Shown here piece after piece: positions 1 to 64,000 of a stretch of DNA of 64,000 nucleotides. Source of the stretch: Demequina muriae (GTDB taxonomy: Bacteria > Actinomycetota > Actinomycetes > Actinomycetales > Demequinaceae); the NCBI RefSeq assembly GCF_030418295.1, contig NZ_JAUHQA010000001.1:2232001-2296000 (forward strand), given 5' to 3'. The notes beneath the pieces were generated by a model. That model was not told where the DNA came from, did not search any database, and was given only the letters and a program-made list of their open reading frames with translations. The number at the start of each line of letters is the position of its first letter. Within the stretch, counting starts at the first letter, position 1. Made by a program: the position numbers and the translations under genes.

Positions 1-1
1 G

Positions 2-2278
2 GAGTCCAAGGGCAGCGCTGCGAGCGCCGATGCCGGCTCGACCGACGGCGGTGCGTCTCAGGACGCCCCCGCGAGTGAGCGTCGGACCAGCGGCAGTGCG
101 GCGTCGTCAGACGGTTCCGACAGCGGCAGCTCTTCCGGCTCGCAGGACCAGGGGTCCAGCGACGGACCTGACGGTGACGGCGACTCCGGAGACGGCAGCA
201 AGCGTCGCCGTCGTCGTGGCGGCCGCGGCCGCGGCAAGAAGCGCACCGACGGGGACGGACCCTCGGGCGACGACGAGTCGACCGGCAGCGACCAGGGTTC
301 GAACGCCGGCGACGACCAGGACGGCGACTCGGGAGACTCCGGCGACGACGACGGCGATGGATCGTCGAGGCGTCGCCGCCGCCGCCGTGGCTCACGCTCC
401 AGCGGCTCAGGCTCAGGCTCCGGCTCCAACTCGGGTGGAGGATCGGGTTCCAGCGCGAACTCCGGCGACAAGTCCGGTTCCGACGACCAGCTGCAGGGCT
501 CCACGCGTCTTCAGGCCAAGCGCCAGCGTCGCCGCGACAACCGCGACGGCCAGCGCCGCCGCCCCACCATCTCGGAAGCCGAGTTCCTGGCGCGCCGCGA
601 GTCCGTCAAGCGCGACATGATCGTGCGGGAGAAGGACCACCGCGTCCAGATCGCCGTGCTGGAGGACGAGGTGCTCGTCGAGCACTACGTGTCGCACCAG
701 GCGCAGCAGTCGATGGCGGGCAATGTCTACCTGGCGCGCGTGCAGAATGTCCTTCCCGGCATGGAGGCGGCCTTCGTCGATGTGGGCCGCGGTCGCAACG
801 CCGTGCTCTACGCGGGCGAGGTCAACTGGGATGCCGCAGGCCTCGAGGGCAAGCCGCGTCGCATCGAGCTCGCGCTCAAGCCCGGCGACACCGTGATGGT
901 CCAGGTCACCAAGGACCCGATCGGCCACAAGGGTGCGCGGGTCACGAGCCAGATCTCGCTGGCCGGACGGTTCCTCGTCTATGTGCCCGCAGGCGGCGTG
1001 ACCGGCATCAGCCGCAAGCTGCCTGACAACGAGCGCGCCCGCCTCAAGAAGCTGCTGCGCGAGGTGATCCCGGCAGACGCCGGCGTGATCGTGCGCACCG
1101 CAGCCGAGGGCGCCTCTGAAGACGAGCTGCGCGCTGACGTCGAGCGCCTCAAGCGCCAGTGGGAGAACATCCAGGCCGAGGCGAAGTCGAACAAGGGCCC
1201 CACGCTGCTGCGCGGCGAGCCCGACATGGCCATCCGAGTGGTGCGCGACATCTTCAACGAGGACTTCGAGTCGCTGACCATCCAGGGCGACGACACGTGG
1301 AACTCGCTCAGCGCCTACGTGGGACAGGTCGCACCCGACCTGCTGCCTCGCCTCCAGAAGTACACCGGAGACGGCGACCTGTTCGCCGACCTCCGTGTCG
1401 ACGAGATGCTCACCAAGGGCATGGACCGCAAGGTGTGGCTGCCGTCGGGCGGCTCCCTCGTGATCGATCGCACCGAGGCGATGACCGTCATCGACGTCAA
1501 CACCGGCAAGTTCGTCGGCAAGGGCGGCACTCTCGAAGAGACGATGACGCTCAACAACCTCGAGGCGGCCGAGGAGATCGTGCGCCAGCTGCGCCTGCGC
1601 GACATCGGCGGCATCATCGTCATCGACTTCGTTGACATGCTGCTCGAGGCCAACCGAGACCGCGTGCTGCGCCGGCTCATCGAGTGCCTGGGGCGCGACC
1701 GCACCAAGCACCAGGTCGCCGAGGTGACGAGCCTGGGTCTGGTCCAGATGACCCGCAAGCGCGTGGGCCAGGGACTGGTCGAGGCGTTCTCCGAGACGTG
1801 CGAGCACTGCAAGGGTCGTGGATTCCTCGTCAAGGGCGAGCCCGTCGCCGAGGCGACGGACAAGCAGCCGGAGAAGCGGCGCGGCAACCGTGGCGGCACC
1901 AGGACGGCCAAGAAGCAGTCGGGTGGTGACGACCACTCGCACGGCCAGGGCAAGGGTGAGACCCACGTTCTGGACGACCGCGACGAGGCACGCGCCGCCG
2001 TCAAGGCGACGCTGGCGTCGATCGCGGCGGCGGCCGAGAAGGCCCACCACCATGATGATGTCGACGCTCCCGCAGACGGCGCGGACGACAGCTCCGGCGC
2101 AGGGAAGGCGGCCGACGGCGATGCGACCGTCGAGCCCGTCATCGACCTTCCCGACCGCACGGATCAGGCCGAGTCCTCGGCCGACACGCACGACTCGCCG
2201 AGCCCCGCCTCCGATGTGGATGCGGCGCCCGGTGAGGACCACCCGACCGAGCCCTCCGAAGGGGACGTCCAGCCGTAG
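2..2278 (+). CDS. rne: Ribonuclease E/G, 5'-truncated by window edge
   Basis: Endoribonuclease of the RNase E/G family, for mRNA decay and rRNA processing in the cytoplasm. The reading frame is open from base 2, so the true start lies before the window; about 758 residues are visible. The first ~190 are low complexity (Ser/Gly/Asp with Arg-rich clusters), the disordered N-terminal extension typical of actinobacterial RNase E. The catalytic half begins near the ATG codon at 617: an S1-like domain, then VIDVNTGK (about 1488) and IIVIDFVDM (about 1615), which correspond to the two metal-binding Asp segments, and CEHCKGRG (about 1800), the Zn-link cysteines. A second acidic, disordered tail follows. 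ATG 617 is an internal codon, not the start: the frame upstream is continuous and codes for sensible sequence. Upstream of rplU as in most actinomycetes. Confidence 0.95.
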   Translation, partial: ESKGSAASADAGSTDGGASQDAPASERRTSGSAASSDGSDSGSSSGSQDQGSSDGPDGDGDSGDGSKRRRRRGGRGRGKKRTDGDGPSGDDESTGSDQGSNAGDDQDGDSGDSGDDDGDGSSRRRRRRRGSRSSGSGSGSGSNSGGGSGSSANSGDKSGSDDQLQGSTRLQAKRQRRRDNRDGQRRRPTISEAEFLARRESVKRDMIVREKDHRVQIAVLEDEVLVEHYVSHQAQQSMAGNVYLARVQNVLPGMEAAFVDVGRGRNAVLYAGEVNWDAAGLEGKPRRIELALKPGDTVMVQVTKDPIGHKGARVTSQISLAGRFLVYVPAGGVTGISRKLPDNERARLKKLLREVIPADAGVIVRTAAEGASEDELRADVERLKRQWENIQAEAKSNKGPTLLRGEPDMAIRVVRDIFNEDFESLTIQGDDTWNSLSAYVGQVAPDLLPRLQKYTGDGDLFADLRVDEMLTKGMDRKVWLPSGGSLVIDRTEAMTVIDVNTGKFVGKGGTLEETMTLNNLEAAEEIVRQLRLRDIGGIIVIDFVDMLLEANRDRVLRRLIECLGRDRTKHQVAEVTSLGLVQMTRKRVGQGLVEAFSETCEHCKGRGFLVKGEPVAEATDKQPEKRRGNRGGTRTAKKQSGGDDHSHGQGKGETHVLDDRDEARAAVKATLASIAAAAEKAHHHDDVDAPADGADDSSGAGKAADGDATVEPVIDLPDRTDQAESSADTHDSPSPASDVDAAPGEDHPTEPSEGDVQP

Positions 2279-2298
2279 CCGGCCCGGGCGACTCCGGT

Positions 2299-2328
2299 TT
2301 GACCGGGGAGGCCCGCAACGGGTACATT
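2299..2328 (+). promoter_or_regulatory. Candidate promoter for rplU-rpmA
   Basis: TTGACC at 2299-2304 and TACATT at 2323-2328 with an 18-bp spacer resemble a housekeeping sigma promoter. It lies in the 139-bp gap between rne and rplU and would give a leader of about 80 nt. The -35 sits inside a small inverted repeat CCGGT-TTG-ACCGG (2294-2306). Seen in sequence; promoter activity is inferred. Confidence 0.5.
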
Positions 2329-2417
2329 TGTACGTCGGCGCGAAAGCGTCAGGGCCTGCCTGCGCCCAGTGAGGCAGCGGCAGGAAACCAGACCATACGT
2401 AGAGGATTGTAGATTTC

Positions 2418-2726
2418 ATGGTGTACGCGATTGTGAAGGCCGGTGGCCGCCAGGAGAAGGTTTCCGAGGGCGATATCATCGTCGTCGACCGTCTCAAGGC
2501 TGCGGCAGGTGACTCTGTCCAGCTTCCCGCACTGCTGCACGTCGATGGTGACAAGGTCACCTCCGACGCGAAGGCACTGGCGAAGATCACGGTCACCGCT
2601 GAGGTCGTTCGCGACGAGCGCGGACCGAAGATCGACATCCTGAAGTACAAGAACAAGACCGGATACCGCAGGCGCATTGGTCACCGTCAGGACCTCACGC
2701 GCCTGAAGGTCACGGGCATCAAGTAA
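2418..2726 (+). CDS. rplU: 50S ribosomal protein L21
   Basis: Large-subunit ribosomal protein L21, 102 residues, the usual length. It starts [19 protein letters not shown] and ends with the conserved basic stretch [11 protein letters not shown] before a short tail. An AGAGGA-like Shine-Dalgarno lies at 2401-2406, somewhat far from ATG 2418. Followed 14 bp later by rpmA, the universal L21-L27 pair, presumably co-transcribed from the promoter at about 2299. Confidence 0.98.
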
Positions 2727-2740
2727 GCGAGGAAGCACTC

Positions 2741-2992
2741 ATGGCTCATAAGAAGGGCGCGAGCTCCTCGCGCAACGGTCGGGATTCCAACGCTCAGTAC
2801 CTGGGCGTCAAGCGCTTCGGTGGAGAGGTCGTCAACGCGGGCGAGATCATCATTCGTCAGCGCGGCACGCACCACCACCCCGGCAACAACGTGGGCCGCG
2901 GCAAGGACGACACGCTGTTCGCGCTGTCGGCCGGCACGGTCCAGTTCGGCCAGCGACGCGGTCGCAAGGTCGTCGATGTGGTGGCCGGCTAG
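2741..2992 (+). CDS. rpmA: 50S ribosomal protein L27
   Basis: Ribosomal protein L27, 83 residues; its N-terminal tail reaches toward the peptidyl-transferase centre. It begins directly with [19 protein letters not shown], so there is no cleavable N-terminal extension of the Firmicutes type. The conserved [17 protein letters not shown] and [17 protein letters not shown] segments are intact. GAGGAA precedes the ATG. A strong hairpin follows, separating rplU-rpmA from obgE. Confidence 0.98.
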
Positions 2993-3014
2993 TCCGACCC
3001 GCATCATTGTCTTC

Positions 3015-3049
3015 GTCAGGGGCGTCGCCGATATGGCGGCGCCCCTGAC
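3015..3049 (+). terminator. Stem-loop after rpmA
   Basis: GTCAGGGGCG at 3015-3024 pairs with CGCCCCTGAC at 3040-3049; the stem continues inward with TCGCC/GGCGG (one T-G pair) around a GATAT loop, about 15 bp in all. No clear T-run follows, so it may be a terminator, an attenuator or an mRNA end-stabilising hairpin between rpmA and obgE. Confidence 0.6.
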
Positions 3050-3082
3050 GCATATTCTGACCACCTCACGAAGGGAGGCGTC

Positions 3083-4606
3083 ATGGCCACGTTTGTGGAT
3101 CGCGTCACCCTGCATGTGACGGCAGGCAATGGCGGTCACGGAGTCGCGTCCGTGCACCGTGAGAAGTTCAAGCCGCTGGGCGGCCCCGACGGCGGCAATG
3201 GCGGCCGCGGCGGCTCCGTCATTCTGTGCGTCGACCCGCAGGTCACGACCCTGTTGGACTATCACCACGGCCCCCACCGCACCGCCGCGAGCGGCGGACA
3301 GGGCGCCGGCGACAACCGGCATGGTGCGAGTGCACCGGACCTGCGGCTGGGCGTGCCGAACGGCACCATCGTCAAGTCGCCGACCGGCGAGGTGCTCGCC
3401 GACCTCGTGGGCGAGGGCGCGGAGTTCGTCGCTGCGACCGGAGGCAGAGGCGGCCTCGGCAACGCCGCTCTCGCCACCGTCAAGCGCAAGGCCCCAGGCT
3501 TCGCGCTGCTGGGCGAGCCTGGCGAAGAGAACACCGTCCTTCTGGAGCTCAAGTCCATTGCGGACGTGGCGCTCGTCGGCTATCCGAGCGCGGGCAAGTC
3601 CTCACTGATCGCCGCCATGAGCGCCGTGCGACCCAAGATCGCCGACTACCCGTTCACCACCCTCGTGCCGAACCTCGGCGTGGTCGAGGCCGGCGGCACT
3701 CGGTTCACCATGGCGGATGTGCCCGGGCTCATCGAAGGCGCGTCAGAGGGCAAGGGCCTGGGCCACGACTTCCTGCGCCACATCGAGCGCTGCTCCGTGA
3801 TCGCGCATGTCCTCGACACCGCCACCCTCGAATCCGACCGCGACCCGATCCGTGACCTGCAGGTCATCGCGGCGGAGCTGCGGGCGTACAGCGGCGACGA
3901 CGCGATCAGCGGAGTCCCGCTCGCCGACCGCCCGCAGATCATCATCCTGAACAAGATCGACGTGCCCGACGGCCGCGACCTCGCCGAGATCGTGCGCCCG
4001 GATCTCGAGGCGACGGGCATGCCCATCTTCGAGGTGAGCGCGGTGAGCCACGAGGGACTGCGTCCGCTGTCGTTCGCGCTCGCGACGATGGTGACGGAGC
4101 ACCGCGCCGCCGCGCCCGTGCTCGAGCGTGCGCCCATCGTGCTGCGTCCTGCGGCCGTCGATGAGTCCGGCTTCACCGTCACACATGTCCGGGACGGCGC
4201 CGAGGACTACTTCCAGGTGCGCGGGCCCAGGGTCGAACGCTGGGTGCGCCAGACCAACTTCGCCAACGACGAGGCCGTGGGATACCTCGCAGACCGCCTC
4301 GCGAAGGCAGGAGTCGAGAACGAGCTGTTCCGCGCGGGCGCGGTGCCCGGCTCCGAGGTCGTCATCGGGCCGCGTCACGGCGGCGTGATGTTCGACTGGG
4401 AGCCCACGATGGGCACCGGCGCCGAGCTCCTGGGACAGCGCGGTTCCGATCTGCGCGTCGAGGACCACGAACGCTCGGGCCGTGCGACGCGCGCCGAGAA
4501 GCGAGCGGAGCACAAGGACCGCATGGACGCCAAGTCTGCGGCCCGCGAGGAGCTGTGGACCGAGCGCGACTCCGGGCACTGGACGGATCCCGCCAAGGAC
4601 GAGTGA
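3083..4606 (+). CDS. obgE: GTPase Obg/CgtA
   Basis: Essential ribosome-associated GTPase of 507 residues. Order of domains: glycine-rich Obg fold (residues 1-~158, with NGGHG and GGNGGRGG motifs), G domain with P-loop GYPSAGKSS (~166-174), switch region [21 protein letters not shown] (G3) and NKID (G4), then the Obg C-terminal (OCT) domain around [16 protein letters not shown] further charged ~70-residue tail is common in actinobacterial Obg. AAGGGAGG sits 6 bp before ATG 3083. Works in 50S assembly and stress control; directly upstream of proB. Confidence 0.97.
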
Positions 4607-4641
4607 CAGCGCCCCGTATGACCGCACACGAAGGAGGCCCG

Positions 4642-5757
4642 GTGGAGGCCACGCGAGAGATCATCGCGCAGTCCCGTCGCATCATCGTCAAGATCGGTTC
4701 GTCCTCGCTCGCGGGCGCGGATGGCCGGTTGAGCGAACAGTCCGTCACGCGCCTGGCCGATGTGCTGGCAGGGGTGCGCGCCGCCGGCCGCCAAGTCATC
4801 CTGGTGACGTCGGGCGCGATCGCCGCCGGCGTGGGTCCGATGGGGCTGCCCGCCCGTCCCCGAGACCTGGCGACTGCTCAGGCCACCGCGTCGGTGGGAC
4901 AGGGGGCGCTGGTCGCTGCGTACTCCGCGGCCTTCGCCCGGCACGGACTCACGGTCGGTCAGGTGCTGCTCACGGCAGACGACATGATGCGTCGTTCGCA
5001 CTACGGCAACGCTCAGCGCGCGTTCAACCGACTGCTCGACCTCGGCGTGCTGCCCATCGTGAACGAGAACGACGCGGTGGCGACGGACGAGATCAGATTC
5101 GGCGACAACGACAGGCTCGCTGCCCTCGTCGCGACGGTCGCCCATGCCGATGCGCTCGTGCTGCTCACGGATGTGGACGGCCTGTACACGGCCGCGCCCG
5201 GGACCCCCGGGTCCGAGCGCATCGACGAGGTGCACGGCCCGGAGGACCTCGCGGGCATCGACGTGTCGCGGCGCGGCTCTGCGCTGGGCACGGGCGGGAT
5301 GATCACCAAGCTCGAGGCTGCCTCGATCGCCACGACGTCCGGCATCGCGGTCGTGCTGGCCAGTGCGGCCGATGCGGCATCGGCTGTGGCGGGCGACGCG
5401 GTCGGGACGCTCTTCCACCCCACGGGCAAGCGCGACACCACCCGGCTGCAGTGGCTCGCCCACGCGGCGCGCACGCGGGGCGCGATCATGGTCGACGACG
5501 GCGCGGTGCGCGCGTTGCAGGGGCGGCGCGCCTCGCTGCTCGCTGCGGGGGTCACCGAGATCCGCGGGTCCTTCGAGGCGGGGGAGCCCGTGGACCTGAT
5601 TGGGCCTGACGGCGCCATCGTCGCGCGCGGATTCGCGGGGTTCTCTGCTGCCGAGGCCGAGCAGATGCGCGGACTCAGCACCGACGCGTTGGGCGAGACG
5701 CTCGGGGAAGGCTACGCCCGAGAGCTCATCCACATCGACGACCTGGTCGTCATGTAG
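4642..5757 (+). CDS. proB: Glutamate 5-kinase
   Basis: First step of proline synthesis: phosphorylates glutamate to gamma-glutamyl phosphate. An amino-acid-kinase domain (VKIGSSSL near the N-terminus, [15 protein letters not shown] and FGDND) is followed by a C-terminal PUA domain from about residue 275. I place the start at GTG 4642, preceded by AAGGAGG at 4631-4637 (spacing 4), giving 371 residues, the family length. ATG 4618 is an in-frame alternative without a Shine-Dalgarno. The open frame extends further upstream but that part lies inside obgE. proA follows after 62 bp. Confidence 0.95.
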
Positions 5758-5819
5758 GCCCCTCGCTCGCGACCTGCGCTCACGATGCCGGGGCGAGCAC
5801 CGGGACTAGACTGGAGTCC

Positions 5820-7106
5820 ATGTCTGCCACCGCCGCCTCCATCGACATCGAGAGCGCCGTTCTCGAAGCCTGCCGGCGCGCCAAGGTCGCGTCCCGCGCG
5901 CTCGCGACCGCGACGCGGTCCACCAAGGACGCCGCGCTCCACGCGATGGCCGATGCACTGGTCGAGCACTCCGCGCGCATCGTCTCGGCGAATGCGGAGG
6001 ATGTCGAGCGCGGGCGCGAGAACGACATGACTCCTGGCCTGCTCGACCGCTTGGCTCTGACTGATGAGCGCATCTGCGGCATCGCAGAGGCGCTGCGGTT
6101 CCTGGCGGCGCTGCCGGACCCGGTGGGGGAGGTCAAGCGTGGATCGACGCTGCCGAACGGCATGAGGCTCATCCAGAAGGCGACCCCCATGGGTGTGGTC
6201 GGCATGATCTACGAGGCACGCCCGAACGTCACGGTCGACGCCGCCGGGCTCGCGCTCAAGTCCGGCAATGCGGCGGTGCTGCGCGGAGGCTCCGCTGCGG
6301 CGCGGTCGAACGAGGTCATCGTCGACGTTCTGCAGGGCGCCCTCCAGCAGGTCGGGCTGCCGCGCGATGCCGTCCAGTCGATCGATGCGTACGGTCGAGA
6401 GGGCGCGCGAGTGCTGATGAATGCGCGCGGACTGGTCGATGTGCTGGTGCCGCGCGGCGGACGCAGCCTGATTCAGGCGGTGGTCCGGGACTCGACCGTG
6501 CCGGCGATCGAGACCGGCGAGGGCAACTGCCATGTGTACCTCGACTCCTCGGCACCGGTCGCACGGTCCGTCGAGATCGTCGTCAACTCCAAGACGCACC
6601 GGGTGGGTGTCTGCAACGCCGCCGAGACCCTCCTCGTGCATCGCGACGCAGCCGAGCGCGTGCTTCCCTCCGTGCTCGCCGCCCTCCATGAGGAAGGCGT
6701 GACGCTGCATGCGGACGCTGCCGCATCGGCCCTTGCCCCGCAGGGCGTGCCCACCGTGCCGGCGACCGACGAGGACTGGGCGACCGAGTACCTGAGTCTC
6801 GACATCGCGGTCCGCGTCGTGGATGACCTCGACGAGGCCATCGCTCACGTGCAGCGCTACTCGACGGGACACACGGAGGCGATCGTCACCGAGGACATTG
6901 GGGCTGCCGAACGGTTCGTGAGCCAGCTCGACACGGCGGCCATCATGGTGAACGCCTCGACCCGGTTCACGGACGGGGCGCAGTTCGGCCTCGGCGCCGA
7001 GATCGGGATCTCGACGCAGAAGTTGCACGCGCGTGGACCCATGGGTCTCGCCGAGCTCACCACCACCACGTGGATCGCCTACGGCGACGGCCACATCCGC
7101 GCGTGA
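5820..7106 (+). CDS. proA: Gamma-glutamyl phosphate reductase
   Basis: Second step of proline synthesis: NADPH-dependent reduction of gamma-glutamyl phosphate to the semialdehyde. 428 residues, aldehyde-dehydrogenase fold; visible family segments are [20 protein letters not shown], the SNEVIVDVL region, [10 protein letters not shown], the catalytic cysteine in [13 protein letters not shown] and [21 protein letters not shown] lies 4 bp before the ATG, and a TAGACT -10-like hexamer just before that could give a very short leader. Same operon direction as proB. Confidence 0.97.
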
Positions 7107-7173
7107 CGACGGTGCAGGGACACGGCCCTCAACCGTGGAATAATCGACAGCCAAGCACACGAAAGGATTCACA

Positions 7174-7320
7174 GTGATCACCCAGGTGACGGAGACGGCC
7201 GAGCACGTCGTCAACGAGCTGCCCATCCCTGCCGAGGCGTTCGGGCTGCTGGCGTTCACGGGGCTCATGGCCCTGCTGTTCATCACCTTCGCCTTCCGGA
7301 GCGTCGGCACGCGTCACTGA
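7174..7320 (+). CDS. Small one-TM membrane protein between proA and nadD
   Basis: A 48-residue frame starting at GTG 7174 with GAAAGGA 6 bp upstream. The N-terminal half is soluble and acidic (VTETAEHVVNELPIP), followed by one hydrophobic span (AFGLLAFTGLMALLFITFAF) and the tail RSVGTRH. It stops 1 bp before the nadD start, suggesting coupled translation. From memory, small proteins ending SVGTRH occur at this place in other Micrococcales, so it is probably a real conserved gene; its function is unknown to me. Confidence 0.8.
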   Translation: MITQVTETAEHVVNELPIPAEAFGLLAFTGLMALLFITFAFRSVGTRH

Positions 7321-7321
7321 C

Positions 7322-7918
7322 GTGAGCGCACCGCAGGCGCGCGTCGGAGTCCTCGGCGGGACGTTCGACCCCATCCATCATGGCCACCTCGCGGCGGCCT
7401 CAGAGGTGTGCGCCGCCCTGCGGCTCGACCAGGTGCTCCTGGTCCCGGCCAACATCCAGCCGTTCAAGCGCGATCTCGACTTCGCTGATGCCCACCACCG
7501 CCTGGAGATGTGCCGGCTGGCGGTCGAGCGTGACGATCGCTTCGCCGTGAGTGCCGTCGACATCGACCGCGGCGGCGTCACCTACACGGTCGACACCCTG
7601 ACCGACCTGCGCGAGCAGCTTCCCGACGCGAGCCTGTACTTCATCACCGGAGCCGACGCCCTGCAGCGCTTCGACGAGTGGCGCGACGCGGAGCGCCTCA
7701 CCGATCTCGCGCAGTTCGTGGGAGTGACTCGGCCGGGCCATTCGTTCCCTGAGTTGGAAACTCCACACGCGTGGGTAGAAGTGCCGGCGCTGGCGGTATC
7801 CTCAACGGATGTTCGCCGTCGGGTGAGGACCGGTGCACCGATCCGTTACCTCGTGCCCCGCTTGGTCGCCGACTACATCGCGCAGCACGATCTGTATGCC
7901 GGAGGAATCGATGACTGA
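7322..7918 (+). CDS. nadD: Nicotinate-nucleotide adenylyltransferase
   Basis: Makes nicotinate adenine dinucleotide from NaMN and ATP in NAD synthesis. 198 residues with the nucleotidyltransferase signature GGTFDPIHHGH (HxGH) near the N-terminus and SSTDVRRRV near the C-terminus (family ISSTxIR). GTG start 1 bp after the stop of the small membrane protein; its stop overlaps the ATG of the following gene by 8 bp. Confidence 0.97.
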   Translation: MSAPQARVGVLGGTFDPIHHGHLAAASEVCAALRLDQVLLVPANIQPFKRDLDFADAHHRLEMCRLAVERDDRFAVSAVDIDRGGVTYTVDTLTDLREQLPDASLYFITGADALQRFDEWRDAERLTDLAQFVGVTRPGHSFPELETPHAWVEVPALAVSSTDVRRRVRTGAPIRYLVPRLVADYIAQHDLYAGGIDD

Positions 7919-9968
7919 CGAGAGCCGCCCGCTGTCGCGGCGGGAACGCCGCGAGCAGGAGCTTCGCGACGCTGCCCGCCCCGCGGACGACACCGACGCC
8001 CTGCAGGGCGCGCCGATCTCGGAGTCCATCCCCACCCACTCTCCTGACGGCCGAGTGCTGACGCGACGCGAGCGGCGCCGGCTCGAGCGCGCGCGCCAGC
8101 CCATCGAGACATGGACTGCGGAAGAGGAGATGATCGCCACCGGTCAGATTCCCGCGATGACTCCCGAGCGGATCGCTGAGCAGGAGCGGATCGAGCGCGA
8201 GAAGGCCGAGGCCGCCCAGCGCGAGGCCGAGGAGCTCGCTGCCGCGGACGCCCTTGCCACCAGCTCCGCCGACGTCTCGGCGCCGTCAGCCGAGGATCTC
8301 ACGCACGACGCACCGTCCGCGGACCACGCCCCCCACGAGTCCGAGCAGACGCCCGATGCATGGCAGTCCGAGGGCCTCGAGGAGTCGACGGACCATGAGC
8401 CCTCAGAGGATCACGCGTCCTCAGACGATCACGAGACGTCGGACGACGACAGTGCCGCATGGCGGCCCGTCGCGACCGAGGACGCAGAGCCGCAGCCCAC
8501 GGTGCCGCTCCGCACCAGCCTGATCCCCGCCCCAGCCTCGGCGGACGCAGACGCAGGCCTTGACGCTGACGAGCACACAGACGCCGACGAGCCCACAGAC
8601 GCCGACGAGCCCACAGACGCCGACGAGACCGCAGACGAGCCTGAGGCCCCCAGCCACGCGCCGTCTCCCGCTCACGCGCCGTCGGCTCCCCAGGTCGAAT
8701 CGGAGGCGCACGGCGAGTGGGCGGCTGAGGCCGATGCGGCACCTCGAACTGACACGCCCAGTCATGCCGACTCCGCGCCCGAGACCACGTCCCCCGAGCA
8801 CGACGGCGGCCACGATGACGGGCCAAGCGGCGAGCCAGACGACGAACAGGTGCCTCCCGCCCCCGCGTCGGTCCTGGGCATGCCTCCGGGCATGTCGCCC
8901 GAGATGTTCGCCGCGCTCTTCCCGCCTGGCTCCCTCCAGCGTCGTCTGATGGAGCAGCAGGCCACCGACCAGGCCGAGCCTGCCGTGGACGAGCCGACGG
9001 TCGAAGACCCGGCCGAGGAGATTCGTCGCCTGACGCGGCAGGCCGTCGCCGGGATCGACGCCGCCAGCTCGCGCCGGTCCGTGTCCTCGCCCCCTGACGC
9101 CGATCCCGCCACTCAGTCGGCCGCCGAATCCGCCGCCCACGCCGTTCTGCCACACGCGTGGGGCCCTGCGGCGGGCGAGATTGCGCCCGAACGCGATGCC
9201 GATGTCGAATCGACGCCATCATCGCCGAGCGCTCCGCAGGCGGCGTTCCCCGACCCAGTGCAGTTCCCGAGCCCAGCGCAGTCCCCAAACTCAGCGCAGC
9301 CGTGGGAAAGCTCCGCGCCCTCCGCGCCCACGCCGTGGGGCGAGCCGGCGACCCAGGACCAGCCGCACGACCCTCCGCACGCATCGTCGAGCGACGACGA
9401 GCCGTCTCACCAGGCGCCCGTGTCACTCGACGAGGCTCCGTTCGACGCGATCATCGGGCATCACCCCGGCACCGCCGCTCTCGACGAGGCGTCGACGGCG
9501 TCCGCCGAGATGCACCGGCCGGCCTTCCACTCCGTGTCGGCGCAGCCGCAGCACGGGGCAGCCGACCGCGTGCCCGACGCCTCGGCGCAGCTCGCACCGC
9601 ATTACGCCGCCTTCGACGTCCCCCAGGGGTCCGTCCAGGCGCCCGAGCAGGCCGAGTCGCCGTGGGCGGCACACCCGCTCATGAGCGTCCAGCGCGCCGC
9701 TCCCGAGCTGCCGGAGGTGCGGCCCTCGCAGAACATCCCGCAGCCGGATCTGAGCAGCGTCCGACGGCCCACCTTCGCGCCGCAGTCCGGCGGCATGCCG
9801 TCGATCGAACCCGTGCCGACAGGCCAGATCGAGGTGCCGCCACGCGAGCGTCCCGATCTGGAGGCCGACGGCGGCCCACGTCATTTCAAGTGGGCTCATC
9901 TGGCGGTCTTCGGTGCCGTCGCCTTTCTCCTAGGAGTAGTTGTGTGGAACGTCGCGGTGAAGCCCTGA
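7911..9968 (+). CDS. Long acidic, disordered protein with C-terminal TM anchor
   Basis: 685 residues starting at ATG 7911, which has GGAGGA 4 bp upstream inside the nadD end; upstream in-frame codons belong to the nadD region and are unlikely to be used. The N-terminus carries two related basic motifs, LSRRERREQE and LTRRERRRLERAR, then a charged helix (PERIAEQERIEREKAEA), then about 500 residues rich in Asp, Glu, Pro, Ala and Ser with a short Asp-Ala-Asp-Glu-Pro-Thr repeat. One hydrophobic span (LAVFGAVAFLLGVVVWNVAV) ends the protein, so it is predicted to be tail-anchored with the bulk cytoplasmic. A gene of this kind sits between nadD and rsfS in many actinomycetes; I do not know a function. 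Confidence 0.85.
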   Translation: MTDESRPLSRRERREQELRDAARPADDTDALQGAPISESIPTHSPDGRVLTRRERRRLERARQPIETWTAEEEMIATGQIPAMTPERIAEQERIEREKAEAAQREAEELAAADALATSSADVSAPSAEDLTHDAPSADHAPHESEQTPDAWQSEGLEESTDHEPSEDHASSDDHETSDDDSAAWRPVATEDAEPQPTVPLRTSLIPAPASADADAGLDADEHTDADEPTDADEPTDADETADEPEAPSHAPSPAHAPSAPQVESEAHGEWAAEADAAPRTDTPSHADSAPETTSPEHDGGHDDGPSGEPDDEQVPPAPASVLGMPPGMSPEMFAALFPPGSLQRRLMEQQATDQAEPAVDEPTVEDPAEEIRRLTRQAVAGIDAASSRRSVSSPPDADPATQSAAESAAHAVLPHAWGPAAGEIAPERDADVESTPSSPSAPQAAFPDPVQFPSPAQSPNSAQPWESSAPSAPTPWGEPATQDQPHDPPHASSSDDEPSHQAPVSLDEAPFDAIIGHHPGTAALDEASTASAEMHRPAFHSVSAQPQHGAADRVPDASAQLAPHYAAFDVPQGSVQAPEQAESPWAAHPLMSVQRAAPELPEVRPSQNIPQPDLSSVRRPTFAPQSGGMPSIEPVPTGQIEVPPRERPDLEADGGPRHFKWAHLAVFGAVAFLLGVVVWNVAVKP
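8562..8633 (+). repeat. Four 18-bp in-frame tandem repeats
   Basis: Units at 8562-8579, 8580-8597, 8598-8615 and 8616-8633 follow GACGCCGACGAGCCCACA; the middle two are identical, the outer ones differ at two to three bases. They encode DADEPT-type hexapeptides in the acidic region of the tail-anchored protein, so copy number could change in frame. Confidence 0.9.
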
Positions 9969-10321
9969 TGGGCGCGTCCAAGGAAGCGGTGGAGCTGGTG
10001 CGCCTCGCAGCCAAGGCAGCGGACGACAAGAAGGCGGAGGAGTTGGTGGCGCTGGACGTGAGTGCGCGCATGCCGCTCGCCGACATCTTCCTCGTCGCGT
10101 CGGGGAGCTCTGAACGCCAGGTCATCGCGATCGCGGAGGGCATCGAGGAGGCGCTGCACGACGTCGGCTCGAAGGCGCTGCGCCGTGAGGGTGTGCGTGA
10201 AGGCCGCTGGGCCCTGCTCGACTTCAACGGCCTCATCGTCCACGTGATGCACCAGGAGGATCGGGCGTACTACGAGCTCGAGCGCCTCTGGAAGGACTGC
10301 CCGGTCGTCGAACTCGGCTAG
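9968..10321 (+). CDS. rsfS: Ribosome silencing factor RsfS
   Basis: Binds L14 on the 50S subunit and blocks subunit joining in starvation or stationary phase (family knowledge). 117 residues; conserved LVALDVSARMPLADIFLVAS, SERQVIAIA, EGRWALLDFNGLIVHVM and YYELERLW. ATG 9968 overlaps the preceding stop (TGATG). An in-frame GTG at 9944 with TAGGAG 7 bp upstream is a serious alternative, adding 8 residues; I prefer 9968 on family length. Confidence 0.95.
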   Translation: MGASKEAVELVRLAAKAADDKKAEELVALDVSARMPLADIFLVASGSSERQVIAIAEGIEEALHDVGSKALRREGVREGRWALLDFNGLIVHVMHQEDRAYYELERLWKDCPVVELG

Positions 10322-10331
10322 GGTGCCCGCC

Positions 10332-10949
10332 ATGGATGTCTTCGTGGTGCGGCACGGCCAGACCGAGTGGAACGTCAAGGGCCTGCTGCAGGGCTCCTCC
10401 GACGTCGAGCTGACGGACGCAGGGCATGCACAGGCCGCTGCGACCGCGCAGGCCCTGGCGGGTCTGCTGGGCTCCGAGACCACCATCGTCACGTCTCCGC
10501 TGGTCAGGGCGCGCGACACGGCCGATGCGATCGCGGGCGCCATCGGCGCCGCGGTGGAGGTCGACGCGCGGCTGCGCGAACGCGCCTACGGCGCGTGGGA
10601 GGGCATCACGCCGGAGGAGCGGGAGAGCGGCTGGCCCGAGGAGGTGCTCGCGTGGCGCAAGTACGGCAGCGCCGACGTGCCCGGCTTCGAGCACCATGAC
10701 ACCGTGCGTGCGCGCATGGTCGAGGCTCTCGAGGAGTGGGCCGAGCGTGCGCCGGCGACGCTGCTGGTGGTGTCTCACGGAAGCTCGGCTCGCGTCGGGA
10801 TGCAGGGTCTGATCGGCCTGTCGCTCGACCATCGCACGCTGGGCAACCTCGGCAACGCCGCGTGGTCGCGCCTGACGCGCCGCGACCGCGGCGACTGGAC
10901 TCTGGAGCGCCACAACGTCACGCCCGAGACGCTGGGGGAGCGGTCATGA
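10332..10949 (+). CDS. Histidine phosphatase family protein (first of tandem pair)
   Basis: Phosphoglycerate-mutase-like phosphatase of 205 residues. The catalytic RHGQTEWN motif is at the N-terminus and the second histidine is in LLVVSHGSSARVG. ATG 10332 has AGGG 8 bp upstream; GTG 10323 would add three residues. Substrate not predictable. The stop overlaps the next phosphatase gene (ATGA). Probably in the nadD-rsfS operon. Confidence 0.9.
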   Translation: MDVFVVRHGQTEWNVKGLLQGSSDVELTDAGHAQAAATAQALAGLLGSETTIVTSPLVRARDTADAIAGAIGAAVEVDARLRERAYGAWEGITPEERESGWPEEVLAWRKYGSADVPGFEHHDTVRARMVEALEEWAERAPATLLVVSHGSSARVGMQGLIGLSLDHRTLGNLGNAAWSRLTRRDRGDWTLERHNVTPETLGERS

Positions 10950-11545
10950 GCTCGCTCGTACTGTGGCGCCACGCGCGCACCGATCACAACGCCGAGGGGC
11001 GCCTGCAGGGGTCCCTCGACATCCCGCTCGAGGCGGATGGCCGCGCGCAGGCTGCGGCGGCCGCCGCGCGCATCGCCGCGCACGTGGGCGACCACGCCCG
11101 CGTGGTGTCGTCGCCGCTGGCCCGTGCCACCGCATCGGCCGACGAGCTCTCCTCTCTGCTGGGCGTCGAGACCGTGGTCGATGGCGCGTTCACGCAGCGC
11201 CCCTATGGGGTGTGGGAGGGGCTCACCTGGGACGAGATCCGGGAGCGCTGGCCCGAGGACTACGACCGCCGTCACCGAGGCGAAGAGCCGTTCATCGAGG
11301 GCTGGGGCTCGTCCGCTCACGTCGCCGCCCGCGTGGGCGAGGGCCTGCGACGCTGGTACGACCCGGAGGTGCCGACCGTCGTGGTGAGCCACGGCAGCGC
11401 AATCCAACTGGGCGTGCTCGACCTGGTGGGCCTCGACACCTCGTCCCGGGCCTTCGGCAAGATCCCGCACGGCGCCTGGCACGTGCTGACGCTGTCCGAC
11501 TCCGGCGCCTGGCACGTGGACGCCTTCTCCCAGGGAGCGGATTAG
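10946..11545 (+). CDS. Histidine phosphatase family protein (second of tandem pair)
   Basis: 199 residues, related to the preceding gene, so likely an old tandem duplication. RHARTDHN replaces the usual RHGxTxxN but keeps the catalytic His; VVVSHGSAIQLG carries the second one. Start ATG 10946 overlaps the previous stop by 4 bp and has GGGGGAG upstream. Substrate unknown; the Ala in place of the motif Gly may matter for specificity. The last protein gene before tRNA-Ala. Confidence 0.9.
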   Translation: MSSLVLWRHARTDHNAEGRLQGSLDIPLEADGRAQAAAAAARIAAHVGDHARVVSSPLARATASADELSSLLGVETVVDGAFTQRPYGVWEGLTWDEIRERWPEDYDRRHRGEEPFIEGWGSSAHVAARVGEGLRRWYDPEVPTVVVSHGSAIQLGVLDLVGLDTSSRAFGKIPHGAWHVLTLSDSGAWHVDAFSQGAD

Positions 11546-11566
11546 CGCCGCGTCCTCGCGGTGCGT

Positions 11567-11594
11567 TACACTGTCAGTCGCTCTTCGGGGCGAC
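11567..11594 (+). promoter_or_regulatory. Candidate tRNA -10 box and 5' leader hairpin
   Basis: TACACT at 11567-11572 is a plausible -10 box; no good -35 was found. It is followed by a hairpin GTCGCTC-TTCG-GGGCGAC (11577-11594) with a stable UUCG tetraloop (7 pairs, one G-T) ending 4 nt before the mature tRNA. It could be part of the precursor removed by RNase P. Confidence 0.45.
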
Positions 11595-11598
11595 GAAT

Positions 11599-11671
11599 GG
11601 GGCTGTGGCGCAGCTGGTAGCGCACCTGCATGGCATGCAGGGGGTCAGGGGTTCGAGTCCCCTCAGCTCCA
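11599..11671 (+). tRNA. tRNA-Ala (anticodon GGC)
   Basis: 73 nt cloverleaf: acceptor GGGGCTG pairs with CAGCTCC (one G-T), D stem GCGC/GCGC, anticodon stem CCTGC/GCAGG enclosing loop ATGGCAT with anticodon GGC at 11633-11635, 5-nt variable loop, T arm AGGGG-TTCGAGT-CCCCT and discriminator A. The 3' CCA is not encoded. Confidence 0.97.
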
Positions 11672-11692
11672 CGATGTGTTGAGACAGCATCA

Positions 11693-11724
11693 CGAAGGCC
11701 GCTCCCTGTCAGGAGCGGCCTTCG
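11693..11724 (+). terminator. Rho-independent-type terminator after tRNA-Ala
   Basis: A perfect 13-bp stem: CGAAGGCCGCTCC at 11693-11705 pairs with GGAGCGGCCTTCG at 11712-11724 around a CTGTCA loop, followed by a weak T-rich stretch (CTGTTTCTG). It begins 21 nt after the tRNA. Confidence 0.8.
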
Positions 11725-11835
11725 CTGTTTCTGCATCGTTCTTCAGGCGGGCTCCGTCGATCGCTGAGGTCGCCCACGCTCGCCCCGGCCCGAGAGGGTT
11801 TCGGGCGTGAGCGATCCTGTGGGCCGCCCCCGTGC

Positions 11836-12921
11836 TCACCGTCGCAGAGGCACCTTGACGTCTCCGCCTCCCTCGTGGGTGATTCTGTCTCCCATCTGCG
11901 CGAACACTGGTGCGCTCACGAATCCGCCTGCGAAGAGAGCCTGCCCCTGAGTGAACGTCTGCGCCCGCCGAATGTGGTCTTCTGGCGCGAACCCGAACAC
12001 GGCGGTGAGTTCGGCAAGGTCGCGCGGGGCATTCACCCGCATCAGGCCGAGGTTGTCGCATTGCGAGAGCACGTTCGGGTGAATCTTGGTCGGTCGCTGG
12101 GTCGACAGGAGCAGCCACAGTCCGAACTTCCGTCCCTCGGCAGCAATCTGAATGATCTGCTCCGTGAGCGCCTTCTCCACCGCCGTGACGGGTGCCGGTG
12201 AGCAGAGGTTGTGTGCCTCGTCGATGACGATGAGGATTGGTCGCCGCTCTTCACGCCGCGACCACAAATGCTCCAGCACCGCGAGCGCGGCGACCTTGGG
12301 TTCTGCCGGGTGCTCGAACCCGCCGACGTCGAGAACCGTCGCGCGGGGACGTTCGTCGATGGTGTCAACGGCCGACGACCTGCCACGGGACCACAGATCC
12401 CACTCCAGGACTTGCAGGTTCTCCATGCGGTTCGCGAGCTGATGCCTCACGGGGTCGTTGCTGTCGCGAAGGAGACGCACCATCGCGGAAGCATCGAAGG
12501 CCTTGGCGTCGACGTCCAAGTGAAGGAGGACGTTGTACTCCTCCGCATCGGTGATGGGGTCGATCTGCAAGACGGCGGCCTTCGAGGCGGGGGAGAGGTC
12601 GAGGTAGCGGACACGCAGCGGATCCCCGGTGACGTGGCTCGAGCGGAGCACGCGTATATCGAGGTCGCTCCACCGGGATGCCAACACCTCCGATGACGGC
12701 GATCGAACCTCACGCAGCCGCACGTAATCCGCGTTGGGGTCGAGGATCAGGAGGGGAAGTTCGGTCTGAAGCAGCAACTGCTCCAAGACCACGCCCAGCG
12801 CATAGGTCTTGCCGCTACCGGATTGGCCACACCAGAACGTGTGCCGATTGAACCTGGTCGCGTCCAGGTGAGCGGGCGTGTCCGGTTCTTCGATGGAAGC
12901 TCCGATGTCAAGGAGAGTCAC
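11836..12921 (-). CDS. HerA/DUF87-type ATPase (P-loop DNA translocase family)
   Basis: 361 residues with Walker A GQSGSGKT near the N-terminus, Walker B ILIVIDEAHN and a sensor/arginine segment LLLSTQRPTKIHP, the arrangement of HerA/FtsK-like hexameric ATPases. I start it at GTG 12921, which has GAAGGGA 6 bp upstream; the open frame reaches 13167 but that extension looks non-coding. No NurA nuclease, SIR2 or DUF4297 partner is adjacent. The gene is alone, opposite in strand to its left neighbours and directly beyond tRNA-Ala. The family serves end resection, plasmid/phage functions and anti-phage defence; the role here is open. Confidence 0.8.
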   Translation of the reverse strand: MTLLDIGASIEEPDTPAHLDATRFNRHTFWCGQSGSGKTYALGVVLEQLLLQTELPLLILDPNADYVRLREVRSPSSEVLASRWSDLDIRVLRSSHVTGDPLRVRYLDLSPASKAAVLQIDPITDAEEYNVLLHLDVDAKAFDASAMVRLLRDSNDPVRHQLANRMENLQVLEWDLWSRGRSSAVDTIDERPRATVLDVGGFEHPAEPKVAALAVLEHLWSRREERRPILIVIDEAHNLCSPAPVTAVEKALTEQIIQIAAEGRKFGLWLLLSTQRPTKIHPNVLSQCDNLGLMRVNAPRDLAELTAVFGFAPEDHIRRAQTFTQGQALFAGGFVSAPVFAQMGDRITHEGGGDVKVPLRR

Positions 12922-13181
12922 GGCAGTCCCTTCGTCCAGCGTACGGAGTCGGCCTACGGAGTCATCATGCACCACCCTCGTCCGCCGGGATGGCTGAACG
13001 CTGGCGCTCGAGCAAGTCATGGAGCGGCGGTCGCTCGCATGGCGAGAGAGCGGCGCTCGGTGATCAGAGCGCAGTCGCACCTGTGAGGCGCGTCGCGATG
13101 CACCGTGACCCACCGACAGGCCATGCTCGGGGGAGAAGCGATCTGATGTATCACCGGGTGTCGTCATCGAGAGGACTTGTC
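12922..13181. other. Divergent intergenic region, HerA gene / DUF1304 gene
   Basis: 260 bp between divergent starts. It must hold both promoters but I see no convincing -35/-10 pair. A 9-bp direct repeat TACGGAGTC occurs at 12942-12950 and 12955-12963, close to the HerA start, and might be a regulator site. Open frames crossing the region look like shadows. Confidence 0.4.
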
Positions 13182-13568
13182 ATGGTCATCGCAGCACTGA
13201 TCCTGGCGGGGCTTGCCGCCGTCGTGCACGTGTTCATCTTCTACCTCGAGTCGGTCACGTGGACCGGGCCGCGGGCGCGTGCCGTGTTCGGCACCACCGA
13301 GGCCGACGCGCAGGCCACCCGAGGGCTCGCGTTCAATCAGGGGTTCTACAACCTGTTTCTCGCGATCGCGGTGGTGACGGGCATCGTCCTCATGGCGGCC
13401 GGGAACACGGTAGCGGGAGCGACGCTGGTGTTTGTGGGCGCCGGCTCGATGGCCGCCGCCGCGCTCGTGCTGGTGCTCTCCGACCGCGCCTATGCGAGTG
13501 CGGCACTCAAGCAGGGCGCGCTTCCCGCACTCGCTGTGACCCTGCTTGCGGTGGGACTGGCGCTCTAA
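13182..13568 (+). CDS. DUF1304 membrane protein
   Basis: 128 residues, four predicted membrane spans; the N-terminal span with VHVFIFYLESVTW and the NQGFYNLFLA segment match DUF1304 proteins as I know them. Start ATG 13182 is set by GAGAGGA 6-7 bp upstream; the longer frame to 12990 has no support. Function unknown in the family. Its TAA stop overlaps the stop of the convergent flavoprotein gene. Confidence 0.85.
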   Translation: MVIAALILAGLAAVVHVFIFYLESVTWTGPRARAVFGTTEADAQATRGLAFNQGFYNLFLAIAVVTGIVLMAAGNTVAGATLVFVGAGSMAAAALVLVLSDRAYASAALKQGALPALAVTLLAVGLAL

Positions 13569-14809
13569 GCGCGGTCGGCATCGGCGCGGCGCTCGAGCCA
13601 TGCGAGCGCGCCGTGTGCCGCCACGACCCCCATGCTGAACGAGGCCTGCAGCAGGTAGCCGCCCGTGGGGGCCTCCCAATCAAGCATCTCGCCGGCGACG
13701 AACGTGCCGGGCATGCGGCGCAGCATGAGTTGCTCATCCACCTCGCTCCAGGCGATGCCGCCCGAGGTCGAGATCGCGCGGTCGATGGGCATCGTTCCCG
13801 TCACCACGACGGGCACCGCCTTGATGAGCGCGGCAATGGTGGCGGCGTCGTGGGGCAGCGTGCCGCCGAAGGACTCCCGCACGAGCCCGATGGAGGCGGC
13901 GTCGAGGCCGATGGACCTCCGCAGCCAGTTGGTGGCGGAGTCCTTGGGCCGGCGCTTGCCGAGGCGTGTCGTCACCTCCCCGAGCGAGACCTCCGGTCGG
14001 AGATCGACCTTGAGGACGCATCGGCCGGATTTGGTGAGGGCTGCGCGAATCGGGGCACCTAGCGCGTAGATGAGTCCACCCTCGACTCCCGTGGTGGTGA
14101 GCATCAGCTCTCCGCGGCGCGGCTCGCCGCCAGCGACGGTGACGGACACGTTCTTGAGGGGCGTGCCCGCGAACCGATTGGCGAAGACATCGGACCACTC
14201 GACGCGCACGCCGACGTTCGCGGCCTCGAGGGGTGTGACGTGGATGCCTCGCGCGGAGAACGGACCCACCCATGTGCCGTCCGCTCCCAGGTGAGGCCAG
14301 GATGCGCCACCGAGAGCGAAGACGGTGGCATCGCTCGTGAGTGCGCGGGTGGTGCCGGATTCGTCCGTGATGAGAAGTGCGCCGTCAGGGGAGTCGCCGC
14401 CAGCCCAGCCAGACCAGGATGTCCGGCGCTCGATGTGTACTCCCAGCTCGGCCAGCCGTCCGAGCCACGCGCGAAACAGCGGCGTCGCTCGGAACGCCTG
14501 CGGGAAGACCCTCCCGCTGGACCCGATGAACGTGGGCTCCCCAAGGTCGGCGGCCCACGCGCGGAGGTCGTGCGGACCGAACTGCGCGAGCATCGGCGCG
14601 ATCCGCTCCGCCGACTCGCCGTAGCGCGTGACGAAGCGGTCCCGGTCCTCGCTGTGGGTGAGGTTCAGCCCGCCGTGGCCCGCGAGCAGGAACTTCCGAC
14701 CCGGCGACGGCATGCGCTCGTGGACTGTCACATCGATCCCGGCGCTGGCCAGCACCTCGGCGGCCATCAGGCCCGCTGGCCCGCCACCGATGACGCGCGC
14801 GGTAGGCAT
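13565..14809 (-). CDS. HI0933/BaiN-like flavoprotein (TIGR03862-type)
   Basis: 414-residue FAD-dependent oxidoreductase: N-terminal dinucleotide fold (VIGGGPAGLMAAEVLASAG), then GRKFLLAGHGGLNLTHSE typical of HI0933-like proteins, and C-terminal GTFVAGEMLDWEAPTGGYLLQ with SFSMG. Substrate unknown. Its ATG overlaps the mrpG stop (TGATG on the minus strand), so it is the seventh, translationally coupled cistron of the Mrp operon. At the other end its TAG and the DUF1304 TAA share the four bases 13565-13568. Confidence 0.88.
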   Translation of the reverse strand: MPTARVIGGGPAGLMAAEVLASAGIDVTVHERMPSPGRKFLLAGHGGLNLTHSEDRDRFVTRYGESAERIAPMLAQFGPHDLRAWAADLGEPTFIGSSGRVFPQAFRATPLFRAWLGRLAELGVHIERRTSWSGWAGGDSPDGALLITDESGTTRALTSDATVFALGGASWPHLGADGTWVGPFSARGIHVTPLEAANVGVRVEWSDVFANRFAGTPLKNVSVTVAGGEPRRGELMLTTTGVEGGLIYALGAPIRAALTKSGRCVLKVDLRPEVSLGEVTTRLGKRRPKDSATNWLRRSIGLDAASIGLVRESFGGTLPHDAATIAALIKAVPVVVTGTMPIDRAISTSGGIAWSEVDEQLMLRRMPGTFVAGEMLDWEAPTGGYLLQASFSMGVVAAHGALAWLERRADADRA

Positions 14810-15144
14810 CAGTCGAGCCGAGCGCTGGTGTCGTCCTCGAGCTCGTTGAAGGTCACGCGCCGCAGGGGAGAGCGGGCGAGGTAGGCCGAGCGCGCGAGCG
14901 CCATCGATCCCACCGCCGAGGTGAGCAGCTGGGCGATGACGATCAGCACCGCCACCCCCGCATTCGACACCGTGAAGTCGTGAAGCAGCACACCGACCAC
15001 GATGAGCACGAGGCCGATGCCGCCGGCAGTGCCGACCGCGGAGACGTGGGTGTAGGCGTCGGGGAACCTCAGCAGCGCAAGGGCGCCGGTCACGAACACC
15101 ATGGCGCCCAGGACGATGATGACTGCGCCGATGATCTCTAGCAC
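14809..15144 (-). CDS. mrpG: Mrp cation/proton antiporter subunit G
   Basis: Small membrane subunit of the multi-subunit Na+(K+)/H+ antiporter, 111 residues, three hydrophobic spans with the conserved LLRFPDAYTHVSAVGTAGG motif of MnhG/MrpG. GTG start 1 bp beyond the mrpF stop. The C-terminal ~25 residues are charged and cytoplasmic. Confidence 0.93.
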   Translation of the reverse strand: MLEIIGAVIIVLGAMVFVTGALALLRFPDAYTHVSAVGTAGGIGLVLIVVGVLLHDFTVSNAGVAVLIVIAQLLTSAVGSMALARSAYLARSPLRRVTFNELEDDTSARLD

Positions 15145-15145
15145 G

Positions 15146-15403
15146 CTATCTCCTCCCTCGCGTGAGCGCGCGCGCCAGCGCGATGGTGCTGAGGAATGCC
15201 AGCAGCGCCGCGATGAGCACGATCTCGAGCGCCGACGGCGTGTCGAGCAGCACGCCGAACAGCGCCAGCAGGGCGATCACGCAGAACATCAGCATGTCGC
15301 CCGCGATCGCGCGCTCGGCATCCGTGGGGCCCGTGACCATGCGGTACACGGTGGAGACCCCCGCGAGGCCCACCAGCACGATGCCGATGACGACGCCGAT
15401 CAT
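15146..15403 (-). CDS. mrpF: Mrp cation/proton antiporter subunit F
   Basis: 85 residues, three hydrophobic spans, with YRMVTGPTDAERAIAGDML, the MrpF signature. Start overlaps the mrpE stop by 4 bp; next gene mrpG begins 1 bp after its stop. Confidence 0.93.
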   Translation of the reverse strand: MIGVVIGIVLVGLAGVSTVYRMVTGPTDAERAIAGDMLMFCVIALLALFGVLLDTPSALEIVLIAALLAFLSTIALARALTRGRR

Positions 15404-15765
15404 GACGGACCCCCCTCGCGGCGCATCGCCGACAGCAGGCGCCCCTCGATGTCTCGGAGCTCGGCCCGCAGGTGGTCGGCGTCAGGGGAGTACATGCCGT
15501 GGACGTAGATGGTGTGCGCGACGTCTGACTTCTCTGGGGTGTGGTGGCCCACCGTCAGCGTCCCCGGCGTGAGGGTGATGCACGTCGACAGCAGCGTGAT
15601 CTCGGCGTCGGTGCGGCAGCGCGAGTCGTAGCGCGCGATGCCGGGCGTCGAGTCCTGTCCGCGTGTGAGCGCGTCGCGGAGGACCACGGCGTTGGTGCGC
15701 GCCACCAGCCAGGTGAACCACAGCAGGAAGGCGACGACGCGCACGGGCCAGGTCAACCAGGTCAT
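15400..15765 (-). CDS. mrpE: Mrp cation/proton antiporter subunit E
   Basis: 121 residues; short for MrpE because the first membrane helices are reduced, but the domain TLLSTCITLTPGTLTVG and VHGMYSPDADHLRAELRDIE is clearly MrpE. Overlaps mrpD and mrpF by 4 bp each, as expected for translational coupling. Confidence 0.93.
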   Translation of the reverse strand: MTWLTWPVRVVAFLLWFTWLVARTNAVVLRDALTRGQDSTPGIARYDSRCRTDAEITLLSTCITLTPGTLTVGHHTPEKSDVAHTIYVHGMYSPDADHLRAELRDIEGRLLSAMRREGGPS

Positions 15766-17318
15766 GGGTTCGTCACCGCCTCGATGTAGGCCGAGGTGTC
15801 CACGAGTCCGTCGGCGGCGGTCGCAGACAGTCCCAGCAGCAGCTCTGCTCCCAGGCCGAGCCCGATGGTGAGCACCGCCAGCACGACCGCCGGGGCGGCG
15901 AGAGCGACGCCGATACGCGGCTTGGTGCCCGTGTCGAGCACGAGGGCGGTGCCGTCGCCTGGCGTCGACCCCGCGACAGGCAGGTCCTTCTCCTCGTGGG
16001 TCCGCAGCACCTGGTCAGGAGGCCGGCCCCAGAACACGCCGTTCCAGATCCTCAGCATGGCGATCAGCGTGATGAGGCTCACCACCAGCATCGCTACGAC
16101 GGCCAGGACTTGACCGGCGTCGATCGCGGCGATGATGAGGCTCAGCTTGGCCACGAAGCCGGAGAACGGCGGAATGCCCGCGAGCGACAGCGCTGCGACT
16201 AAGAAGGCGGCGGCGATCCATGGCTCGCGCTTGGTGATCCCCCACACGTGACCGATCGTGGCGGTGCCGTAGCGCTCCTCGATCGCGCCGGCGGACAGGA
16301 ACAGCGAGGTCTTCACGACGATGTGGTGGAGCAGGTAGAAGATGCCCGCGGCGAGCCCGGCTCCGGTGAACAGCGCGACTCCCAGGAGGATGTAGCCGAT
16401 CTGGCTCACGGTGCTGAACGCCAGGATCGTCCTGCTGTCCTTCTCGCCCAGTGCGCCGAGGCCGCCGATCACCATTCCGGCGATGACCACCGCGACGCCG
16501 ATCCACAGGAACCTCTCCTCGCCGTCGAAGACCACGGCGTACAGCCGGTAGATGGCGTAGATCGCGACCTTGGCGTGGAGGGCGGAGAACAACGCGGTCA
16601 TGGCGGGAGACGTCGCGGGGTAGGCCCGCACGTACCACCCGTGCACCGGCACCGCCGCTGCCTTGATGCTGAGCGCGAAGATGCAGATCGCCATGGCGAT
16701 CGCCACGGTGTCGTCCTCCGCAGCGACGCCTGCGAGCTCGGCCAGGTTGACCGTGCCGGCGGTGCCGTACACGAAACCCACGCCGGTGAGGAAGATCGTC
16801 GATGTCAGCAGGTTGACCGTCACGTACAGCCGTGCGCCCGCGATCTGGCGGAGCGGAGCAGAGCCCGGCGCCGCCAGCACGAACAAACCGTAGGCCGGCA
16901 GCAGCATCACCTCGATGAACACGAACATGTTGAACAGATCCGCGGTGAGCAGCGCGCCGCTGACCCCTGCGACCATCACCAGCAGGAGCGGGGCGAAGAA
17001 CGGAGAGGCGGCGCGGCCCGATGCCATCGCGAAGACCACGGACACGATCGTGACGAACAGGGTGAAGGTGAGCATCAGCGCGGTGAACATGTCCGCCGCG
17101 AAGGGGATGGCGATGCCGAACGGCCACAGGCCCACCGCATCGGCCCACGCGCCGCCGTCGCGGAACGCGACCACCAGGGCGACGGCCCCGGCGAGCGCGC
17201 ATCCCAGCACGGCGAACATCGCCACCGCCTGCACACGCGGCCGACGCCCGAGGATGGTGAGTGCCCCTGCCACCACGAGCGGGATGGCGACGAAGAGGGG
17301 AAGCATCGAGGCGGTCAT
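15762..17318 (-). CDS. mrpD: Mrp cation/proton antiporter subunit D
   Basis: 518-residue polytopic protein of the NuoM/NuoN/MrpD family (Proton_antipo_M domain), one of the two proton-pumping-type subunits. Characteristic segments are VPVHGWYVRAYPATSPAMTALFSALHAKVAIYAIYR split across two helices, the HHIVVKTSLFLSAG lysine helix, and GIPPFSGFVAKL. Four-base overlaps with mrpC and mrpE. Confidence 0.95.
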   Translation of the reverse strand: MTASMLPLFVAIPLVVAGALTILGRRPRVQAVAMFAVLGCALAGAVALVVAFRDGGAWADAVGLWPFGIAIPFAADMFTALMLTFTLFVTIVSVVFAMASGRAASPFFAPLLLVMVAGVSGALLTADLFNMFVFIEVMLLPAYGLFVLAAPGSAPLRQIAGARLYVTVNLLTSTIFLTGVGFVYGTAGTVNLAELAGVAAEDDTVAIAMAICIFALSIKAAAVPVHGWYVRAYPATSPAMTALFSALHAKVAIYAIYRLYAVVFDGEERFLWIGVAVVIAGMVIGGLGALGEKDSRTILAFSTVSQIGYILLGVALFTGAGLAAGIFYLLHHIVVKTSLFLSAGAIEERYGTATIGHVWGITKREPWIAAAFLVAALSLAGIPPFSGFVAKLSLIIAAIDAGQVLAVVAMLVVSLITLIAMLRIWNGVFWGRPPDQVLRTHEEKDLPVAGSTPGDGTALVLDTGTKPRIGVALAAPAVVLAVLTIGLGLGAELLLGLSATAADGLVDTSAYIEAVTNP

Positions 17319-17653
17319 GAGCGGCCCTCCTCGTCGATCTCGGATTCCACGGTGGTGTCGTCGTCCTGGTCGCGGCCGGTCACGGCGAGCACCAGCATGA
17401 GGATCGTGATGGCGAACGCGATGACGATCGCGGTCAGCACGAACGCCTGGGGCAGGGGGTCCGCCACCGTCGAGAGGTCGTCGGGCGCACCGAACGGCGC
17501 GTCCCGTCGGGAGGCGCCACCTGCGGCCATGATCACCAGGTTGGCGGCGTGGCCGAGCAGCACGAAGCCGAGCACGATGCGCAGCATCTCGCGCTTGAGC
17601 AGCAGGTAGACGGCGCCCATGACGAGCAGGCCGGCGGTGATCGCGAGGGTCAT
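17315..17653 (-). CDS. mrpC: Mrp cation/proton antiporter subunit C
   Basis: 112 residues, NuoK-like with three spans (LLVMGAVYLLLKREMLRIVLG; GHAANLVIM). A short acidic C-terminal tail is present. Overlaps mrpA and mrpD by 4 bp each. Confidence 0.94.
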   Translation of the reverse strand: MTLAITAGLLVMGAVYLLLKREMLRIVLGFVLLGHAANLVIMAAGGASRRDAPFGAPDDLSTVADPLPQAFVLTAIVIAFAITILMLVLAVTGRDQDDDTTVESEIDEEGRS

Positions 17654-20451
17654 GCGGTCACCTCCTGGTGGTCGGGCGTCTGAGGGGCGTCGGCGTGCGG
17701 ATCGTCACCGTCGTCGCCCTCGTCGAACCCGTGCGCCGCGTCACGCTCGTGCGGGCGCGGCAGGCCGAGCAGGTTGAAGGCCGACAGCACGATGCCGATC
17801 ACGGCAAGGTAGACGCCCACGTCGAACACCAGGGCCGACGTCAGCTTGTAGCCCAGGATCTCCGTGTACAGCGGCGCAAGGAAGGAGCCCTCTGTCAGCC
17901 CGAACAGGCCCGTGCCGGCGCCGATCACGATGCCCGCACCGATCAGCGCCAGATACGGCAGGCGGACGCGCCGCACATCGTCGGTGGCGGACATCAGATA
18001 GATGAGGGCGAATCCCGCGCCGCCGACGAGTGCCGCGATGAAGCCACCGCCCGGCTCCTGGTGACCGCGCAGCAGGAGGAAGACGGACAGGACCACGATC
18101 AGCGGGCCGACGAGCCGGGCCAAGGTGCGCGTGAAGACGGAGTTGTCGAGCGCATCGGCCAGTGGCGAGCTTTCGTCGATCTCGATCCGGCGGGCCGATG
18201 CGGGCCTGCGCGAGCGCAGCAGGGTCGCGATCACGATGCCGGCGACACCGAGCACGGAGAGCTCCCCGAGCGTGTCGAGGGCGCGGAAGTCCACCAGGAT
18301 CGTGTTGACGATGTTGGCGCCGCCGGTGACGCCTTCGCCCTCGGTCAGGTAGTACTCGGCCGCGTTCGACATCGACCGGCGGCCCGTGAGGGCCCACACT
18401 CCCAGCGTGGTGGTCAGCCCCGCCGCGATGGCGATCGCGAGGGAGGGCAGGCTGCGACGCAGCGGCGTGGGCTTGAAGTCGGTGGGCAGCCGGCGCAGCA
18501 GCAGCACCATCACCGTGACGGTGAGGATCTCGACGAGCAGCTGAGTCAGGGCGACGTCCGCCGCGCCCAGCGACATGAACCACAGCGTCATGGCGAATCC
18601 GACCACGCCGACCACGACGACGGCGCCCACCCGCGTGGACACCATCATGGCGGCGATGACGCCGGCCGCGAGCAGCACGACCAGGACCCAGTCCAGCGGC
18701 CGTGACGTGTTCCCGTCGACGGCGGGCAGGCCCGAGATCCCGAGCACCCCCACGGCGCCGATGCCGATGGTGACGATGACCGGCATGGCGAGGTGGAGAC
18801 GTGGCGCGGTTGTGCCGGACCAGCCGCTCACGACGCGGCCCGTCCGGGCGAGACCGGACAGGATGGCCTCGACCACGTCGAGTGCGGAGAAGGGCAGACG
18901 GTACTTGAGCAGCACCGGCTGAATCCTCTTGCGCGCCAGCACCAGCAGCACGCCCGTGCTGATGACGAGGACGGAGATGAGCAGCGGCAGGTTGAAGCCG
19001 TGCCACAGCGCGAGGTGAGTCTCGACGGTCGTGCCGGAGGCTGCGGTCGCCGCGCCGGAGATGAGCGGGTCGAGCGTGAACGGCAGCAGCCCGAGCACCA
19101 GTCCGGCGAGCGCGGCCAGGCTCGGAGCGGCCCACACGGCGGGGCGCACCTCGGTCACTTCCCGGCCGTCCGGGTCGTGGCCGCGCGCGCCCATCACGAT
19201 GCGCGCGGAGTACGCGAAGGTCAGGGCCGACGCGACGGCGGCCGCCGCGGTGATGGCGATCGGTCCCCACGGCGTCGCCGGAGCATCGACGAAGGCCGTG
19301 AACATCGACTCCTTGCTGACGAATCCCAGCAACGGTGGCAGGCCCGCCATCGACGCGGCGGAGATGGTGATCGCTCCGAGCGTCACCGGCATGCGGATGC
19401 GCATGTGCGTCAGCGCGCGGATGTCCCGCGTGCCCGCACGATGGTCGATCACGCCGACGAACAGGAACAGTGCGGACTTGAACAGGGCGTGGGCCACGGT
19501 GTGCACCGTCGCGGCCTTGATCGCCTCAGGGGTGCCGACGCCGATCATCGCCACCAGCAGACCCAGCTGGCTGATCGTCGAGTACGCGAGCAGCTCCTTG
19601 AGGTCGTACCGGCGCAGCGCCGCGACGGCGCCCAGCAGCGCGGTGATGAGTCCCGAGGTGATGAGCATCGTGTTCCATAGTGGAACCTCGGAGAACGCGG
19701 GGGAGAAGCGCAGCAGCAGGTAGATGCCGGCCTTCACCATCGCCGCGGCATGCAGGTACGCGCTCACCGGGGTGATCGCGACCATCGAGTCCGGAAGCCA
19801 CGCCTGGAACGGGAACTGCGCGGACTTCGTGAATGCGGCGATCGCGAGCAGTGCGATCACCGTGGTCGCGACGGCCGTGTCCTCCTGCCACATCGGATCC
19901 GCGATGATTTCGCTCAGCTGGGTGGTGCCGGTGGCCACGGCCATGGTCGTGACGGCACCGAGCAGGCTCAGCCCACCCATGGCGGTCACCAGCAGCGTGC
20001 GGATGGCGGGTCTGTGGGCCTTCGATCCTGAGCGCGCGATCAGCAGGAACGAGCACAGCGTGGTGAGTTCCCATGAGACGAACAGCAGCACCACGTCGTC
20101 GGCGAGCACCAGCATGGTCATCGCGGCCGCAAAGGCCGTCATGAGGGTGAAGTACCTGGTGTGGCGGCCGACGGCGAAGTAGCGAGAGCTGTAGGTGAGC
20201 ACCGCGGCGCCGATCAGCAGCACGAGCAGCATGAAGGTGAGCGAGAGCCCGTCGAGCTTCAGGTCGAAGCCGATGCCCAGGGTCGGCATCCACGGCACAT
20301 GCTGAGTTCCCGAGCCGAGCACGATGAGTCCGGCCGCTGCCGCAAGGAGCGGGATCGAGAGGATCCAGCCGGCGCTGCGTCCGAGCAGGCGCGTCACGAG
20401 CGGAGCCAGGACACACGTGGCGACGACAGTCGCTACACACGCGAGGAGCAA
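17650..20451 (-). CDS. mrpA: Mrp antiporter subunit A fused to subunit B
   Basis: 933 residues, about 22 hydrophobic spans. The NuoL-like N-terminal part contains DGLSLTFMLLVLLIGAAVL and the proton-channel helices (SAQFPFQAWLPDSMVAITPVSAYLHAA split over two segments; HALFKSALFLFVG). Around residues 600-660 comes the DUF4040-type MrpA domain, and from about 790 an MnhB domain with RGHQEPGGGFIAALVGG, so MrpB is fused and there is no separate mrpB. The start codon appears to be TTG 20451, directly after a T-run and GGTGG; no other in-frame start fits. Leader of about 120 nt if the AT-rich box at 20575 is the promoter. Confidence 0.95.
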   Translation of the reverse strand: MLLACVATVVATCVLAPLVTRLLGRSAGWILSIPLLAAAAGLIVLGSGTQHVPWMPTLGIGFDLKLDGLSLTFMLLVLLIGAAVLTYSSRYFAVGRHTRYFTLMTAFAAAMTMLVLADDVVLLFVSWELTTLCSFLLIARSGSKAHRPAIRTLLVTAMGGLSLLGAVTTMAVATGTTQLSEIIADPMWQEDTAVATTVIALLAIAAFTKSAQFPFQAWLPDSMVAITPVSAYLHAAAMVKAGIYLLLRFSPAFSEVPLWNTMLITSGLITALLGAVAALRRYDLKELLAYSTISQLGLLVAMIGVGTPEAIKAATVHTVAHALFKSALFLFVGVIDHRAGTRDIRALTHMRIRMPVTLGAITISAASMAGLPPLLGFVSKESMFTAFVDAPATPWGPIAITAAAAVASALTFAYSARIVMGARGHDPDGREVTEVRPAVWAAPSLAALAGLVLGLLPFTLDPLISGAATAASGTTVETHLALWHGFNLPLLISVLVISTGVLLVLARKRIQPVLLKYRLPFSALDVVEAILSGLARTGRVVSGWSGTTAPRLHLAMPVIVTIGIGAVGVLGISGLPAVDGNTSRPLDWVLVVLLAAGVIAAMMVSTRVGAVVVVGVVGFAMTLWFMSLGAADVALTQLLVEILTVTVMVLLLRRLPTDFKPTPLRRSLPSLAIAIAAGLTTTLGVWALTGRRSMSNAAEYYLTEGEGVTGGANIVNTILVDFRALDTLGELSVLGVAGIVIATLLRSRRPASARRIEIDESSPLADALDNSVFTRTLARLVGPLIVVLSVFLLLRGHQEPGGGFIAALVGGAGFALIYLMSATDDVRRVRLPYLALIGAGIVIGAGTGLFGLTEGSFLAPLYTEILGYKLTSALVFDVGVYLAVIGIVLSAFNLLGLPRPHERDAAHGFDEGDDGDDPHADAPQTPDHQEVTA

Positions 20452-20672
20452 AAAACCACCTGGGTCCGGTCACTGGAGCGCTGGGCTGCTGGTACGAGGG
20501 TTCTGAGTGCCCCTGGGGAGCAGTCAGATGGACGGGTGCACGACACGAGAGATCCCGACTGCACTACGCGCAATATTCTACCGGAACGGGGCAGGGGGTC
20601 CGCCCGTCGATCGCCGATGCGCCAGGCCGTCAGACGGAGGTGTCGCGCAGTGAAGGGGGAGGTTGCGGCAGG
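20452..20672. promoter_or_regulatory. Divergent control region, mrp operon / NAD(P)-binding protein gene
   Basis: 221 bp. The one AT-rich spot is CAATATTCTA at 20571-20580; read on the minus strand it gives a TAGAAT -10 box for mrpA (leader about 120 nt). No -35 is clear. The Shine-Dalgarno GGGGGAGG for the rightward gene lies at 20655-20662. Confidence 0.4.
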
Positions 20673-21446
20673 ATGACACGCATGAAGCGCGTGGTCGTGA
20701 TCGGGGCGACGGGGTCCATCGGCCGGGTGGTCGTTCCGGCGCTTGCCGCCCACGGCCTCGCGCCGGTCGCTGCCGTCCGTGACCCGGACCGCGCGCGCGA
20801 ACTCCTGCCCAATGTCGAGACCATCCGTGCCGACGTGACCGACCCGGCTGGGCTCGCTCGGGCCGTGCGCGGGGCCGACGGCATCGTCCTGGTGCACGGC
20901 TCGGATCGCCGCCCCGCGGACGTCGACTACGGCGCAGTGCCGGCCGTGCTCGAGGCTCTCGACGGCGCGCGTCCGCGGGTGGTGCTGATGACGTCGATGG
21001 CGGTGACTCACGAGACGGGTTCGTGGCGGGAGATCATGCGGTGGAAGGCGCGCGGCGAGCGGCTGCTGCGGGCCAGCGGTGTGCCGGCCACCATCGTTCG
21101 CCCCGGGTGGTTCGACGCGCAGCCGCCCGACTTTCGCGGCGTGACGCTCGAGCAGGGAGACCGCACTCCGGTCGACAGTCGCAGGGGAGTCTCCCGGCGC
21201 CATATCGCCGATGCGATAGCCCAGTCCCTGCTCCACGACGAGGCGGTGGGGGTGACGTTCGAGCTGTTCTCGGCTCCCGGCGACGCCCTGACTGACTGGC
21301 GGGCGGCGTTCGGGGCGCTCACTCAGGACGCGACGGGCGCGTTCGATGCCGCGCTCGACCCCACGGGGCCGCCGCTCTCCCATGAGCCCGATCGCGTGCG
21401 CCAGGACATGGAACGGCTGAGGGCGGCCGGCGGAATCGTCACGTAG
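20673..21446 (+). CDS. NAD(P)-binding, NmrA-like atypical SDR
   Basis: 257 residues with N-terminal dinucleotide motif VVVIGATGSIGRVVVPAL, then an atypical short-chain dehydrogenase core; VVLMTSMAV and the MRWKARGERLLRASG segment replace the classical YxxxK. Resembles NAD(P)H-binding sugar-epimerase/NmrA-type proteins; enzymatic or sensor role cannot be told. Start ATG 20673 (ATG 20682 possible). Ends 27 bp from a convergent gene. Confidence 0.8.
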   Translation: MTRMKRVVVIGATGSIGRVVVPALAAHGLAPVAAVRDPDRARELLPNVETIRADVTDPAGLARAVRGADGIVLVHGSDRRPADVDYGAVPAVLEALDGARPRVVLMTSMAVTHETGSWREIMRWKARGERLLRASGVPATIVRPGWFDAQPPDFRGVTLEQGDRTPVDSRRGVSRRHIADAIAQSLLHDEAVGVTFELFSAPGDALTDWRAAFGALTQDATGAFDAALDPTGPPLSHEPDRVRQDMERLRAAGGIVT

Positions 21447-21473
21447 GACGGGCGGGGGCGCGTGCAGGGACTG

Positions 21474-22142
21474 TCAGCGCGCTGGAGACGCGTCAGCCGT
21501 GGCCTGATCGACGAGCGCGACGAGCTCGGAGGCCCCGACGTTCGCGCCGAAGGCCGGCATTCCCGGCTCGAGCCGTCGCCCGGCGGAGAGGCCGCCGATC
21601 ATGACGGGATCGAACCCGAGGGAGTCGACGAGTCGCTGCGTGGCCTCGACCGCGGCGTCGTCGTCACCCGCGATCGCGATGGCGCGGCGCCCGGACATCC
21701 CGGAGGGTCGCGGCCCCTCGTCGAGGTCGTGATAGCCCATGTGGTTGAAGGCCTTGACGACCCGCGCATCGGCGAGGTGGCTCGCGACGAGCTCGCTGGT
21801 CGAGCTGGAGGGCGAGGCGAGATCGTCGCGCACCCCGTCGACCTCCCACCAGTAGTTCATGGCATCCACCACGACGCTGCCGCCCAGCGACGCGGGAGGC
21901 AGGTTGCGGTACCGGCCCAGCGGGAGTGCCAGGATGACGATGTCGGATTCCCTGGCGACCGCATCGGCCGTCGTGGCCTCCGCGCCGGGCGCCAGCACCT
22001 CCAGGGTGAGCGAGATGCGCGACGGCTCGGCGGAGCTGGCGACCAGCACGCGGTACCCCGCGTCGACGGCCAGGCGCGCGAGCACGGTTCCCAGCTTGCC
22101 GGCGCCGAGGATTCCCACGGTGGCGGTTCCCATCGCGGTCAT
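21474..22142 (-). CDS. NADPH-dependent F420 reductase-like protein (paralogue 1)
   Basis: 222 residues, Rossmann motif GILGAGKLGTVLARLAVDAG, then VVDAMNYWWEVDG and VVKAFNHMGYHDLDE, which recall the F420-NADP oxidoreductase family. It is an obvious paralogue of the protein at 27606-28337. Translation is coupled to the upstream luciferase-like monooxygenase (4-bp overlap), suggesting that it supplies reduced cofactor or processes the product. Whether it uses F420 or flavin cannot be decided here. Confidence 0.82.
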   Translation of the reverse strand: MTAMGTATVGILGAGKLGTVLARLAVDAGYRVLVASSAEPSRISLTLEVLAPGAEATTADAVARESDIVILALPLGRYRNLPPASLGGSVVVDAMNYWWEVDGVRDDLASPSSSTSELVASHLADARVVKAFNHMGYHDLDEGPRPSGMSGRRAIAIAGDDDAAVEATQRLVDSLGFDPVMIGGLSAGRRLEPGMPAFGANVGASELVALVDQATADASPAR

Positions 22143-23185
22143 GACGGTGCTCCGTCGGCGAGCAGCTCACGCACGCGCGGGATGACCTCGGTGCCGTAGA
22201 GCTCGACCGCCCGCATGCGCTGACTCGCGGGCATTGCGCCGCCGCCGGTGTAGACCAGGTCGAACCGGCCCACGTCGAGGCCGCTGATCGACGCGGCGAT
22301 CTTCCGCGCGACCGTGTCGGGCGAGCCCACGTAGAGCGACCCGCTCGTGATCTCGGCGTCGTACGAGGAGCGGGCCATGGGCGGCCAGCCGCGCTCGCCG
22401 CCGATGCGGTCCATCATCGCCTTGTAGCCCGGGTAGTACGCCTCGCGCGCCTCCTCGTCGGTGGCGGCGATGAAGCCGTGGCTGTGCATCCCCACCGGGT
22501 GGGCGGTGGTGCCGAGCTGCTCGCTGGCCCGACGGTAGAGGTCGACGTATGGCGCGAAGCGCTCGGGCTGGCCGCCGATGATCGCGAGCATCAGCCGGAA
22601 GCCGTAGCGTGCCGCGCGGATCACCGACTGAGGGGATCCGCCGACGCCCACCCAGGTGGTCAACGAGCCGGACTCGGTCTTGGGGTAGACGTCCGCCTCG
22701 TGAAGTGCCGGGCGAGTGGTGCCCTCCCAGCTGACCGGCTTCTCCGTCAGCAGACGAGAGAAGATCTCGATCTTCTCCTCGAAGAGCACCTCGTAGTCGG
22801 CCATGTCGAAGCCGAACAGCGGGAACGACTCGGTGAACGAGCCGCGACCGAGGATCACCTCGGCCCGACCAGACGAGACCGCGTCGAGGGTCGCGAAGCG
22901 CTGGAAGACCCGGACTGGGTCGTCCGAGCTCAGCACCGTCACCGCGGAGCCGAGGCTCACGCGGGAGGTGCGGGACGCGATCGCGCTGAGCACCATCTCG
23001 GGGGAGGAGATCGCGAAGTCGTGGCGGTGGTGCTCGCCGAGGGCCACGGCGTCGATGCCGATGTCGTCAGCCAGGGCGGCCTCGTCCACGACCTGGCGGA
23101 TGGCGGCGGCGTGCGTCATCAGGGCGCCGTCATCCCCCAGCGGGATGTCGCCGAAGGTCTCGATGCCGAACTGGACTCGCGTCAT
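22139..23185 (-). CDS. LLM-class flavin-dependent oxidoreductase
   Basis: 348 residues, luciferase-like TIM barrel (ALGEHHRHDFAISSPEMVLS; SLGSAVTVLSSDDPVRVFQR; VILGRGSF). Start ATG 23185 has GAGGAG 9 bp upstream; the frame runs on to 23251 but crosses a palindrome. Uses FMN or F420 in family members. First gene of a two-gene operon with the F420-reductase-like gene. Confidence 0.88.
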   Translation of the reverse strand: MTRVQFGIETFGDIPLGDDGALMTHAAAIRQVVDEAALADDIGIDAVALGEHHRHDFAISSPEMVLSAIASRTSRVSLGSAVTVLSSDDPVRVFQRFATLDAVSSGRAEVILGRGSFTESFPLFGFDMADYEVLFEEKIEIFSRLLTEKPVSWEGTTRPALHEADVYPKTESGSLTTWVGVGGSPQSVIRAARYGFRLMLAIIGGQPERFAPYVDLYRRASEQLGTTAHPVGMHSHGFIAATDEEAREAYYPGYKAMMDRIGGERGWPPMARSSYDAEITSGSLYVGSPDTVARKIAASISGLDVGRFDLVYTGGGAMPASQRMRAVELYGTEVIPRVRELLADGAPS

Positions 23186-23209
23186 GGCCTGGTGCTCCTC
23201 GTGTCGATC

Positions 23210-23225
23210 AGTTGATGCTTCAACT
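23210..23225. promoter_or_regulatory. Perfect palindrome, likely operator of the LLM operon
   Basis: AGTTGA-TGCT-TCAACT, arms of 6 bp perfectly inverted, 25 bp upstream of the monooxygenase start. The type of site suits a MarR- or HxlR-like repressor, but no regulator gene is adjacent; the MarR gene at 30412 is 7 kb away. Confidence 0.6.
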
Positions 23226-23257
23226 AAGAGCGTACCGGTGTCCCCATTCATTCCCGA

Positions 23258-23740
23258 TCAGTCGGCGGTGAGCGCTGCCTCGATGTCGGCGGCGATCGCG
23301 GCCGGCTCGGTGCTCGATCCATAGCGCTTGATCACGTGGCCGTCGCGGCCGACCAGGAACTTCGTGAAGTTCCACTTGATCGCAGATCCGAGAGCGCCGC
23401 CCGCCTCGGAGCGCAGCCACTGGTACACGGGGTGGGCGTGCCGGCCGTTGACGTCGACGGTGGCGAACATCGGGAAGGTCACGCCGTAGTTCTTCTGGCA
23501 GTAGGCGCCGATGTCCTCGGCGTCCGCCAGCTCCTGCTTGAACTGGTTGCTGGGGAACCCCAGAACCGTGAAGCCCTGGTCCTGGAACTGCTGGTGCAAG
23601 GCCTCCAGCCCCTCGAACTGCGGGGCGAAGCCGCACTTCGACGCGGTGTTGACGACGAGCGTCACCTGGCCCGCGAACTCGGAGAGGCTGCGCTCGTCGC
23701 CGGTGAGGGCGGTGGCGGTGAAGTCGGTGAGTGAGGACAT
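23258..23740 (-). CDS. Glutathione peroxidase-family (thiol) peroxidase
   Basis: 160 residues. The GPx motifs are complete: NTASKCGFAPQF with the peroxidatic residue as Cys (TGC-type codon, not selenocysteine), LGFPSNQFKQ, and KWNFTKFLV, giving the Cys-Gln-Trp-Asn tetrad. In actinomycetes such enzymes usually use thioredoxin rather than glutathione. Start ATG 23740 fits family length; no good Shine-Dalgarno. Confidence 0.93.
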   Translation of the reverse strand: MSSLTDFTATALTGDERSLSEFAGQVTLVVNTASKCGFAPQFEGLEALHQQFQDQGFTVLGFPSNQFKQELADAEDIGAYCQKNYGVTFPMFATVDVNGRHAHPVYQWLRSEAGGALGSAIKWNFTKFLVGRDGHVIKRYGSSTEPAAIAADIEAALTAD

Positions 23741-23783
23741 AGGGCCATCGTGCCACCGCTGCGCATCGGGATAGTCTCGAGCC

Positions 23784-24545
23784 ATGCGTTTTGCAGCGAT
23801 CGGCGACAGCTTCACCGAGGGCGTGGGCGACGAGCTCGACGACGGCTCGGTGCGGGGGTGGGCGGACCTCGTGGCCGCCGGCCTCGCGCAGGCGGGCGAG
23901 GAGCCCGTGCACTACTCCAACCTCGCGATTCGCGGACGGCTCATCGCACCGATCGTGGACCAGCAGCTCGAAGCCGCACTCTCGCTCGAGCCGCGCCCCA
24001 CGCTCATGACCTTCAACGGCGGCGGCAACGACATGATGCGACCCGGCTTCGGCGTGGAGCGCGTCATGGACTACGCCGCCAGGGTGGCGGACCGATGCGC
24101 GGAGGAGGGCGTCGCACTGGTGGTGCTCAGCGGCGGCGACCCCACCGCACGGCTGCCGCGTGGATCCCTGATCCGCAGCCGTGGTGATGAGTTCCTGGAG
24201 GCGACCCGCGAGTTCGCGGCGACGCGACCCGACGTCACCTTCGTCGACAACTGGTCGGACGCCGAGCTCCGACGCGCACCGTACTGGGCGCCCGACCGCC
24301 TCCATCTGAACTCCTTGGGCCACAGCCGGGTCGCGGCGAGGGTGCTGACGGCGCTGGGCGTCGAGACGGAGCTGCCCGAAGCAGGAGCGACGGAGGACCC
24401 GCCGGCCGGTCCCGTCGCCGAGGCGCGCTACTACGCCACGTACGTGCTTCCGTGGCTCGCCCGTCGCCTCGCCCGCCGCTCCTCCGGCGATGGCCGCGAG
24501 CCCAAGCACCCGCACTGGTCGCTCGTCGACCCGATTGCGCAGTGA
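23784..24545 (+). CDS. SGNH/GDSL hydrolase
   Basis: 253 residues; block I GDSFTEGVGD with the serine nucleophile, block II NLAIRGR, block III GGGND, block V DRLHLN. No signal peptide, so cytoplasmic esterase or lipase-like. A second, distantly similar SGNH protein lies at 40003-40779. Four bases separate it from the Nudix gene. Confidence 0.9.
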   Translation: MRFAAIGDSFTEGVGDELDDGSVRGWADLVAAGLAQAGEEPVHYSNLAIRGRLIAPIVDQQLEAALSLEPRPTLMTFNGGGNDMMRPGFGVERVMDYAARVADRCAEEGVALVVLSGGDPTARLPRGSLIRSRGDEFLEATREFAATRPDVTFVDNWSDAELRRAPYWAPDRLHLNSLGHSRVAARVLTALGVETELPEAGATEDPPAGPVAEARYYATYVLPWLARRLARRSSGDGREPKHPHWSLVDPIAQ

Positions 24546-24549
24546 CGCG

Positions 24550-25032
24550 ATGGCGACGCCCGACTTCGTGCTCGATCTGCGTGAGAAAGTGGGCCACGCG
24601 CTGCTGTGGCTTCCCGGGGTGACGGCGGTGGTGCTGCGCGACGGGCCGGCCGGCACGCGTGAGGTGCTGCTGGTGCGCCGCGCCGACAACGGGGCGTGGA
24701 CGCCGGTCACCGGCATCGTCGACCCTGGCGAGGAACCGGCTGTCGCGGGGGCGCGTGAGGTGCACGAGGAGGCCGATGTGGTCGCCGAGCCGGTGGCGCT
24801 GGTGCGCGTGCACACGCTGCCGCCGATGCGCTACCCCAACGGGGACCAGGCGCAGTACTTGGACCACACCTTCCGGTTCCGCTACGTCAGCGGCGAACCG
24901 CACCCCGCGGACGGCGAGAACACTGCCGCGGCATGGTTCCCACTCGACGACCTGCCGCCGATGTCCGAGGACATGCTCGCGAGGGTCGCCGCCGCGACGG
25001 ACGGGTCCGAGCGCGCAGCGTTCGTGCGGTGA
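24550..25032 (+). CDS. Nudix hydrolase
   Basis: 160 residues starting at ATG 24550 just after the SGNH stop. The Nudix box is present as GIVDPGEEPAVAGAREVHEEADV split around REVHEE, with Ala where the consensus has the late Gly. Substrate unknown. The open frame extends upstream into the neighbour but is not needed. Confidence 0.92.
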   Translation: MATPDFVLDLREKVGHALLWLPGVTAVVLRDGPAGTREVLLVRRADNGAWTPVTGIVDPGEEPAVAGAREVHEEADVVAEPVALVRVHTLPPMRYPNGDQAQYLDHTFRFRYVSGEPHPADGENTAAAWFPLDDLPPMSEDMLARVAAATDGSERAAFVR

Positions 25033-25072
25033 TCAGCGGCCGTCCGCCTGTGCGTGGGCAGCTCCGCCCCGG

Positions 25073-26593
25073 TCACGGGTGCGGAGCAGACGCCTCGTAG
25101 TCGACGTGCGCCGCCGTCGCCGGCTCGGCTGGCGTGGGCGGAGGTCCATCCACCGACTCGGGTCGACGGATCAGCGTCGCGAGGCCCACGCCCAGGGTCG
25201 CGAGAATCGCGCCGACCATGAACGCCGCACGAATGCCTGCGGCCTCAGCGCCGACCGCATCGACTCCGGCATCGACCTGAGTCAGTGCCACGGCTGTCAT
25301 GGTCGACACGAACAGCGCCGTTCCGGCTGCCGCGGCGACCTGCTGCAACGTCGACACCGTCGCGGAGCCGTGCGAGTACAGGCGCCGTGGCAGGGACCCC
25401 AGGCTCGCGGAGAACAGTGGAGTGAAGATGAGCGCGAGACCGATGCTCAGCGTCACATGGCAGGCCAGCAGCGCCCACCACGGGGTCGAGACACCGAGCA
25501 CCAGCGACATCGCCCACAGCGCCGCAGCCACCAGCGCGGTTCCCGGCAGCAGCAGCGCACGCGGGCCGATGCGGTCGTAGGCACGGCCGATGGGCGGCGC
25601 CAGCAGTCCCATCGCGAGGCCGCCCGGAAGCAGCAGGAGTCCGCTGGCGAGCACGCTCAGGCCGAGCACGTTCTGCATGAACAGCGGCAGCAGGATGATT
25701 GTGCCGAACATCGCGATCATCGCGACCACGAACATCGCGGTGGCGACCGAGAAGGTGCGGACCTTGAAGACTCGCAGGTCCAGCAGCGGGGCCTCGCGGC
25801 GCTGCAGTGCGATCTGTCGCCAGGTGAACAGCGCGAGCACGGCGACGCCCAGGCCCACGGCGCCCAGCGCGGTGCCGAGATCGCCCTCGGCGGACTCGCC
25901 GATGCGGCTGAGGCCGAACACCAGCGACCCGAATCCCACCGCCGAGAGTGCGACGGACAGGATGTCGATGCGAGAGCGGCGCGGCTCGTTGGTGCTGCGC
26001 ATGCGCAGGATGCCGAACGCCAGCACGGTGAGCACGACGGGGAGCACGAACACGAACAGGAACCGCCACGGCAGCACGGACAGGATCAAGCCGGAGATGG
26101 TGGGGCCGAGCGCGGGCGCGACCGAGATCACCACGCCGATGGTGCCCATGCGTCGGCCCCGTTCGCGCTCGGGAACCAGGCTGATGACCGTCGTCATGAG
26201 CAGCGGGAGCATGACGGCGGTGCCGCCCGCCTGGATGACGCGAGCGACCAGGAGCACCTCGAAGCCGGGCGCGAGCGCCGCCAGCGTGGTGCCCACCAGG
26301 AACAGCGACATCGCGCCGATGTACAGCGGTCGCGTGGGGTAGCGCTGCAGCAGGAAGCCGGTGATGGGGATCACGACGGCCATGGTGAGCAGGAACGCGG
26401 TGGTGAGCCATTGCGCGGCGATCGCGGTGACGCCCAGATCATTCATGAGGTGGGGGATCGCCACTCCCATGATGGTCTCGTTGAGGATCACCGTGAATGC
26501 CGAGACGATCAGGACGCGAAGCACCAGCTCGTCGCGGCGCGACACCGACTGGGGTGCGCTCGTCACGGCAGGGGCGGAGGGGACGTCAGGCAT
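25073..26593 (-). CDS. MFS drug-efflux transporter, DHA2 (EmrB/QacA) type
   Basis: 506 residues, about 14 spans; LNETIMGVAIPHLMNDLG and QWLTTAFLLTMAVVIPITG mark the DHA2 group. Start placed at ATG 26593 (residues before it in the open frame are Arg-rich and unlikely). The C-terminal tail is short. The upstream 114-bp gap carries a direct repeat that may control it. Confidence 0.88.
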   Translation of the reverse strand: MPDVPSAPAVTSAPQSVSRRDELVLRVLIVSAFTVILNETIMGVAIPHLMNDLGVTAIAAQWLTTAFLLTMAVVIPITGFLLQRYPTRPLYIGAMSLFLVGTTLAALAPGFEVLLVARVIQAGGTAVMLPLLMTTVISLVPERERGRRMGTIGVVISVAPALGPTISGLILSVLPWRFLFVFVLPVVLTVLAFGILRMRSTNEPRRSRIDILSVALSAVGFGSLVFGLSRIGESAEGDLGTALGAVGLGVAVLALFTWRQIALQRREAPLLDLRVFKVRTFSVATAMFVVAMIAMFGTIILLPLFMQNVLGLSVLASGLLLLPGGLAMGLLAPPIGRAYDRIGPRALLLPGTALVAAALWAMSLVLGVSTPWWALLACHVTLSIGLALIFTPLFSASLGSLPRRLYSHGSATVSTLQQVAAAAGTALFVSTMTAVALTQVDAGVDAVGAEAAGIRAAFMVGAILATLGVGLATLIRRPESVDGPPPTPAEPATAAHVDYEASAPHP

Positions 26594-26670
26594 GCGGGGA
26601 CCGTTCTTGCTCGTGGGCGGGGCGGCGCGACGGGACGCCGGCTTGCGCCTATTGTGACACCGTGAATTCA

Positions 26671-26702
26671 ACGGCACTGTGTGTACTGACGGCACTGTGT
26701 AC
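26671..26702. repeat. Direct repeat upstream of the DHA2 transporter
   Basis: ACGGCACTGTGT occurs at 26671-26682 and again at 26689-26700, each followed by a GTAC, with an 18-bp period (about two helical turns minus three bases). Lies 78 bp before the transporter start, between it and the HAD gene. Looks like paired regulator sites; no palindrome is obvious. Confidence 0.6.
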
Positions 26703-26707
26703 GGACG

Positions 26708-27547
26708 TCAGATGAGGCCGAGCTCCGCGAACGCCCCGACCAGGCCGGCGTGCTCGGGACCGTCGGCCACCACATCAGCGATGGTGAGAACGTCCGGGTG
26801 GCCCCCGGCGATTCCCACGGCGGTGCCCGCGTACTCGAGCATCTCGATGTCGTTGGGGCCGTCGCCCACCCCGATGACGTCCGCCGGCGTGAGGCCGAGG
26901 TGCTCGACGACGGCCGCGATGCCCACGGCCTTGGAGACGTGCGTCAGGTACAGCTCGCCCGCACCCCGTCCGAGGTCCCGCAGCGACGTCTCCACCGCCG
27001 CGACCTCAGGGCCGATCGCCGCCGCGATCACCGACAGGTCGGTGTCGGCGCGCAGCGTCACCACCTTCGCGAAGCTGAGTCCGTGCAGGGTGTCCACGAC
27101 GAGCCGCGCCGCCCGCAGGTCCTCCCACAGGGCGACCTGAGCACCCGCACCGCCGTGCCGGCGTGAGCGCTCCTCGATCGCCTCGTGCGCATCGGGCAGT
27201 GCATAGAGCGCCGCCGTCGACTCGACGAGGCTCACCGCGTGGTAGCTGGCGAGGGCGTCGATGGTGCGTCGGGCCAGAGCGGCGGGAAAGACCTCGTCGC
27301 GCAGGACGCGTCCGTCGATCTCCGCGTACGCCCCGGCGCCCGCGACCACGCCGTCGAATCCCGCTTCGAGGAGGCGCGACGACACCGCGCAACGGGCGCG
27401 TCCCGTGCACAGGAGCACGCGGTGCCCGTTCTCCCGCACCTGTCGCACCGCAGCGACATGGGCTTCAGGAACCGCCCCGTGCCACGCGTAGGTGCCGTCG
27501 ATGTCGAGGAACACGATGCGGGACGACGACAGGGGAGAGGAGGGCAC
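26708..27547 (-). CDS. HAD-superfamily phosphatase, Cof/IIB type
   Basis: 279 residues: motif I FLDIDGTYAW, motif II CTGRAR, a large IIB cap, and motif IV GVGDGPNDIEML. Sugar-phosphate or flavin phosphatase activity is typical of the group. GTG start at 27547, directly after GGAGAG. Confidence 0.9.
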   Translation of the reverse strand: MPSSPLSSSRIVFLDIDGTYAWHGAVPEAHVAAVRQVRENGHRVLLCTGRARCAVSSRLLEAGFDGVVAGAGAYAEIDGRVLRDEVFPAALARRTIDALASYHAVSLVESTAALYALPDAHEAIEERSRRHGGAGAQVALWEDLRAARLVVDTLHGLSFAKVVTLRADTDLSVIAAAIGPEVAAVETSLRDLGRGAGELYLTHVSKAVGIAAVVEHLGLTPADVIGVGDGPNDIEMLEYAGTAVGIAGGHPDVLTIADVVADGPEHAGLVGAFAELGLI

Positions 27548-27605
27548 CTCTCCACTCTATCGAGCGCGTCGGAGAGTCCTGTGCGTGATCGCCTAGGGTA
27601 CGAAG

Positions 27606-28337
27606 GTGACCTCGCCTGACCCGACCGCGACCGCTCCAGCGACGCTCGGCATCATCGGTGCGGGGCGCATCGGCCGCGCGATCGCGGTGCTGGGGCGCCG
27701 GGCCGGAATCGAGGTGAGGGTCGCCGCGTCCCGCCCGCCCGAGCAGCTCCGAGCCGACGTCGAGGCGGCGGCGCCTGGCGCATCGGCCGTCTCGGTGGTC
27801 GACGCTGCGCGGGCGGACATCGTGGTGCTCGCCATCCCCCTTGGCCGCCATCGTCAGCTGCCTCCCGAGGCGCTGGCCGGGGCGCTCGTCGTGGATGCGA
27901 TGAACTACTGGTGGGAGCTCGACGGCGCGCGGCCCGAGTTCGACGATCCCCTGACGTCCACGTCGGAGACCGTGCAGGCGCACCTCGCGGGGTCCCGGGT
28001 GGTCAAGGCCTTCGGTCACGTGAGTGCGTACGCGCTGGAAGAGCTTGCCCGGGATGCTGGCGATCCTGAGCGAATCGCGATGGCGATCGCCGGCGACGAC
28101 GATCGTGACGTCGCCGCGGTCGGGGCACTGGCGGACGCGTTGGGATTCGACCCGCTGCCCGCGGGACCGCTCGCGGAAGGCAGGCGGTTCGAGCCCGGCA
28201 CCGAGGTGTTCGGGGCCGATGCGGGGGTGACCGAGGCGCGCGAGATGCTGGAGCGCTTCTGGGACTCGCAGCGCGGTCGCGTGGTGGCGCGGGCGCGCGC
28301 CCTCAGTCCGGAACGGGGCGCCGGCGGCGCGGAGTGA
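27606..28337 (+). CDS. NADPH-dependent F420 reductase-like protein (paralogue 2)
   Basis: 243 residues: GIIGAGRIGRAIAVLGRRAG, VVDAMNYWWELDG and VVKAFGHVSAYALEE closely parallel the gene at 21474-22142. Unlike that copy it stands alone, with no monooxygenase beside it. GTG start 27606. Its 3' end overlaps the convergent pirin gene by 35 bp. Confidence 0.82.
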   Translation: MTSPDPTATAPATLGIIGAGRIGRAIAVLGRRAGIEVRVAASRPPEQLRADVEAAAPGASAVSVVDAARADIVVLAIPLGRHRQLPPEALAGALVVDAMNYWWELDGARPEFDDPLTSTSETVQAHLAGSRVVKAFGHVSAYALEELARDAGDPERIAMAIAGDDDRDVAAVGALADALGFDPLPAGPLAEGRRFEPGTEVFGADAGVTEAREMLERFWDSQRGRVVARARALSPERGAGGAE

Positions 28338-29337
28338 GGCGCACCTCGGGCATGGGTGGTGCGGGCACTCGGGTGTCGTCGTGACCCACGACGTGGCCGA
28401 ACCGGGGCTCCCGTGCTTCCCACGCACGGCGCGCCTCAGCGATCTCGTCGTGACTGCGCCCCACGAAGTTCCACCACATCACCACGTCGTCGGGAAACGG
28501 CTCCCCGCCGAGGAGGAAGAGGCGCGCGCCGCTGACAGAGGTGACGGTCACCGCGTTCCGACGGTTGCCCAGGTAGAGGATGTCCCCCGAAGCGATGCCG
28601 GGAAGATCGACGCCGTCGTCGCCGCGCACCGCCGTATCGCCGTCGATCAACGCGATCCCGTGCTCCCAAGCTGGGTCGAGCGGAAGTCGCGCGGTCGCCC
28701 CCGCGGGGATGTGCACCTCCGCGCCGACGATCGGCGTGTGGGTGGTCGCTGGAGAAGTGGCGCCCGCGAACGTGCCCATGACAACCACCGCGACCGCATC
28801 GGCCGCCTGGGAGGAGTGGGTGCCCTCGGGCGCCTCCAGCGTGACCTCGGGAAGGCTCGCGTGCGACTCGAAGCCAGGATGACCGTGGCGCGCATGCTCC
28901 GGCAGCGCCACCCATAACTGAAGCGCATCGAGGTCGATGGGCTCGTCGGTGACGGAGTACTCCGAGTGCGAGATGCCGTGGCCGCTCGTCATGAGGTTGA
29001 GGGCTCCAGGTCGCAGCACGGTGTCGGAGCTGAGCGAGTCCCGGTGACGGATCTCGCCAGTGAGCGGCCACGTCACGGTCTGCAGGCCGATGTGCGGGTG
29101 CGGCTCGACGCGCATCGTGGTGCGCTGTGGGCCGAACCGGTCCAGGAAGCACCACGCGCCGATGGTCGGCACGTCGCGCTGGGGCAGCGACCGGCTCACG
29201 GTCATGCCGCGCAGGCCGCCCAGGGGCACCTCGCGGGATGGCAGCACCTGGGCGCGGCGGCCGGGGTCGAACGCAGGCGTGGCGACGCCCGAGTCGGGCT
29301 CGTCGCAGACGTCGTCGTGAACGTCGGGTCGCGTCAT
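28303..29337 (-). CDS. Pirin-family cupin protein
   Basis: 344 residues, two cupin domains; the N-terminal one has WCFLDRFGP, HPHIGLQTVTWPLTGEI split by a turn, and MTSGHGISHSE, giving the metal-binding His/Glu set of pirins. Some pirins are quercetinases, others regulators. Ten bases after the GNAT gene, probably one operon. Confidence 0.92.
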   Translation of the reverse strand: MTRPDVHDDVCDEPDSGVATPAFDPGRRAQVLPSREVPLGGLRGMTVSRSLPQRDVPTIGAWCFLDRFGPQRTTMRVEPHPHIGLQTVTWPLTGEIRHRDSLSSDTVLRPGALNLMTSGHGISHSEYSVTDEPIDLDALQLWVALPEHARHGHPGFESHASLPEVTLEAPEGTHSSQAADAVAVVVMGTFAGATSPATTHTPIVGAEVHIPAGATARLPLDPAWEHGIALIDGDTAVRGDDGVDLPGIASGDILYLGNRRNAVTVTSVSGARLFLLGGEPFPDDVVMWWNFVGRSHDEIAEARRAWEAREPRFGHVVGHDDTRVPAPPMPEVRLTPRRRRPVPD

Positions 29338-29346
29338 GGCGGTGGC

Positions 29347-29637
29347 TTACCGCGGCGGCGCGACCGTGGCGCCCTCGACCTCGTGGCGGTCCAGGTACCT
29401 CGCGATGTAGGGGCACACCGGGACGATGGTGAGTCCGCGCGACGCGGTGTCGGCGAGTGCCTCGCCTGCCAGCGTTCCGGCGATGCCGCCGCCCTGGTAG
29501 GTCTCGAAGATCTCGGTATGGGTGAAGGCGGCCCGGTCCCCGTCGATCTCGTACAGGGCGAAGCCGGCGAGCTCGCCATCGACGTGCACGTCGTAGCGGG
29601 ACTCGTTCTCGTTGCGGGTGACGGTGGTGTCAGCCAT
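29347..29637 (-). CDS. Small GNAT acetyltransferase (YjdJ/CG type)
   Basis: 96 residues, the compact GCN5-like fold with EIFETYQGGGIAGTLAGEAL (acetyl-CoA loop) and VPVCPYIARYLDRH. These one-domain proteins are common and their substrates are unknown. AAGGAGA precedes ATG 29637. Confidence 0.9.
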   Translation of the reverse strand: MADTTVTRNENESRYDVHVDGELAGFALYEIDGDRAAFTHTEIFETYQGGGIAGTLAGEALADTASRGLTIVPVCPYIARYLDRHEVEGATVAPPR

Positions 29638-29710
29638 GGCTCTCCTTGGGGGTCGTCATCGGGTCGGGGCGTCGTGGGTCGTCAACGTGCGGCGATGCCC
29701 GTGGCTTCCC

Positions 29711-30415
29711 TCAGCCCTTGGACAGGTCGAAGGGGTCCTCGCCGTCGCGGAGCGTGCCGCCAGTGGCGAGGCGCATCAGGTCGGAGTCGAGGTCGATGCC
29801 GAGTTCGGTGCCGCCCGCTGATCCGAAACTGTGCTGGTAGCGCCCCCAGGAGTCGTCACGCACGGCGCGGGCGAAGCCCGACTCCACGAGGATCGCGAGC
29901 TCCGTCGCGGCGCGATCGATCCGCGTGCCGAGCGCCTTGTCCGTCCAGTCCTCCGTCGAGGCGAACAGCCCGGTCGGCACCGGCAGCGCCCGCAGGTATG
30001 CGAAGAGTGCGCGCATCTCGTGGTCCACGACCAGCGCGTGGCGCGCGGTGCCCGCCGTGGCGGCGAGGATCACGGGCTTGCCGATCAGCAGGTCGTTGTC
30101 GAGCACCTGGAAGAAGCTCGTGAACAGTCCCGAGGCTCCCGCCTTGTACACCGGGGCTGCGGCGATGATGCCGTCGGCGGCGCCCAGCGACTCGACGGCC
30201 TGCGTGAACTTGGGTCCGAGCAGCTGGGACGACAGCGCCTGCGGCAGCTCGGGGAGCAGCTCGCGCAGGTCGATGACCGTGACGGTCGCCCGGTGTCCTC
30301 GCGCTTCGAGGGTGGCGACGGTGCGCTGGACGGCGCGGTCTGCGAGCAGCCGGGTCGAGGACGGGTCGGAGACGCCCGCGCTCACCACGACGAGCCGGTA
30401 GGTCTGGTCGGTCAC
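29711..30415 (-). CDS. NAD(P)H-dependent FMN reductase, CE1759 family
   Basis: 234 residues, flavodoxin-like fold: LVVVSAGVSDPSSTRLLADR, AAPVYKAGASGLFTSFFQVLD split at the active loop, and LAATAGTARHALVVD. It follows MarR (4-bp overlap) and the CE1758-type monooxygenase, for which it should provide reduced FMN. Confidence 0.9.
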   Translation of the reverse strand: MTDQTYRLVVVSAGVSDPSSTRLLADRAVQRTVATLEARGHRATVTVIDLRELLPELPQALSSQLLGPKFTQAVESLGAADGIIAAAPVYKAGASGLFTSFFQVLDNDLLIGKPVILAATAGTARHALVVDHEMRALFAYLRALPVPTGLFASTEDWTDKALGTRIDRAATELAILVESGFARAVRDDSWGRYQHSFGSAGGTELGIDLDSDLMRLATGGTLRDGEDPFDLSKG

Positions 30416-30876
30416 GATGCCTCCTGGGCGAGCTTGGTGGACAGGGCCTCGAGCAGACGGAGCTCATCGTCCGTGAGCGCCGCGGTCATGGAGTGGGCGA
30501 CAGCCTCGCCATGGGTGAGGCCGATCTCGCGCTGGAGTGCGCGTCCTGCGGTGGTGAGCGAGATGTGGGCGGCCCTCGCATCGGCTGGATCCGCGCATCG
30601 GGCGAGCAGATTGCGCTCGACCAGGCGCTCGACCAGGCGCGACAAGGCAGGCTGGCTGAGCAGCACGTGGCGGCCAAGGTCGCTGAGCCGCTGCGGGCCG
30701 TCGCACTTGGACAGCGTGTAGAGCACGTCGTACTCGCGCATCGACAGCCCGTGCCACACGTCCTCGGCGGCGAAGCGGCGCATCAGCACCGCGTGTGCCG
30801 TCAGCGCAGCCTCCCAGGCCTGGTTCGCGAGCACGGTGCGGGAGCGGGGCAGCGTCGTCGAGTCGGTGACAGTCAT
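30412..30876 (-). CDS. MarR-family transcriptional regulator
   Basis: 154 residues, winged helix with the recognition segment SQPALSRLVERLVERNLLAR and the wing DPADARAAHISLT. Start ATG 30876 has GGGAG 6 bp upstream; the longer frame overlaps the monooxygenase. Sits between the monooxygenase and its FMN reductase, so it probably autoregulates this operon through the inverted repeat at 32121. Confidence 0.9.
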   Translation of the reverse strand: MTVTDSTTLPRSRTVLANQAWEAALTAHAVLMRRFAAEDVWHGLSMREYDVLYTLSKCDGPQRLSDLGRHVLLSQPALSRLVERLVERNLLARCADPADARAAHISLTTAGRALQREIGLTHGEAVAHSMTAALTDDELRLLEALSTKLAQEAS

Positions 30877-30886
30877 CGGGTGCTCC

Positions 30887-32071
30887 CTACAGCGTGGGGT
30901 AGGACGCCACCGCGGCGTCGGAGTCCTGGTAGGGCGAGCCGCCGGTGACGTTGTCGCCGCGGTTGGCGTTCGGGCGCGGCTGGCGCGGCTCGGCGTCGCC
31001 GTACTTGGCCTTGACGAGGCTCGCGTGGGTGGGCGCATCGGCCGCCTCGGGTGAGCGCCTCGCGGCGAGCTCCTTGCGCAGCACCGGCACGACTTCGCCA
31101 CCCAGGAGCTCCAGCTGGTCGAGCACCATGCCGAGGGGGAGTCCCGCGTGGTCCACGAGGAACAACTGGCGCTGGTAGTCGCCGAAGGCGTCGCGGAAGG
31201 TCAGGGTCTTGTCGATGACTTCCTGCGGCGACCCGACGCTCAGCGGCGTCATCTCCTCGAAGTCCTCCATGCGCGGGCCGTTGCCGTACACCGGCGCCTC
31301 GTTGAAGTACGGCCGGAACTGGTCGTGGGCGTCCTGCGAGTTCTTGCCGATGAAGGCCTGGCCGCCGAGTCCCACGATCGCCTGGGCCTGGCTGCCGTGA
31401 CCGTGCGCCTCGAACCTACGACGGTAGAAGTCGATGAGCTTCTTGTAGTGGTCCTTGGGCCAGAAGATGTTGTTCGCGAAGTAGCCGTTGCCGTAGTACG
31501 CGGCCTGCTCGGCGATCTCGGGGGTCCTGATCGACCCGTGCCACACGAACGGCGGCACGTCGTCGAGCGGTCGCGGGGTCGACGTGAATCCCTGGAGCGG
31601 CGAGCGGAAGTTGCCCTCCCAGTCCACGACGTCCTCGCGCCACAGCCGGTGCAGCAGGTTGTAGTTCTCGAGCGCGAGCGGCAGGCCCTGGCGGATGTCC
31701 TGGCCGAACCACGGGTAGACCGGGGCGGTGTTGCCGCGACCGAGCATGAGGTCCATGCGGCCCTTGCTCAGGTGCTGGAGCATGGCGTACTCCTCGGCGA
31801 TGCGCACCGGGTCGTTGGTGGTGATGAGCGTCGTCGAGGTGGTGACGATCAGGCGCTCGGTCAGCGCGGCGATGTGCGCCAGCAGCGTGGTGGGGGAGGA
31901 CGAGAAGAACGGCGGGTTGTGGTGCTCGCCGATGGCGAAGACGTCGAGGCCGACCTCCTCGGCCTTGACGGCGATCTTGGTGATGCCGTCGATGCGCTCC
32001 GCCTCCGAGGGCGTGTAGCCGCTAACGGGGTCGCGGGTGATGTCCGAGACGGACATGATGCCGAACTGCAT
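30887..32071 (-). CDS. LLM-class monooxygenase, CE1758 family
   Basis: 394 residues, luciferase-like barrel (FAIGEHHNPPFFSSSPTTLLA; STTLITTNDPVRIAEEYA; LMLGRGNTAPVYPWFGQD), the FMN-dependent CE1758 type. First gene of a three-gene operon with MarR and the FMN reductase. GAGGAG about 6 bp before ATG 32071. Confidence 0.92.
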   Translation of the reverse strand: MQFGIMSVSDITRDPVSGYTPSEAERIDGITKIAVKAEEVGLDVFAIGEHHNPPFFSSSPTTLLAHIAALTERLIVTTSTTLITTNDPVRIAEEYAMLQHLSKGRMDLMLGRGNTAPVYPWFGQDIRQGLPLALENYNLLHRLWREDVVDWEGNFRSPLQGFTSTPRPLDDVPPFVWHGSIRTPEIAEQAAYYGNGYFANNIFWPKDHYKKLIDFYRRRFEAHGHGSQAQAIVGLGGQAFIGKNSQDAHDQFRPYFNEAPVYGNGPRMEDFEEMTPLSVGSPQEVIDKTLTFRDAFGDYQRQLFLVDHAGLPLGMVLDQLELLGGEVVPVLRKELAARRSPEAADAPTHASLVKAKYGDAEPRQPRPNANRGDNVTGGSPYQDSDAAVASYPTL

Positions 32072-32119
32072 GGTCTCCTCCTGGCTGCCTGCGCGGTCGT
32101 CATGGCCGCGCCTGCGTCA

Positions 32120-32140
32120 ATTGTATGCGTCTGCATGTAA
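32120..32140. promoter_or_regulatory. Inverted repeat over a -10 box: likely MarR operator
   Basis: TTGTATGC-N4-GCATGTAA (32121-32140), 6 of 8 arm positions inverted, AT-rich in GC-rich surroundings. On the minus strand the box TACAAT (32125-32120) overlaps it, about 50 bp before the monooxygenase start. A repressor bound here would block the promoter. Confidence 0.6.
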
Positions 32141-32199
32141 TAACGCGAGGGGGCGCGATCCATTCCCGCCGGGCCCCAGCATCGGCCGCCCTTCGCCTC

Positions 32200-32216
32200 G
32201 TAGGAAGGTTCTGTAC
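32200..32216 (+). repeat. 17-bp inverted repeat, left copy
   Basis: GTAGGAAGGTTCTGTAC, followed by CCACGT. Its exact reverse complement is at 33098-33114, on the other side of the fructosamine kinase gene. A weaker relative (GTAGGAACGTGAGAACCC) starts near 32245. Confidence 0.85.
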
Positions 32217-32265
32217 CCACGTTGCGCTCGCGATGCCTCCTGTAGGAACGTGAGAACCCATGGTC

Positions 32266-33027
32266 CTAGGCGAGCGCCAGCACCGCGTGCGCCGCCTCGG
32301 CCAGCTCCACCCCGTACGCCCGCCCGTGTCCCGCTGCGTGCACGGCGAGCGGGTGCAACTGGTGCAGCGGCACACGCGCCTGCCACCCGTCGCGCAGCGG
32401 CGACACCTCTTGGTACCCGGCCAGGATCTCGCCGAGGTGGGGCGTCCCGAACAGCGCGAGCATCGCAAGGTCGGTCTCCGCATGGCCGCCATGAGCGGCG
32501 GGATCGATCAGCACCACGCCGTCGGGAGAGAAGAGCACGTTGCCCGACCACAGGTCACCGTGGATCCGCGCAGGAGGAGCATCGTCGTCGAAGGCCCCGT
32601 CCGCGATCAGGTCGCACGCCTCGCGCACCACACCGGCTTCCGGTTCGCGCAGGTGCCCGGCCTCCAGCGCGGGTTCGAGATACGGCAGCACCCGACCGCT
32701 CGCGTAGAAACGACCCCACGACTCATCCGTGACGCGCGGCATCTCGCGGCGGCCGATGTACAGCGGCCCGTCCCATCCCTCTGGGGGTGCCCCGAACGCC
32801 TCCGCGCCCGCCGCGTGAGTGCGAGCGAGCGCGCGGCCAAAGTCCCTTGACGCATCGGCCGTGGGGCGGGCAGGTGTGACGCGCTCGAGCTCGATGCGCC
32901 CGGCCGACGCGCCCCGCACCTGGGCGACGCGCGCTCCGCCCGCCTCGGCGAGCCAGCGCAGTCCGGCGGCCTCGGCCTCGAAGAACCCGGGAGGGACATC
33001 GGACCGTTCCTTGACGAAGGTGTCCAT
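32266..33027 (-). CDS. Fructosamine kinase family protein
   Basis: 253 residues, aminoglycoside-phosphotransferase-like fold: HGDLWSGNV (catalytic loop) and IDPAAHGGHAETDLAML (metal-binding). Family members phosphorylate ketoamines for protein or amine deglycation. ATG 33027 has AGAGGA 8 bp upstream. Stands alone between two inverted repeat copies. Confidence 0.9.
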   Translation of the reverse strand: MDTFVKERSDVPPGFFEAEAAGLRWLAEAGGARVAQVRGASAGRIELERVTPARPTADASRDFGRALARTHAAGAEAFGAPPEGWDGPLYIGRREMPRVTDESWGRFYASGRVLPYLEPALEAGHLREPEAGVVREACDLIADGAFDDDAPPARIHGDLWSGNVLFSPDGVVLIDPAAHGGHAETDLAMLALFGTPHLGEILAGYQEVSPLRDGWQARVPLHQLHPLAVHAAGHGRAYGVELAEAAHAVLALA

Positions 33028-33055
33028 GTCTCGATCCTCTCGCGAGGATTCAGGG

Positions 33056-33074
33056 GTACGGAACCTTCCTCCAC
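33056..33074 (-). repeat. Degenerate copy of the flanking repeat
   Basis: GTACGGAACCTTCCTCCAC resembles the right copy (GTACAGAACCTTCCTAC) at 14 of 17 positions; it lies 29 bp upstream of the fructosamine kinase start. Confidence 0.6.
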
Positions 33075-33097
33075 GGCGCACTCAGAGGACGACGTGT

Positions 33098-33114
33098 GTA
33101 CAGAACCTTCCTAC
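33098..33114 (-). repeat. 17-bp inverted repeat, right copy
   Basis: GTACAGAACCTTCCTAC, the perfect reverse complement of 32200-32216, preceded by ACGTGT. It overlaps the last codons of the convergent-side MFS gene (stop at 33111). Confidence 0.85.
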
Positions 33115-34358
33115 AGGGGTGCGGGAGAGGGGGAGGGGGCGTGCTTGCGAGGGGCCATCACGCCCGCGAGAAGGAACACCACCACGCCGAGCACCGGCAT
33201 GATCGCCAGCCCCACGCGCAGGCTCGTCGCATCCGCGATCAGACCCACGATGGGCGGCGACAGCAGGAATGCGAGACGGAGCAGCCACGACACCACGGTG
33301 AGCCCGGTGCCCGCCTTCAGTCCCGGCATCTCGTCTGCGGCATGGAACGCGCCCGGGATGATCGTCGCAATTCCGATCCCCGCTGCTCCGAATCCGGCGA
33401 TGGTGCCCCACACGGAGGGGAACGCGAGCGCAAGGCCCATGCCGAGCACCACGAGTGCTCCGCCGGCACGTGCCACTGCGCGCTGCCCGAACCTGTCGAT
33501 CATGCGATCGCCCGTGAGGCGGCCGATGAACTGGAAGCCCTGGAGGGACACGAAGCCGAGCGCCGCGATGGTCGCGCTCGCGGACAGCTCGTCACGCAGG
33601 TAGCTCGCCGACCACGTCGCGGCGGCATCCTCCGCCCAGCCCCCGCCGATGGCGATGAGGCTGAGCGCAAGCAGGACCAGCCACAGTCGGCCGGGCATGC
33701 GACGCAGGCGACTCGCGTGCGGCATCGCGGCCTCGTCCGCACCGTGCTCCACGATGTCCTGTGGTTCGGGACCCTTGAGCAGGAGCCGATACGCGACGAG
33801 GTTCATCGCGACCACCAGCACGGCCATCCCGACGAAGTGCCATCGGACCGGCACCTCCATGCCGGCGGCCAGACCGCCCATGAGCCCGCCCAGCACGGCG
33901 CCGAGCGACCACATCGCGTGGAACGCGTTGTTGATGGAGCGTCCGTAGAGTCGTTGCACGCGGAGGCCGTGAGAGTTCTGCGCGACGTCGACCCAAGCGT
34001 CGGTGACGCCCACCACGAACAGCGCGGCACCGAAGACGATCACGCTCGACGTCGAGCCGCCCATCAGCATCGCGAGCGCGCTCGCGATCATCGAGACGAC
34101 GGCCACCCGCGACGAACGGAAGCGGCGGATCAGGGCGCCCGCGAGGAGTCCCAGTCCCAGCGACCCGATGGGCCACATCGCCATGGCGACGCCGAGGCCG
34201 CCGTACGAGAGGTCGAGCCCCTCCCGGATGTCCGGCAGCCGCGGCGCGAGGTTGCCGATGAGGATCCCGTTGGTCATGAAGATCAGCGATACGCCCAGGC
34301 GGGCGCGGCGAAGCGTGGGCTCCACGACGGAGGCGGCGCGTGTCATTGGAGCGGTCAC
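33111..34358 (-). CDS. MFS transporter coupled to GH3
   Basis: 415 residues, 12 predicted spans; LIFMTNGILIGNLAPRLPDI and VTDAWVDVAQNSHGLRVQ are typical of the YbjJ/fucose-permease-like branch. Overlaps the GH3 gene by 4 bp (ATGA), so sugar or aglycone transport in the same pathway is likely. Substrate not determinable. Confidence 0.85.
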   Translation of the reverse strand: MTAPMTRAASVVEPTLRRARLGVSLIFMTNGILIGNLAPRLPDIREGLDLSYGGLGVAMAMWPIGSLGLGLLAGALIRRFRSSRVAVVSMIASALAMLMGGSTSSVIVFGAALFVVGVTDAWVDVAQNSHGLRVQRLYGRSINNAFHAMWSLGAVLGGLMGGLAAGMEVPVRWHFVGMAVLVVAMNLVAYRLLLKGPEPQDIVEHGADEAAMPHASRLRRMPGRLWLVLLALSLIAIGGGWAEDAAATWSASYLRDELSASATIAALGFVSLQGFQFIGRLTGDRMIDRFGQRAVARAGGALVVLGMGLALAFPSVWGTIAGFGAAGIGIATIIPGAFHAADEMPGLKAGTGLTVVSWLLRLAFLLSPPIVGLIADATSLRVGLAIMPVLGVVVFLLAGVMAPRKHAPSPSPAPL

Positions 34359-36601
34359 CCGATGCGGAATCGAGTGACGAGCAGATCGCTCAGGCGCGAC
34401 GACGGCCCGACCAGCAGGCTGAAGTCACCAGGCTCGACCCGGCGCACTCCGTTCGCATCCACCATCGTGCACGACGCGACCGGAATCTGGACCTCGACTC
34501 GTTCGGCATTCCCAGGCTCGACCCACACCTGACGGTACGCCTTGAGCTCACGATCCGCCCAGGTAGCGCTCGTCACCTCATCGCGCACGTAGGCCTGGAC
34601 GGTCTCGAGAGCGGCGCGATCGCCGGTGTTGGTGACCGTGACCTGAGCGAAGATCTGGTCCTCGGCGCCCTCGCGCGGCGGCATGATCTCCAGGTTCGAG
34701 TACTCGAGCGTCGTGTAGCTGCGCCCCTCGCCGAACACCCACTGCGGCTCCTGGGTGAGGTCGGCGTACCGGTAGCCGTGCTGGGCGTCGATCTGGTTGT
34801 AGAACGTGGGCTGCTGCCCGACGTGGCGGGGCCACGAGATCGGCAGCCGGCCGGTGGGCTCGATCTGGCCCAGGACCAGCTCGGCGATCGCGCGGCCCCC
34901 TGCCATGCCGGGGTTGGCCGCCCAGATGACGGCCGATGCGCGCTCGGCAGAGGCGGGCAGCACGTGCGGCTTGGAGGCGAGCACCACGAGAATCACGGGG
35001 GTGCCCGTCTCGACAAGCGCGTCGAGCAGGGCGGTCTGGCCGCCGAGCAGCTCGAGAGTGGCGGTGGACTTGCCCTCGCCGATCAGTTCGATGCGGTCGC
35101 CCAGGACGGCGACCACCACGTCGGCGTCGCGCGCCGCCTCCACTGCCTCGTCGATCAGGCCCTGGTCCGGATCGACCGGCATCGCGATGTGAGGGCGGGG
35201 CTGGCCGTCCGGGAAGAACTCGCCGGCCGGGTCGGGGCCGGTGGAGATGATGTCCGCACCGCGCGCATGGGTGACGTCCCAGCCGTCGGGGACCTGCGCG
35301 CGCAGGCCGTCCAGCACGGTGGTGATCATGTCTCGCGGCTGGCCGTCGGGCAGCCAGTCCGCCTGGCCGGAGCTGCCGGCCCAGTCGCCGAGCTGCGTCT
35401 GAGCGTCGTCCGCGTTGGGACCCACCACCGCGATGCGGCGAGGAGCGCCGTCGGGGTCCAGCGGGAGCAGGCCGTCGTTCTCGAGCAGCACGAGCGAGCG
35501 TCGCGACGCCTCGAGGCCGAGCTCGCGGTGAGAGGGCTGCGCAATGACCTCCTGCTGGCGCTCGACGTCGGGCAGCCGCGGGTCCTCAAACAGCCCGAGG
35601 TCGAACTTGAGGGTGAGGATGCGCGACACGGCTTCGTCGATGCGAGCCTCGTCGAGCAGTCCGCGTTCCACGGCCTCCTGGGCGCCCTCGAAGAACGAGG
35701 GCGTGGTCATGATCATGTCGTTGCCGGCGTTCACCGCCGCCGCTGAGGCCTCGGCGTAGTCGGGGTACATGCGCTGTTCGCGCACGAGGTTGCCCACGTT
35801 GTCCCAGTCGGTGATGAGCGTGCCGCCGTACTTCCACTCGCCGCGCAGGACGTCGTTCAGCAGCCAGTCGTTGACCGTGATCGGGGTGCCGTCGATGGAC
35901 TGGTAGCCGAGCATGAAGGTGGCGCATCCCTCGCGCGCCACGCGCTCGAACGGCGGCAGGTACCAGGAGCGAAGCTTGCGGCGGGAGATGTCAGCCTCGG
36001 ACGCGTCGCGGCCGCCCTGGGTCTCGGAGTAGCCGGCGAAGTGCTTCGCGGTGGCGAGAATGGCGGTGGGGTCGGCGAGGCCGTCGCCCTGGTATCCCGC
36101 GACCATCGCCGATGCCAGCTCGCCGAGCAGGAACGGGTCCTCCCCGAACGTCTCGGACACGCGGCCCCAGCGGAGGTCGCGGGCGATGCACAGCACGGGG
36201 GAGAAGGTCCAGTGGACACCGGTCGCCGCGACCTCGACTGCGGTCGCGCGTGCCACGCGGATGAGCAGGTCGCGGTCCCACGACGCCGCCAGCCCCAGCT
36301 GCGTCGGGTAGATCTCGGCGCCCTCCCAGAACGAGTGGCCGTGGATGCAGTCCTCGCCCACCAGGAGCGGGATGCGCAGACGGGTGTTCTCGACGAGGTC
36401 ACGAGCCTCGAGCACCCGTTCCGGCGAGGTGTGCAGAATCGAGCCGGCGTGGAAGTCGTTGACCAGGTGAGCGACGCCTTCCTTGGCGTTGAGCTGCATC
36501 ATCTGACCGACCTTCTCGGGCAGCGTCATGCGGGACACGAGGTCCGCGACGCGCTCAGCGGTCGTGAGAGTCGAGTCGAGGTAGGGGGCCGTGTCGTTCA
36601 C
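34355..36601 (-). CDS. Glycoside hydrolase family 3
   Basis: 748 residues. N-terminal TIM barrel with LVGEDCIHGHSFWEGAEIYP, KHFAGYSETQGGRD and the nucleophile aspartate in GTLITDWDN, an alpha/beta sandwich, then a fibronectin-III-like domain. No signal peptide, so a cytoplasmic beta-glucosidase/xylosidase-type enzyme is likely. I start at GTG 36601 with AAAGGA 5-8 bp upstream; the frame continues to 36670 across the TetR operator and is not coding. Divergent from the TetR gene. Confidence 0.93.
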   Translation of the reverse strand: MNDTAPYLDSTLTTAERVADLVSRMTLPEKVGQMMQLNAKEGVAHLVNDFHAGSILHTSPERVLEARDLVENTRLRIPLLVGEDCIHGHSFWEGAEIYPTQLGLAASWDRDLLIRVARATAVEVAATGVHWTFSPVLCIARDLRWGRVSETFGEDPFLLGELASAMVAGYQGDGLADPTAILATAKHFAGYSETQGGRDASEADISRRKLRSWYLPPFERVAREGCATFMLGYQSIDGTPITVNDWLLNDVLRGEWKYGGTLITDWDNVGNLVREQRMYPDYAEASAAAVNAGNDMIMTTPSFFEGAQEAVERGLLDEARIDEAVSRILTLKFDLGLFEDPRLPDVERQQEVIAQPSHRELGLEASRRSLVLLENDGLLPLDPDGAPRRIAVVGPNADDAQTQLGDWAGSSGQADWLPDGQPRDMITTVLDGLRAQVPDGWDVTHARGADIISTGPDPAGEFFPDGQPRPHIAMPVDPDQGLIDEAVEAARDADVVVAVLGDRIELIGEGKSTATLELLGGQTALLDALVETGTPVILVVLASKPHVLPASAERASAVIWAANPGMAGGRAIAELVLGQIEPTGRLPISWPRHVGQQPTFYNQIDAQHGYRYADLTQEPQWVFGEGRSYTTLEYSNLEIMPPREGAEDQIFAQVTVTNTGDRAALETVQAYVRDEVTSATWADRELKAYRQVWVEPGNAERVEVQIPVASCTMVDANGVRRVEPGDFSLLVGPSSRLSDLLVTRFRIG

Positions 36602-36640
36602 GCGTATCCTTTCGCCTTCCAGCGTTCTCACGGTAGCACC

Positions 36641-36662
36641 AAACCTACCGCGTGGTAAGTTT
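36641..36662. promoter_or_regulatory. Inverted repeat, likely TetR operator
   Basis: AAACCTACC-GCGT-GGTAAGTTT, 9-bp arms with one mismatch, lying 6 bp before the TetR ATG and 39 bp before the GH3 start, i.e. over both promoters. Classical arrangement for autoregulation plus control of the divergent operon. Confidence 0.7.
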
Positions 36663-36668
36663 GCCGCC

Positions 36669-37271
36669 ATGGACGCGGACCGGGACGGCGACGGCTATCA
36701 GAAGGGGCGCGACACGCGCGCCCAGATCCTGGATGCCGCGATGCGCCAGTTCGCCGTCAGCGGCTACCGCGGGAGCTCGCTACGAGACATCGCCGCGAGC
36801 GCCGGTCTCACACATCCGGGCCTGCTCTATCACTTCCCGACCAAGGCGTCCCTCCTCAGCGCCGTGCTCGAGTACCGCGACCGCGTCGACTCCCAGGACC
36901 GCCCGGTGCGGGGCGAGCTGGGGCTCGACGCGCTGCGCAGCATGGTCGCCTCGGCCCGTCACAACGAGACTCAGCGAGGCATCGTCGAACTGTTCGCCGT
37001 GCTCTCGGCCGAGGCCACGGGCACCGATCACCCCGCTCACGAGTACTTCGCGCGCCGCTACGCCACCCTGCTTGCCCGAGTGACCTCGGCCTATGAGGTG
37101 GCCCGCGACGAAGGCGCGCTGCGGCCCGGCATCGACCCCTCGGCGGCCGCCTCTCAGCTGGTCGCGCTGATGGACGGGCTGCAGGTGCAGTGGCTCATGG
37201 GCGCCAGGCCCACGCCGATGGGCGATCTCGTCAAGGCGCACATCGACGCGCAGCTCACGCGGCCGCTCTAG
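36669..37271 (+). CDS. TetR-family transcriptional regulator
   Basis: 200 residues; HTH around YRGSSLRDIAASAGLTHPGL followed by LYHFPTKASLL, then a divergent ligand domain. Starts at ATG 36669, almost leaderless (TAAGTT box 6 bp upstream). Probably represses the GH3-MFS operon in response to a sugar or glycoside. Confidence 0.92.
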   Translation: MDADRDGDGYQKGRDTRAQILDAAMRQFAVSGYRGSSLRDIAASAGLTHPGLLYHFPTKASLLSAVLEYRDRVDSQDRPVRGELGLDALRSMVASARHNETQRGIVELFAVLSAEATGTDHPAHEYFARRYATLLARVTSAYEVARDEGALRPGIDPSAAASQLVALMDGLQVQWLMGARPTPMGDLVKAHIDAQLTRPL

Positions 37272-37280
37272 CGCTCGCCG

Positions 37281-39233
37281 CTACGAGGTCGCGAGGCTCG
37301 CGAGCCACTCCTCATAGGCCCGCGTGCTGAACGGGCGGCCCAGGAAGTCCTCGATGAGGCGCGCCGCAGGGCGTGAGCCGCCTGGCGCCAGCACGGCGTC
37401 CCGGTAGCGTCGCGACCGGGTCTGGTCCAGGAGGTGCTCCGGATCGAACCCGGTGAAGAGATCCTTGGCGATGGACAGGCTCCACTGATACGTGTAGTAG
37501 CAGGCGGAATACGTGGTGAGGTGACCGAAGGACGCGTACTGGTGCGTCCCCTCGAGCGGGGTGCGCACGTCCAGCTCGCGCTCGATGGCGGCCGATGCGC
37601 TCGCGAGGTCCTCGGGGACGTCGCGGTGGAGTCGGTACGACAGCTGCGCGTACACGAGCTGGCGACAGGTCGTCAGGCCCGCCCCGAGGTCACGGCTCGC
37701 TCGTAGCGCCTCCACCAGCGTCGCGGGAATCGGCTCGCCGTCATCGTCGATCGCGAAGCGTGCCAGCACCTCATGAGTCCAGGCCCACTCCTCGAGCAGC
37801 TGCGACGGCGCCTCCACGAAGTCCCACTCGCCCTGCTCCGACAGTCCGGCGAGCCGCGAGTGCCGCACGCCACCGGAGAAGACGACGTGCAGCAGGTGAC
37901 CGAACTCGTGCAGGTACGTCTCGAGGTCATCGAACGTCATCCGACCGCGCGGGAAGTTGCACACCAGCGCAGCCTCGGGGAGGTGCTGGCCGCCGATCCC
38001 GGTGACGAGAGGGAAGCAGGCCATGTGGCCGTACTTCCCCGGGCGCGGATGCATGTCGAGGTAGATGCGGCCGATCGTGTCGCCGGCATCGACCACATCG
38101 AAGGCCTGGACATCGTCGTGCCACGAGGGAGCGTCGAACACCGGGGAGAAGCTCACGCCGAACAGCTCGGCCGTGAGCGCCAGGATCCCGTCGCGCACCC
38201 GCTGATAGTCGAGGTAGCGGCGCACCTCGCGGGCGTCGACGCCGAATCGCTCGGCCTTGAGAGTCTCGATGTAGAAGCGAGAGTCGGACACGAGCAGCGA
38301 AGTGGCGTCGGGCACGTCGCGACGCTTGCGCTCCAGCAGCATCGCCGCATCGGCCTCGCCTGCCGGCCTCGCGGCGGCCTCCACGCCCGTGAGGAACGCG
38401 TCGATGCCCGCTCCGTCCGTCATCATCATGCGAGCGGTCGCGTAGTCGGCCCAACCGCCGAACCCGAGCAGCCGCGCCTTCTCGTCTCGCAGGCGCAGCA
38501 GGCGGCTCAGCACCTCGTCATTCACGGGGTACGCGCGCTGGTAGTCGGCTCGCATGAGCGCCTCACGTGCGTCCGCATCGGTCGACATGTCGAGGAACGG
38601 GCCCAGGTCGGGGTAGTCCGTCGTGATCTCGATCAGGCCGTCCTCGCCTGCCGGGTGCGCCGCGACGTAGTCGTCGGGAAGGCCCGCGAGCGAGGACGGG
38701 GCGACACGGATGCTCCGGGTGTCCTCCCGAATGTTCTCGGAGAACTCGGTGGCGGCCGACGAGAGCGCGTCGTCGAGCTGCGCGAGCCGGTCGCGCTGAT
38801 CGGCACCGAGGTGTGCGCCGGCGAGCCTGAAGTCCGCCAGGATGAGGTCCCGCGCATAGGCGTCATCGCCCTCGAGAGCGGCACCGCTGAGGGCACCGGA
38901 CATGGCGGAGTACAGCGCAGGGTCGCCGTCGCGTGCCGTGCGGAACCGCTGCGTGCGCTGCTGCAGGTCGGTGCATCGCACGCGCACCTCCCGATCCGGA
39001 TGGACCTCCGAGATGCTCTCCATGAGCTGGTGCGCGTGGGTGAGCGCGATGTCGGCGTCGTTCCACGCCGTCAGCGCCTCCTCGGCGGTCGGCGCTCCAT
39101 CGGCGTCACCGGCCGTGAGCGTCCCCAGACGGGCGCGGGCCGTGTTGAGGCGCTCTGACACGTAGTTCTCGACGAAGGTCGTCCAGTCGGAGTCGGCAGC
39201 GGGAAAGGTCACGAAGGAGGGCGCTCGGCTCAT
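37281..39233 (-). CDS. M3-family zinc metallopeptidase
   Basis: 650 residues, thimet oligopeptidase/oligoendopeptidase fold; zinc site HEFGH at about residue 437 with the third ligand Glu in the downstream helix (EAPSQLLEEWAW). No signal peptide; degrades cytoplasmic oligopeptides. ATG 39233 is chosen because it begins a family-like N-terminus; upstream codons to 39572 cross the intergenic region. Confidence 0.92.
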   Translation of the reverse strand: MSRAPSFVTFPAADSDWTTFVENYVSERLNTARARLGTLTAGDADGAPTAEEALTAWNDADIALTHAHQLMESISEVHPDREVRVRCTDLQQRTQRFRTARDGDPALYSAMSGALSGAALEGDDAYARDLILADFRLAGAHLGADQRDRLAQLDDALSSAATEFSENIREDTRSIRVAPSSLAGLPDDYVAAHPAGEDGLIEITTDYPDLGPFLDMSTDADAREALMRADYQRAYPVNDEVLSRLLRLRDEKARLLGFGGWADYATARMMMTDGAGIDAFLTGVEAAARPAGEADAAMLLERKRRDVPDATSLLVSDSRFYIETLKAERFGVDAREVRRYLDYQRVRDGILALTAELFGVSFSPVFDAPSWHDDVQAFDVVDAGDTIGRIYLDMHPRPGKYGHMACFPLVTGIGGQHLPEAALVCNFPRGRMTFDDLETYLHEFGHLLHVVFSGGVRHSRLAGLSEQGEWDFVEAPSQLLEEWAWTHEVLARFAIDDDGEPIPATLVEALRASRDLGAGLTTCRQLVYAQLSYRLHRDVPEDLASASAAIERELDVRTPLEGTHQYASFGHLTTYSACYYTYQWSLSIAKDLFTGFDPEHLLDQTRSRRYRDAVLAPGGSRPAARLIEDFLGRPFSTRAYEEWLASLATS

Positions 39234-39395
39234 GGCGACGACTGTACTCCCGGGACGTTGGTCCCCCAGGGGCCGCAGAACCCGGCCAAGGCGCGACGAC
39301 ACCCTGTCGTTCCGTGCGATCCCACCGCACTTTCTGGGTCCGTGTTCGCTACGGTCAGGAGCGTACGACCTACTCTGACCCCGAGGAGCACTGTC

Positions 39396-39974
39396 ATGGC
39401 TGCAATGGAGCACAACGACGAACACGCGACCGGACAAGTGGGGTCGCGTACGGGCTGGATCTTCCTCAGCCTCACCCGCATCGCGATCGGCTGGATCTTC
39501 CTGTGGGCATTCCTGGACAAGCTGTTCGGTCTGGGATTCTCGACGTGTCGTCAGGACGACGGCTCGATCCAAGTCATGTGCGAGCGCGCATGGCTCGAAG
39601 GCGGCGCCGTGACGGAGGGCTACCTGGCCTCATCGTCCGGCCCGTTCGCCGACTTCTTCATCGGTCTCGCCGACCAGCGCTGGACGGACTGGGGCTTCAT
39701 GATCGGTCTCGCCGGCGTGGGCCTCGCGCTCATCCTGGGCATCGGCACCCGCATCGCTGCGGTCGCAGGATCGCTGCTGCTCGCCATGATGTACGTGTCG
39801 CACGCGTGGCCGAACGCTGGCGGCAACGCCAACAACCCGTTCATGGACGACCACATCCTGCAGATCCTCGCGATCATCGCGATCGTGCTGCTCGAGCGCA
39901 CCTGGCAGGCCGTGGGCCTGGGCAACTGGTGGCGCAAGCTGTCGATCGTGCAGAAGAACCGCTGGCTCGTCTAG
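39396..39974 (+). CDS. DoxX-like membrane protein
   Basis: 192 residues, four spans: LTRIAIGWIFLWAFLDKLFG, GFMIGLAGVGLALILGIGT, AVAGSLLLAMMYVSHAWP, DHILQILAIIAIVLLERTW. This is the DoxX/TQO small-subunit pattern; an insert with two Cys (TCRQDD, MCERAW) faces one side of the membrane. Possibly linked to quinone or thiol redox chemistry. Start ATG 39396 with GAGGAG upstream; the frame before it is not coding. Confidence 0.85.
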   Translation: MAAMEHNDEHATGQVGSRTGWIFLSLTRIAIGWIFLWAFLDKLFGLGFSTCRQDDGSIQVMCERAWLEGGAVTEGYLASSSGPFADFFIGLADQRWTDWGFMIGLAGVGLALILGIGTRIAAVAGSLLLAMMYVSHAWPNAGGNANNPFMDDHILQILAIIAIVLLERTWQAVGLGNWWRKLSIVQKNRWLV

Positions 39975-39987
39975 TTCTCGCTCGCTG

Positions 39988-40019
39988 GTGCGGCTCGCGC
40001 CCTCAGGCGCGCGCCGCAC
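39988..40019. terminator. Bidirectional hairpin between convergent genes
   Basis: GTGCGGC (39988-39994) pairs with GCCGCAC (40013-40019) and, inside a 2x2 internal loop, GCGCC pairs with GGCGC around CTCA. It spans the end of the SGNH gene (stop in the loop) and follows the DoxX stop by 14 bp; it could end transcription from both sides. Confidence 0.55.
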
Positions 40020-40779
40020 CGCGCAGCCGCGACCGTCTCTCCTCGAGCATCTCGTGCGCGACGGCTTGAGCCACCTGCGGAATGAGATCGCGGCTGCGGC
40101 GTGCCGCCCACGGTGCTCCCTTCCGCATCAGCCACCAGGCCCGCTCCGTCGTACGCGGAGGCACGGGTGGGGAGTCGATGGGCGCGACTGCCGCCCACCA
40201 CGGTGCCACGCGTTCCAGAGCGGCGGCGGCGATGGCGCGGTGCCCCAGCGGCGAGGGGTGGATGCGATCGATGTGCCATGCCGACCGGCCGGCCTGGCGA
40301 AACACCGTCGCTCCGTCGATGACGAGGGTTCCTGTCGCCTCAGCAGCCCCACGAATCGCCCCGTTGAGCGCGTGGACCCGCCTCGCCATGACGGCGCCCA
40401 CCGCGGCCGGGAGCAGGTCGAACAATCCGATCCGGTCGATCGTCACCGTGACCACCACGCAGCCCGGACCTGACAGCCGCTCCCACGCCGCTCTGAGCGT
40501 GAGCTCGACGGCGATCGGGTCGAAGTCTCCGCGGAGCACGTCGTTTCCGCCCGCGGTGACCAGCACCACATCGGGCCGCGCCGCGATGGCCGCATCGAGC
40601 TGCGCTCCGTGGAGGTCGCGCACCCTGGTGCCGTTCGCCGCGAGGTTCAGGTAGGTCGCCGCGCCGAGGGCGCGGGCCGTGTGCGCCGCCCATCCCACGT
40701 CGCCCCGCGCATCCTGGACGCCGTCGCCCACCCCCAGGGTGATGGAGTCCCCGATCGCGACGACCACAGGTACGGGCAC
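40003..40779 (-). CDS. SGNH/GDSL hydrolase (second)
   Basis: 258 residues: AIGDSITLGVGDG (Ser nucleophile), NLAANGTRV, VTAGGNDVL, and DRIHPSPLGH with catalytic Asp-His. I start at GTG 40779, which has GGAGGA with 5-bp spacing, 17 bp after the glycosyltransferase stop, rather than the longer frame to 40860. A basic C-terminal tail follows. Operon with two glycosyltransferases, so a role on a glycolipid or cell-surface glycan is possible. Confidence 0.88.
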   Translation of the reverse strand: MPVPVVVAIGDSITLGVGDGVQDARGDVGWAAHTARALGAATYLNLAANGTRVRDLHGAQLDAAIAARPDVVLVTAGGNDVLRGDFDPIAVELTLRAAWERLSGPGCVVVTVTIDRIGLFDLLPAAVGAVMARRVHALNGAIRGAAEATGTLVIDGATVFRQAGRSAWHIDRIHPSPLGHRAIAAAALERVAPWWAAVAPIDSPPVPPRTTERAWWLMRKGAPWAARRSRDLIPQVAQAVAHEMLEERRSRLRGAARA

Positions 40780-40795
40780 GGGGGTCCTCCGTCCG

Positions 40796-41986
40796 TCAGT
40801 GCCCGGAGCGGGCTCTCTCCCGGGCACGGCGCCGCCCCGCCGCACCGGTGTGCGGGTCAAGGTCGGCGCCGAGTGCGCGGGTATGAAGCGCGAGCATCAA
40901 CTCGACGGTGGCGGACCAGGGCATGGTCTCTGCTCGTGCGCGGGCTGCGGCGCGGCGCGTGGGCTCGTCGCGGTCGAGCACTCGCTCGATCGCATCCGCA
41001 AACGCCTCAGGGGTGCCCTCCGCCGGTTCGCCGCCATAGCCGACGACCTCGGGGAGCGCCGATGCGGCGTTCACCACGGCGGGGGTGCCGGAGGCGAGGG
41101 CCTCGAGCGCTGCGAGGCCGAACGTCTCGATGGGGCCCGGCGCGATCACCGCATCGGCGGTCGCGAGCAGGCGGGCGAAACGCGACCGGCCCTTGACGAA
41201 CCCGAGGAAGTCCACGGGCAGCCCGGCGGCGTCGGCGCGGACCGCGGACTCGATCGCGCCAGTGCCGGCGCTCAGCAGCCGTACCCGTCGCCCCCGTTCC
41301 GTGAGGACGCGGACTGCGCCGACGGCGAGGTCGGGCCTCTTCTCGGCGGACAGTCGCGACGCCATCAGCAGCAGCGCCTCGCCCGGCTCGGCCACCTCGG
41401 CGCGGAGCGCGGCGTCGTGATGCGAGGGGTGAAACCGGTCGAGGTCGACCCCCAGCGGGACATGAGCGATCTCCCGACCGATGCGGGCGAACTCCTCGGC
41501 GGCGTAGTCCGTGGTGCAGACGATCGTCGCGAATCGACGCGAGGTGCCCCTGTTGTGGGCATCAGCGATGCGACCGAGGGGGAGGACGCCTCCGAGCCAC
41601 CCCGGCAGGTGCGACGCCAGCGCACCGTCAGCACGCTCGTGAGCGAAGAAGGCGCTCGGGACGCCGCGGCGGGCCGCCCAGGTGCCAAGGCCGCGCAGGG
41701 TGGTGCGATCGGACACCTCGAGCACGTCCGGCGAGAATCCGGTGAGGATCTCGCGGACCTGCGCCACGCGCGAGATCACCCGGTAGCCGCCGGAGAGAGG
41801 CAGCACTGGGCTCGCGACCGAGACCCGCCGCCCGTACTCGGTCTCCTCGTCCGCATCGTGCGGGCCCGGCACCACCATGAGGAACTCGTGGCCGCGCTCG
41901 CGGTAGCCGCGTCCCAGCTCGTGCATCGCGGTGCGGAGGCCTCCCGAGGTGGGGCCATAGAAGTTCGCGATGTGCGCGATCCTCAT
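40796..41986 (-). CDS. GT4 glycosyltransferase
   Basis: 396 residues, GT-B fold; N-terminal IANFYGPTSGGLRTAMHELG, acceptor-side YRERGHEFLMVVPG, donor site with EX7E (ETFGLAALE) and ASGTPAVV. Resembles actinobacterial mannosyltransferases acting on phosphatidylinositol mannosides or related glycolipids. ATG 41986 overlaps the stop of the MgtA-like gene. Confidence 0.9.
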   Translation of the reverse strand: MRIAHIANFYGPTSGGLRTAMHELGRGYRERGHEFLMVVPGPHDADEETEYGRRVSVASPVLPLSGGYRVISRVAQVREILTGFSPDVLEVSDRTTLRGLGTWAARRGVPSAFFAHERADGALASHLPGWLGGVLPLGRIADAHNRGTSRRFATIVCTTDYAAEEFARIGREIAHVPLGVDLDRFHPSHHDAALRAEVAEPGEALLLMASRLSAEKRPDLAVGAVRVLTERGRRVRLLSAGTGAIESAVRADAAGLPVDFLGFVKGRSRFARLLATADAVIAPGPIETFGLAALEALASGTPAVVNAASALPEVVGYGGEPAEGTPEAFADAIERVLDRDEPTRRAAARARAETMPWSATVELMLALHTRALGADLDPHTGAAGRRRARERARSGH

Positions 41987-43152
41987 GGCTCGACCACGTC
42001 GTGCTCGAGGATGTCCCACGGGCGCACCGGCGTCGCGTCGTGGGAGCGGATCGCCTCTTCGTAGTAGCCGATGAGGGTGTCGCACACGCGCGGCCAGGTG
42101 CGGTCCTCCACGGACACTCTGGCGTTCGCGGAGAAGCGTTCGCGGCGTTCGGTGTCGGAGACGAGCGTGCGCACCCCCGCGACCATCAGGTCGAGCCGGC
42201 CGGGGGTGTAGAGGTAGCCCGTGTGGTCCGTGTCGACAAGATCGATGGGTCCGCCGCGGCGTGGTGCGACCACGGGGACGCCCGAGGCGTGCGCCTCCTG
42301 AATGGTCTGACAGAAGGTCTCGAGCTCTCCGCAATGCACGAACACGTCCAGGCTCGCGAGCGCGCGCGCCAACTCGTCGCCCGCGAGGAAGCCGGTGAAG
42401 ACCGCGTCGGGCATCAGCGTCTCGAGACGGGATCGCGAGGGGCCGTCGCCGATGATCACCACGCGAATGCCCTCGACGTCGGTGAGCCGGGCGAGATCTT
42501 CGACGCGCTTCTCGGCCGCGAGCCGGCCCGCGTATCCCACGATCACCTCGCCGTTCGGCGCCCAGCGCGCGCGAAGGTCAGCATCCTGGCGGTCGGGCCG
42601 GAACCGCGCGGTGTCGACTCCGCGCGGCCACAGTCGCAGTCGCGGGACGCCCAGCTGCTCGAGCTGGCGCATCGCGTACGTGGATGGCGCCAGTGTGAGG
42701 TCGGCCCGCGCGTGGATGTTGAGGACTCGGTTCCACAGGAGAGGCTCGCCCCACGCGGCGTTGTAGCTTCCCGCGTAGCTGGGGACCTCGGTCTGATAGA
42801 TGGCGACGGTGGGAAGGTCCAGCTCATTCGCTGCGCGAATCGCGGACCAGCCGAGCATGAACGGGGATGCGAGGTGCACCACGTCCGGCTCGAAGTCGTC
42901 GAGCATGCGGCCGATGCGCGCCGACCCTGACAGCGACACCCTCACATCGTCGTAGCCCGGCCAGCCCATCGACGGCAGTCGCTTCACGGTCGCGGAGCCG
43001 TAGCGGATCGGTCCCGCCGAGCCCTTCGCCTCGGGGGCGATGACGAGCGCTTCATCCCCGCGCGCCGTCAGGTGCTCGATGACGCGCAGGAGCGAGTGCG
43101 TCACGCCGTTCGCATGCGGCAGGAACGACTCGGCGACCAGTGCGACTTTCAC
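41983..43152 (-). CDS. MgtA-like alpha-mannosyltransferase (GT4)
   Basis: 389 residues. VALVAESFLPHANGVTHSLL at the N-terminus and the EX7E donor motif (ETFCQTIQE) followed by ASGVPVVAP strongly resemble the GDP-mannose-dependent mannosyltransferase MgtA of mycobacteria and corynebacteria, which acts on a glucuronosyl diacylglycerol anchor. GTG start 43152 (frame runs much further upstream through the CopC gene, as a shadow). First gene of the GT-GT-SGNH operon. Confidence 0.88.
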   Translation of the reverse strand: MKVALVAESFLPHANGVTHSLLRVIEHLTARGDEALVIAPEAKGSAGPIRYGSATVKRLPSMGWPGYDDVRVSLSGSARIGRMLDDFEPDVVHLASPFMLGWSAIRAANELDLPTVAIYQTEVPSYAGSYNAAWGEPLLWNRVLNIHARADLTLAPSTYAMRQLEQLGVPRLRLWPRGVDTARFRPDRQDADLRARWAPNGEVIVGYAGRLAAEKRVEDLARLTDVEGIRVVIIGDGPSRSRLETLMPDAVFTGFLAGDELARALASLDVFVHCGELETFCQTIQEAHASGVPVVAPRRGGPIDLVDTDHTGYLYTPGRLDLMVAGVRTLVSDTERRERFSANARVSVEDRTWPRVCDTLIGYYEEAIRSHDATPVRPWDILEHDVVEP

Positions 43153-43281
43153 GCCACCATTGTCGCCGTCAGGGTGCACCGCGGCGAGCCTGAGCGCTCC
43201 GAATGTCCCGTGAACATTGAGTGTCGGCGGGATGACGGCGCTGGGGGAATCGCATGCGGCGGGAGTGGGACACTGGGAGCT

Positions 43282-43893
43282 ATGCCCATCGATGTCCGCG
43301 CCCTCGCTCGTCCGTTGCTCGTTCTCGCCGCAGCCGCAGTGCTCGTCCTCACGTGGGGCTCGCCCGCGTCTGCGCACACCGAGCTGCGAGCCACGACTCC
43401 GGAGCAGGGATCGACGGTCGACCAGCTGTCCGAGGTGCGGCTCGAGTTCACGGGCGACCTGCTCGAGATCGGCGCCGAGCTCACCCTCGTCGATGCTGCG
43501 GGCACCGAGCACGAGCTGGTGCCCCAGTTCCCGTCGGCGAATGCCGTCACGGGGACCGTCGAGGACGAGGTCGCCGCGGGCGACGCGGAGCTGCGCTGGC
43601 GCATCGTCGCCGAGGACGGGCACCCGATCGAAGGAGTGCTCGCCTTCACGTACGCCGGCCCAGTCGAGACCGAGACGCCGGTGGAGAGCCCCACACCCGC
43701 AGACGATGAGCCCATCGGCGAGGAGGTGGCGACGTCCTCGACTCCCGAGGCCACACCGTCCCCGACCGCGCCTGCCGACCCTGACTCGGGCGCGCCCGAG
43801 GACATCCCGGCGTGGGTCCTCCCGCTCCTGGGAGTGGTCGCCGCGGGCGGCGCGCTCGTGGCGATCCTCGCCGCCAGGGCCCGGCAGCGATGA
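43282..43893 (+). CDS. CopC-domain exported protein
   Basis: 203 residues: signal peptide with hydrophobic core LLVLAAAAVLVLTW cut after ASA, mature N-terminus HTELRATTPEQGSTV with the copper-type N-terminal His, CopC beta domain ending in AEDGHPIEGVLAFTYA (second His), a Pro/Thr/Glu linker and a C-terminal membrane span before RARQR. Anchored copper-binding or periplasmic-side protein. GGGAG precedes ATG 43282. Confidence 0.9.
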   Translation: MPIDVRALARPLLVLAAAAVLVLTWGSPASAHTELRATTPEQGSTVDQLSEVRLEFTGDLLEIGAELTLVDAAGTEHELVPQFPSANAVTGTVEDEVAAGDAELRWRIVAEDGHPIEGVLAFTYAGPVETETPVESPTPADDEPIGEEVATSSTPEATPSPTAPADPDSGAPEDIPAWVLPLLGVVAAGGALVAILAARARQR

Positions 43894-43924
43894 CGCGCCC
43901 CGCCGCAGCACTCGCCGGATCCTC

Positions 43925-45166
43925 ATGACGGACCTGCCCTCGACGCTCGACGCCGGGCAGCCGCGCTGGAAGGTGCCGCGCACCGCCCTCGAGCCTCGCC
44001 CCTGGCATGTGCTCGCCGCGTTCGCCGTCATCGGCTTCGGCATCGGTCTCACCCAGAACGGCGCTGCGAGCGTGGTGCAGGACCAGATCGCCGACCTCGG
44101 CACCACCATCGATGTGCTCGGATTCACCATGGTCGCGTACTCCGTGGGAGTGGTGGTCGGAGCGCCGCTGATCATGGTCGGCCTGGGCCGCGTGCGACGG
44201 AGGCCGCTGCTCGTGGTGATGGCGGCGCTGTTCCTGCTGACCACCGTCGCCACCGTGATCGCCCCGACCGTCGAGATCCTGCTGGCCGTGCGTTTCGTCG
44301 CGGGGCTCCCGCACGGCGCGCTGCTCGGCGTCGCATCCTTCGTCGCGATGAGCGTCCTGGGTCGCGAACGGCGCGGCAAGGCCGTCTCGATCATCATGCT
44401 GGGGCTCACCACGTCCCTCGTGGTCGGCGTACCGCTCATGCAATGGCTGTCGAATGTCGCCTCGTGGCGCATGGCCTACGTCGTGGTGGCGATCATCGCG
44501 GCGATCGGCCTGGTGGGCGTGTGGCTGTTCACCCCCGACCTTCCTGGCGACCCTGCCGCCTCGCCACGATCCGAGCTGCGCGCGCTGCGCGGCCGGCCGC
44601 TGTGGACCGCGATCGTCGCCATCACCGTCGGCTTCGCGGGCCTCGGCGCGGTGTTCTCGTACATCGTTCCGCTGCTCGAGATCACCAACGGGTTCGCGCC
44701 GAGCCAGGTCACGTGGATTCTCGTGGCGTGGGGTGGCGCCATGACGCTCGGCGCGTGGCTGGGCGGACAGCTCACTGACCGGTCGCACGTGGGTGCCGGA
44801 CGCCTGGGACTGGTGGGCGTCGCGTGCGCGCTGCTGGGGATCGGACTGTTCGGCGACATCCCCGTCGCGACAGTCGTGCTGCTCGTCGCGCTCGGAGCCT
44901 CCGTCCAGGTGTTCTCGCAGTCGTCCCAGGTCCACCTGATGGACGTGCTGCAGGGCTCGCCTTCGCTCGGCTCGGCGCTCGCACACGCCGCACTCAATGC
45001 GGCGACCGCCGTGGGCACCGGTCTCGGCGCCCTGGTCATCGCGTGGGGATTCGGATATCGGGCTCCGGCGTGGGTCGCGCTCGTGCTCGCGGCCGCCGCC
45101 CTGATCATCGTCATCGTCGGCCCCGGGTACCGCGGGCCGGTCCAGTGGCGGCGGCCCACCGCGTGA
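43925..45166 (+). CDS. MFS transporter (DHA1/AraJ-like)
   Basis: 413 residues, 12 spans; GFTMVAYSVGVVVGAPLIMV, ARFVAGLPHGA-like segment VRFVAGLPHGALLGVASFVA, and MLGLTTSLVVGVPLM match the CynX/AraJ/MdtG-type efflux group. Start ATG 43925 lacks a strong Shine-Dalgarno. 31 bp after the CopC-like gene, possibly same transcript. Confidence 0.85.
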   Translation: MTDLPSTLDAGQPRWKVPRTALEPRPWHVLAAFAVIGFGIGLTQNGAASVVQDQIADLGTTIDVLGFTMVAYSVGVVVGAPLIMVGLGRVRRRPLLVVMAALFLLTTVATVIAPTVEILLAVRFVAGLPHGALLGVASFVAMSVLGRERRGKAVSIIMLGLTTSLVVGVPLMQWLSNVASWRMAYVVVAIIAAIGLVGVWLFTPDLPGDPAASPRSELRALRGRPLWTAIVAITVGFAGLGAVFSYIVPLLEITNGFAPSQVTWILVAWGGAMTLGAWLGGQLTDRSHVGAGRLGLVGVACALLGIGLFGDIPVATVVLLVALGASVQVFSQSSQVHLMDVLQGSPSLGSALAHAALNAATAVGTGLGALVIAWGFGYRAPAWVALVLAAAALIIVIVGPGYRGPVQWRRPTA

Positions 45167-45185
45167 CTATGGAAAAGTGGGGGAC

Positions 45186-46103
45186 ATGAAGCTTCGACTC
45201 GGCACGCGCGCGTCTCTGCTCGCCCGCACCCAGTCGGGCATGGTGGCCGATGCGCTCATGGAGCGTGCACGGGAGACGGGCGTCGACCTCGAGGTCGAAC
45301 TGGTCGAGATCACCACCCACGGCGACATCTCACGCGGCTCTCTCGTCGGGCTGTCGGAGGTGGGGGTGTTCGTCGCCGCGCTGCGCGAGGGCCTCCTCGA
45401 CGGCACGTGCGACCTCGCCGTGCATTCCCTCAAGGACATGCCCACGCAGCTCCACCCGGAGCTCGAACTCGCCGCGGTCTCCGCCCGTGAAGACGTGCGG
45501 GACGCGCTGTGCACCACGGGACCGGGCCTGCGCGACCTCCCGGAGGGCGCGGCGATCGGCACCGGGTCCCCGCGACGCGGTGCTCAGCTGCTCGCGGTGC
45601 GGCCTGATCTTCGAGTCGAACCGCTGCGCGGAAACGTGGATACCAGGCTGGGCCGCGTGGGCGACGACCTCGACGGCGTGGTGCTGGCCGCGGCGGGTCT
45701 GGCGCGACTGGGCCGTCTGGATGAGGCCACTGAACTGATCGACCCCGAGGACATGATGCCGGCCCCGGGTCAGGGTGCGCTCGCGATCGAGATTCTGCCG
45801 GGGGCCGATGCGGCGTGGGCGGACATCGTGCGCTCGCTCGACGACGCCGCCACGCGCGCCGCCGTCACCGCCGAGAGGTCGCTGCTCGGTGTGCTCGATG
45901 CGGGGTGCTCCGCGCCCATCGGCGCGTACGCGACGGTCGAGAACGGGCAGCTGTCGCTCAGGGCACGCGTCGTGGACGTGGCCGGTACTCTCGCCCTCAA
46001 CGAGTCTGCGCGAGGACCGGCCAGCGAAGCCGCGTCGCTGGGACGCAGCACGGGGTGGACGCTGCTGGGGCGCGGAGCCGCCCGCCTGATGGGGAGGAAC
46101 TGA
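45186..46103 (+). CDS. hemC: Porphobilinogen deaminase
   Basis: Joins four porphobilinogens to hydroxymethylbilane. 305 residues; TRASLLARTQSGMVA, HSLKDMPTQL, GTGSPRRGAQL, PAPGQGALAIE and the cofactor-bearing Cys in DAGCSAPIGAY are all present. Start ATG 45186; GTG 45177 is in frame but poorly placed. First gene of hemC-hemD-hemB-hemL. Confidence 0.97.
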   Translation: MKLRLGTRASLLARTQSGMVADALMERARETGVDLEVELVEITTHGDISRGSLVGLSEVGVFVAALREGLLDGTCDLAVHSLKDMPTQLHPELELAAVSAREDVRDALCTTGPGLRDLPEGAAIGTGSPRRGAQLLAVRPDLRVEPLRGNVDTRLGRVGDDLDGVVLAAAGLARLGRLDEATELIDPEDMMPAPGQGALAIEILPGADAAWADIVRSLDDAATRAAVTAERSLLGVLDAGCSAPIGAYATVENGQLSLRARVVDVAGTLALNESARGPASEAASLGRSTGWTLLGRGAARLMGRN

Positions 46104-46104
46104 C

Positions 46105-47127
46105 ATGGATCTCACTGCTCTGCGAGGACGGCGTCTGCTGGTGCCGGTGACGGCGCAACGTCGCCACCTGGCGCAACGACTCGCGCAGGCCGGCGCCATC
46201 GTCGAGGAGGCGGAGTTCATCGCGATCGCCCCCGCCGAGGATCAGGACGCCCTCGAAGAGGCGACGCTGGCATGGTGCTCCGGCGACTACGACTGGCTTG
46301 CGGTGACGAGCCGCAATGCGCTGCGCGCGATGGAGCGCATCGCATCCGCGCGGGGCATGTCGCTGGCCGCCCCGCTGCCCGACGCCAAGGTCGCCACCGT
46401 CGGCGAGGCGACCCGGGCGGTGTGCGAGAGCCTCGGCCTCGACGTGACACTGGTGCCGTCTGGCCGTCAGAACGCTCGTGGCATCGTCGAGGAGTTTCCC
46501 GACGGCCCCGGCCGTGTGCTCGCTCCCCTGGGGAACCTGGCGGCGCCCGTGCTGCCGCGTGGCCTGGAGCGCAAGGGCTGGCAGGTGCACGGCGTCGAGG
46601 CGTACCGCACCATCGACGGTCCCGGCGTGGGCCGTGCGACCCGCGAGGAGCTCGAGGCGGGGGAGTTCGACGCCGTGCTGCTGACGTCGGGCTCCGTGGC
46701 CGAGCGCTTCGCCGCGAGCGTGCCGCATCTGCCGGAGCACACGATGGTGGTCGCGATCGGCGACATGACGGCAGCCTCGGCGCGTGCCGCTGGGCTGACC
46801 GTGAGCGCCGTCGCCACCGCGCCGTCGTACGACGGCATCGTGGCGGGCCTGCTCGAGGCGCTGGACCCCGACGTCGCGGAGGCGTACGACGACGAGGACG
46901 CCAGCGAAGCGGTCGACGGCGACAGCGACTCCGAGGTCGAGCAGGACGGCGCCGAGAGGTCCGGCCACGACGAGGACCACAGCGACTCCGACGTCTCCGA
47001 GGAGCAGGTCACAGAGTCCGTGGCCACCGAGACCGACGCCACTGAGGACACCGTCACCGAGCATGACGAGGCCGACGATGAGCAGGATGTCGACGACGCT
47101 CCTGCGGAGGACGACGGCGCGCGATGA
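46105..47127 (+). CDS. hemD: Uroporphyrinogen-III synthase with long acidic tail
   Basis: Cyclises hydroxymethylbilane to uroporphyrinogen III. The enzyme part is about residues 1-255 (LLVPVTAQRRHLAQRL; WLAVTSRNALRAME; AVLLTSGSVAERFA; TMVVAIGDMTAASARAAG). From about residue 258 there is an ~80-residue extension made almost only of Asp, Glu, Ser, Thr and Val, which is not part of the fold. Starts 1 bp after hemC; 4-bp overlap with hemB. A second HemD-type protein is at 59209. Confidence 0.93.
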   Translation: MDLTALRGRRLLVPVTAQRRHLAQRLAQAGAIVEEAEFIAIAPAEDQDALEEATLAWCSGDYDWLAVTSRNALRAMERIASARGMSLAAPLPDAKVATVGEATRAVCESLGLDVTLVPSGRQNARGIVEEFPDGPGRVLAPLGNLAAPVLPRGLERKGWQVHGVEAYRTIDGPGVGRATREELEAGEFDAVLLTSGSVAERFAASVPHLPEHTMVVAIGDMTAASARAAGLTVSAVATAPSYDGIVAGLLEALDPDVAEAYDDEDASEAVDGDSDSEVEQDGAERSGHDEDHSDSDVSEEQVTESVATETDATEDTVTEHDEADDEQDVDDAPAEDDGAR

Positions 47128-48110
47128 GCGTTCCCCGGCCCGTCCGCCGTCCTCGCCGTCTGCGCACCACGCCCGCCATGCGCCGGCTGGTGCGGGAGAC
47201 CCGCGTCGACCCCGCTCAGCTGGTGCTGCCGCTCTTCGTGCGCGAGGGGGCCGACGAGGCTCGCCCGATCGACTCCATGCCGGGCGTGTCTCAGCACCCG
47301 CTCTCCGGCATCGGCGCTCAGGTGCGCCGGGCGGCCGATGCGGGCCTCGGCGGCGTGATGCTGTTCGCCATCCCGTCCACTCGCGATGCCATGGGGTCCC
47401 AGGCGTGCGCGACTGACGGCATCCTCAACCGCGCGATCGCGGCGTCCGTCGACGCCGCAGGGGATGACGTCGTCGTGATGGCGGACCTGTGCCTGGACGA
47501 GTTCACGGACCACGGCCACTGCGGCGTGCTCGCCAGCGACGGGTCGGTCGACAACGACGCGACACTCGAGATCTACGCCTCGATGGCGCTCGCGCAGGCC
47601 GAGGCGGGCGCCCATGTACTGGGGCTGAGCGGCATGATGGACGGCCAAGTCGCGGCGGTGCGCGACGCTCTCGATGGCGCCGGCCACGCGTCCACGAGCG
47701 TGCTCGCGTATGCAGCGAAGTACGCCTCCGCGGCCTATGGCCCGTTCCGCGACGCCGTGGAGAGCGACCTGCAGGGCGACCGCCGCGCGTATCAGCTCGA
47801 CCCGGCGAACGGCCGTGAGGGCATTCTCGAAGCCGCTCTCGATGAAGCAGAGGGCGCCGACATGCTGATGGTCAAGCCCGCTCTTCCGTATCTGGACGTG
47901 CTCGCCGAGGTGGCTGCCGCATCGGCCGTCCCCGTCGCCGCGTACCACGTGTCCGGGGAGTATTCGCAGATCGAGGCAGCTGCGGAGCGCGGCTGGATCG
48001 ACCGGCGCGCCGCCCATCTCGAGGCGGTCACGTCGATCGCCCGCGCCGGCGGCGACATCATCCTGACCTATGCGGCGATCGAACTCGCCGAGTGGCTGCG
48101 CCACCAGTGA
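47124..48110 (+). CDS. hemB: Delta-aminolevulinic acid dehydratase
   Basis: Porphobilinogen synthase, 328 residues. Key segments: LVLPLFVREG, VMADLCLDEFTDHGHCG (metal-site cysteines and the first Lys region), YAAKYASAAYGPFRDA and MVKPALPYLDVL with the Schiff-base lysine, AYHVSGEYS. ATGA overlap with hemD. Confidence 0.97.
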   Translation: MSVPRPVRRPRRLRTTPAMRRLVRETRVDPAQLVLPLFVREGADEARPIDSMPGVSQHPLSGIGAQVRRAADAGLGGVMLFAIPSTRDAMGSQACATDGILNRAIAASVDAAGDDVVVMADLCLDEFTDHGHCGVLASDGSVDNDATLEIYASMALAQAEAGAHVLGLSGMMDGQVAAVRDALDGAGHASTSVLAYAAKYASAAYGPFRDAVESDLQGDRRAYQLDPANGREGILEAALDEAEGADMLMVKPALPYLDVLAEVAAASAVPVAAYHVSGEYSQIEAAAERGWIDRRAAHLEAVTSIARAGGDIILTYAAIELAEWLRHQ

Positions 48111-48147
48111 CCACGCCGAACCGATAGCGCCCTCCGAGGAGGCACAC

Positions 48148-49458
48148 GTGACCACCTTTGCTCAGCGGGCCGCCGCGATCCTGCCCGGCGGCGTCAACTC
48201 CCCGGTCCGCGCCTGGAACGGCGTCGGGGGAGAGCCGGTGCCGATCGCCTCCGCGCGCGGGGCATGGGTGACCGACGCGAACGGCCGCGAGTACGTCGAC
48301 ATGGTCGGCTCGTGGGGGCCAGCCATCTTGGGGCATGCCCACCCCACCGTGGTGCAGGCAGTCCAGGAGGCCGCAGCACGGGGGCTGTCGTTCGGCGCGA
48401 CCACCGTGCGGGAGGTCGAGCTGGCCGAGGAGATCCGCGCCCGCTACGCCCCGGCCGAGCGCGTCCGACTGGTGTCGACCGGCACCGAAGCGACCATGAC
48501 GGCGATCCGGCTCGCGCGCGGCGCCACCGGACGCGACGTGATCGTGAAGTTCGCGGGCCTCTATCACGGTCACTCGGACTCCCTGCTGGTGGCTGCGGGT
48601 TCGGGCCTCGCGACGGCGGGCGTCCCGGACAGCGCCGGCGTCACCCGGGGGACCGCCGCGGACACGATCGTGCTGCCCTATGGGGATGAGAACGCCCTGA
48701 CCGATGCCTTCGCCGAGCACGGTCCACGCATCGCGGCCGTCATCACCGAGGCCGCTCCGGCGAACATGGGCACCGTCACCCCGCCACTGGGCTTCAACCG
48801 GCTCATCGCGACCCTGTGCCGCAACGAGGGCGCCGTCTTCGTCGTCGACGAGGTGCTGACGGGCTTCCGCGCCGGCCCCGCAGGCTACTGGGGGATCGAG
48901 CGTGATGCCGATCTCGCGACGGGAGTCGATCCGTGGCAGCCCGACCTCGTGACCTTCGGCAAGGTCATCGGCGGCGGCATGCCCGTCGCGGCGTTGGGCG
49001 GACGGGCCGACCTCATGGAGCAGCTCGCGCCGCTCGGTCCCGTGTACCAGGCGGGCACGCTGTCCGGGAACCCCGTGGCCGTCGCCGCCGGGCTCGCGAC
49101 CATGCGCCTGCTCACCGACGACGTGTACGCGGGGCTGTCGCGAACGGCCGATGCGCTGGCCACCGGTGTCAGTGACATTCTCACCGAGGCGGGCGTCCGT
49201 CACGCGGTGGGCCGGGCGGGCACGCTGTTCTCGGTGTTCCTGGGCCTGGCGCAGGCTCCGGTGACCTTCGAGCAGGCGGCCGCGCAGGACACGGCGGCCT
49301 TCGGTCGGCTGTTCCACGCGCTCCACGAATCGGGCGTGCACCTGCCGCCGAGCGCCTTCGAGACTTGGTTCGTGTCGCATCAGCACGGCCACGTCGAGAT
49401 CGAGCACGTGCTCGACGCCGTGCGCGCGTGGGCCAACTCGGAGACTGCTCACCCCTGA
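48148..49458 (+). CDS. hemL: Glutamate-1-semialdehyde 2,1-aminomutase
   Basis: Makes 5-aminolevulinate by the C5 pathway; PLP enzyme of 436 residues. PGGVNSPVRAW, STGTEATMTAIRLAR, KFAGLYHGHSD, FVVDEVLTGFRAG and the PLP lysine in LVTFGKVIGGGMPV. GTG 48148 has GAGGAGG 5 bp upstream. hemA (glutamyl-tRNA reductase) is not in this window. Followed by the hairpin array. Confidence 0.97.
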   Translation: MTTFAQRAAAILPGGVNSPVRAWNGVGGEPVPIASARGAWVTDANGREYVDMVGSWGPAILGHAHPTVVQAVQEAAARGLSFGATTVREVELAEEIRARYAPAERVRLVSTGTEATMTAIRLARGATGRDVIVKFAGLYHGHSDSLLVAAGSGLATAGVPDSAGVTRGTAADTIVLPYGDENALTDAFAEHGPRIAAVITEAAPANMGTVTPPLGFNRLIATLCRNEGAVFVVDEVLTGFRAGPAGYWGIERDADLATGVDPWQPDLVTFGKVIGGGMPVAALGGRADLMEQLAPLGPVYQAGTLSGNPVAVAAGLATMRLLTDDVYAGLSRTADALATGVSDILTEAGVRHAVGRAGTLFSVFLGLAQAPVTFEQAAAQDTAAFGRLFHALHESGVHLPPSAFETWFVSHQHGHVEIEHVLDAVRAWANSETAHP

Positions 49459-49472
49459 CCCTGCGCCTCAGC

Positions 49473-49517
49473 GGGACATGAGTGCGAGATCCAGGCCCCA
49501 TCCTGCACTCATGTCCC
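49473..49517. repeat. Hairpin 1 of intergenic array
   Basis: GGGACATGAGTGC (49473-49485) and its perfect reverse complement GCACTCATGTCCC (49505-49517), 13-bp arms, 19-nt loop. Starts 15 bp after the hemL stop, so it may also end that transcript. Confidence 0.9.
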
Positions 49518-49550
49518 ACCACGGCGCAGCGGTCTCCCGGCCCCACTCGC

Positions 49551-49603
49551 TAGCAGTGCACCAGCGGACGTTTCGCCCGGAAACGTGCGCTCATGCACTG
49601 CTA
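49551..49603. repeat. Hairpin 2 of intergenic array
   Basis: Outer arms TAGCAGTGCA (49551-49560) and TGCACTGCTA (49594-49603); a symmetric 3x3 internal loop (CCA/TCA); inner arms GCGGACGTTTC and GAAACGTGCGC with one mismatch; loop GCCCG. A 53-nt near-perfect hairpin with about 20 base pairs. Confidence 0.92.
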
Positions 49604-49648
49604 AGGCGCGCGCGTGGGCGGCGAAGGAGCGCTGACTCTGCGCGCCAG

Positions 49649-49695
49649 CAGTCATTGAGTGCCGGTTTCACGCGACTTTCGGCACTCATCGACTG
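49649..49695. repeat. Hairpin 3 of intergenic array
   Basis: CAGTCATTGAGTGCCG (49649-49664) pairs with CGGCACTCATCGACTG (49680-49695) with two adjacent mismatches in the middle; 15-nt loop. Shares the GAGTGC/GCACTCA element with hairpin 1. Confidence 0.9.
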
Positions 49696-49713
49696 CCAGG
49701 GCGCATGAAGCCC

Positions 49714-49766
49714 GCGAGAATTCACCTCACAGCGGCCACCCCTGTGAGGTGAGCAAGAGTTCTCGC
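49714..49766. repeat. Hairpin 4 of intergenic array
   Basis: Inner arms TCACCTCACAG (49722-49732) and CTGTGAGGTGA (49742-49752), 11 bp perfect; outer arms GCGAGAA (49714-49720) and TTCTCGC (49760-49766) separated from the inner stem by an asymmetric 1x7 loop. Different arm sequence from the other three. Confidence 0.9.
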
Positions 49767-49901
49767 CCCTTTCACATGGCGTGGAGCCGATAGAAACATC
49801 CCCTCCCTAGCGTGAGACGTGTCCGATGGAGCGCTGTGTCAGCGCCCCGCCGATTGCCTGGCGCGGACGTCACTCGCAGCATCGCACCCTGGGGAGGGTT
49901 C
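49767..49901 (+). promoter_or_regulatory. narK upstream region
   Basis: 135 bp between the hairpin array and narK. It must hold the promoter of the nitrate operon unless that lies in the array. I see only weak boxes: TTCACA (49771-49776) and TAGCGT (49808-49813), and a lone GAAAC at 49793-49797 that could be half of a GlnR site but lacks a proper GTnAC partner. The Shine-Dalgarno GGGGAGGG is at 49891-49898. Confidence 0.35.
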
Positions 49902-51302
49902 ATGACGATTCAAGACAAGACCGGCACGGCAGAGGTCGAGCCAGGCGTGGTCGGCCGTGGCCGATGGATCGAGCACTGGACGCCGGAGGACGAGACGTTC
50001 TGGGAGGCCAAGGGCAAGGCCATCGCCTTCCGCAACCTGATCTTCTCGATCGTGGCGGAGCACATCGGCTTCTCAGTGTGGCTGCTGTGGTCGATCGTCG
50101 TGGTGAAGATGTACGGCACGTTCGACGAGTCGGGCGCGCTGGTGGCCGCCGGGTCGAACGGGTGGGCGCTCACGGCGAGCCAAGGACTGACGCTGCTGGC
50201 GGTCGCCTCCGGAGTGGGCGCCTTCCTGCGCATCCCGTACACGTTCGCCGTGCCGATCTTCGGCGGGCGCAACTGGACCGTCGTCTCCGCACTGCTACTG
50301 CTCGTGCCCACTCTGGGCCTCGCGTGGGTCGTAGGCCGGCCGGACACCTCGTTCGGCGTGCTCGTCGCGATCGCCGCCACCGCAGGCTTCGGAGGCGGAA
50401 ACTTCGCCTCGTCGATGGCGAACATCACCTTCTTCTACCCGGACAAGCAGAAGGGCTGGGCACTGGGCCTCAACGCCGCGGGCGGCAACATCGGCGTCGC
50501 CGTGGCGCAGAAGCTGGTGCCGTTCGTGATCGGAATCGGCGGTGTCGGCCTCGCCGCCGCGGGCCTGGTGTACGTCCCTCTCGCCCTCGCCGCCGCGGTG
50601 CTGGCGTTCCTGTTCATGGACAACCTGCGCGAGGCGAAGGCGGATCCCAAGCCGACGGCGCGCTCTCTGCGTCACGGTCACACGTGGCTGATGTCGTTCC
50701 TCTACATCGGCACCTTCGGCTCGTTCATCGGCTACTCCGCGGCCTTCCCGACGCTCCTGTCGGTGGTCTTCGAGCGCACCGACATCGCTCTCGCCTGGGG
50801 CTTCATCGGCGCGTTGGTGGGGTCCCTGGCGCGTCCGTACGGTGGCAAGCTCGCAGACCGGTTCGGCGGCTCGATCGTGACGATCATCGCCTTCATCGCT
50901 ATGGCGGCTGCGGGATATGCGGCGGTCGTGGGAGTGCAGCAGAAGAGCCTGGGGATGTTCTTCGCCAGCTTCATCGCACTGTTCGCCCTCACCGGCATCG
51001 GCAACGGCTCGACGTACCGCATGATCCCGTCGATCTTCAACCGCCTGCGTGACCGCCTGGGCGATGGCTCGGAGGCGTCGGTGCTCGACTTCAAGCGGCA
51101 GAGTGCCGGAGCGGTGGGCATCATCTCGTCGATCGGCGCCTTCGGCGGCTTCGCGATCCCGTTCGTCTACATGTGGTCCCGCGAGACCTTCGACGGCTCC
51201 ATCGTTCCCGCGCTGCAGATCTACGTGGTCGTGTTCCTGGTGATGGCGGCGCTGACGTGGGCCTTCTACCTGCGCAAGGGCTCACCGATGGCGAACGTCT
51301 GA
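49902..51302 (+). CDS. narK: Nitrate/nitrite MFS transporter
   Basis: 466 residues, 12 spans; GFGGGNFASSMANITFFYPDKQKGWALG, the nitrate-signature helix (seen here as GGGNFASSMANI and KGWALGLNAAGGNIG), and GSFIGYSAAFPTLL identify NarK. Start ATG 49902 by the Shine-Dalgarno and family length; the frame runs to 49812. First gene of the nitrate assimilation operon; the reductase begins 2 bp later. Confidence 0.95.
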   Translation: MTIQDKTGTAEVEPGVVGRGRWIEHWTPEDETFWEAKGKAIAFRNLIFSIVAEHIGFSVWLLWSIVVVKMYGTFDESGALVAAGSNGWALTASQGLTLLAVASGVGAFLRIPYTFAVPIFGGRNWTVVSALLLLVPTLGLAWVVGRPDTSFGVLVAIAATAGFGGGNFASSMANITFFYPDKQKGWALGLNAAGGNIGVAVAQKLVPFVIGIGGVGLAAAGLVYVPLALAAAVLAFLFMDNLREAKADPKPTARSLRHGHTWLMSFLYIGTFGSFIGYSAAFPTLLSVVFERTDIALAWGFIGALVGSLARPYGGKLADRFGGSIVTIIAFIAMAAAGYAAVVGVQQKSLGMFFASFIALFALTGIGNGSTYRMIPSIFNRLRDRLGDGSEASVLDFKRQSAGAVGIISSIGAFGGFAIPFVYMWSRETFDGSIVPALQIYVVVFLVMAALTWAFYLRKGSPMANV

Positions 51303-51304
51303 TC

Positions 51305-53472
<2,168 letters not shown>

Positions 53473-53476
<4 letters not shown>

Positions 53477-54993
53477 AGGTGGTGGTGATCGGCCATGGAA
53501 TGGTGGGGTCGCGATTCGTCGACGAGCTCGTCCGACGCGACCCCCACGCCGAGGTCACCGTGCTCGGCAAGGAGCACCACGAGCCCTACAACCGCGTGCT
53601 GCTGTCGAGCGTCGTGAGCGGTCGCACGGAGGCCGGCTCCCTCGCGCTGCCGGGTGCGCCGACCGACAGGGTACGGGTGCTCCGCGGCGTGGCGGCCTCC
53701 TCGGTCGACCGCGACGCGCGCGAGGTGGTCGACGCGACGGGCGAGCGCCACCCGTACGATCGCCTGGTCCTCGCGACCGGCTCACAGGCCCGGGTGCCGG
53801 GGATTCAGGGCATCGCCAACGACCGCGGGCTCCTGCCGGGCGTGAGCGTTCTGAAGGACCTCGATGACGCTCACCGGATCGTCGCGGGGATTCCGAAGGC
53901 GCGCCGAGCGGTGGTGCTCGGTGCCGGCGTGCTCGGCCTGGAGGTGGCGACCGGCCTCGCGTCGCAGGGACTGGCGGTCACGCTCGTCCACCACCACGGC
54001 AGGCTCATGGAGCGCCAGCTCGGCGACGCCGCCGCACAGGTGACCACGGGGTCACTGCGCAAGCTCGGCGTCACGGTGATCACCGAGACGTCCGTCGCAC
54101 ACGCCCTGGACCGTCGCGGCGTGTTGAGCGCAGTGAGGCTCACCGACGGCACCGAGAAGCTGACCGACATGCTCGTCATGTGCGCCGGCACCATCCCCGA
54201 CACGGCACTCGGGCGCGCTGCGGGACTGCCGTGCGAGCGCGGGGTCGTCGTGGGCGCCGACCTCGCCTCGCCGGCCGATGCGCGGGTCTTCGCGATCGGC
54301 GACTGCGCCCAGCCGCCCGAAGGCGGCACGGGGCTGGTGGCGCAGGGATGGGAGCAGACGACGCGGCTGGTCGACTCGTGGACGAGTGCGGAGGTCGCGG
54401 GCGCCGATGCTGCACCCGCGCCGGTGGACGATGGCGGGCTCGACCCGACGAACGTCGTGCGGGTCAAGGCCGCCGGACTCGACGTGGTCACCATGGGCCT
54501 GTCGGGCAAGTTCGAGCACGGGGAGCGCGAGCTGCGCGCCGTGCGCATGAGCGACCCTGCCATCGGCCGGTTCGTCGAGGTGGTGGTCTCTCACGGGCTG
54601 CTCGTGGGCGCGACGGTGGTGGGGGACAAGCAGGCGGCCTCCGAGCTCAGCGCGATGTACACCCGGATGCTGCCGGTGCCTGCCGACCCCGCGCACCTCA
54701 TCATCAGACCGCTCGCGGGCGCCGCCCGTCCGGCCGCCACGGCGGTCGAAGACATGGACGACGACCACACCGTGTGCCAGTGCAACTCCGTCCCGAAGGG
54801 CCGCATCGTTGCGGCGCTGGGCGACGGCTGCGCCAGCGTCGAGGACGTCGCCAAGGCCACGCGCGCCGGCACCGGATGCGGTGACTGTCGATCCGTGGTG
54901 GCCGCGCTGATCGCGGCCAGCGGCGGTGCCGAGAACCCAGGCTCGCCGAGCCGTGACGACGAGATGTCGGCCCCCGCGCTCGCGGGTGCCTGA
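53473..54993 (+). CDS. FAD/[2Fe-2S] reductase subunit of nitrate reductase (NasB-like)
   Basis: 506 residues. N-terminal NAD(P)H:FAD oxidoreductase as in NirB (VVVIGHGMVGSRFVDELV; LVLATGSQARVPG; VVLGAGVLGLEVATGLASQG; VFAIGDCAQPP), and a C-terminal BFD-like [2Fe-2S] domain with VCQCNS and GTGCGDC. No siroheme domain, so it is not nirB. It should pass electrons from NADH to the nitrate reductase. Confidence 0.9.
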
Positions 54994-55005
54994 GAAGGGA
55001 AGATC

Positions 55006-57579
55006 ATGACCGATACGCAAAGGATCGTCGTCGTGGGCGGCGGCATGGTTGCGCACCGCTTCACGGAGGCGCTGCGCGCGCGTGACGCCGACGGGCGGTT
55101 CTCCGTCACGGTGCTCGCCGAGGAGCCGAGGGCGCCGTACGACCGGGTCGCGCTCACCACCTACTTCACAGGTCGCCACCCCGAGGACCTCGAACTCGGC
55201 GATCGGGCGCTGTGGGACGACCCCCTGGTGCGGCTCGAGCGCGATGCGCGCGTCGACACGGTGGACCGCGACGCGAAGGTGGTGACGGACCGCCACGGCC
55301 GCGAGCACCCGTACGACCACCTGGTGCTCGCGACGGGCTCGTACGCCTGGACGCCGCCCACCGAAGGCGCCCACCTGCCCGGAGTGTTCGTCTACCGCAC
55401 CATCGACGACGTCGCCGCCCTGCGCACGTACGTCGAGCACCGCGCGCAGGAGCTCGGGCGGCCGGTGCGCGGCGCCGTGATCGGCGGGGGGCTGCTGGGG
55501 CTGGAGGCCGCAGGAGCGCTCCAGGAGCTCGGGGCGACCAGCACCGTGGTGCAGTTCTCGGACCGGCTCATGAACCTGCAGGTGGACGAGGGCGGCGGTC
55601 ACGCGCTGCAGCGGCTCATCGAACGGCTCGGCGTCACTGTGCGCTGCTCGACCAAGACGCAGGCCATCAAGCCCGACCGCGCGGGGCGTGCGGGCCGGCT
55701 GGTGTTCGAGGGAGGCGGCGAGCAGCTGGTCGACGTCGTGATCTTCGCCACCGGCGTGCGACCGCGCGACGAGCTCGCGCGCACCGCGGGACTCGCGATG
55801 GGCGAGCGTGGCGGCGTCGTGGTCGACGACACCTGCCTGACCGATGACCCGGCCGTCAGCGCTATCGGCGAGGTCGCCTGCATCCAGGGCGCGTGCATCG
55901 GACTCATCGCGCCGGGCAACGCGATGGCGGAGATCGCGGTCGACCGGCTCCTCGGCGGCGACTCCACCTTCCCGGGTGCGGACACGGCCGCGAAGCTCAA
56001 GCTGCTGGGCGTCGACGTGGCGTCGTTCGGCGACGCGTTCGCCACCACCCCGGGTGCGCTCGAGCTGGTCTATGCCGATCCCGTCGCGGGCGTCTACAAG
56101 AAGCTCGTGCTGACCGACGACGCACGCACGCTGCTGGGCGGCATCCTGGTGGGCGACGCGTCGGCGTACGCCTCGCTTCGCCCGATGGTGGGATCGGAGC
56201 TCGGGGGCGATCCCGGCGGCTGGCTGCTGCCGGAGGGCGCCGTGGAGCGCCCCAATGTGGAGCTGCCGGACGAGGCGTCCGTGTGCTCGTGCAACAACGT
56301 CACCGCGGGCGCGATCCGCTGCGCCGTGACCGACGAGGGCTGCACCGACATCGCCGGAGTGAAGGCGTGCACCAAGGCGGGGACGTCGTGCGGCTCCTGC
56401 CTGCCGCTCGTGAAGAAGATCGTCGGCGCCGAGCTCGAGAAGTCCGGCATCGAGATCTCGAACGCCTTGTGCGAGCACGTCGACATGTCGCGGGCGCAGC
56501 TCTTCAGCGCCGTCCAGGTGAGCGGTCTGCGCACCTTCTCCGAGATCATCGAGCGGTTCGGGACCGGCCGTGGCTGCGACCTCTGCAAGCCGGTGATCGG
56601 GTCGATCCTCGCGACGCTGTACAACGAGCATGTGCTCGCGGCGGACCGGGCGGCGCTCCAGGACACCAACGACCGCGTGATGGCGAACATGCAGAAGGAC
56701 GGCACCTACTCGGTGGTCCCGCGCGTGCCGGGCGGCGAGATCCTGCCCGAGCACCTGATCCTGCTCGGCGAGATCGCCAAGGACTACGGGCTCTACACGA
56801 AGATCACCGGCGGCCAGCGGATCGACCTGTTCGGCGCGCGCCTCGAGCAGCTGCCGAGCATCTGGAAGCGCCTGGTCGACGCGGGCATGGAATCCGGCCA
56901 CGCCTACGGCAAGTCCCTGCGCACGGTGAAATCCTGCGTGGGCTCGACCTGGTGCCGGTACGGAGTGCAGGACTCAGTGGGGCTCGCGATCGCCCTCGAG
57001 CTCCGGTACCGCGGACTCCGCAGCCCGCACAAGATCAAGCTGGGCGTGTCCGGCTGTGCACGCGAGTGCGCCGAGGCGCGTGGAAAGGACGTCGGGGTGA
57101 TCGCCACGGACAACGGCTGGAACATCTACGTCGGCGGCAACGGCGGATTCACCCCTCGGCACGCGCAGCTGCTCGTCGAGGACGTCGACGACGATGCGGT
57201 GTTCCGCATCATCGACCGCTACCTGATGCTGTACGTCCGGACCGCGGACCGGCTGCAGCGCACCGCTCCCTGGCAGGAGGAGTACGAGGGCGGCCTCGAC
57301 GCCATCCGGGACGTCGTGGTGAACGATTCGCTCGGCATCTGCGACGACCTCGACGCGCACATGGCGCGCCACATCGACTCCTACGAGGACGAGTGGGCGG
57401 CCGTGCTCAAGGACCCGGAGAGGCTGCGTCAGTTCAGCTCTTTCGTCAACGCGCCCGACGAGCCCGACCCGTCTCTCGCGTACGTGGAGGAGCGCGGCCA
57501 GCGCCGCCCCGCCACGGACTCCGAGCGCGACGGCGGCGCCGTCCTCATCGCCCCCGCAACCCTGGAGGTCCGCTCATGA
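55006..57579 (+). CDS. nirB: Nitrite reductase [NAD(P)H], large subunit
   Basis: Six-electron reduction of nitrite to ammonium in the cytoplasm. 857 residues: FAD/NAD part (VVGGGMVAHRFTEAL; LATGSYAWTPP; GGGLLGLEAAGAL), BFD [2Fe-2S] motifs VCSCNNV and GTSCGSC plus GRGCDLC, then the ferredoxin-like and siroheme/[4Fe-4S] domains with CVGSTWCRYG and SGCARECAEARGKD giving the four cluster cysteines. GAAGGGAAG precedes ATG 55006. 4-bp overlap with nirD. Confidence 0.97.
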   Translation: MTDTQRIVVVGGGMVAHRFTEALRARDADGRFSVTVLAEEPRAPYDRVALTTYFTGRHPEDLELGDRALWDDPLVRLERDARVDTVDRDAKVVTDRHGREHPYDHLVLATGSYAWTPPTEGAHLPGVFVYRTIDDVAALRTYVEHRAQELGRPVRGAVIGGGLLGLEAAGALQELGATSTVVQFSDRLMNLQVDEGGGHALQRLIERLGVTVRCSTKTQAIKPDRAGRAGRLVFEGGGEQLVDVVIFATGVRPRDELARTAGLAMGERGGVVVDDTCLTDDPAVSAIGEVACIQGACIGLIAPGNAMAEIAVDRLLGGDSTFPGADTAAKLKLLGVDVASFGDAFATTPGALELVYADPVAGVYKKLVLTDDARTLLGGILVGDASAYASLRPMVGSELGGDPGGWLLPEGAVERPNVELPDEASVCSCNNVTAGAIRCAVTDEGCTDIAGVKACTKAGTSCGSCLPLVKKIVGAELEKSGIEISNALCEHVDMSRAQLFSAVQVSGLRTFSEIIERFGTGRGCDLCKPVIGSILATLYNEHVLAADRAALQDTNDRVMANMQKDGTYSVVPRVPGGEILPEHLILLGEIAKDYGLYTKITGGQRIDLFGARLEQLPSIWKRLVDAGMESGHAYGKSLRTVKSCVGSTWCRYGVQDSVGLAIALELRYRGLRSPHKIKLGVSGCARECAEARGKDVGVIATDNGWNIYVGGNGGFTPRHAQLLVEDVDDDAVFRIIDRYLMLYVRTADRLQRTAPWQEEYEGGLDAIRDVVVNDSLGICDDLDAHMARHIDSYEDEWAAVLKDPERLRQFSSFVNAPDEPDPSLAYVEERGQRRPATDSERDGGAVLIAPATLEVRS

Positions 57580-57995
57580 CTGCCGCGTCCGTGACCGACC
57601 CGACCACCGCATCGGCCGGGCGGTCGGGCAGTTCCGCCACCACGCGCGTCGCGATCTGCGAGTACGACCGGCTCACGCCGGAGCTCGGGGTCGCCGCGCT
57701 CGTGGACGGCCGCCAGGTGGCGATCTTCCGGCTCACCGACGGGAGCGTCCACGCCGTGCAGAACGTGTGTCCCTTCTCCGGTGCGGCCGTGATGTCGCGG
57801 GGCATCACGGGCGACCGCGGGGGAGTGCCCACCGTCGCGTCGCCGATCTACAAGCAGGTGTTCTCCCTGGTGGACGGCACGTGTCTGGCCACGATGGACA
57901 AGGCGCCGCGCCCCGGACGCGCGGCGGACTTGGTCGTCTACCCCGTCACCCTCGACAATGGCCAGGTGTACATCGACCTGGCAGGTGACGAGTGA
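57576..57995 (+). CDS. nirD: Nitrite reductase small subunit
   Basis: 139 residues, Rieske-like fold without a full Rieske ligand set (VCPFSGAAVMSRG; SPIYKQVFSLVDGTC), as usual for NirD. An N-terminal ~25-residue Thr/Ser/Ala segment precedes the domain. ATGA overlap with nirB and GTGA overlap with the siroheme gene. Confidence 0.94.
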   Translation: MTAASVTDPTTASAGRSGSSATTRVAICEYDRLTPELGVAALVDGRQVAIFRLTDGSVHAVQNVCPFSGAAVMSRGITGDRGGVPTVASPIYKQVFSLVDGTCLATMDKAPRPGRAADLVVYPVTLDNGQVYIDLAGDE

Positions 57996-59212
57996 CCGCA
58001 CTCTTCGGACTCGATCTCAAGGACAAGCCGATCCTGATCGTGGGCGGTGGCTCCGTCGCGTCCCGGCGCGTGCGGCGGTTCGTCGCCGAGGGCGCGCGCG
58101 TCACGGTCGTCGCCCCGCACATCTCAGACGACATCGAGCGGCATGCGGGCCACGGCGACATCGTCGTGCACCGGCGCGGCGTCGCTCCCCAGGATCTCGA
58201 CGGCGCGTGGTTCGTGCTCGCCGCGACTGACGACCCGGTCCTCAACGACGCCGTCGCGCAATGGGCGCACGAGCGCCAGATCTGGTGCATCGACGCCTCC
58301 GACGCGTCCAAGGGCACGGCTCGCCAGGCGGCCATGTCGAAGCACGGCGACCTCGGCGTCGGAGTGATCTCCCTCGGCGCTCCCGACCCCGGGCGGATCC
58401 GCGCGGTGCGCGACGCCGTCGCCGCGCATCTGGACGGCGGCGAGGTCGATCTGCGCCGCCGCCGGCCGGGTTCCGGCCGGGTCATCCTGGTCGGTTCCGG
58501 CCCCGGCGACCCTGGCCTCATCACCGTGCGTGGACGGCAGGCGCTGTCAGAGGCCGACGTCGTGGTCACCGACCGCCTCGGCACCGCCGAGCTGCTGGTC
58601 ACCGTGCCCTACGACGTCGACGTGGTGAATGTGGGCAAGTCCCCTGACCGTCACCCGGTGCCACAGCGCGAGATCAACAGCCTGCTGGTGGGCCGGGCAC
58701 TCGAAGGCAAGACGGTGGTGCGTCTCAAGGGCGGCGATCCGTACCTGTTCGGCCGCGGGGGTGAGGAGGTCCACGCCTGCATCAAGGCCGGGGTGGACGT
58801 CGAGGTGGTGCCCGGGATCACCTCGGCCTTCGCGGTGCCCGCTCGCGCGGGAATCCCCGTGACGCAGCGCGGCGTCTCCACGTCCGTGCTGGTCACCACG
58901 GGTCACGCCGGCGCCGATCCGGCCTCGATCGCGGCGATGGCGGCCGGCGCCACTGTCGTGATCCTCATGGGGGTGACCGCGCTCCCTGGCATCGTCGACG
59001 CCGCCATCGCCGGGGGGTGCGATCCCGAGACTCCGGTGGCAATCGTCGAGAACGGCACCACCGTCCACGAGCGGGTCACCCACGGCGTCATGGCAGATAT
59101 CGTTCGTCGTGCGGACGAAACGGACGTGAAACCTCCAGCCATTATCGTCGTGGGACAGGTGAGTCAGCCCGGACTCTTGGCGAGTGCCGTGGCAGCGACG
59201 CCAGAGCTGTGA
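57992..59212 (+). CDS. cysG: Siroheme synthase: precorrin-2 dehydrogenase + uroporphyrinogen-III methyltransferase
   Basis: 406 residues. N-terminal half (1-~150) is the NAD-dependent precorrin-2 dehydrogenase (ILIVGGGSVASRRVRRFVAEG; LAATDDPVLNDAVAQWA), C-terminal half the SAM-dependent methyltransferase (LVGSGPGDPGLITVRGRQAL; VRLKGGDPYLFGRGGEE; VPGITSAFAVPARAGIPVT). Ferrochelation may be left to the CbiX-like protein downstream. Supplies siroheme for NirB. Confidence 0.94.
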   Translation: MTALFGLDLKDKPILIVGGGSVASRRVRRFVAEGARVTVVAPHISDDIERHAGHGDIVVHRRGVAPQDLDGAWFVLAATDDPVLNDAVAQWAHERQIWCIDASDASKGTARQAAMSKHGDLGVGVISLGAPDPGRIRAVRDAVAAHLDGGEVDLRRRRPGSGRVILVGSGPGDPGLITVRGRQALSEADVVVTDRLGTAELLVTVPYDVDVVNVGKSPDRHPVPQREINSLLVGRALEGKTVVRLKGGDPYLFGRGGEEVHACIKAGVDVEVVPGITSAFAVPARAGIPVTQRGVSTSVLVTTGHAGADPASIAAMAAGATVVILMGVTALPGIVDAAIAGGCDPETPVAIVENGTTVHERVTHGVMADIVRRADETDVKPPAIIVVGQVSQPGLLASAVAATPEL

Positions 59213-60336
59213 ACGGGGGAGCCGTGAGTCACGTGGGGGAGCCGCTCGCAGGGTGCGCGATGGTCATCACCGCGGACCGGCGCAAGCGCGAGTTCGCATC
59301 GGCGCTGGAGCGCCGTGGCGCGACCGTCCACCACGCCCCGGCGCTCAGCACGATCTCGCATCTGGACGACGAGCAGCTCATCGCGGACTCGCGCGCGCTC
59401 ATCGCCGCGCCTCCCGACATCGTGGTGGCGACCACCGGCATCGGATTCCGTGGCTGGATCGAGGCCGCCGATGCTGCCGGCCTTGCGGAGGACCTCCTCG
59501 ACTGCATGCGCGACGCACGGCTCATCGCCCGCGGTCCCAAGGCCAGGGGCGCCATTCAGGCGGCCGGGCTCGAGGCGGACTGGGTCGCCGAGACGGAGAC
59601 CGCGGCGGAGCTTCAGGACTACCTGCTCGCGGAGGGCGTGTCGGGTCTTCGCATCGCGGTCCAGCATCACGGCAATGGATCGGACGGGCTGGATGAGGCG
59701 TTCGAGGAGGCCGGGGCGGACGTCCAGTCACTGCTCATCTACGGCTGGGGACCGCCTCTCGACCCCGCGGCTCACCAGCGCTGGATCGATGGCGCCGCGG
59801 CGGGGCACGCCGACGCGGTGCTGTTCACATCCGCGCCAGGCTCCCACGCCTGGCTGACCGACGTGAGACGGGCGGGACTGTTCGACGCGATCAGCGGCCG
59901 CGTCCACTCGGGAGACCTGCTGCTGGCAGGCGTCGGGCCGGTGACCGCCGCGCCGCTCGAAGGCGCGGGACTGCCCACCTGCTTCCCTGACCGGTGGCGC
60001 CTCGGCGCGCTCGTGCGCGAACTCGTCAAGCACTATGGCGAAGCGACCGAGGCCATCGCGACACCCGATGGGCCGCTGGTGATGCGCGCGACTGCTGCGG
60101 TTCTCGACGGGGAGGTGCTTCCGCTCACGCCGACGGGACTCGAGATCCTGCGCGCGCTCGCGAAGGCGGGAGGCAACGTGCTCACGCGCGAGCAGCTCGG
60201 AGAGCTGCTGCCGGGAGCGCAGGCTGGGCCGCACGCGGTCGAGGCCGCGATCAATCGACTGCGCGAGAACGCGGGCAGCCGCTCGCTGGTGCGCACGGTC
60301 GTCAAGAGGGGCTACGCACTGGGGGTGAGCGCCTGA
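59209..60336 (+). CDS. Uroporphyrinogen-III synthase fused to OmpR-type winged helix
   Basis: 375 residues from GTG 59209 (GTG 59233 with GGGGGAG upstream is an alternative). Residues to ~265 are HemD-like (VITADRRKREFASALERRG; VATTGIGFRGWIEAA; VLFTSAPGSHAWL; LAGVGPVTAAPL); the last ~90 are a trans_reg_C winged helix (LTPTGLEILRALAKAGGNVL; VEAAINRLRENAG; VVKRGYALG). Same architecture as Rv0260c of M. tuberculosis, also near nir genes. It may be an enzyme, a regulator of the nitrate/siroheme genes, or both. Second HemD in the window. Confidence 0.9.
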   Translation: MNGGAVSHVGEPLAGCAMVITADRRKREFASALERRGATVHHAPALSTISHLDDEQLIADSRALIAAPPDIVVATTGIGFRGWIEAADAAGLAEDLLDCMRDARLIARGPKARGAIQAAGLEADWVAETETAAELQDYLLAEGVSGLRIAVQHHGNGSDGLDEAFEEAGADVQSLLIYGWGPPLDPAAHQRWIDGAAAGHADAVLFTSAPGSHAWLTDVRRAGLFDAISGRVHSGDLLLAGVGPVTAAPLEGAGLPTCFPDRWRLGALVRELVKHYGEATEAIATPDGPLVMRATAAVLDGEVLPLTPTGLEILRALAKAGGNVLTREQLGELLPGAQAGPHAVEAAINRLRENAGSRSLVRTVVKRGYALGVSA

Positions 60337-61022
60337 TGAGCGCAATTCTGATCGGATGTGCCCACGGCACACGCGCGGACGAGGGGCAGCAGACCGTGCG
60401 TGACCTGCTCGATGCCGTCCGGGACTCCATGGGCGTGGAGGTGCGCGAGGCGTACGTCGATGTTCAGGATCCCAAGATCGACCTCGTGATCGAGGGCGTC
60501 GAGCCGGGCGACGGCGTGTCCGCGGTCGTGGTGCCGATCCTGCTGGCCGGCGGCTATCACGTGTACGTCGACATCGCCGAGGCCGTCGAGGGTCGCACGG
60601 ACATCCGCTCGGTCGGCGCGCTCGGACCGGACCCGCGCCTGCTCGAGATCGTGCGCGAACGGCTCGACGACCAGGGCGTGCCGCACGACGCGACGGTGGT
60701 CCTCGCGGCGGCCGGGTCGTCCGATCCCCGCTCGCAGGCGGACACCGAGCGGGCGGCCGAGATGCTGCGGGAGCACTGGGACGGGCCCGTGCGCATCGGC
60801 TTCGCGGCGGGCACCAAGCCGTCCGTGGCCGATGCGGTGGCGTCGGCCCGCGAGAACGGCGAGGATGGCGTCGTGGCTGTCGCCTCGTACCTGCTCGCTC
60901 CCGGACTGTTCCAGCGCCGCCTTCACGAGGCGGGCGCGGACTTCGTCACGGAGCCGCTCGCGCCCCATCACTTCCTGCTCGAGATCATCGCGGACCGCTT
61001 CCATGACGCGCTCAGCGCCTGA
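60336..61022 (+). CDS. Sirohydrochlorin chelatase, CbiX-like
   Basis: 228 residues, two CbiX-type halves; N-terminal LIGCAHGTRADEGQ and AYVDVQ, then PILLAGGYHVYVDI with metal-binding His, and second-half LAAAGSSDPRSQADT and SYLLAPGLFQRRL. Inserts Fe into sirohydrochlorin to give siroheme, complementing the fused methyltransferase/dehydrogenase. TGATG overlap upstream. Confidence 0.92.
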   Translation: MSAILIGCAHGTRADEGQQTVRDLLDAVRDSMGVEVREAYVDVQDPKIDLVIEGVEPGDGVSAVVVPILLAGGYHVYVDIAEAVEGRTDIRSVGALGPDPRLLEIVRERLDDQGVPHDATVVLAAAGSSDPRSQADTERAAEMLREHWDGPVRIGFAAGTKPSVADAVASARENGEDGVVAVASYLLAPGLFQRRLHEAGADFVTEPLAPHHFLLEIIADRFHDALSA

Positions 61023-61746
61023 CCCGTACTCCCGGCAGCGTGGCCTCTCGGGATTCGGAGAGGCGGGCCAGCGTGCTCTCGCCGGCGCCTCGGTCGCGAT
61101 CGTGGGCGTCGGCGGTCTGGGCTGCCCGGTCGCGCAGTACCTGGCGGCCGCCGGCGTGGGGCACCTCACGCTGATCGACGCGGATCACGTCTCTCTCACC
61201 AATCTGCACCGCCAGATCCTCTTCGGCCCGGACGATGTGGGCCGGCCCAAGGTGCACGCGGCCGTGCGGCCGCTCCGCCTGCTCGCCCCCGGACTCGACC
61301 TTCAGCCGGTGGTGCGCCGGCTCGACGCGAGCAATGCCGCCGACCTGCTCGCCGGTCACGACGCCATCGTCGACAGCACCGACACCTTCTCGTCGCGCCT
61401 GGCGGTGGCCGACGCCGCGGAGGCGCTGGGAATCCCGGTGGCCTGGGGTGCGGTGCAGGGCTGGCATGGCCAGGTGACGGTGTTCTCAGGCCGGGCGCGG
61501 ATGCGCGACCTGTTCCCCGAGGAGCCACCCGAGGCATTGGACGCCTGCGAGGGCGGGGCGGTGCTCGGCACGCTGTGCGGTCAGGTGGGCGCGGCGATGG
61601 CGACGGAGGCTCTCAAGTTGGCGAGCGGCGCAGGAACGTCGCTGGCGGGGATCCTTGCGATGGTCGATGCGCGCACCGGTCGCTGGCGCGAGATTCCGCT
61701 GACCCCGGTGGCGCCCAGACGAGAGGCTGCGAGTGCGGGATCTTGA
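61003..61746 (+). CDS. MoeB/ThiF-type E1-like adenylyltransferase
   Basis: 247 residues; YSRQRGLSGFGEAGQ, VAIVGVGGLGCPVAQYLAAAG (ATP site), DADHVSLTNLHRQILF and DSTDTFSSR. Activates the C-terminal glycine of a MoaD/ThiS-type protein. The usual pairs of zinc-binding CxxC are not seen (only ALDACEGG and LGTLCG), and there is no rhodanese domain. Overlaps the chelatase gene by 20 bp. Its position before moeA-moaC suggests molybdopterin synthesis. Confidence 0.88.
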   Translation: MTRSAPDPYSRQRGLSGFGEAGQRALAGASVAIVGVGGLGCPVAQYLAAAGVGHLTLIDADHVSLTNLHRQILFGPDDVGRPKVHAAVRPLRLLAPGLDLQPVVRRLDASNAADLLAGHDAIVDSTDTFSSRLAVADAAEALGIPVAWGAVQGWHGQVTVFSGRARMRDLFPEEPPEALDACEGGAVLGTLCGQVGAAMATEALKLASGAGTSLAGILAMVDARTGRWREIPLTPVAPRREAASAGS

Positions 61747-62941
61747 CGCGCACGTCGCTCGGGCCCTCGCACTCGTCGCGCCGCTCGCGGCTGAGCGGCT
61801 TGCCCTCGGGGGTGCTCTCGGGCTGACGGCCGCGCGCGACCACGCCGCGCGGGACGCGAGCCCGCCCTTCGACAACTCGGCGATGGACGGCTACGCGGTG
61901 CGCTCCGCGGACGTTCAGGGCGCGACTCCCGCGTCCCCGGTGGTGCTGCCCGTCGCGGGCGAGACGGCGGCAGGCGCGCCGCCCGGCGTCGTCCCCGCCG
62001 GGCACGCGTGGCGGATCATGACGGGCGCGCCTATGCCGGACGGGGCCGATGCGGTGGTCCCGGTGGAGTCGACGGACGGTGGGGTCACCGACGTCACGAT
62101 GACGGCGTCCGTCGGCGAAGGCCGTCACGTCCGTCGCGCGGGGGAGGACGCTCGACCGGGTGATGTGATCGTCCACGCCGGACAGTGCTTCACCGCAGTG
62201 AGGGCGGGGGCGCTCGCCGCCGTCGGCGTCGCGACGGTCGATGCGGTGCGCGCTCCGCGCGTCGCCGTGATCGCGACGGGTGACGAACTCGTGGATGTGG
62301 GGGAGGACCTCGCACCTGGGCAGATCCACGACTCCAACTCGGTGCTCCTGGCGGGGCTGCTCCGCCAGGCCGGTGCCGACCCTGTCGTGATCGCGAAGGT
62401 GAGCGACCGTCCCGAGGAGCTGCTCGCCCGGATCGCCGCCGTGGATGCCGACCTCATCGTGACCACCGGCGGCGTGAGCGTGGGCGCCTACGACGTCGTG
62501 AAGGAGGCGCTCGCCGCCCGCGGAGTGGAGTTCGTGCGGGTCGCGATGCAGCCGGGCAAGCCGCAGGGGCTCGGCCTCGTGAACGGCACCCCGACGGTGT
62601 GCCTGCCAGGCAACCCCGTCAGCGTGCTGGTGAGCTTCGCGACCATCGTGGCGCCGATGCTCAGGCGGCTGGGCGGCGACAGCGGTGGCGGCGGGATCGT
62701 GGACAGCCGTGCGCACGAGGCCGCGGTGGTGGACGAAGGATGGTCCGTGCCGCCGGGGCGGCGGCAGTTCATGCCCGTGCGTTTCACGGCTGCCGGCACC
62801 GTGGTCCCGGCGACGCCTGGCGGTTCGGGCTCTCACCTGATCGCCGGGCTCGCGGCGGCCGAGGCGCTTGCGGACGTTCCCGCCGGTGCCGAGCGCGTCG
62901 CACCGGGGGATACCGTGAACCTCGTGAGGTGGAGCAGATGA
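61733..62941 (+). CDS. moeA: Molybdopterin molybdenumtransferase
   Basis: Inserts Mo into adenylylated molybdopterin. 402 residues: SPPFDNSAMDGYAVRS, MTGAPMPDGADAVVPVE, ATGDELVDVGE, IHDSNSVLL, TTGGVSVGAYD and LPGNPVSVLVSF. GTG 61733, 14-bp overlap with the MoeB-like gene. Confidence 0.96.
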   Translation: MRDLDAHVARALALVAPLAAERLALGGALGLTAARDHAARDASPPFDNSAMDGYAVRSADVQGATPASPVVLPVAGETAAGAPPGVVPAGHAWRIMTGAPMPDGADAVVPVESTDGGVTDVTMTASVGEGRHVRRAGEDARPGDVIVHAGQCFTAVRAGALAAVGVATVDAVRAPRVAVIATGDELVDVGEDLAPGQIHDSNSVLLAGLLRQAGADPVVIAKVSDRPEELLARIAAVDADLIVTTGGVSVGAYDVVKEALAARGVEFVRVAMQPGKPQGLGLVNGTPTVCLPGNPVSVLVSFATIVAPMLRRLGGDSGGGGIVDSRAHEAAVVDEGWSVPPGRRQFMPVRFTAAGTVVPATPGGSGSHLIAGLAAAEALADVPAGAERVAPGDTVNLVRWSR

Positions 62942-63408
62942 GCGAGTTCACGCACCTGGACGGCAGCGGGCACGCCCGCATGGTCGACGTGACGCAGAAG
63001 GAGCCGACCGTGCGACGAGCCACGGCGGAGGCCTTCGTCGCGTGCGCAGCCCCGGTGGTGGCGGCGCTGCGGGACGGCTCCGTGCCCAAGGGCGACGTGC
63101 TGGCCGTGGCGCGGGTCGCCGGCATCGCGGCCGCCAAGCGGACGCCTGAGCTCCTCCCGCTCGCGCACGTGATCGGCGTCCACGGCGTGGCAGTCGACCT
63201 GACGATCGAGGACGACGGCGTGCGGATCGTGGCGACCGTATCGACGGCCGACCGCACCGGGGTCGAGATGGAGGCGTTCACTGCCGCTTCGGTCGCGGCG
63301 CTCAACGTGGTCGACATGGTCAAGGGGCTCGACAAGGCCACCTCGATCCGCGACGTGCGGCTGCTCGCGAAGGAAGGCGGCAAGTCGGGCGGCTGGACAC
63401 GCCCGTGA
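62938..63408 (+). CDS. moaC: Cyclic pyranopterin monophosphate synthase
   Basis: 156 residues; MVDVTQKEPTVRRATAEAFV, VARVAGIAAAKRTPELLPLAH (substrate site), GVEMEAFTAASVAALNVVDM and MVKGLDKA. Converts the MoaA product to cPMP. moaA itself is not in the window. 4-bp overlaps on both sides. Confidence 0.97.
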   Translation: MSEFTHLDGSGHARMVDVTQKEPTVRRATAEAFVACAAPVVAALRDGSVPKGDVLAVARVAGIAAAKRTPELLPLAHVIGVHGVAVDLTIEDDGVRIVATVSTADRTGVEMEAFTAASVAALNVVDMVKGLDKATSIRDVRLLAKEGGKSGGWTRP

Positions 63409-63983
63409 CCCCCACCGCCGCGATCGTCCTCACTGGGGGCGGTGCGCGCAGGCTCGGAGGAGTCGACAAGGCCTCCGTGCGCGTGGGCAAGGGGACCCTG
63501 CTGGAGCACGCGCTCGCCGCGGCTGCTGTGTGCGCGCCCGTGGTGGTCGTGGGGCCCTCTGCCCCTGGGCGCCCTGAGGTCATGGTCACGCGCGAGGACC
63601 CCCCTGGTGGCGGCCCGGTCGCCGCGATCGCGGCGGGGCTCGGCGTTCTGGCAGGTGTGTCGTCCCACGTGCTGGTCCTGGCATGCGACATGCCGCACGC
63701 CCGCGCGGCCGTGCCCGCGCTGCTGGACGCGGCTGCGGCGCCAGGTGCCGCGGCCTGGGACGGAGCGTGGGCCATCGATTCGGACGCTCGCGCCCAGCCG
63801 TTGCTCGCCGTGTACCGGCGCGATGCCCTGACGCGAGCGCTCGTGGCCCTGGGCGATCCCCACGGCGCCTCGATGCGCACGCTCACGTCGGCGCTCGCCA
63901 TGCGCGAGGTGCCCGTGGGCGACGCCGCGCGCGACGCGGACACCTGGGATGATGTGGAGGCACTGCGAAAGGAGTGGCGATGA
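63405..63983 (+). CDS. mobA: Molybdenum cofactor guanylyltransferase, MobA-like
   Basis: 192 residues; nucleotide loop LTGGGARRLGGVDKAS, GGGPVAAIAAGLGVL, VLACDMPHARAAVPAL (metal-binding Asp). Adds GMP to Mo-molybdopterin to make the MGD needed by the nitrate reductase at the start of the operon. GTG start overlapping moaC. Confidence 0.88.
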   Translation: MTPTAAIVLTGGGARRLGGVDKASVRVGKGTLLEHALAAAAVCAPVVVVGPSAPGRPEVMVTREDPPGGGPVAAIAAGLGVLAGVSSHVLVLACDMPHARAAVPALLDAAAAPGAAAWDGAWAIDSDARAQPLLAVYRRDALTRALVALGDPHGASMRTLTSALAMREVPVGDAARDADTWDDVEALRKEWR

Positions 63984-64000
63984 CCACCAGCCAGCTCGAT
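63980..64000 (+). CDS. Start of next gene, cut by window edge
   Basis: ATG 63980 overlaps the mobA stop and has AAAGGAG at 63968-63974; seven codons (MTTSQLD) are visible. In other actinomycetes a small DUF6457-type protein often follows mobA; that identity is only a guess from position. Confidence 0.5.

Follow-up and report, generated by a model that had tools for sequence, protein, structure and literature searches.

A solitary HerA-type ATPase without a HAS barrel behind a tRNA-Ala gene of Demequina muriae: an apparently acquired accessory gene

The stretch of Demequina muriae DNA analysed here (64,000 nucleotides; hereafter, the window) contains, between a tRNA-Ala gene and a gene for a DUF1304 protein, a single gene for a HerA-type ATPase (Table 1). 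A preliminary description of this locus took 11599-12921 for one feature; both genes within this span are real, but they are separate genes, a tRNA and an ATPase. The central observation of that description stands: the tRNA-Ala with its terminator lies to the left of a solitary HerA-type ATPase and the DUF1304 protein to the right, with neither a nuclease nor an effector adjacent. In particular, the genes scanned with Pfam between 10946 and 22142 comprise His_Phos_1, the ATPase itself, DUF1304, the HI0933-like flavoprotein, the antiporter operon of six genes and a pair of NAD(P)-binding genes, so that the ATPase adjoins no nuclease, SIR2 or DUF4297 gene. The antiporter operon encodes MnhG, MrpF, MnhE, two Proton_antipo_M proteins and an Oxidored_q2 subunit, and the largest of its products additionally contains MnhB, MbhD and MbhE domains. 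From about position 20673 rightward, the genes match those behind tRNA-Ala in most of the relatives examined. The 13-pair hairpin after the tRNA is also present in D. aestuarii. The GC content of the ATPase gene is 63.8% and its GC3 is 79%, each the second lowest among the 57 window genes of at least 100 aa; the other genes of the block between 11.8 and 20.5 kb have unremarkable GC3 values (0.85-0.95), so that the block and the ATPase may differ in history.

Table 1. Features of the ATPase locus in the window
Feature	Position	Strand	Basis and remarks
tRNA-Ala(GGC)	11599-11672	+	ARAGORN; left border of the variable Demequina junction
Terminator-like hairpin	11693-11724	+	13 pairs, 10 of them G-C; between the convergent tRNA and ATPase genes
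HAS-barrel-less HerA-type ATPase, 361 aa	11836-12921	-	GTG start at 12921; Pfam, alignment, predicted model
Walker B DEAHN, ATPase residues 234-238	12208-12222	-	alignment
Walker A GQSGSGKT, ATPase residues 32-39	12805-12828	-	alignment
DUF1304 protein, right-hand neighbour of the ATPase	13182-13568	+	Pfam, 101 bits
HI0933-like flavoprotein	13565-14809	-	Pfam
Mrp/Mnh-type Na+/H+ antiporter operon, six genes	14809-20451	-	Pfam
NAD(P)H-binding gene, first to the right of the block	20673-21446	+	Pfam, comparison with relatives

The GTG start of the ATPase is common to the D. aestuarii orthologue, and a purine-rich stretch precedes it in both genomes; the in-frame 5' extension of the open reading frame in the window is not kept in D. 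aestuarii (447 codons open versus 373). The first Pfam, PADLOC and NCBIfam scans used the longest reading frame (443 aa), and Pfam gave the same result for the 361-aa protein, with matches to DUF87 (46.4 bits, cut-off 23.2) and HerA_C (29.7 bits, cut-off 22). A search of named genomes found 164 relatives, of which 80 were kept, all matching nearly the whole query and, in 78 of the 80 loci, 356-389 aa long. The Walker A pattern GQSGSGK[TS] is present in 79 and the Walker B motif DEAHN in all 80 of the locus proteins. In an alignment of 46 rows, comprising the window protein and 45 of the 80 loci, K38, D234, E235, R264, K265 and Q275 are invariant, and the segment NRHTFWCGQSGSGKTYALGVVLEQ is very strictly conserved. 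The features of the RecA-type core by which a member of the DUF87/HerA superfamily is recognised, i.e., Walker A, the DE pair of Walker B, an arginine finger and a Q sensor, are all present; R264 would be the arginine finger and Q275 the sensor, by analogy with the HerA/FtsK domain of DndH as described in an excerpt of PMC10853773. Two loci (L058 and L080) have stops within the translated stretch, which may reflect gene decay or sequence errors. Two Microbacterium genomes, Leaf320 and UFMG61, each harbour two divergent copies of the ATPase (L024/L040 and L030/L037, respectively).

The AlphaFold model of the 361-aa protein, predicted from the 46-row alignment (pLDDT 92.4, pTM 0.92), has SsoHerA (4d2i_B) as its best PDB match in Foldseek (E = 3.8e-19). 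In the VIA alignment, residues 1-353 of the model correspond to residues 119-544 of 8xav_A (Z 34.8, 330 residues aligned), and residues 1-354 to residues 118-471 of SsoHerA 4d2i_B (Z 33.6, 318 residues aligned) and to residues 135-600 of DrHerA 7wrw_A (Z 27.1). Across the HerA rows, the first residue of the model pairs with HerA residues 111-153, and the first 110-150 residues of HerA, which form the HAS barrel, are wholly without counterpart in the model. Inside the aligned range, 96 residues of 8xav_A (330 of 426 aligned) and 36 residues of 4d2i_B remain unmatched, so the insertions of the ATPase are shorter, and the tail of HerA beyond residue ~545 is missing as well. No HAS family was detected in the ATPase by Pfam at E <= 0.01 (443-aa frame) or 0.001 (361 aa). 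With the starts placed according to the alignment, 19-40 residues lie ahead of the NRHTFW motif in 79 of the 80 loci, the exception being the broken copy L080. Furthermore, the reading frame ahead of this motif stays open for fewer than 100 codons in 38 of 79 loci, which therefore cannot encode a HAS barrel of 110-150 residues; in the remaining 41, at least 100 codons are open or the frame reaches the end of the locus, and long open frames in GC-rich DNA need not code. Thus, the missing HAS barrel is a trait of the ATPase family. According to excerpts of the respective reports, the contact of HerA with NurA lies on the HAS barrel (PMC9960219) and that with DUF4297 lies on the HAS domain (PMC11291478); by analogy, the HAS-less form would be unable to dock partners of the NurA or DUF4297 kind. 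Because the docking barrel is missing, the ATPase looks solitary by architecture.

No partner family is constant across the loci examined. Neighbours were counted for 78 loci, with L032 and L044 missing because the gene caller did not call their ATPase. The strands of the left and right neighbours show no preference (21, 20, 20 and 16 loci, and one further locus where only one side has a neighbour), and the commonest neighbour family within three genes occurs in at most 14 of the 78 loci. Clustering of all frames was tried and dropped, since shadow frames dominated it; called genes were cleaner. The scans covered 150 of the 155 immediate neighbours (all except L058:7163-8425, L064:5403-5594, L094:7143-7724, L096:5557-5901 and L100:7130-7831), and among these 150, PADLOC at E <= 1e-10 yielded four families only, mad3 (two matches), mad8 (two), AriA (two) and mad2 (one); the mad8 and AriA matches probably correspond to two ABC ATPases, in L042 and L049, as a Walker A pattern was detected in these two neighbours only. 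One neighbour has a DNA methyltransferase match in PHROGs. NurA was found in none of 39 genomes, D. muriae included; the same search was positive in 7 of 14 control genomes. A protein of about 185 aa, apparently membrane-bound (L064:7080-7637 and relatives), lies near the ATPase in 12 of the 78 loci and shares its strand in 11 of these; it has no Pfam match at E <= 1e-5.

There is, nevertheless, a neighbourhood that recurs. DUF1254/DUF1214 proteins account for 8 of the 150 immediate neighbours, and SulP, DUF6325, SfLAP, LuxR-type and SHOCT proteins also recur nearby, in loci from several genera (L037, L040, L043, L045, L046, L050, L051, L053, L055 and L063); the hosts of the DUF1254 group are Microbacterium, Leucobacter, Glutamicibacter, Arthrobacter and an actinomycetotal MAG. 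In 14 genomes picked for loci with such genes, there are 26 DUF1254 and 15 DUF6325 matches, at 0-3 per genome, so that adjacency by chance appears unlikely on what is an informal reckoning over related loci. However, DUF1254 occurs on either strand and is absent from other loci, and this setting therefore looks like a shared accessory neighbourhood rather than an obligate partner.

The distribution of the ATPase is sporadic. A full-length copy is found in 2 of 44 Demequina genomes, D. muriae and D. aestuarii (all genome counts include that of D. muriae itself); some match at E <= 1e-3 exists in 17 of the 44, partial only in 15 of them and, in 14, limited to weak partial matches of about 19-22 bits. 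Another Demequina genome (G039, locus L004) has a 57-bit partial match to residues 215-339 within a 619-codon frame, perhaps a full-size HerA-like protein. The genome that carries the ATPase has, in an 875-codon frame (L225), a second DUF87 match, which is weak. Within the order, matches at E <= 1e-30 occur in 15 of 94 genera (23 of 297 genomes) and, within the class, in 16 of 394 genomes; at E <= 1e-40, 7 of 296 genomes of the phylum have a match, including two from outside the class. The order, class and phylum surveys were confined to Actinomycetota, and the 78 relatives in the tree are all labelled Actinomycetota. In this tree of 79 rows, from which L058 and L080 were omitted given the stops in their translated stretches, the Demequina pair is nested among Microbacteriaceae copies (support 96/92 for a 7-row set and 97/82 for a 12-row set). 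The larger group around the pair, of 30 rows, also takes in Dietzia, and Pseudarthrobacter and Glutamicibacter have near-identical copies within a mostly Microbacteriaceae clade; in view of these two placements, transfer looks recurrent. Taken together, the ATPase is an accessory gene that, judging from sequence comparison, was apparently acquired horizontally.

The site where it resides is variable in Demequina. Of the 41 genomes with a match, 30 loci were fetched, and in 29 of these, D. muriae and D. aestuarii included, tRNA-Ala lies behind a pair of histidine-phosphatase (phosphoglycerate-mutase-like) genes. The stretch behind the tRNA was compared in 15 of 42 other species, chosen by the best histidine-phosphatase matches (18 kb each, 11.6 kb in one). 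In 13 of the 15, inserts of differing size behind the tRNA give way to 4-17 genes that resemble the window genes beyond 20.6 kb; one more species (G014) has a single such backbone gene and another (G012) has none. The first backbone-like match starts 63-8217 bp behind the tRNA, some of these matches being of low identity (43-51%) and possibly paralogues. With conserved backbone genes and differing inserts, tRNA-Ala thus marks a variable junction. The ATPase, DUF1304 and antiporter genes are found behind tRNA-Ala in none of the 15 other species. With full-length copies of the ATPase in only 2 of 44 Demequina, the conserved presence that would have marked it as a core gene is not what the comparison shows. 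An HI0933-like gene lies 11 kb behind tRNA-Ala in G012. At this junction, the block at 11.8-20.5 kb is confined to D. muriae and D. aestuarii among the 17 Demequina compared. The antiporter operon is accessory too, given that its 518-aa subunit occurs in only 6 of 44 Demequina genomes; relatives of the DUF1304 protein are present in 41 of the 44.

Could the tRNA then have served as an integration site, as first proposed? The variable 3' side and the accessory status of the gene agree with this idea, but the expected marks of integration were not found. A search of both strands of the 64-kb window for the last 15, 18, 20 or 25 bases of the tRNA, with up to 20% mismatch, returned only two 15-base matches with three mismatches each and no copies of 18, 20 or 25 bases, so the anticipated downstream repeat of the tRNA 3' end is not supported, and Pfam detects no integrase in the nine called genes at 11.8-20.5 kb. 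Among the direct-repeat families between 11.4 and 20 kb, which number at least 60, the 20 largest are 68-89% alike to their reference copy and were taken as GC-rich coding background. Furthermore, proximity to a tRNA is not a general trait of the ATPase family: of 101 loci, five have a tRNA within 150 bp of the ATPase. The flanks of 24 of the 101 contain a tRNA or tmRNA, with its 3' end toward the ATPase in 19 of these 24 (p = 0.003; duplicates L194, L195, L208 and L209 removed, tRNA calls of more than 96 bases filtered out), in a count that may retain other duplicates shared by the named and unnamed sets; after collapse by eye to genus and anticodon, this bias shrinks to about 10 of 15 (p = 0.15) and was dropped. 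The closest relatives outside Demequina (L022 and L027) lie 1.8 and 0.6 kb downstream of a tmRNA with its 3' end facing the ATPase, which is suggestive only.

Comparison of the D. muriae and D. aestuarii ATPases gives dN 0.106, dS 0.691 and dN/dS 0.15, and for ten other genes of the region dN/dS is 0.02-0.18 and dS 0.19-0.49. At 82% amino acid identity versus 85-99% for those ten genes, the ATPase evolves faster than its neighbours but, with this dN/dS, is constrained. The higher dS of the ATPase may point to two separate acquisitions or to recombination. A dN/dS of 2.37 for the DUF1304 gene was disregarded as the product of a badly aligned piece (52% versus 84% identity). The ATPase is intact and under purifying selection and, given the nesting among Microbacteriaceae, the low GC and the dN/dS, it is apparently an acquired, working gene that has not decayed.

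Which function could this gene perform on its own? On balance, and with modest confidence, we favour the reading that this accessory gene encodes a self-sufficient ATPase that translocates DNA, built on the HerA core (the RecA fold with a helical insertion) but dispensing with the HAS barrel. The preliminary description had offered a self-sufficient housekeeping type as one option; self-sufficiency is what we favour, whereas a housekeeping role is at odds with the presence of full-length copies in just two Demequina species. As the fold and motifs suggest, the ATPase would form a ring, hydrolyse ATP and move or clear dsDNA without a dedicated nuclease, and would persist as a one-gene accessory function. 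A Microbacterium-like donor would have passed the gene to an ancestor of D. muriae and D. aestuarii, where it entered at the variable junction behind tRNA-Ala that now also carries the antiporter block. Candidate roles are action against invading DNA or DNA maintenance under stress. Without the HAS barrel, such a ring may lack stability or depend on a partner, which might be encoded at a distance, and the DUF1254/DUF1214 genes next to the ATPase are unexplained by a self-sufficient motor.

The strongest competitor, one that we consider unlikely without regarding it as far-fetched, is that the ATPase cooperates in trans with a nuclease or effector whose gene lies at another site in each host, such as a chromosomal end-resection nuclease, and is solitary only in gene order. 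Known HerA complexes, as presented in the excerpts of PMC9960219 and PMC11291478 already cited, drive a nuclease or an effector; the very strict conservation of NRHTFWCGQSGSGKTYALGVVLEQ would suit a conserved interaction, and the hosts found are all Actinomycetota, though three of the surveys covered that phylum alone. However, the domain on which NurA and DUF4297 dock is missing, the search for NurA, the one nuclease sought in this way, was negative in all 39 genomes, and transfer across families would demand that a partner be available in every host. A bolder extension of the self-sufficient motor, which we rate as improbable, is that these proteins are a distinct class of single-gene HerA motors, devoid of both the HAS dock and a nuclease, that would protect actinobacteria unaided (e.g. 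by taking hold of incoming dsDNA and displacing or extruding it) and spread as a stand-alone cassette.

The structural matches extend to VirB4 (4ag6_B, Z 25.3), TrwB (1e9s_A, Z 19.9) and the packaging ATPase B204 (4kfu_A, Z 18.9) and, along with the frequent transfer seen in the tree, bring to mind a domesticated motor of a mobile element, a packaging or conjugation coupling ATPase that has become either a servant or a parasite of its host. This origin is quite improbable: these matches are surpassed by the best HerA chains (Z 30-35), although some HerA chains reach only Z 19-25; plasmids and phages yielded no relative covering at least 80% of the protein, only partial matches (551 plasmid records and three phage records), and viral contigs contain no full-length relative, one search returning nothing and another a single partial match of 34%. 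Neither is there an integrase, transposase or relaxase match for the 150 neighbours among the best 25 of 122 and the best 25 of 38 families.

Less credible still is the suggestion, made in the preliminary description, that the gene is the remnant of a defence or mobile module, specifically of a two-gene HerA defence system that lost its effector. The patchy distribution and low GC are compatible with a remnant, and the PADLOC HerA models match mainly its C-terminal half, but the catalytic motifs are intact, the same short form is found in 78 of 80 relatives, dN/dS is 0.15, and no neighbour family is common to more than 14 of 78 loci. Moreover, the antiphage HerA models NF042943 and NF042944 give 75.5 and 63.1 bits for the 443-aa frame against cut-offs of 800 and 850, and the PADLOC matches among the 150 neighbours amount to just four families with at most two members each. 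Finally, the notion of a core housekeeping gene of the family, to which the intact gene and its presence in many genera might point, has next to no standing, being refuted by the sporadic distribution (full-length in 2 of 44 Demequina and present in 23 of 297 genomes of the order).

The HerA motor is regarded as one half of a two-part machine. A motor that is selected for and repeatedly transferred while devoid of the docking domain would thus pose the question of what a HerA motor does alone, and this ATPase, being small and coming from culturable actinobacteria, is readily testable.

How, then, does this protein compare to the systems that are already known? With HerA proper (SsoHerA, 4d2i; DrHerA, 7wrw), it shares the RecA-type core with the insertion, Walker A, Walker B, the EGRKFG motif and the Q sensor, but it has no HAS barrel and is 361 aa long as opposed to 500-696 aa for the HerA chains. 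Unlike the HerA-NurA end-resection system, D. muriae has no NurA, either adjacent to the ATPase or elsewhere in the genome. The closest solved structures are the antiphage complexes DUF4297-HerA and SIR2-HerA (8xav, 8wiv and 8j4u; Z 34.8 for 8xav_A), in contrast to which the ATPase has neither an adjacent effector gene nor a HAS domain; the C-terminal hook of DUF4297-HerA, as placed by the excerpt of PMC11291478, lies in the tail past the aligned range. The mad8 component of MADS (PDLC04140) is likewise short and is the sole PADLOC model matched near its full length (27-289 of 314, in 46 of 46 members), at a weak score of 61.9 bits; no mad gene set adjoins the ATPase loci, mad3 and mad2 matching only two and one of the 150 neighbours, respectively. 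The C-terminal ATPase domain of DndH (7es4) belongs to the same fold class (Z 25.0 over 306 residues), but DndH is, according to the excerpt of PMC10853773, a large multidomain protein of the DndFGH system, whereas here the ATPase domain stands alone. Judging by titles and the openings of abstracts, we recognised no description of a HAS-less solo HerA of actinobacteria in the open-licence literature. Since the HAS barrel is among the features that define HerA and proved absent when tested for, the protein is best described as a HAS-less variant rather than HerA proper, one whose core and fold nonetheless fit the HerA name.

Follow-up and report, generated by a model that had tools for sequence, protein, structure and literature searches.

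REPs of the E. coli and Pseudomonas types have been interpreted as neutral or selfish miniature mobile elements (PMC3116915, PMC2817692), and CGTC-type REPs have no dedicated transposase (PMC3733652). In M. smegmatis, the motif bound by NnaR, ctCAC(a/c)-N16-(t/g)GTGag, adjoins GlnR boxes (PMC6277429), for which the consensus gTnAc-n6-GaAAc has been given (PMC10704036). Here we describe a gap between hemL and narK in Demequina that is probably a composite boundary separating two transcription units and built from two unrelated components. Both components, a palindrome family and an NnaR-GlnR promoter of narK, are well supported as to identity, and what was first described as an array of four hairpins is a repeat cluster next to a conserved operator rather than a new regulatory RNA.

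The window, meaning the whole 64-kb stretch of DNA that was analyzed, contains the hemL ORF (glutamate-1-semialdehyde aminotransferase, 48145..49458, + strand, TGA stop at 49456-49458, 5' end provisional), which matches Aminotran_3 with an E-value of 1.7e-68, and narK, encoding a nitrate/nitrite MFS transporter (49902..51302, + strand, ATG at 49902, MFS_1). The 443 bp between them (49459-49901) hold no genes. The initial annotation placed four inverted repeats in this gap, and all four were found at those positions: hairpin 1 with GGGACATGAGTGC arms at 49473-49485 and 49505-49517, hairpin 2 with 24-bp arms of 88% identity at 49551-49574 and 49580-49603, hairpin 3 with arms at 49648-49664 and 49680-49696, and hairpin 4 with arms at 49722-49735 and 49739-49752 plus an outer pair at 49714-49723 and 49757-49766. 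Folding z-scores of around -6 to -7 were obtained against 200 dinucleotide shuffles per hairpin (-6.5, -5.9, -6.4, and -7.1 for hairpins 1 to 4, respectively), none of the shuffles matched the real fold of any of the four, and when close inverted repeats in the entire 64 kb are ranked by length, hairpins of this gap take three of the top four places. The gap had also been described as the only gene-free stretch above 300 bp; it is acceptable as the longest, but a 530-bp gap (12652-13181) is called empty as well. On its minus strand, 12652-13181 resembles a sequence encoding the N terminus, with Walker A, of an ATP-binding protein, in atypical codon usage.

A Demequina palindrome family at hairpins 1-3

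Hairpins 1-3 belong to one dispersed, Demequina-specific palindrome superfamily. An element is about 68 bp long and consists of GCGCCCCAG, a variable stem of 15-17 bp, TGAGTGC, a loop, GCACTCA, the complementary stem, and CCAGGGCGC. Three types, all unstranded, are present in the gap and are given here with their scores under a joint covariance model (R3): hairpin 1, a C-type element with the GGGACATGAGTGC core (49462..49529, 4 bp past the hemL stop, 66.0 bits); hairpin 2, a B-type element with AGCAGTGCA..TGCACTGCT (49544..49611, 60.8 bits); and hairpin 3, an A-type element with GCCAGCAGTCAyTGAGTGC..GCACTCAgtGACTGCCAGGGCGC (49639..49706, 71.2 bits). The GAGTGC/GCACTC core that had been reported as common to hairpins 1 and 3 is correct. 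Hairpin 2 had been set apart by its own motif, yet it falls into the same superfamily, while hairpin 4, which had been called unrelated, was indeed found to be no member.

The pattern GAGTGC-N-GCACTC alone was rejected as a detector of the family, with 24 matches compared to 21 in the control; because it barely exceeded the control, similarity searches and covariance models were used instead. When the gap was searched as DNA against its own genome, copies of all three hairpins were retrieved elsewhere, hairpin 3 at five sites, hairpin 2 at about five, and hairpin 1 at two, the relatives of hairpin 2 being 76-84% identical and one relative of hairpin 3 (at C1:1035910) 82% identical with an E-value of 4.5e-11. 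Covariance models were built from hairpin-3 types alone (R1), from a hairpin-2 type (R2), and jointly from 51 elements with hairpin 1 in the training set (R3). R1 detected hairpin 1 with an E-value of 6.7e-7 and a hairpin-2 type with 2e-8. Its matches extended to 24 of 31 Demequina genomes, and among 18 genomes from outside the genus one gave two weak matches. R2 likewise picked up types that it was not built from and matched many Demequina genomes, but none of the 14 genomes searched outside the genus. R3, whose training took in known elements and which shares the tendency of covariance searches to favor any good palindrome, matched 36 of 37 Demequina genomes and only two of 22 other genomes of the order, both borderline, and retrieved 22 distinct sites in the genome that carries the gap, among which the hemL-narK gap is the sole place with three sites within 1 kb. 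In an alignment whose rows were partly found by such palindrome-favoring models, 91.8% of stem cells are paired, compared to 69.2% after shuffling and at most 45% with the partner slid, and the covariation score of the stems is 0.554 compared to 0.177 after shuffling. The stem sequence differs among types, and base pairing is kept by compensatory change. The suggestion of clustered REP/MITE-like elements in the initial annotation was right in kind for hairpins 1-3, albeit for elements lacking the GTAG/CGTC tag and the RAYT of classical REPs. No account of Demequina palindrome families or of actinobacterial REP-like repeats was encountered in the literature searched; as this covered few subscription papers, it is a weak indication of novelty.

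The 10-mer GGCCGATGCG, found near some elements, was considered as a part of the family and rejected, as it is a genome-wide word. It occurs 33 times in the 64-kb window (for example at 5367, 10520, and 18193), always within genes and on both strands, with 3.1 occurrences expected from synonymous-codon shuffles (maximum 8 among 60). There are 62 copies in 159 kb of D. aestuarii and few or none in other Demequina, and 183 kb from other actinobacteria contained no copy. The 10-mer is reminiscent of a dispersed word like HIP1 or of an uptake sequence.

Hairpin 4 and the narK promoter

Hairpin 4 is predicted to be a DNA operator for NnaR. Its core, CTCACA-N16-GGTGAG (49726..49753, unstranded), fits the published NnaR motif, and the larger palindrome at 49722-49752 and the outer pair spanning 49714-49766 are local embellishments around that motif. 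TCAC-N18-GTGA was found in all 28 Demequina narK upstream regions examined, with 0.075 expected by shuffling, and other spacings of TCAC and GTGA in at most nine of the 28. Most Demequina species keep the NnaR half-sites without the long palindrome, which suggests that protein contacts and not a hairpin are conserved. GlnR-like boxes, TTCAC-N17-GAAAC (49771..49797, unstranded), lie 44 bp downstream of the NnaR site, and this spacing is exact in 27 of 28 species, with the same sequence or a close variant; the a- and b-like halves are 22 bp apart as opposed to the canonical 11. About 10 bp past the GlnR-like box, TAnnnT is invariant in the alignment of 28 upstream sequences and provides the narK promoter -10 element (TAGCGT, 49808..49813, + strand), which places hairpin 4 upstream of the narK start site.

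The genes that follow suit this assignment. The first after narK is a nasA-type molybdopterin nitrate reductase (51305..53476, + strand, Molybdopterin and Molydop_binding), followed by assimilation genes that include a nitrite reductase (55006-57579, NIR_SIR), and nnaR itself, the expected binder of hairpin 4, lies among the nitrate genes 9 kb downstream of it (59017..60336, + strand, 5' end provisional, HEM4 E 1.8e-29, Trans_reg_C E 3.3e-9). NnaR and GlnR would bind cooperatively at hairpin 4 and the GlnR-like box, and binding of this kind would activate narK-nasA-nirB in response to nitrate or nitrogen limitation. An earlier proposal of a binding array holds for hairpin 4 alone, as a predicted NnaR operator beside a GlnR-like box. 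The NnaR-GlnR arrangement is thereby extended to Demequina with a fixed geometry, and we would like to note the warning that a repeat with the appearance of a hairpin can be a protein site.

The narK 5'UTR (49820..49901, + strand) has a start inferred from the -10 element, conserved GUCCG/CGGAC ends, and an SD of GGGGAGGG at 49891-49898. It was considered as a riboswitch and rejected: the conserved GUCCG/CGGAC pairs never covary across the alignment, and the leader is no more stable than its shuffles (z +0.44). An anti-SD, in which an upstream CCCTCCC would pair with the SD, was discarded as well, the CCCTCCC lying upstream of the -10. By eye, an inner hairpin of the 5'UTR shows apparent paired variation in about 10 species.

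Position, turnover, and possible roles of hairpins 1-3

We compared the surroundings of 59 distinct sites, 56 of them from the palindrome family and three found by pattern only, using genes from a simple codon-usage caller, so that individual cases may be wrong. Convergent gene pairs flank 29 of the sites, tandem pairs 27, and divergent pairs two, as opposed to 5 convergent, 31 tandem, and 24 divergent pairs at background gaps of at least 100 bp; the depletion of divergent sites has a Fisher p of 9e-7. The neighboring gene ends at these sites include 86 3' ends, mostly 10-45 bp away (the mode). TTT was found in just three of 80 downstream flanks of elements, and no terminator-like site was detected in 49400-49950. 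With the U-tract absent, hairpins 1-3 are not intrinsic terminators in the strict sense. When tandem sites are taken in the sense direction of the gene upstream, their imperfect pairs comprise 22 G-U and 10 A-C (p 0.05), a marginal asymmetry that gives a weak sign of selection at the RNA level.

Read from their position, the function that best fits hairpins 1-3 is that of a predicted bidirectional barrier. Once transcribed from either side, they would form strong RNA hairpins that may halt or slow read-through, either aided by Rho or independently of it, capping the 3' end of hemL mRNA and keeping hemL transcription out of the nitrate operon. The joint explanation that we consider the best, and fairly probable overall, is that REP-like hairpins 1-3 insulate hemL from narK as two-way 3'-end structures and that hairpin 4 is an NnaR operator. 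Several points speak against the barrier: a hairpin that lacks a U-tract is a doubtful intrinsic terminator; most gene ends carry no palindrome element, and a family member follows hemL at just four of 30 Demequina hemL loci, which means that the elements are not essential at this position; and a passive repeat of no benefit to the host would be distributed in much the same way.

In an alternative, hairpins 1-3 would be miniature mobile elements of MITE/REP-like kind, neutral or selfish, that are tolerated past stop codons, insertion elsewhere being harmful, and in this case the hairpin serves mobility as single-stranded DNA and not transcription. We regard this as unlikely, although it does have several observations in its favor: elements of similar types are dispersed, they form arrays, and they are gained or lost between close species. 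In the nearest named relative, D. aestuarii NBRC 106260, whose NarK is 97% identical, a single element of the hairpin-1 type occupies the same place after hemL, which implies a gain of hairpins 2 and 3 here or their loss there. An element at C1:348706 has no counterpart in D. aestuarii, and one element after a purB-like gene corresponds to an array of different hairpins there (L219). Given these differences and the few hemL loci that carry a family member, the cluster after hemL seems to be a lineage-specific repeat that has accumulated locally rather than a conserved part of nitrate control. Against mobility, about 12 of 17 assessable sites of our genome are occupied at the orthologous place in D. 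aestuarii too, so that turnover is slow; no clean target duplication was seen at the one empty site; the distance from 3' ends is tight, at 10-45 bp; and no Y1/RAYT gene (PF01797) was detected in 25 Demequina genomes, while control genomes were positive.

Some gene-content differences were observed around elements. After azlD, D. aestuarii lacks about 1.9 kb with three genes, and the missing segment is exactly that between the palindromes (L233 2237-4189 vs G014 C6:2467873, G014 being D. aestuarii). Between rho and rpmE, a variable segment holds what by eye is a DUF559-like gene, joined in some species by a sigma/anti-sigma pair; palindromes bound each of them (L220 2079-4516, L230 1955-3068, L314 528-1974, L315 583-1729).

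Could the elements be recombination endpoints that delimit movable modules of a gene and its 3' palindrome, much as integron cassettes are organized? We judge this quite improbable. Three loci do differ exactly between elements in close species. At azlD the order here is element-gene-element-marR-ndh-element, and D. aestuarii has one element, the junction falling where the first and the last element have their left edges; at rho-rpmE an element-bounded sigma/anti-sigma pair is present in D. aestuarii and G034 and absent here and in G027; and at C1:685454 D. aestuarii has two extra segments between duplicated hairpins. The elements are also clustered, with five of 21 neighbor distances below 1.5 kb compared to 0.24 expected. 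Nevertheless, the integron integrase model TIGR02249 stayed below cut-off in the 39 genomes searched (25 of them Demequina), and the AAC/GTT of attC was not seen in the element alignment; the Demequina palindromes are not attC. Since azlD-marR-ndh occurs without elements in four other species, D. aestuarii probably deleted the genes between repeats, an event open to any repeat and a better explanation of the azlD change; the gene-content differences between elements are consistent with repeat-mediated deletion. Slightly less credible still is the proposal that the palindromes are sites of an unrecognized system, working by recombination or by single-strand transposition, through which modules of a gene plus a palindrome are added and removed past stop codons, which, if true, would be a cassette system in Actinobacteria without integron integrase or RAYT.

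Lastly, control of the nitrate operon by the four hairpins in the form of a structured leader or small RNA, as initially proposed, is hardly tenable despite their strong folding and their place before narK, as hairpins 1-3 are missing from most Demequina hemL-narK gaps, the conserved -10 is downstream of the hairpins, as is the 5'UTR, which itself lacks unusual stability, hairpin 4 is conserved as spaced half-sites and not as a full palindrome, and Rfam at gathering score returned only a tRNA in the 64-kb window, along with weak chance matches to miRNA models.

Comparison with known systems

The reading we prefer, two-way 3'-end hairpins followed by a predicted NnaR operator, contributes a family of long palindromes that are extragenic and occur across a genus of high-GC actinobacteria, a setting in which terminators are poorly understood. 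Neither the usual REP transposase nor REP tags were detected for the family, which offers a case for studying how palindromes spread without RAYTs and whether covarying hairpins without a U-tract halt transcription from both sides.

The predicted operator is similar to that of M. smegmatis (PMC6277429) in that the same motif lies beside a GlnR box, before nitrate genes and with nnaR nearby. It differs in the 22-bp separation of the GlnR-like halves, and binding has been shown in mycobacteria and reported for Streptomyces, whereas the Demequina site is predicted from sequence. As with REP/BIME sequences, the Demequina elements are dispersed extragenic palindromes present in tens of copies, mainly downstream of tandem or convergent genes and sometimes in arrays (pattern as in PMC3733652). 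In contrast to them, they measure about 68 bp compared to 20-40, are restricted to one genus, and are actinobacterial; in the alignment of 51 sequences, the element ends are CCAG and CCAGGGCGC, with neither GTAG nor CGTC. With neither a REP tag nor a transposase found, we do not file the elements as REPs, though they are REP-like in place and form. The CGTC-tagged REPs (PMC3733652) offer a parallel as another palindrome family without an obvious transposase, but the Demequina elements have no CGTC, come from another phylum, and differ in size and in their core, TGAGTGC. Stable hairpins soon after the stop codon, several in a row, are also a feature of hairpin-cluster terminators (PMC8355165). 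Those hairpins are mostly short, at most 15 nt apart, and form no sequence family, whereas hairpins 1-3 of Demequina are long, 14 and 27 bp apart, related in sequence, and dispersed.
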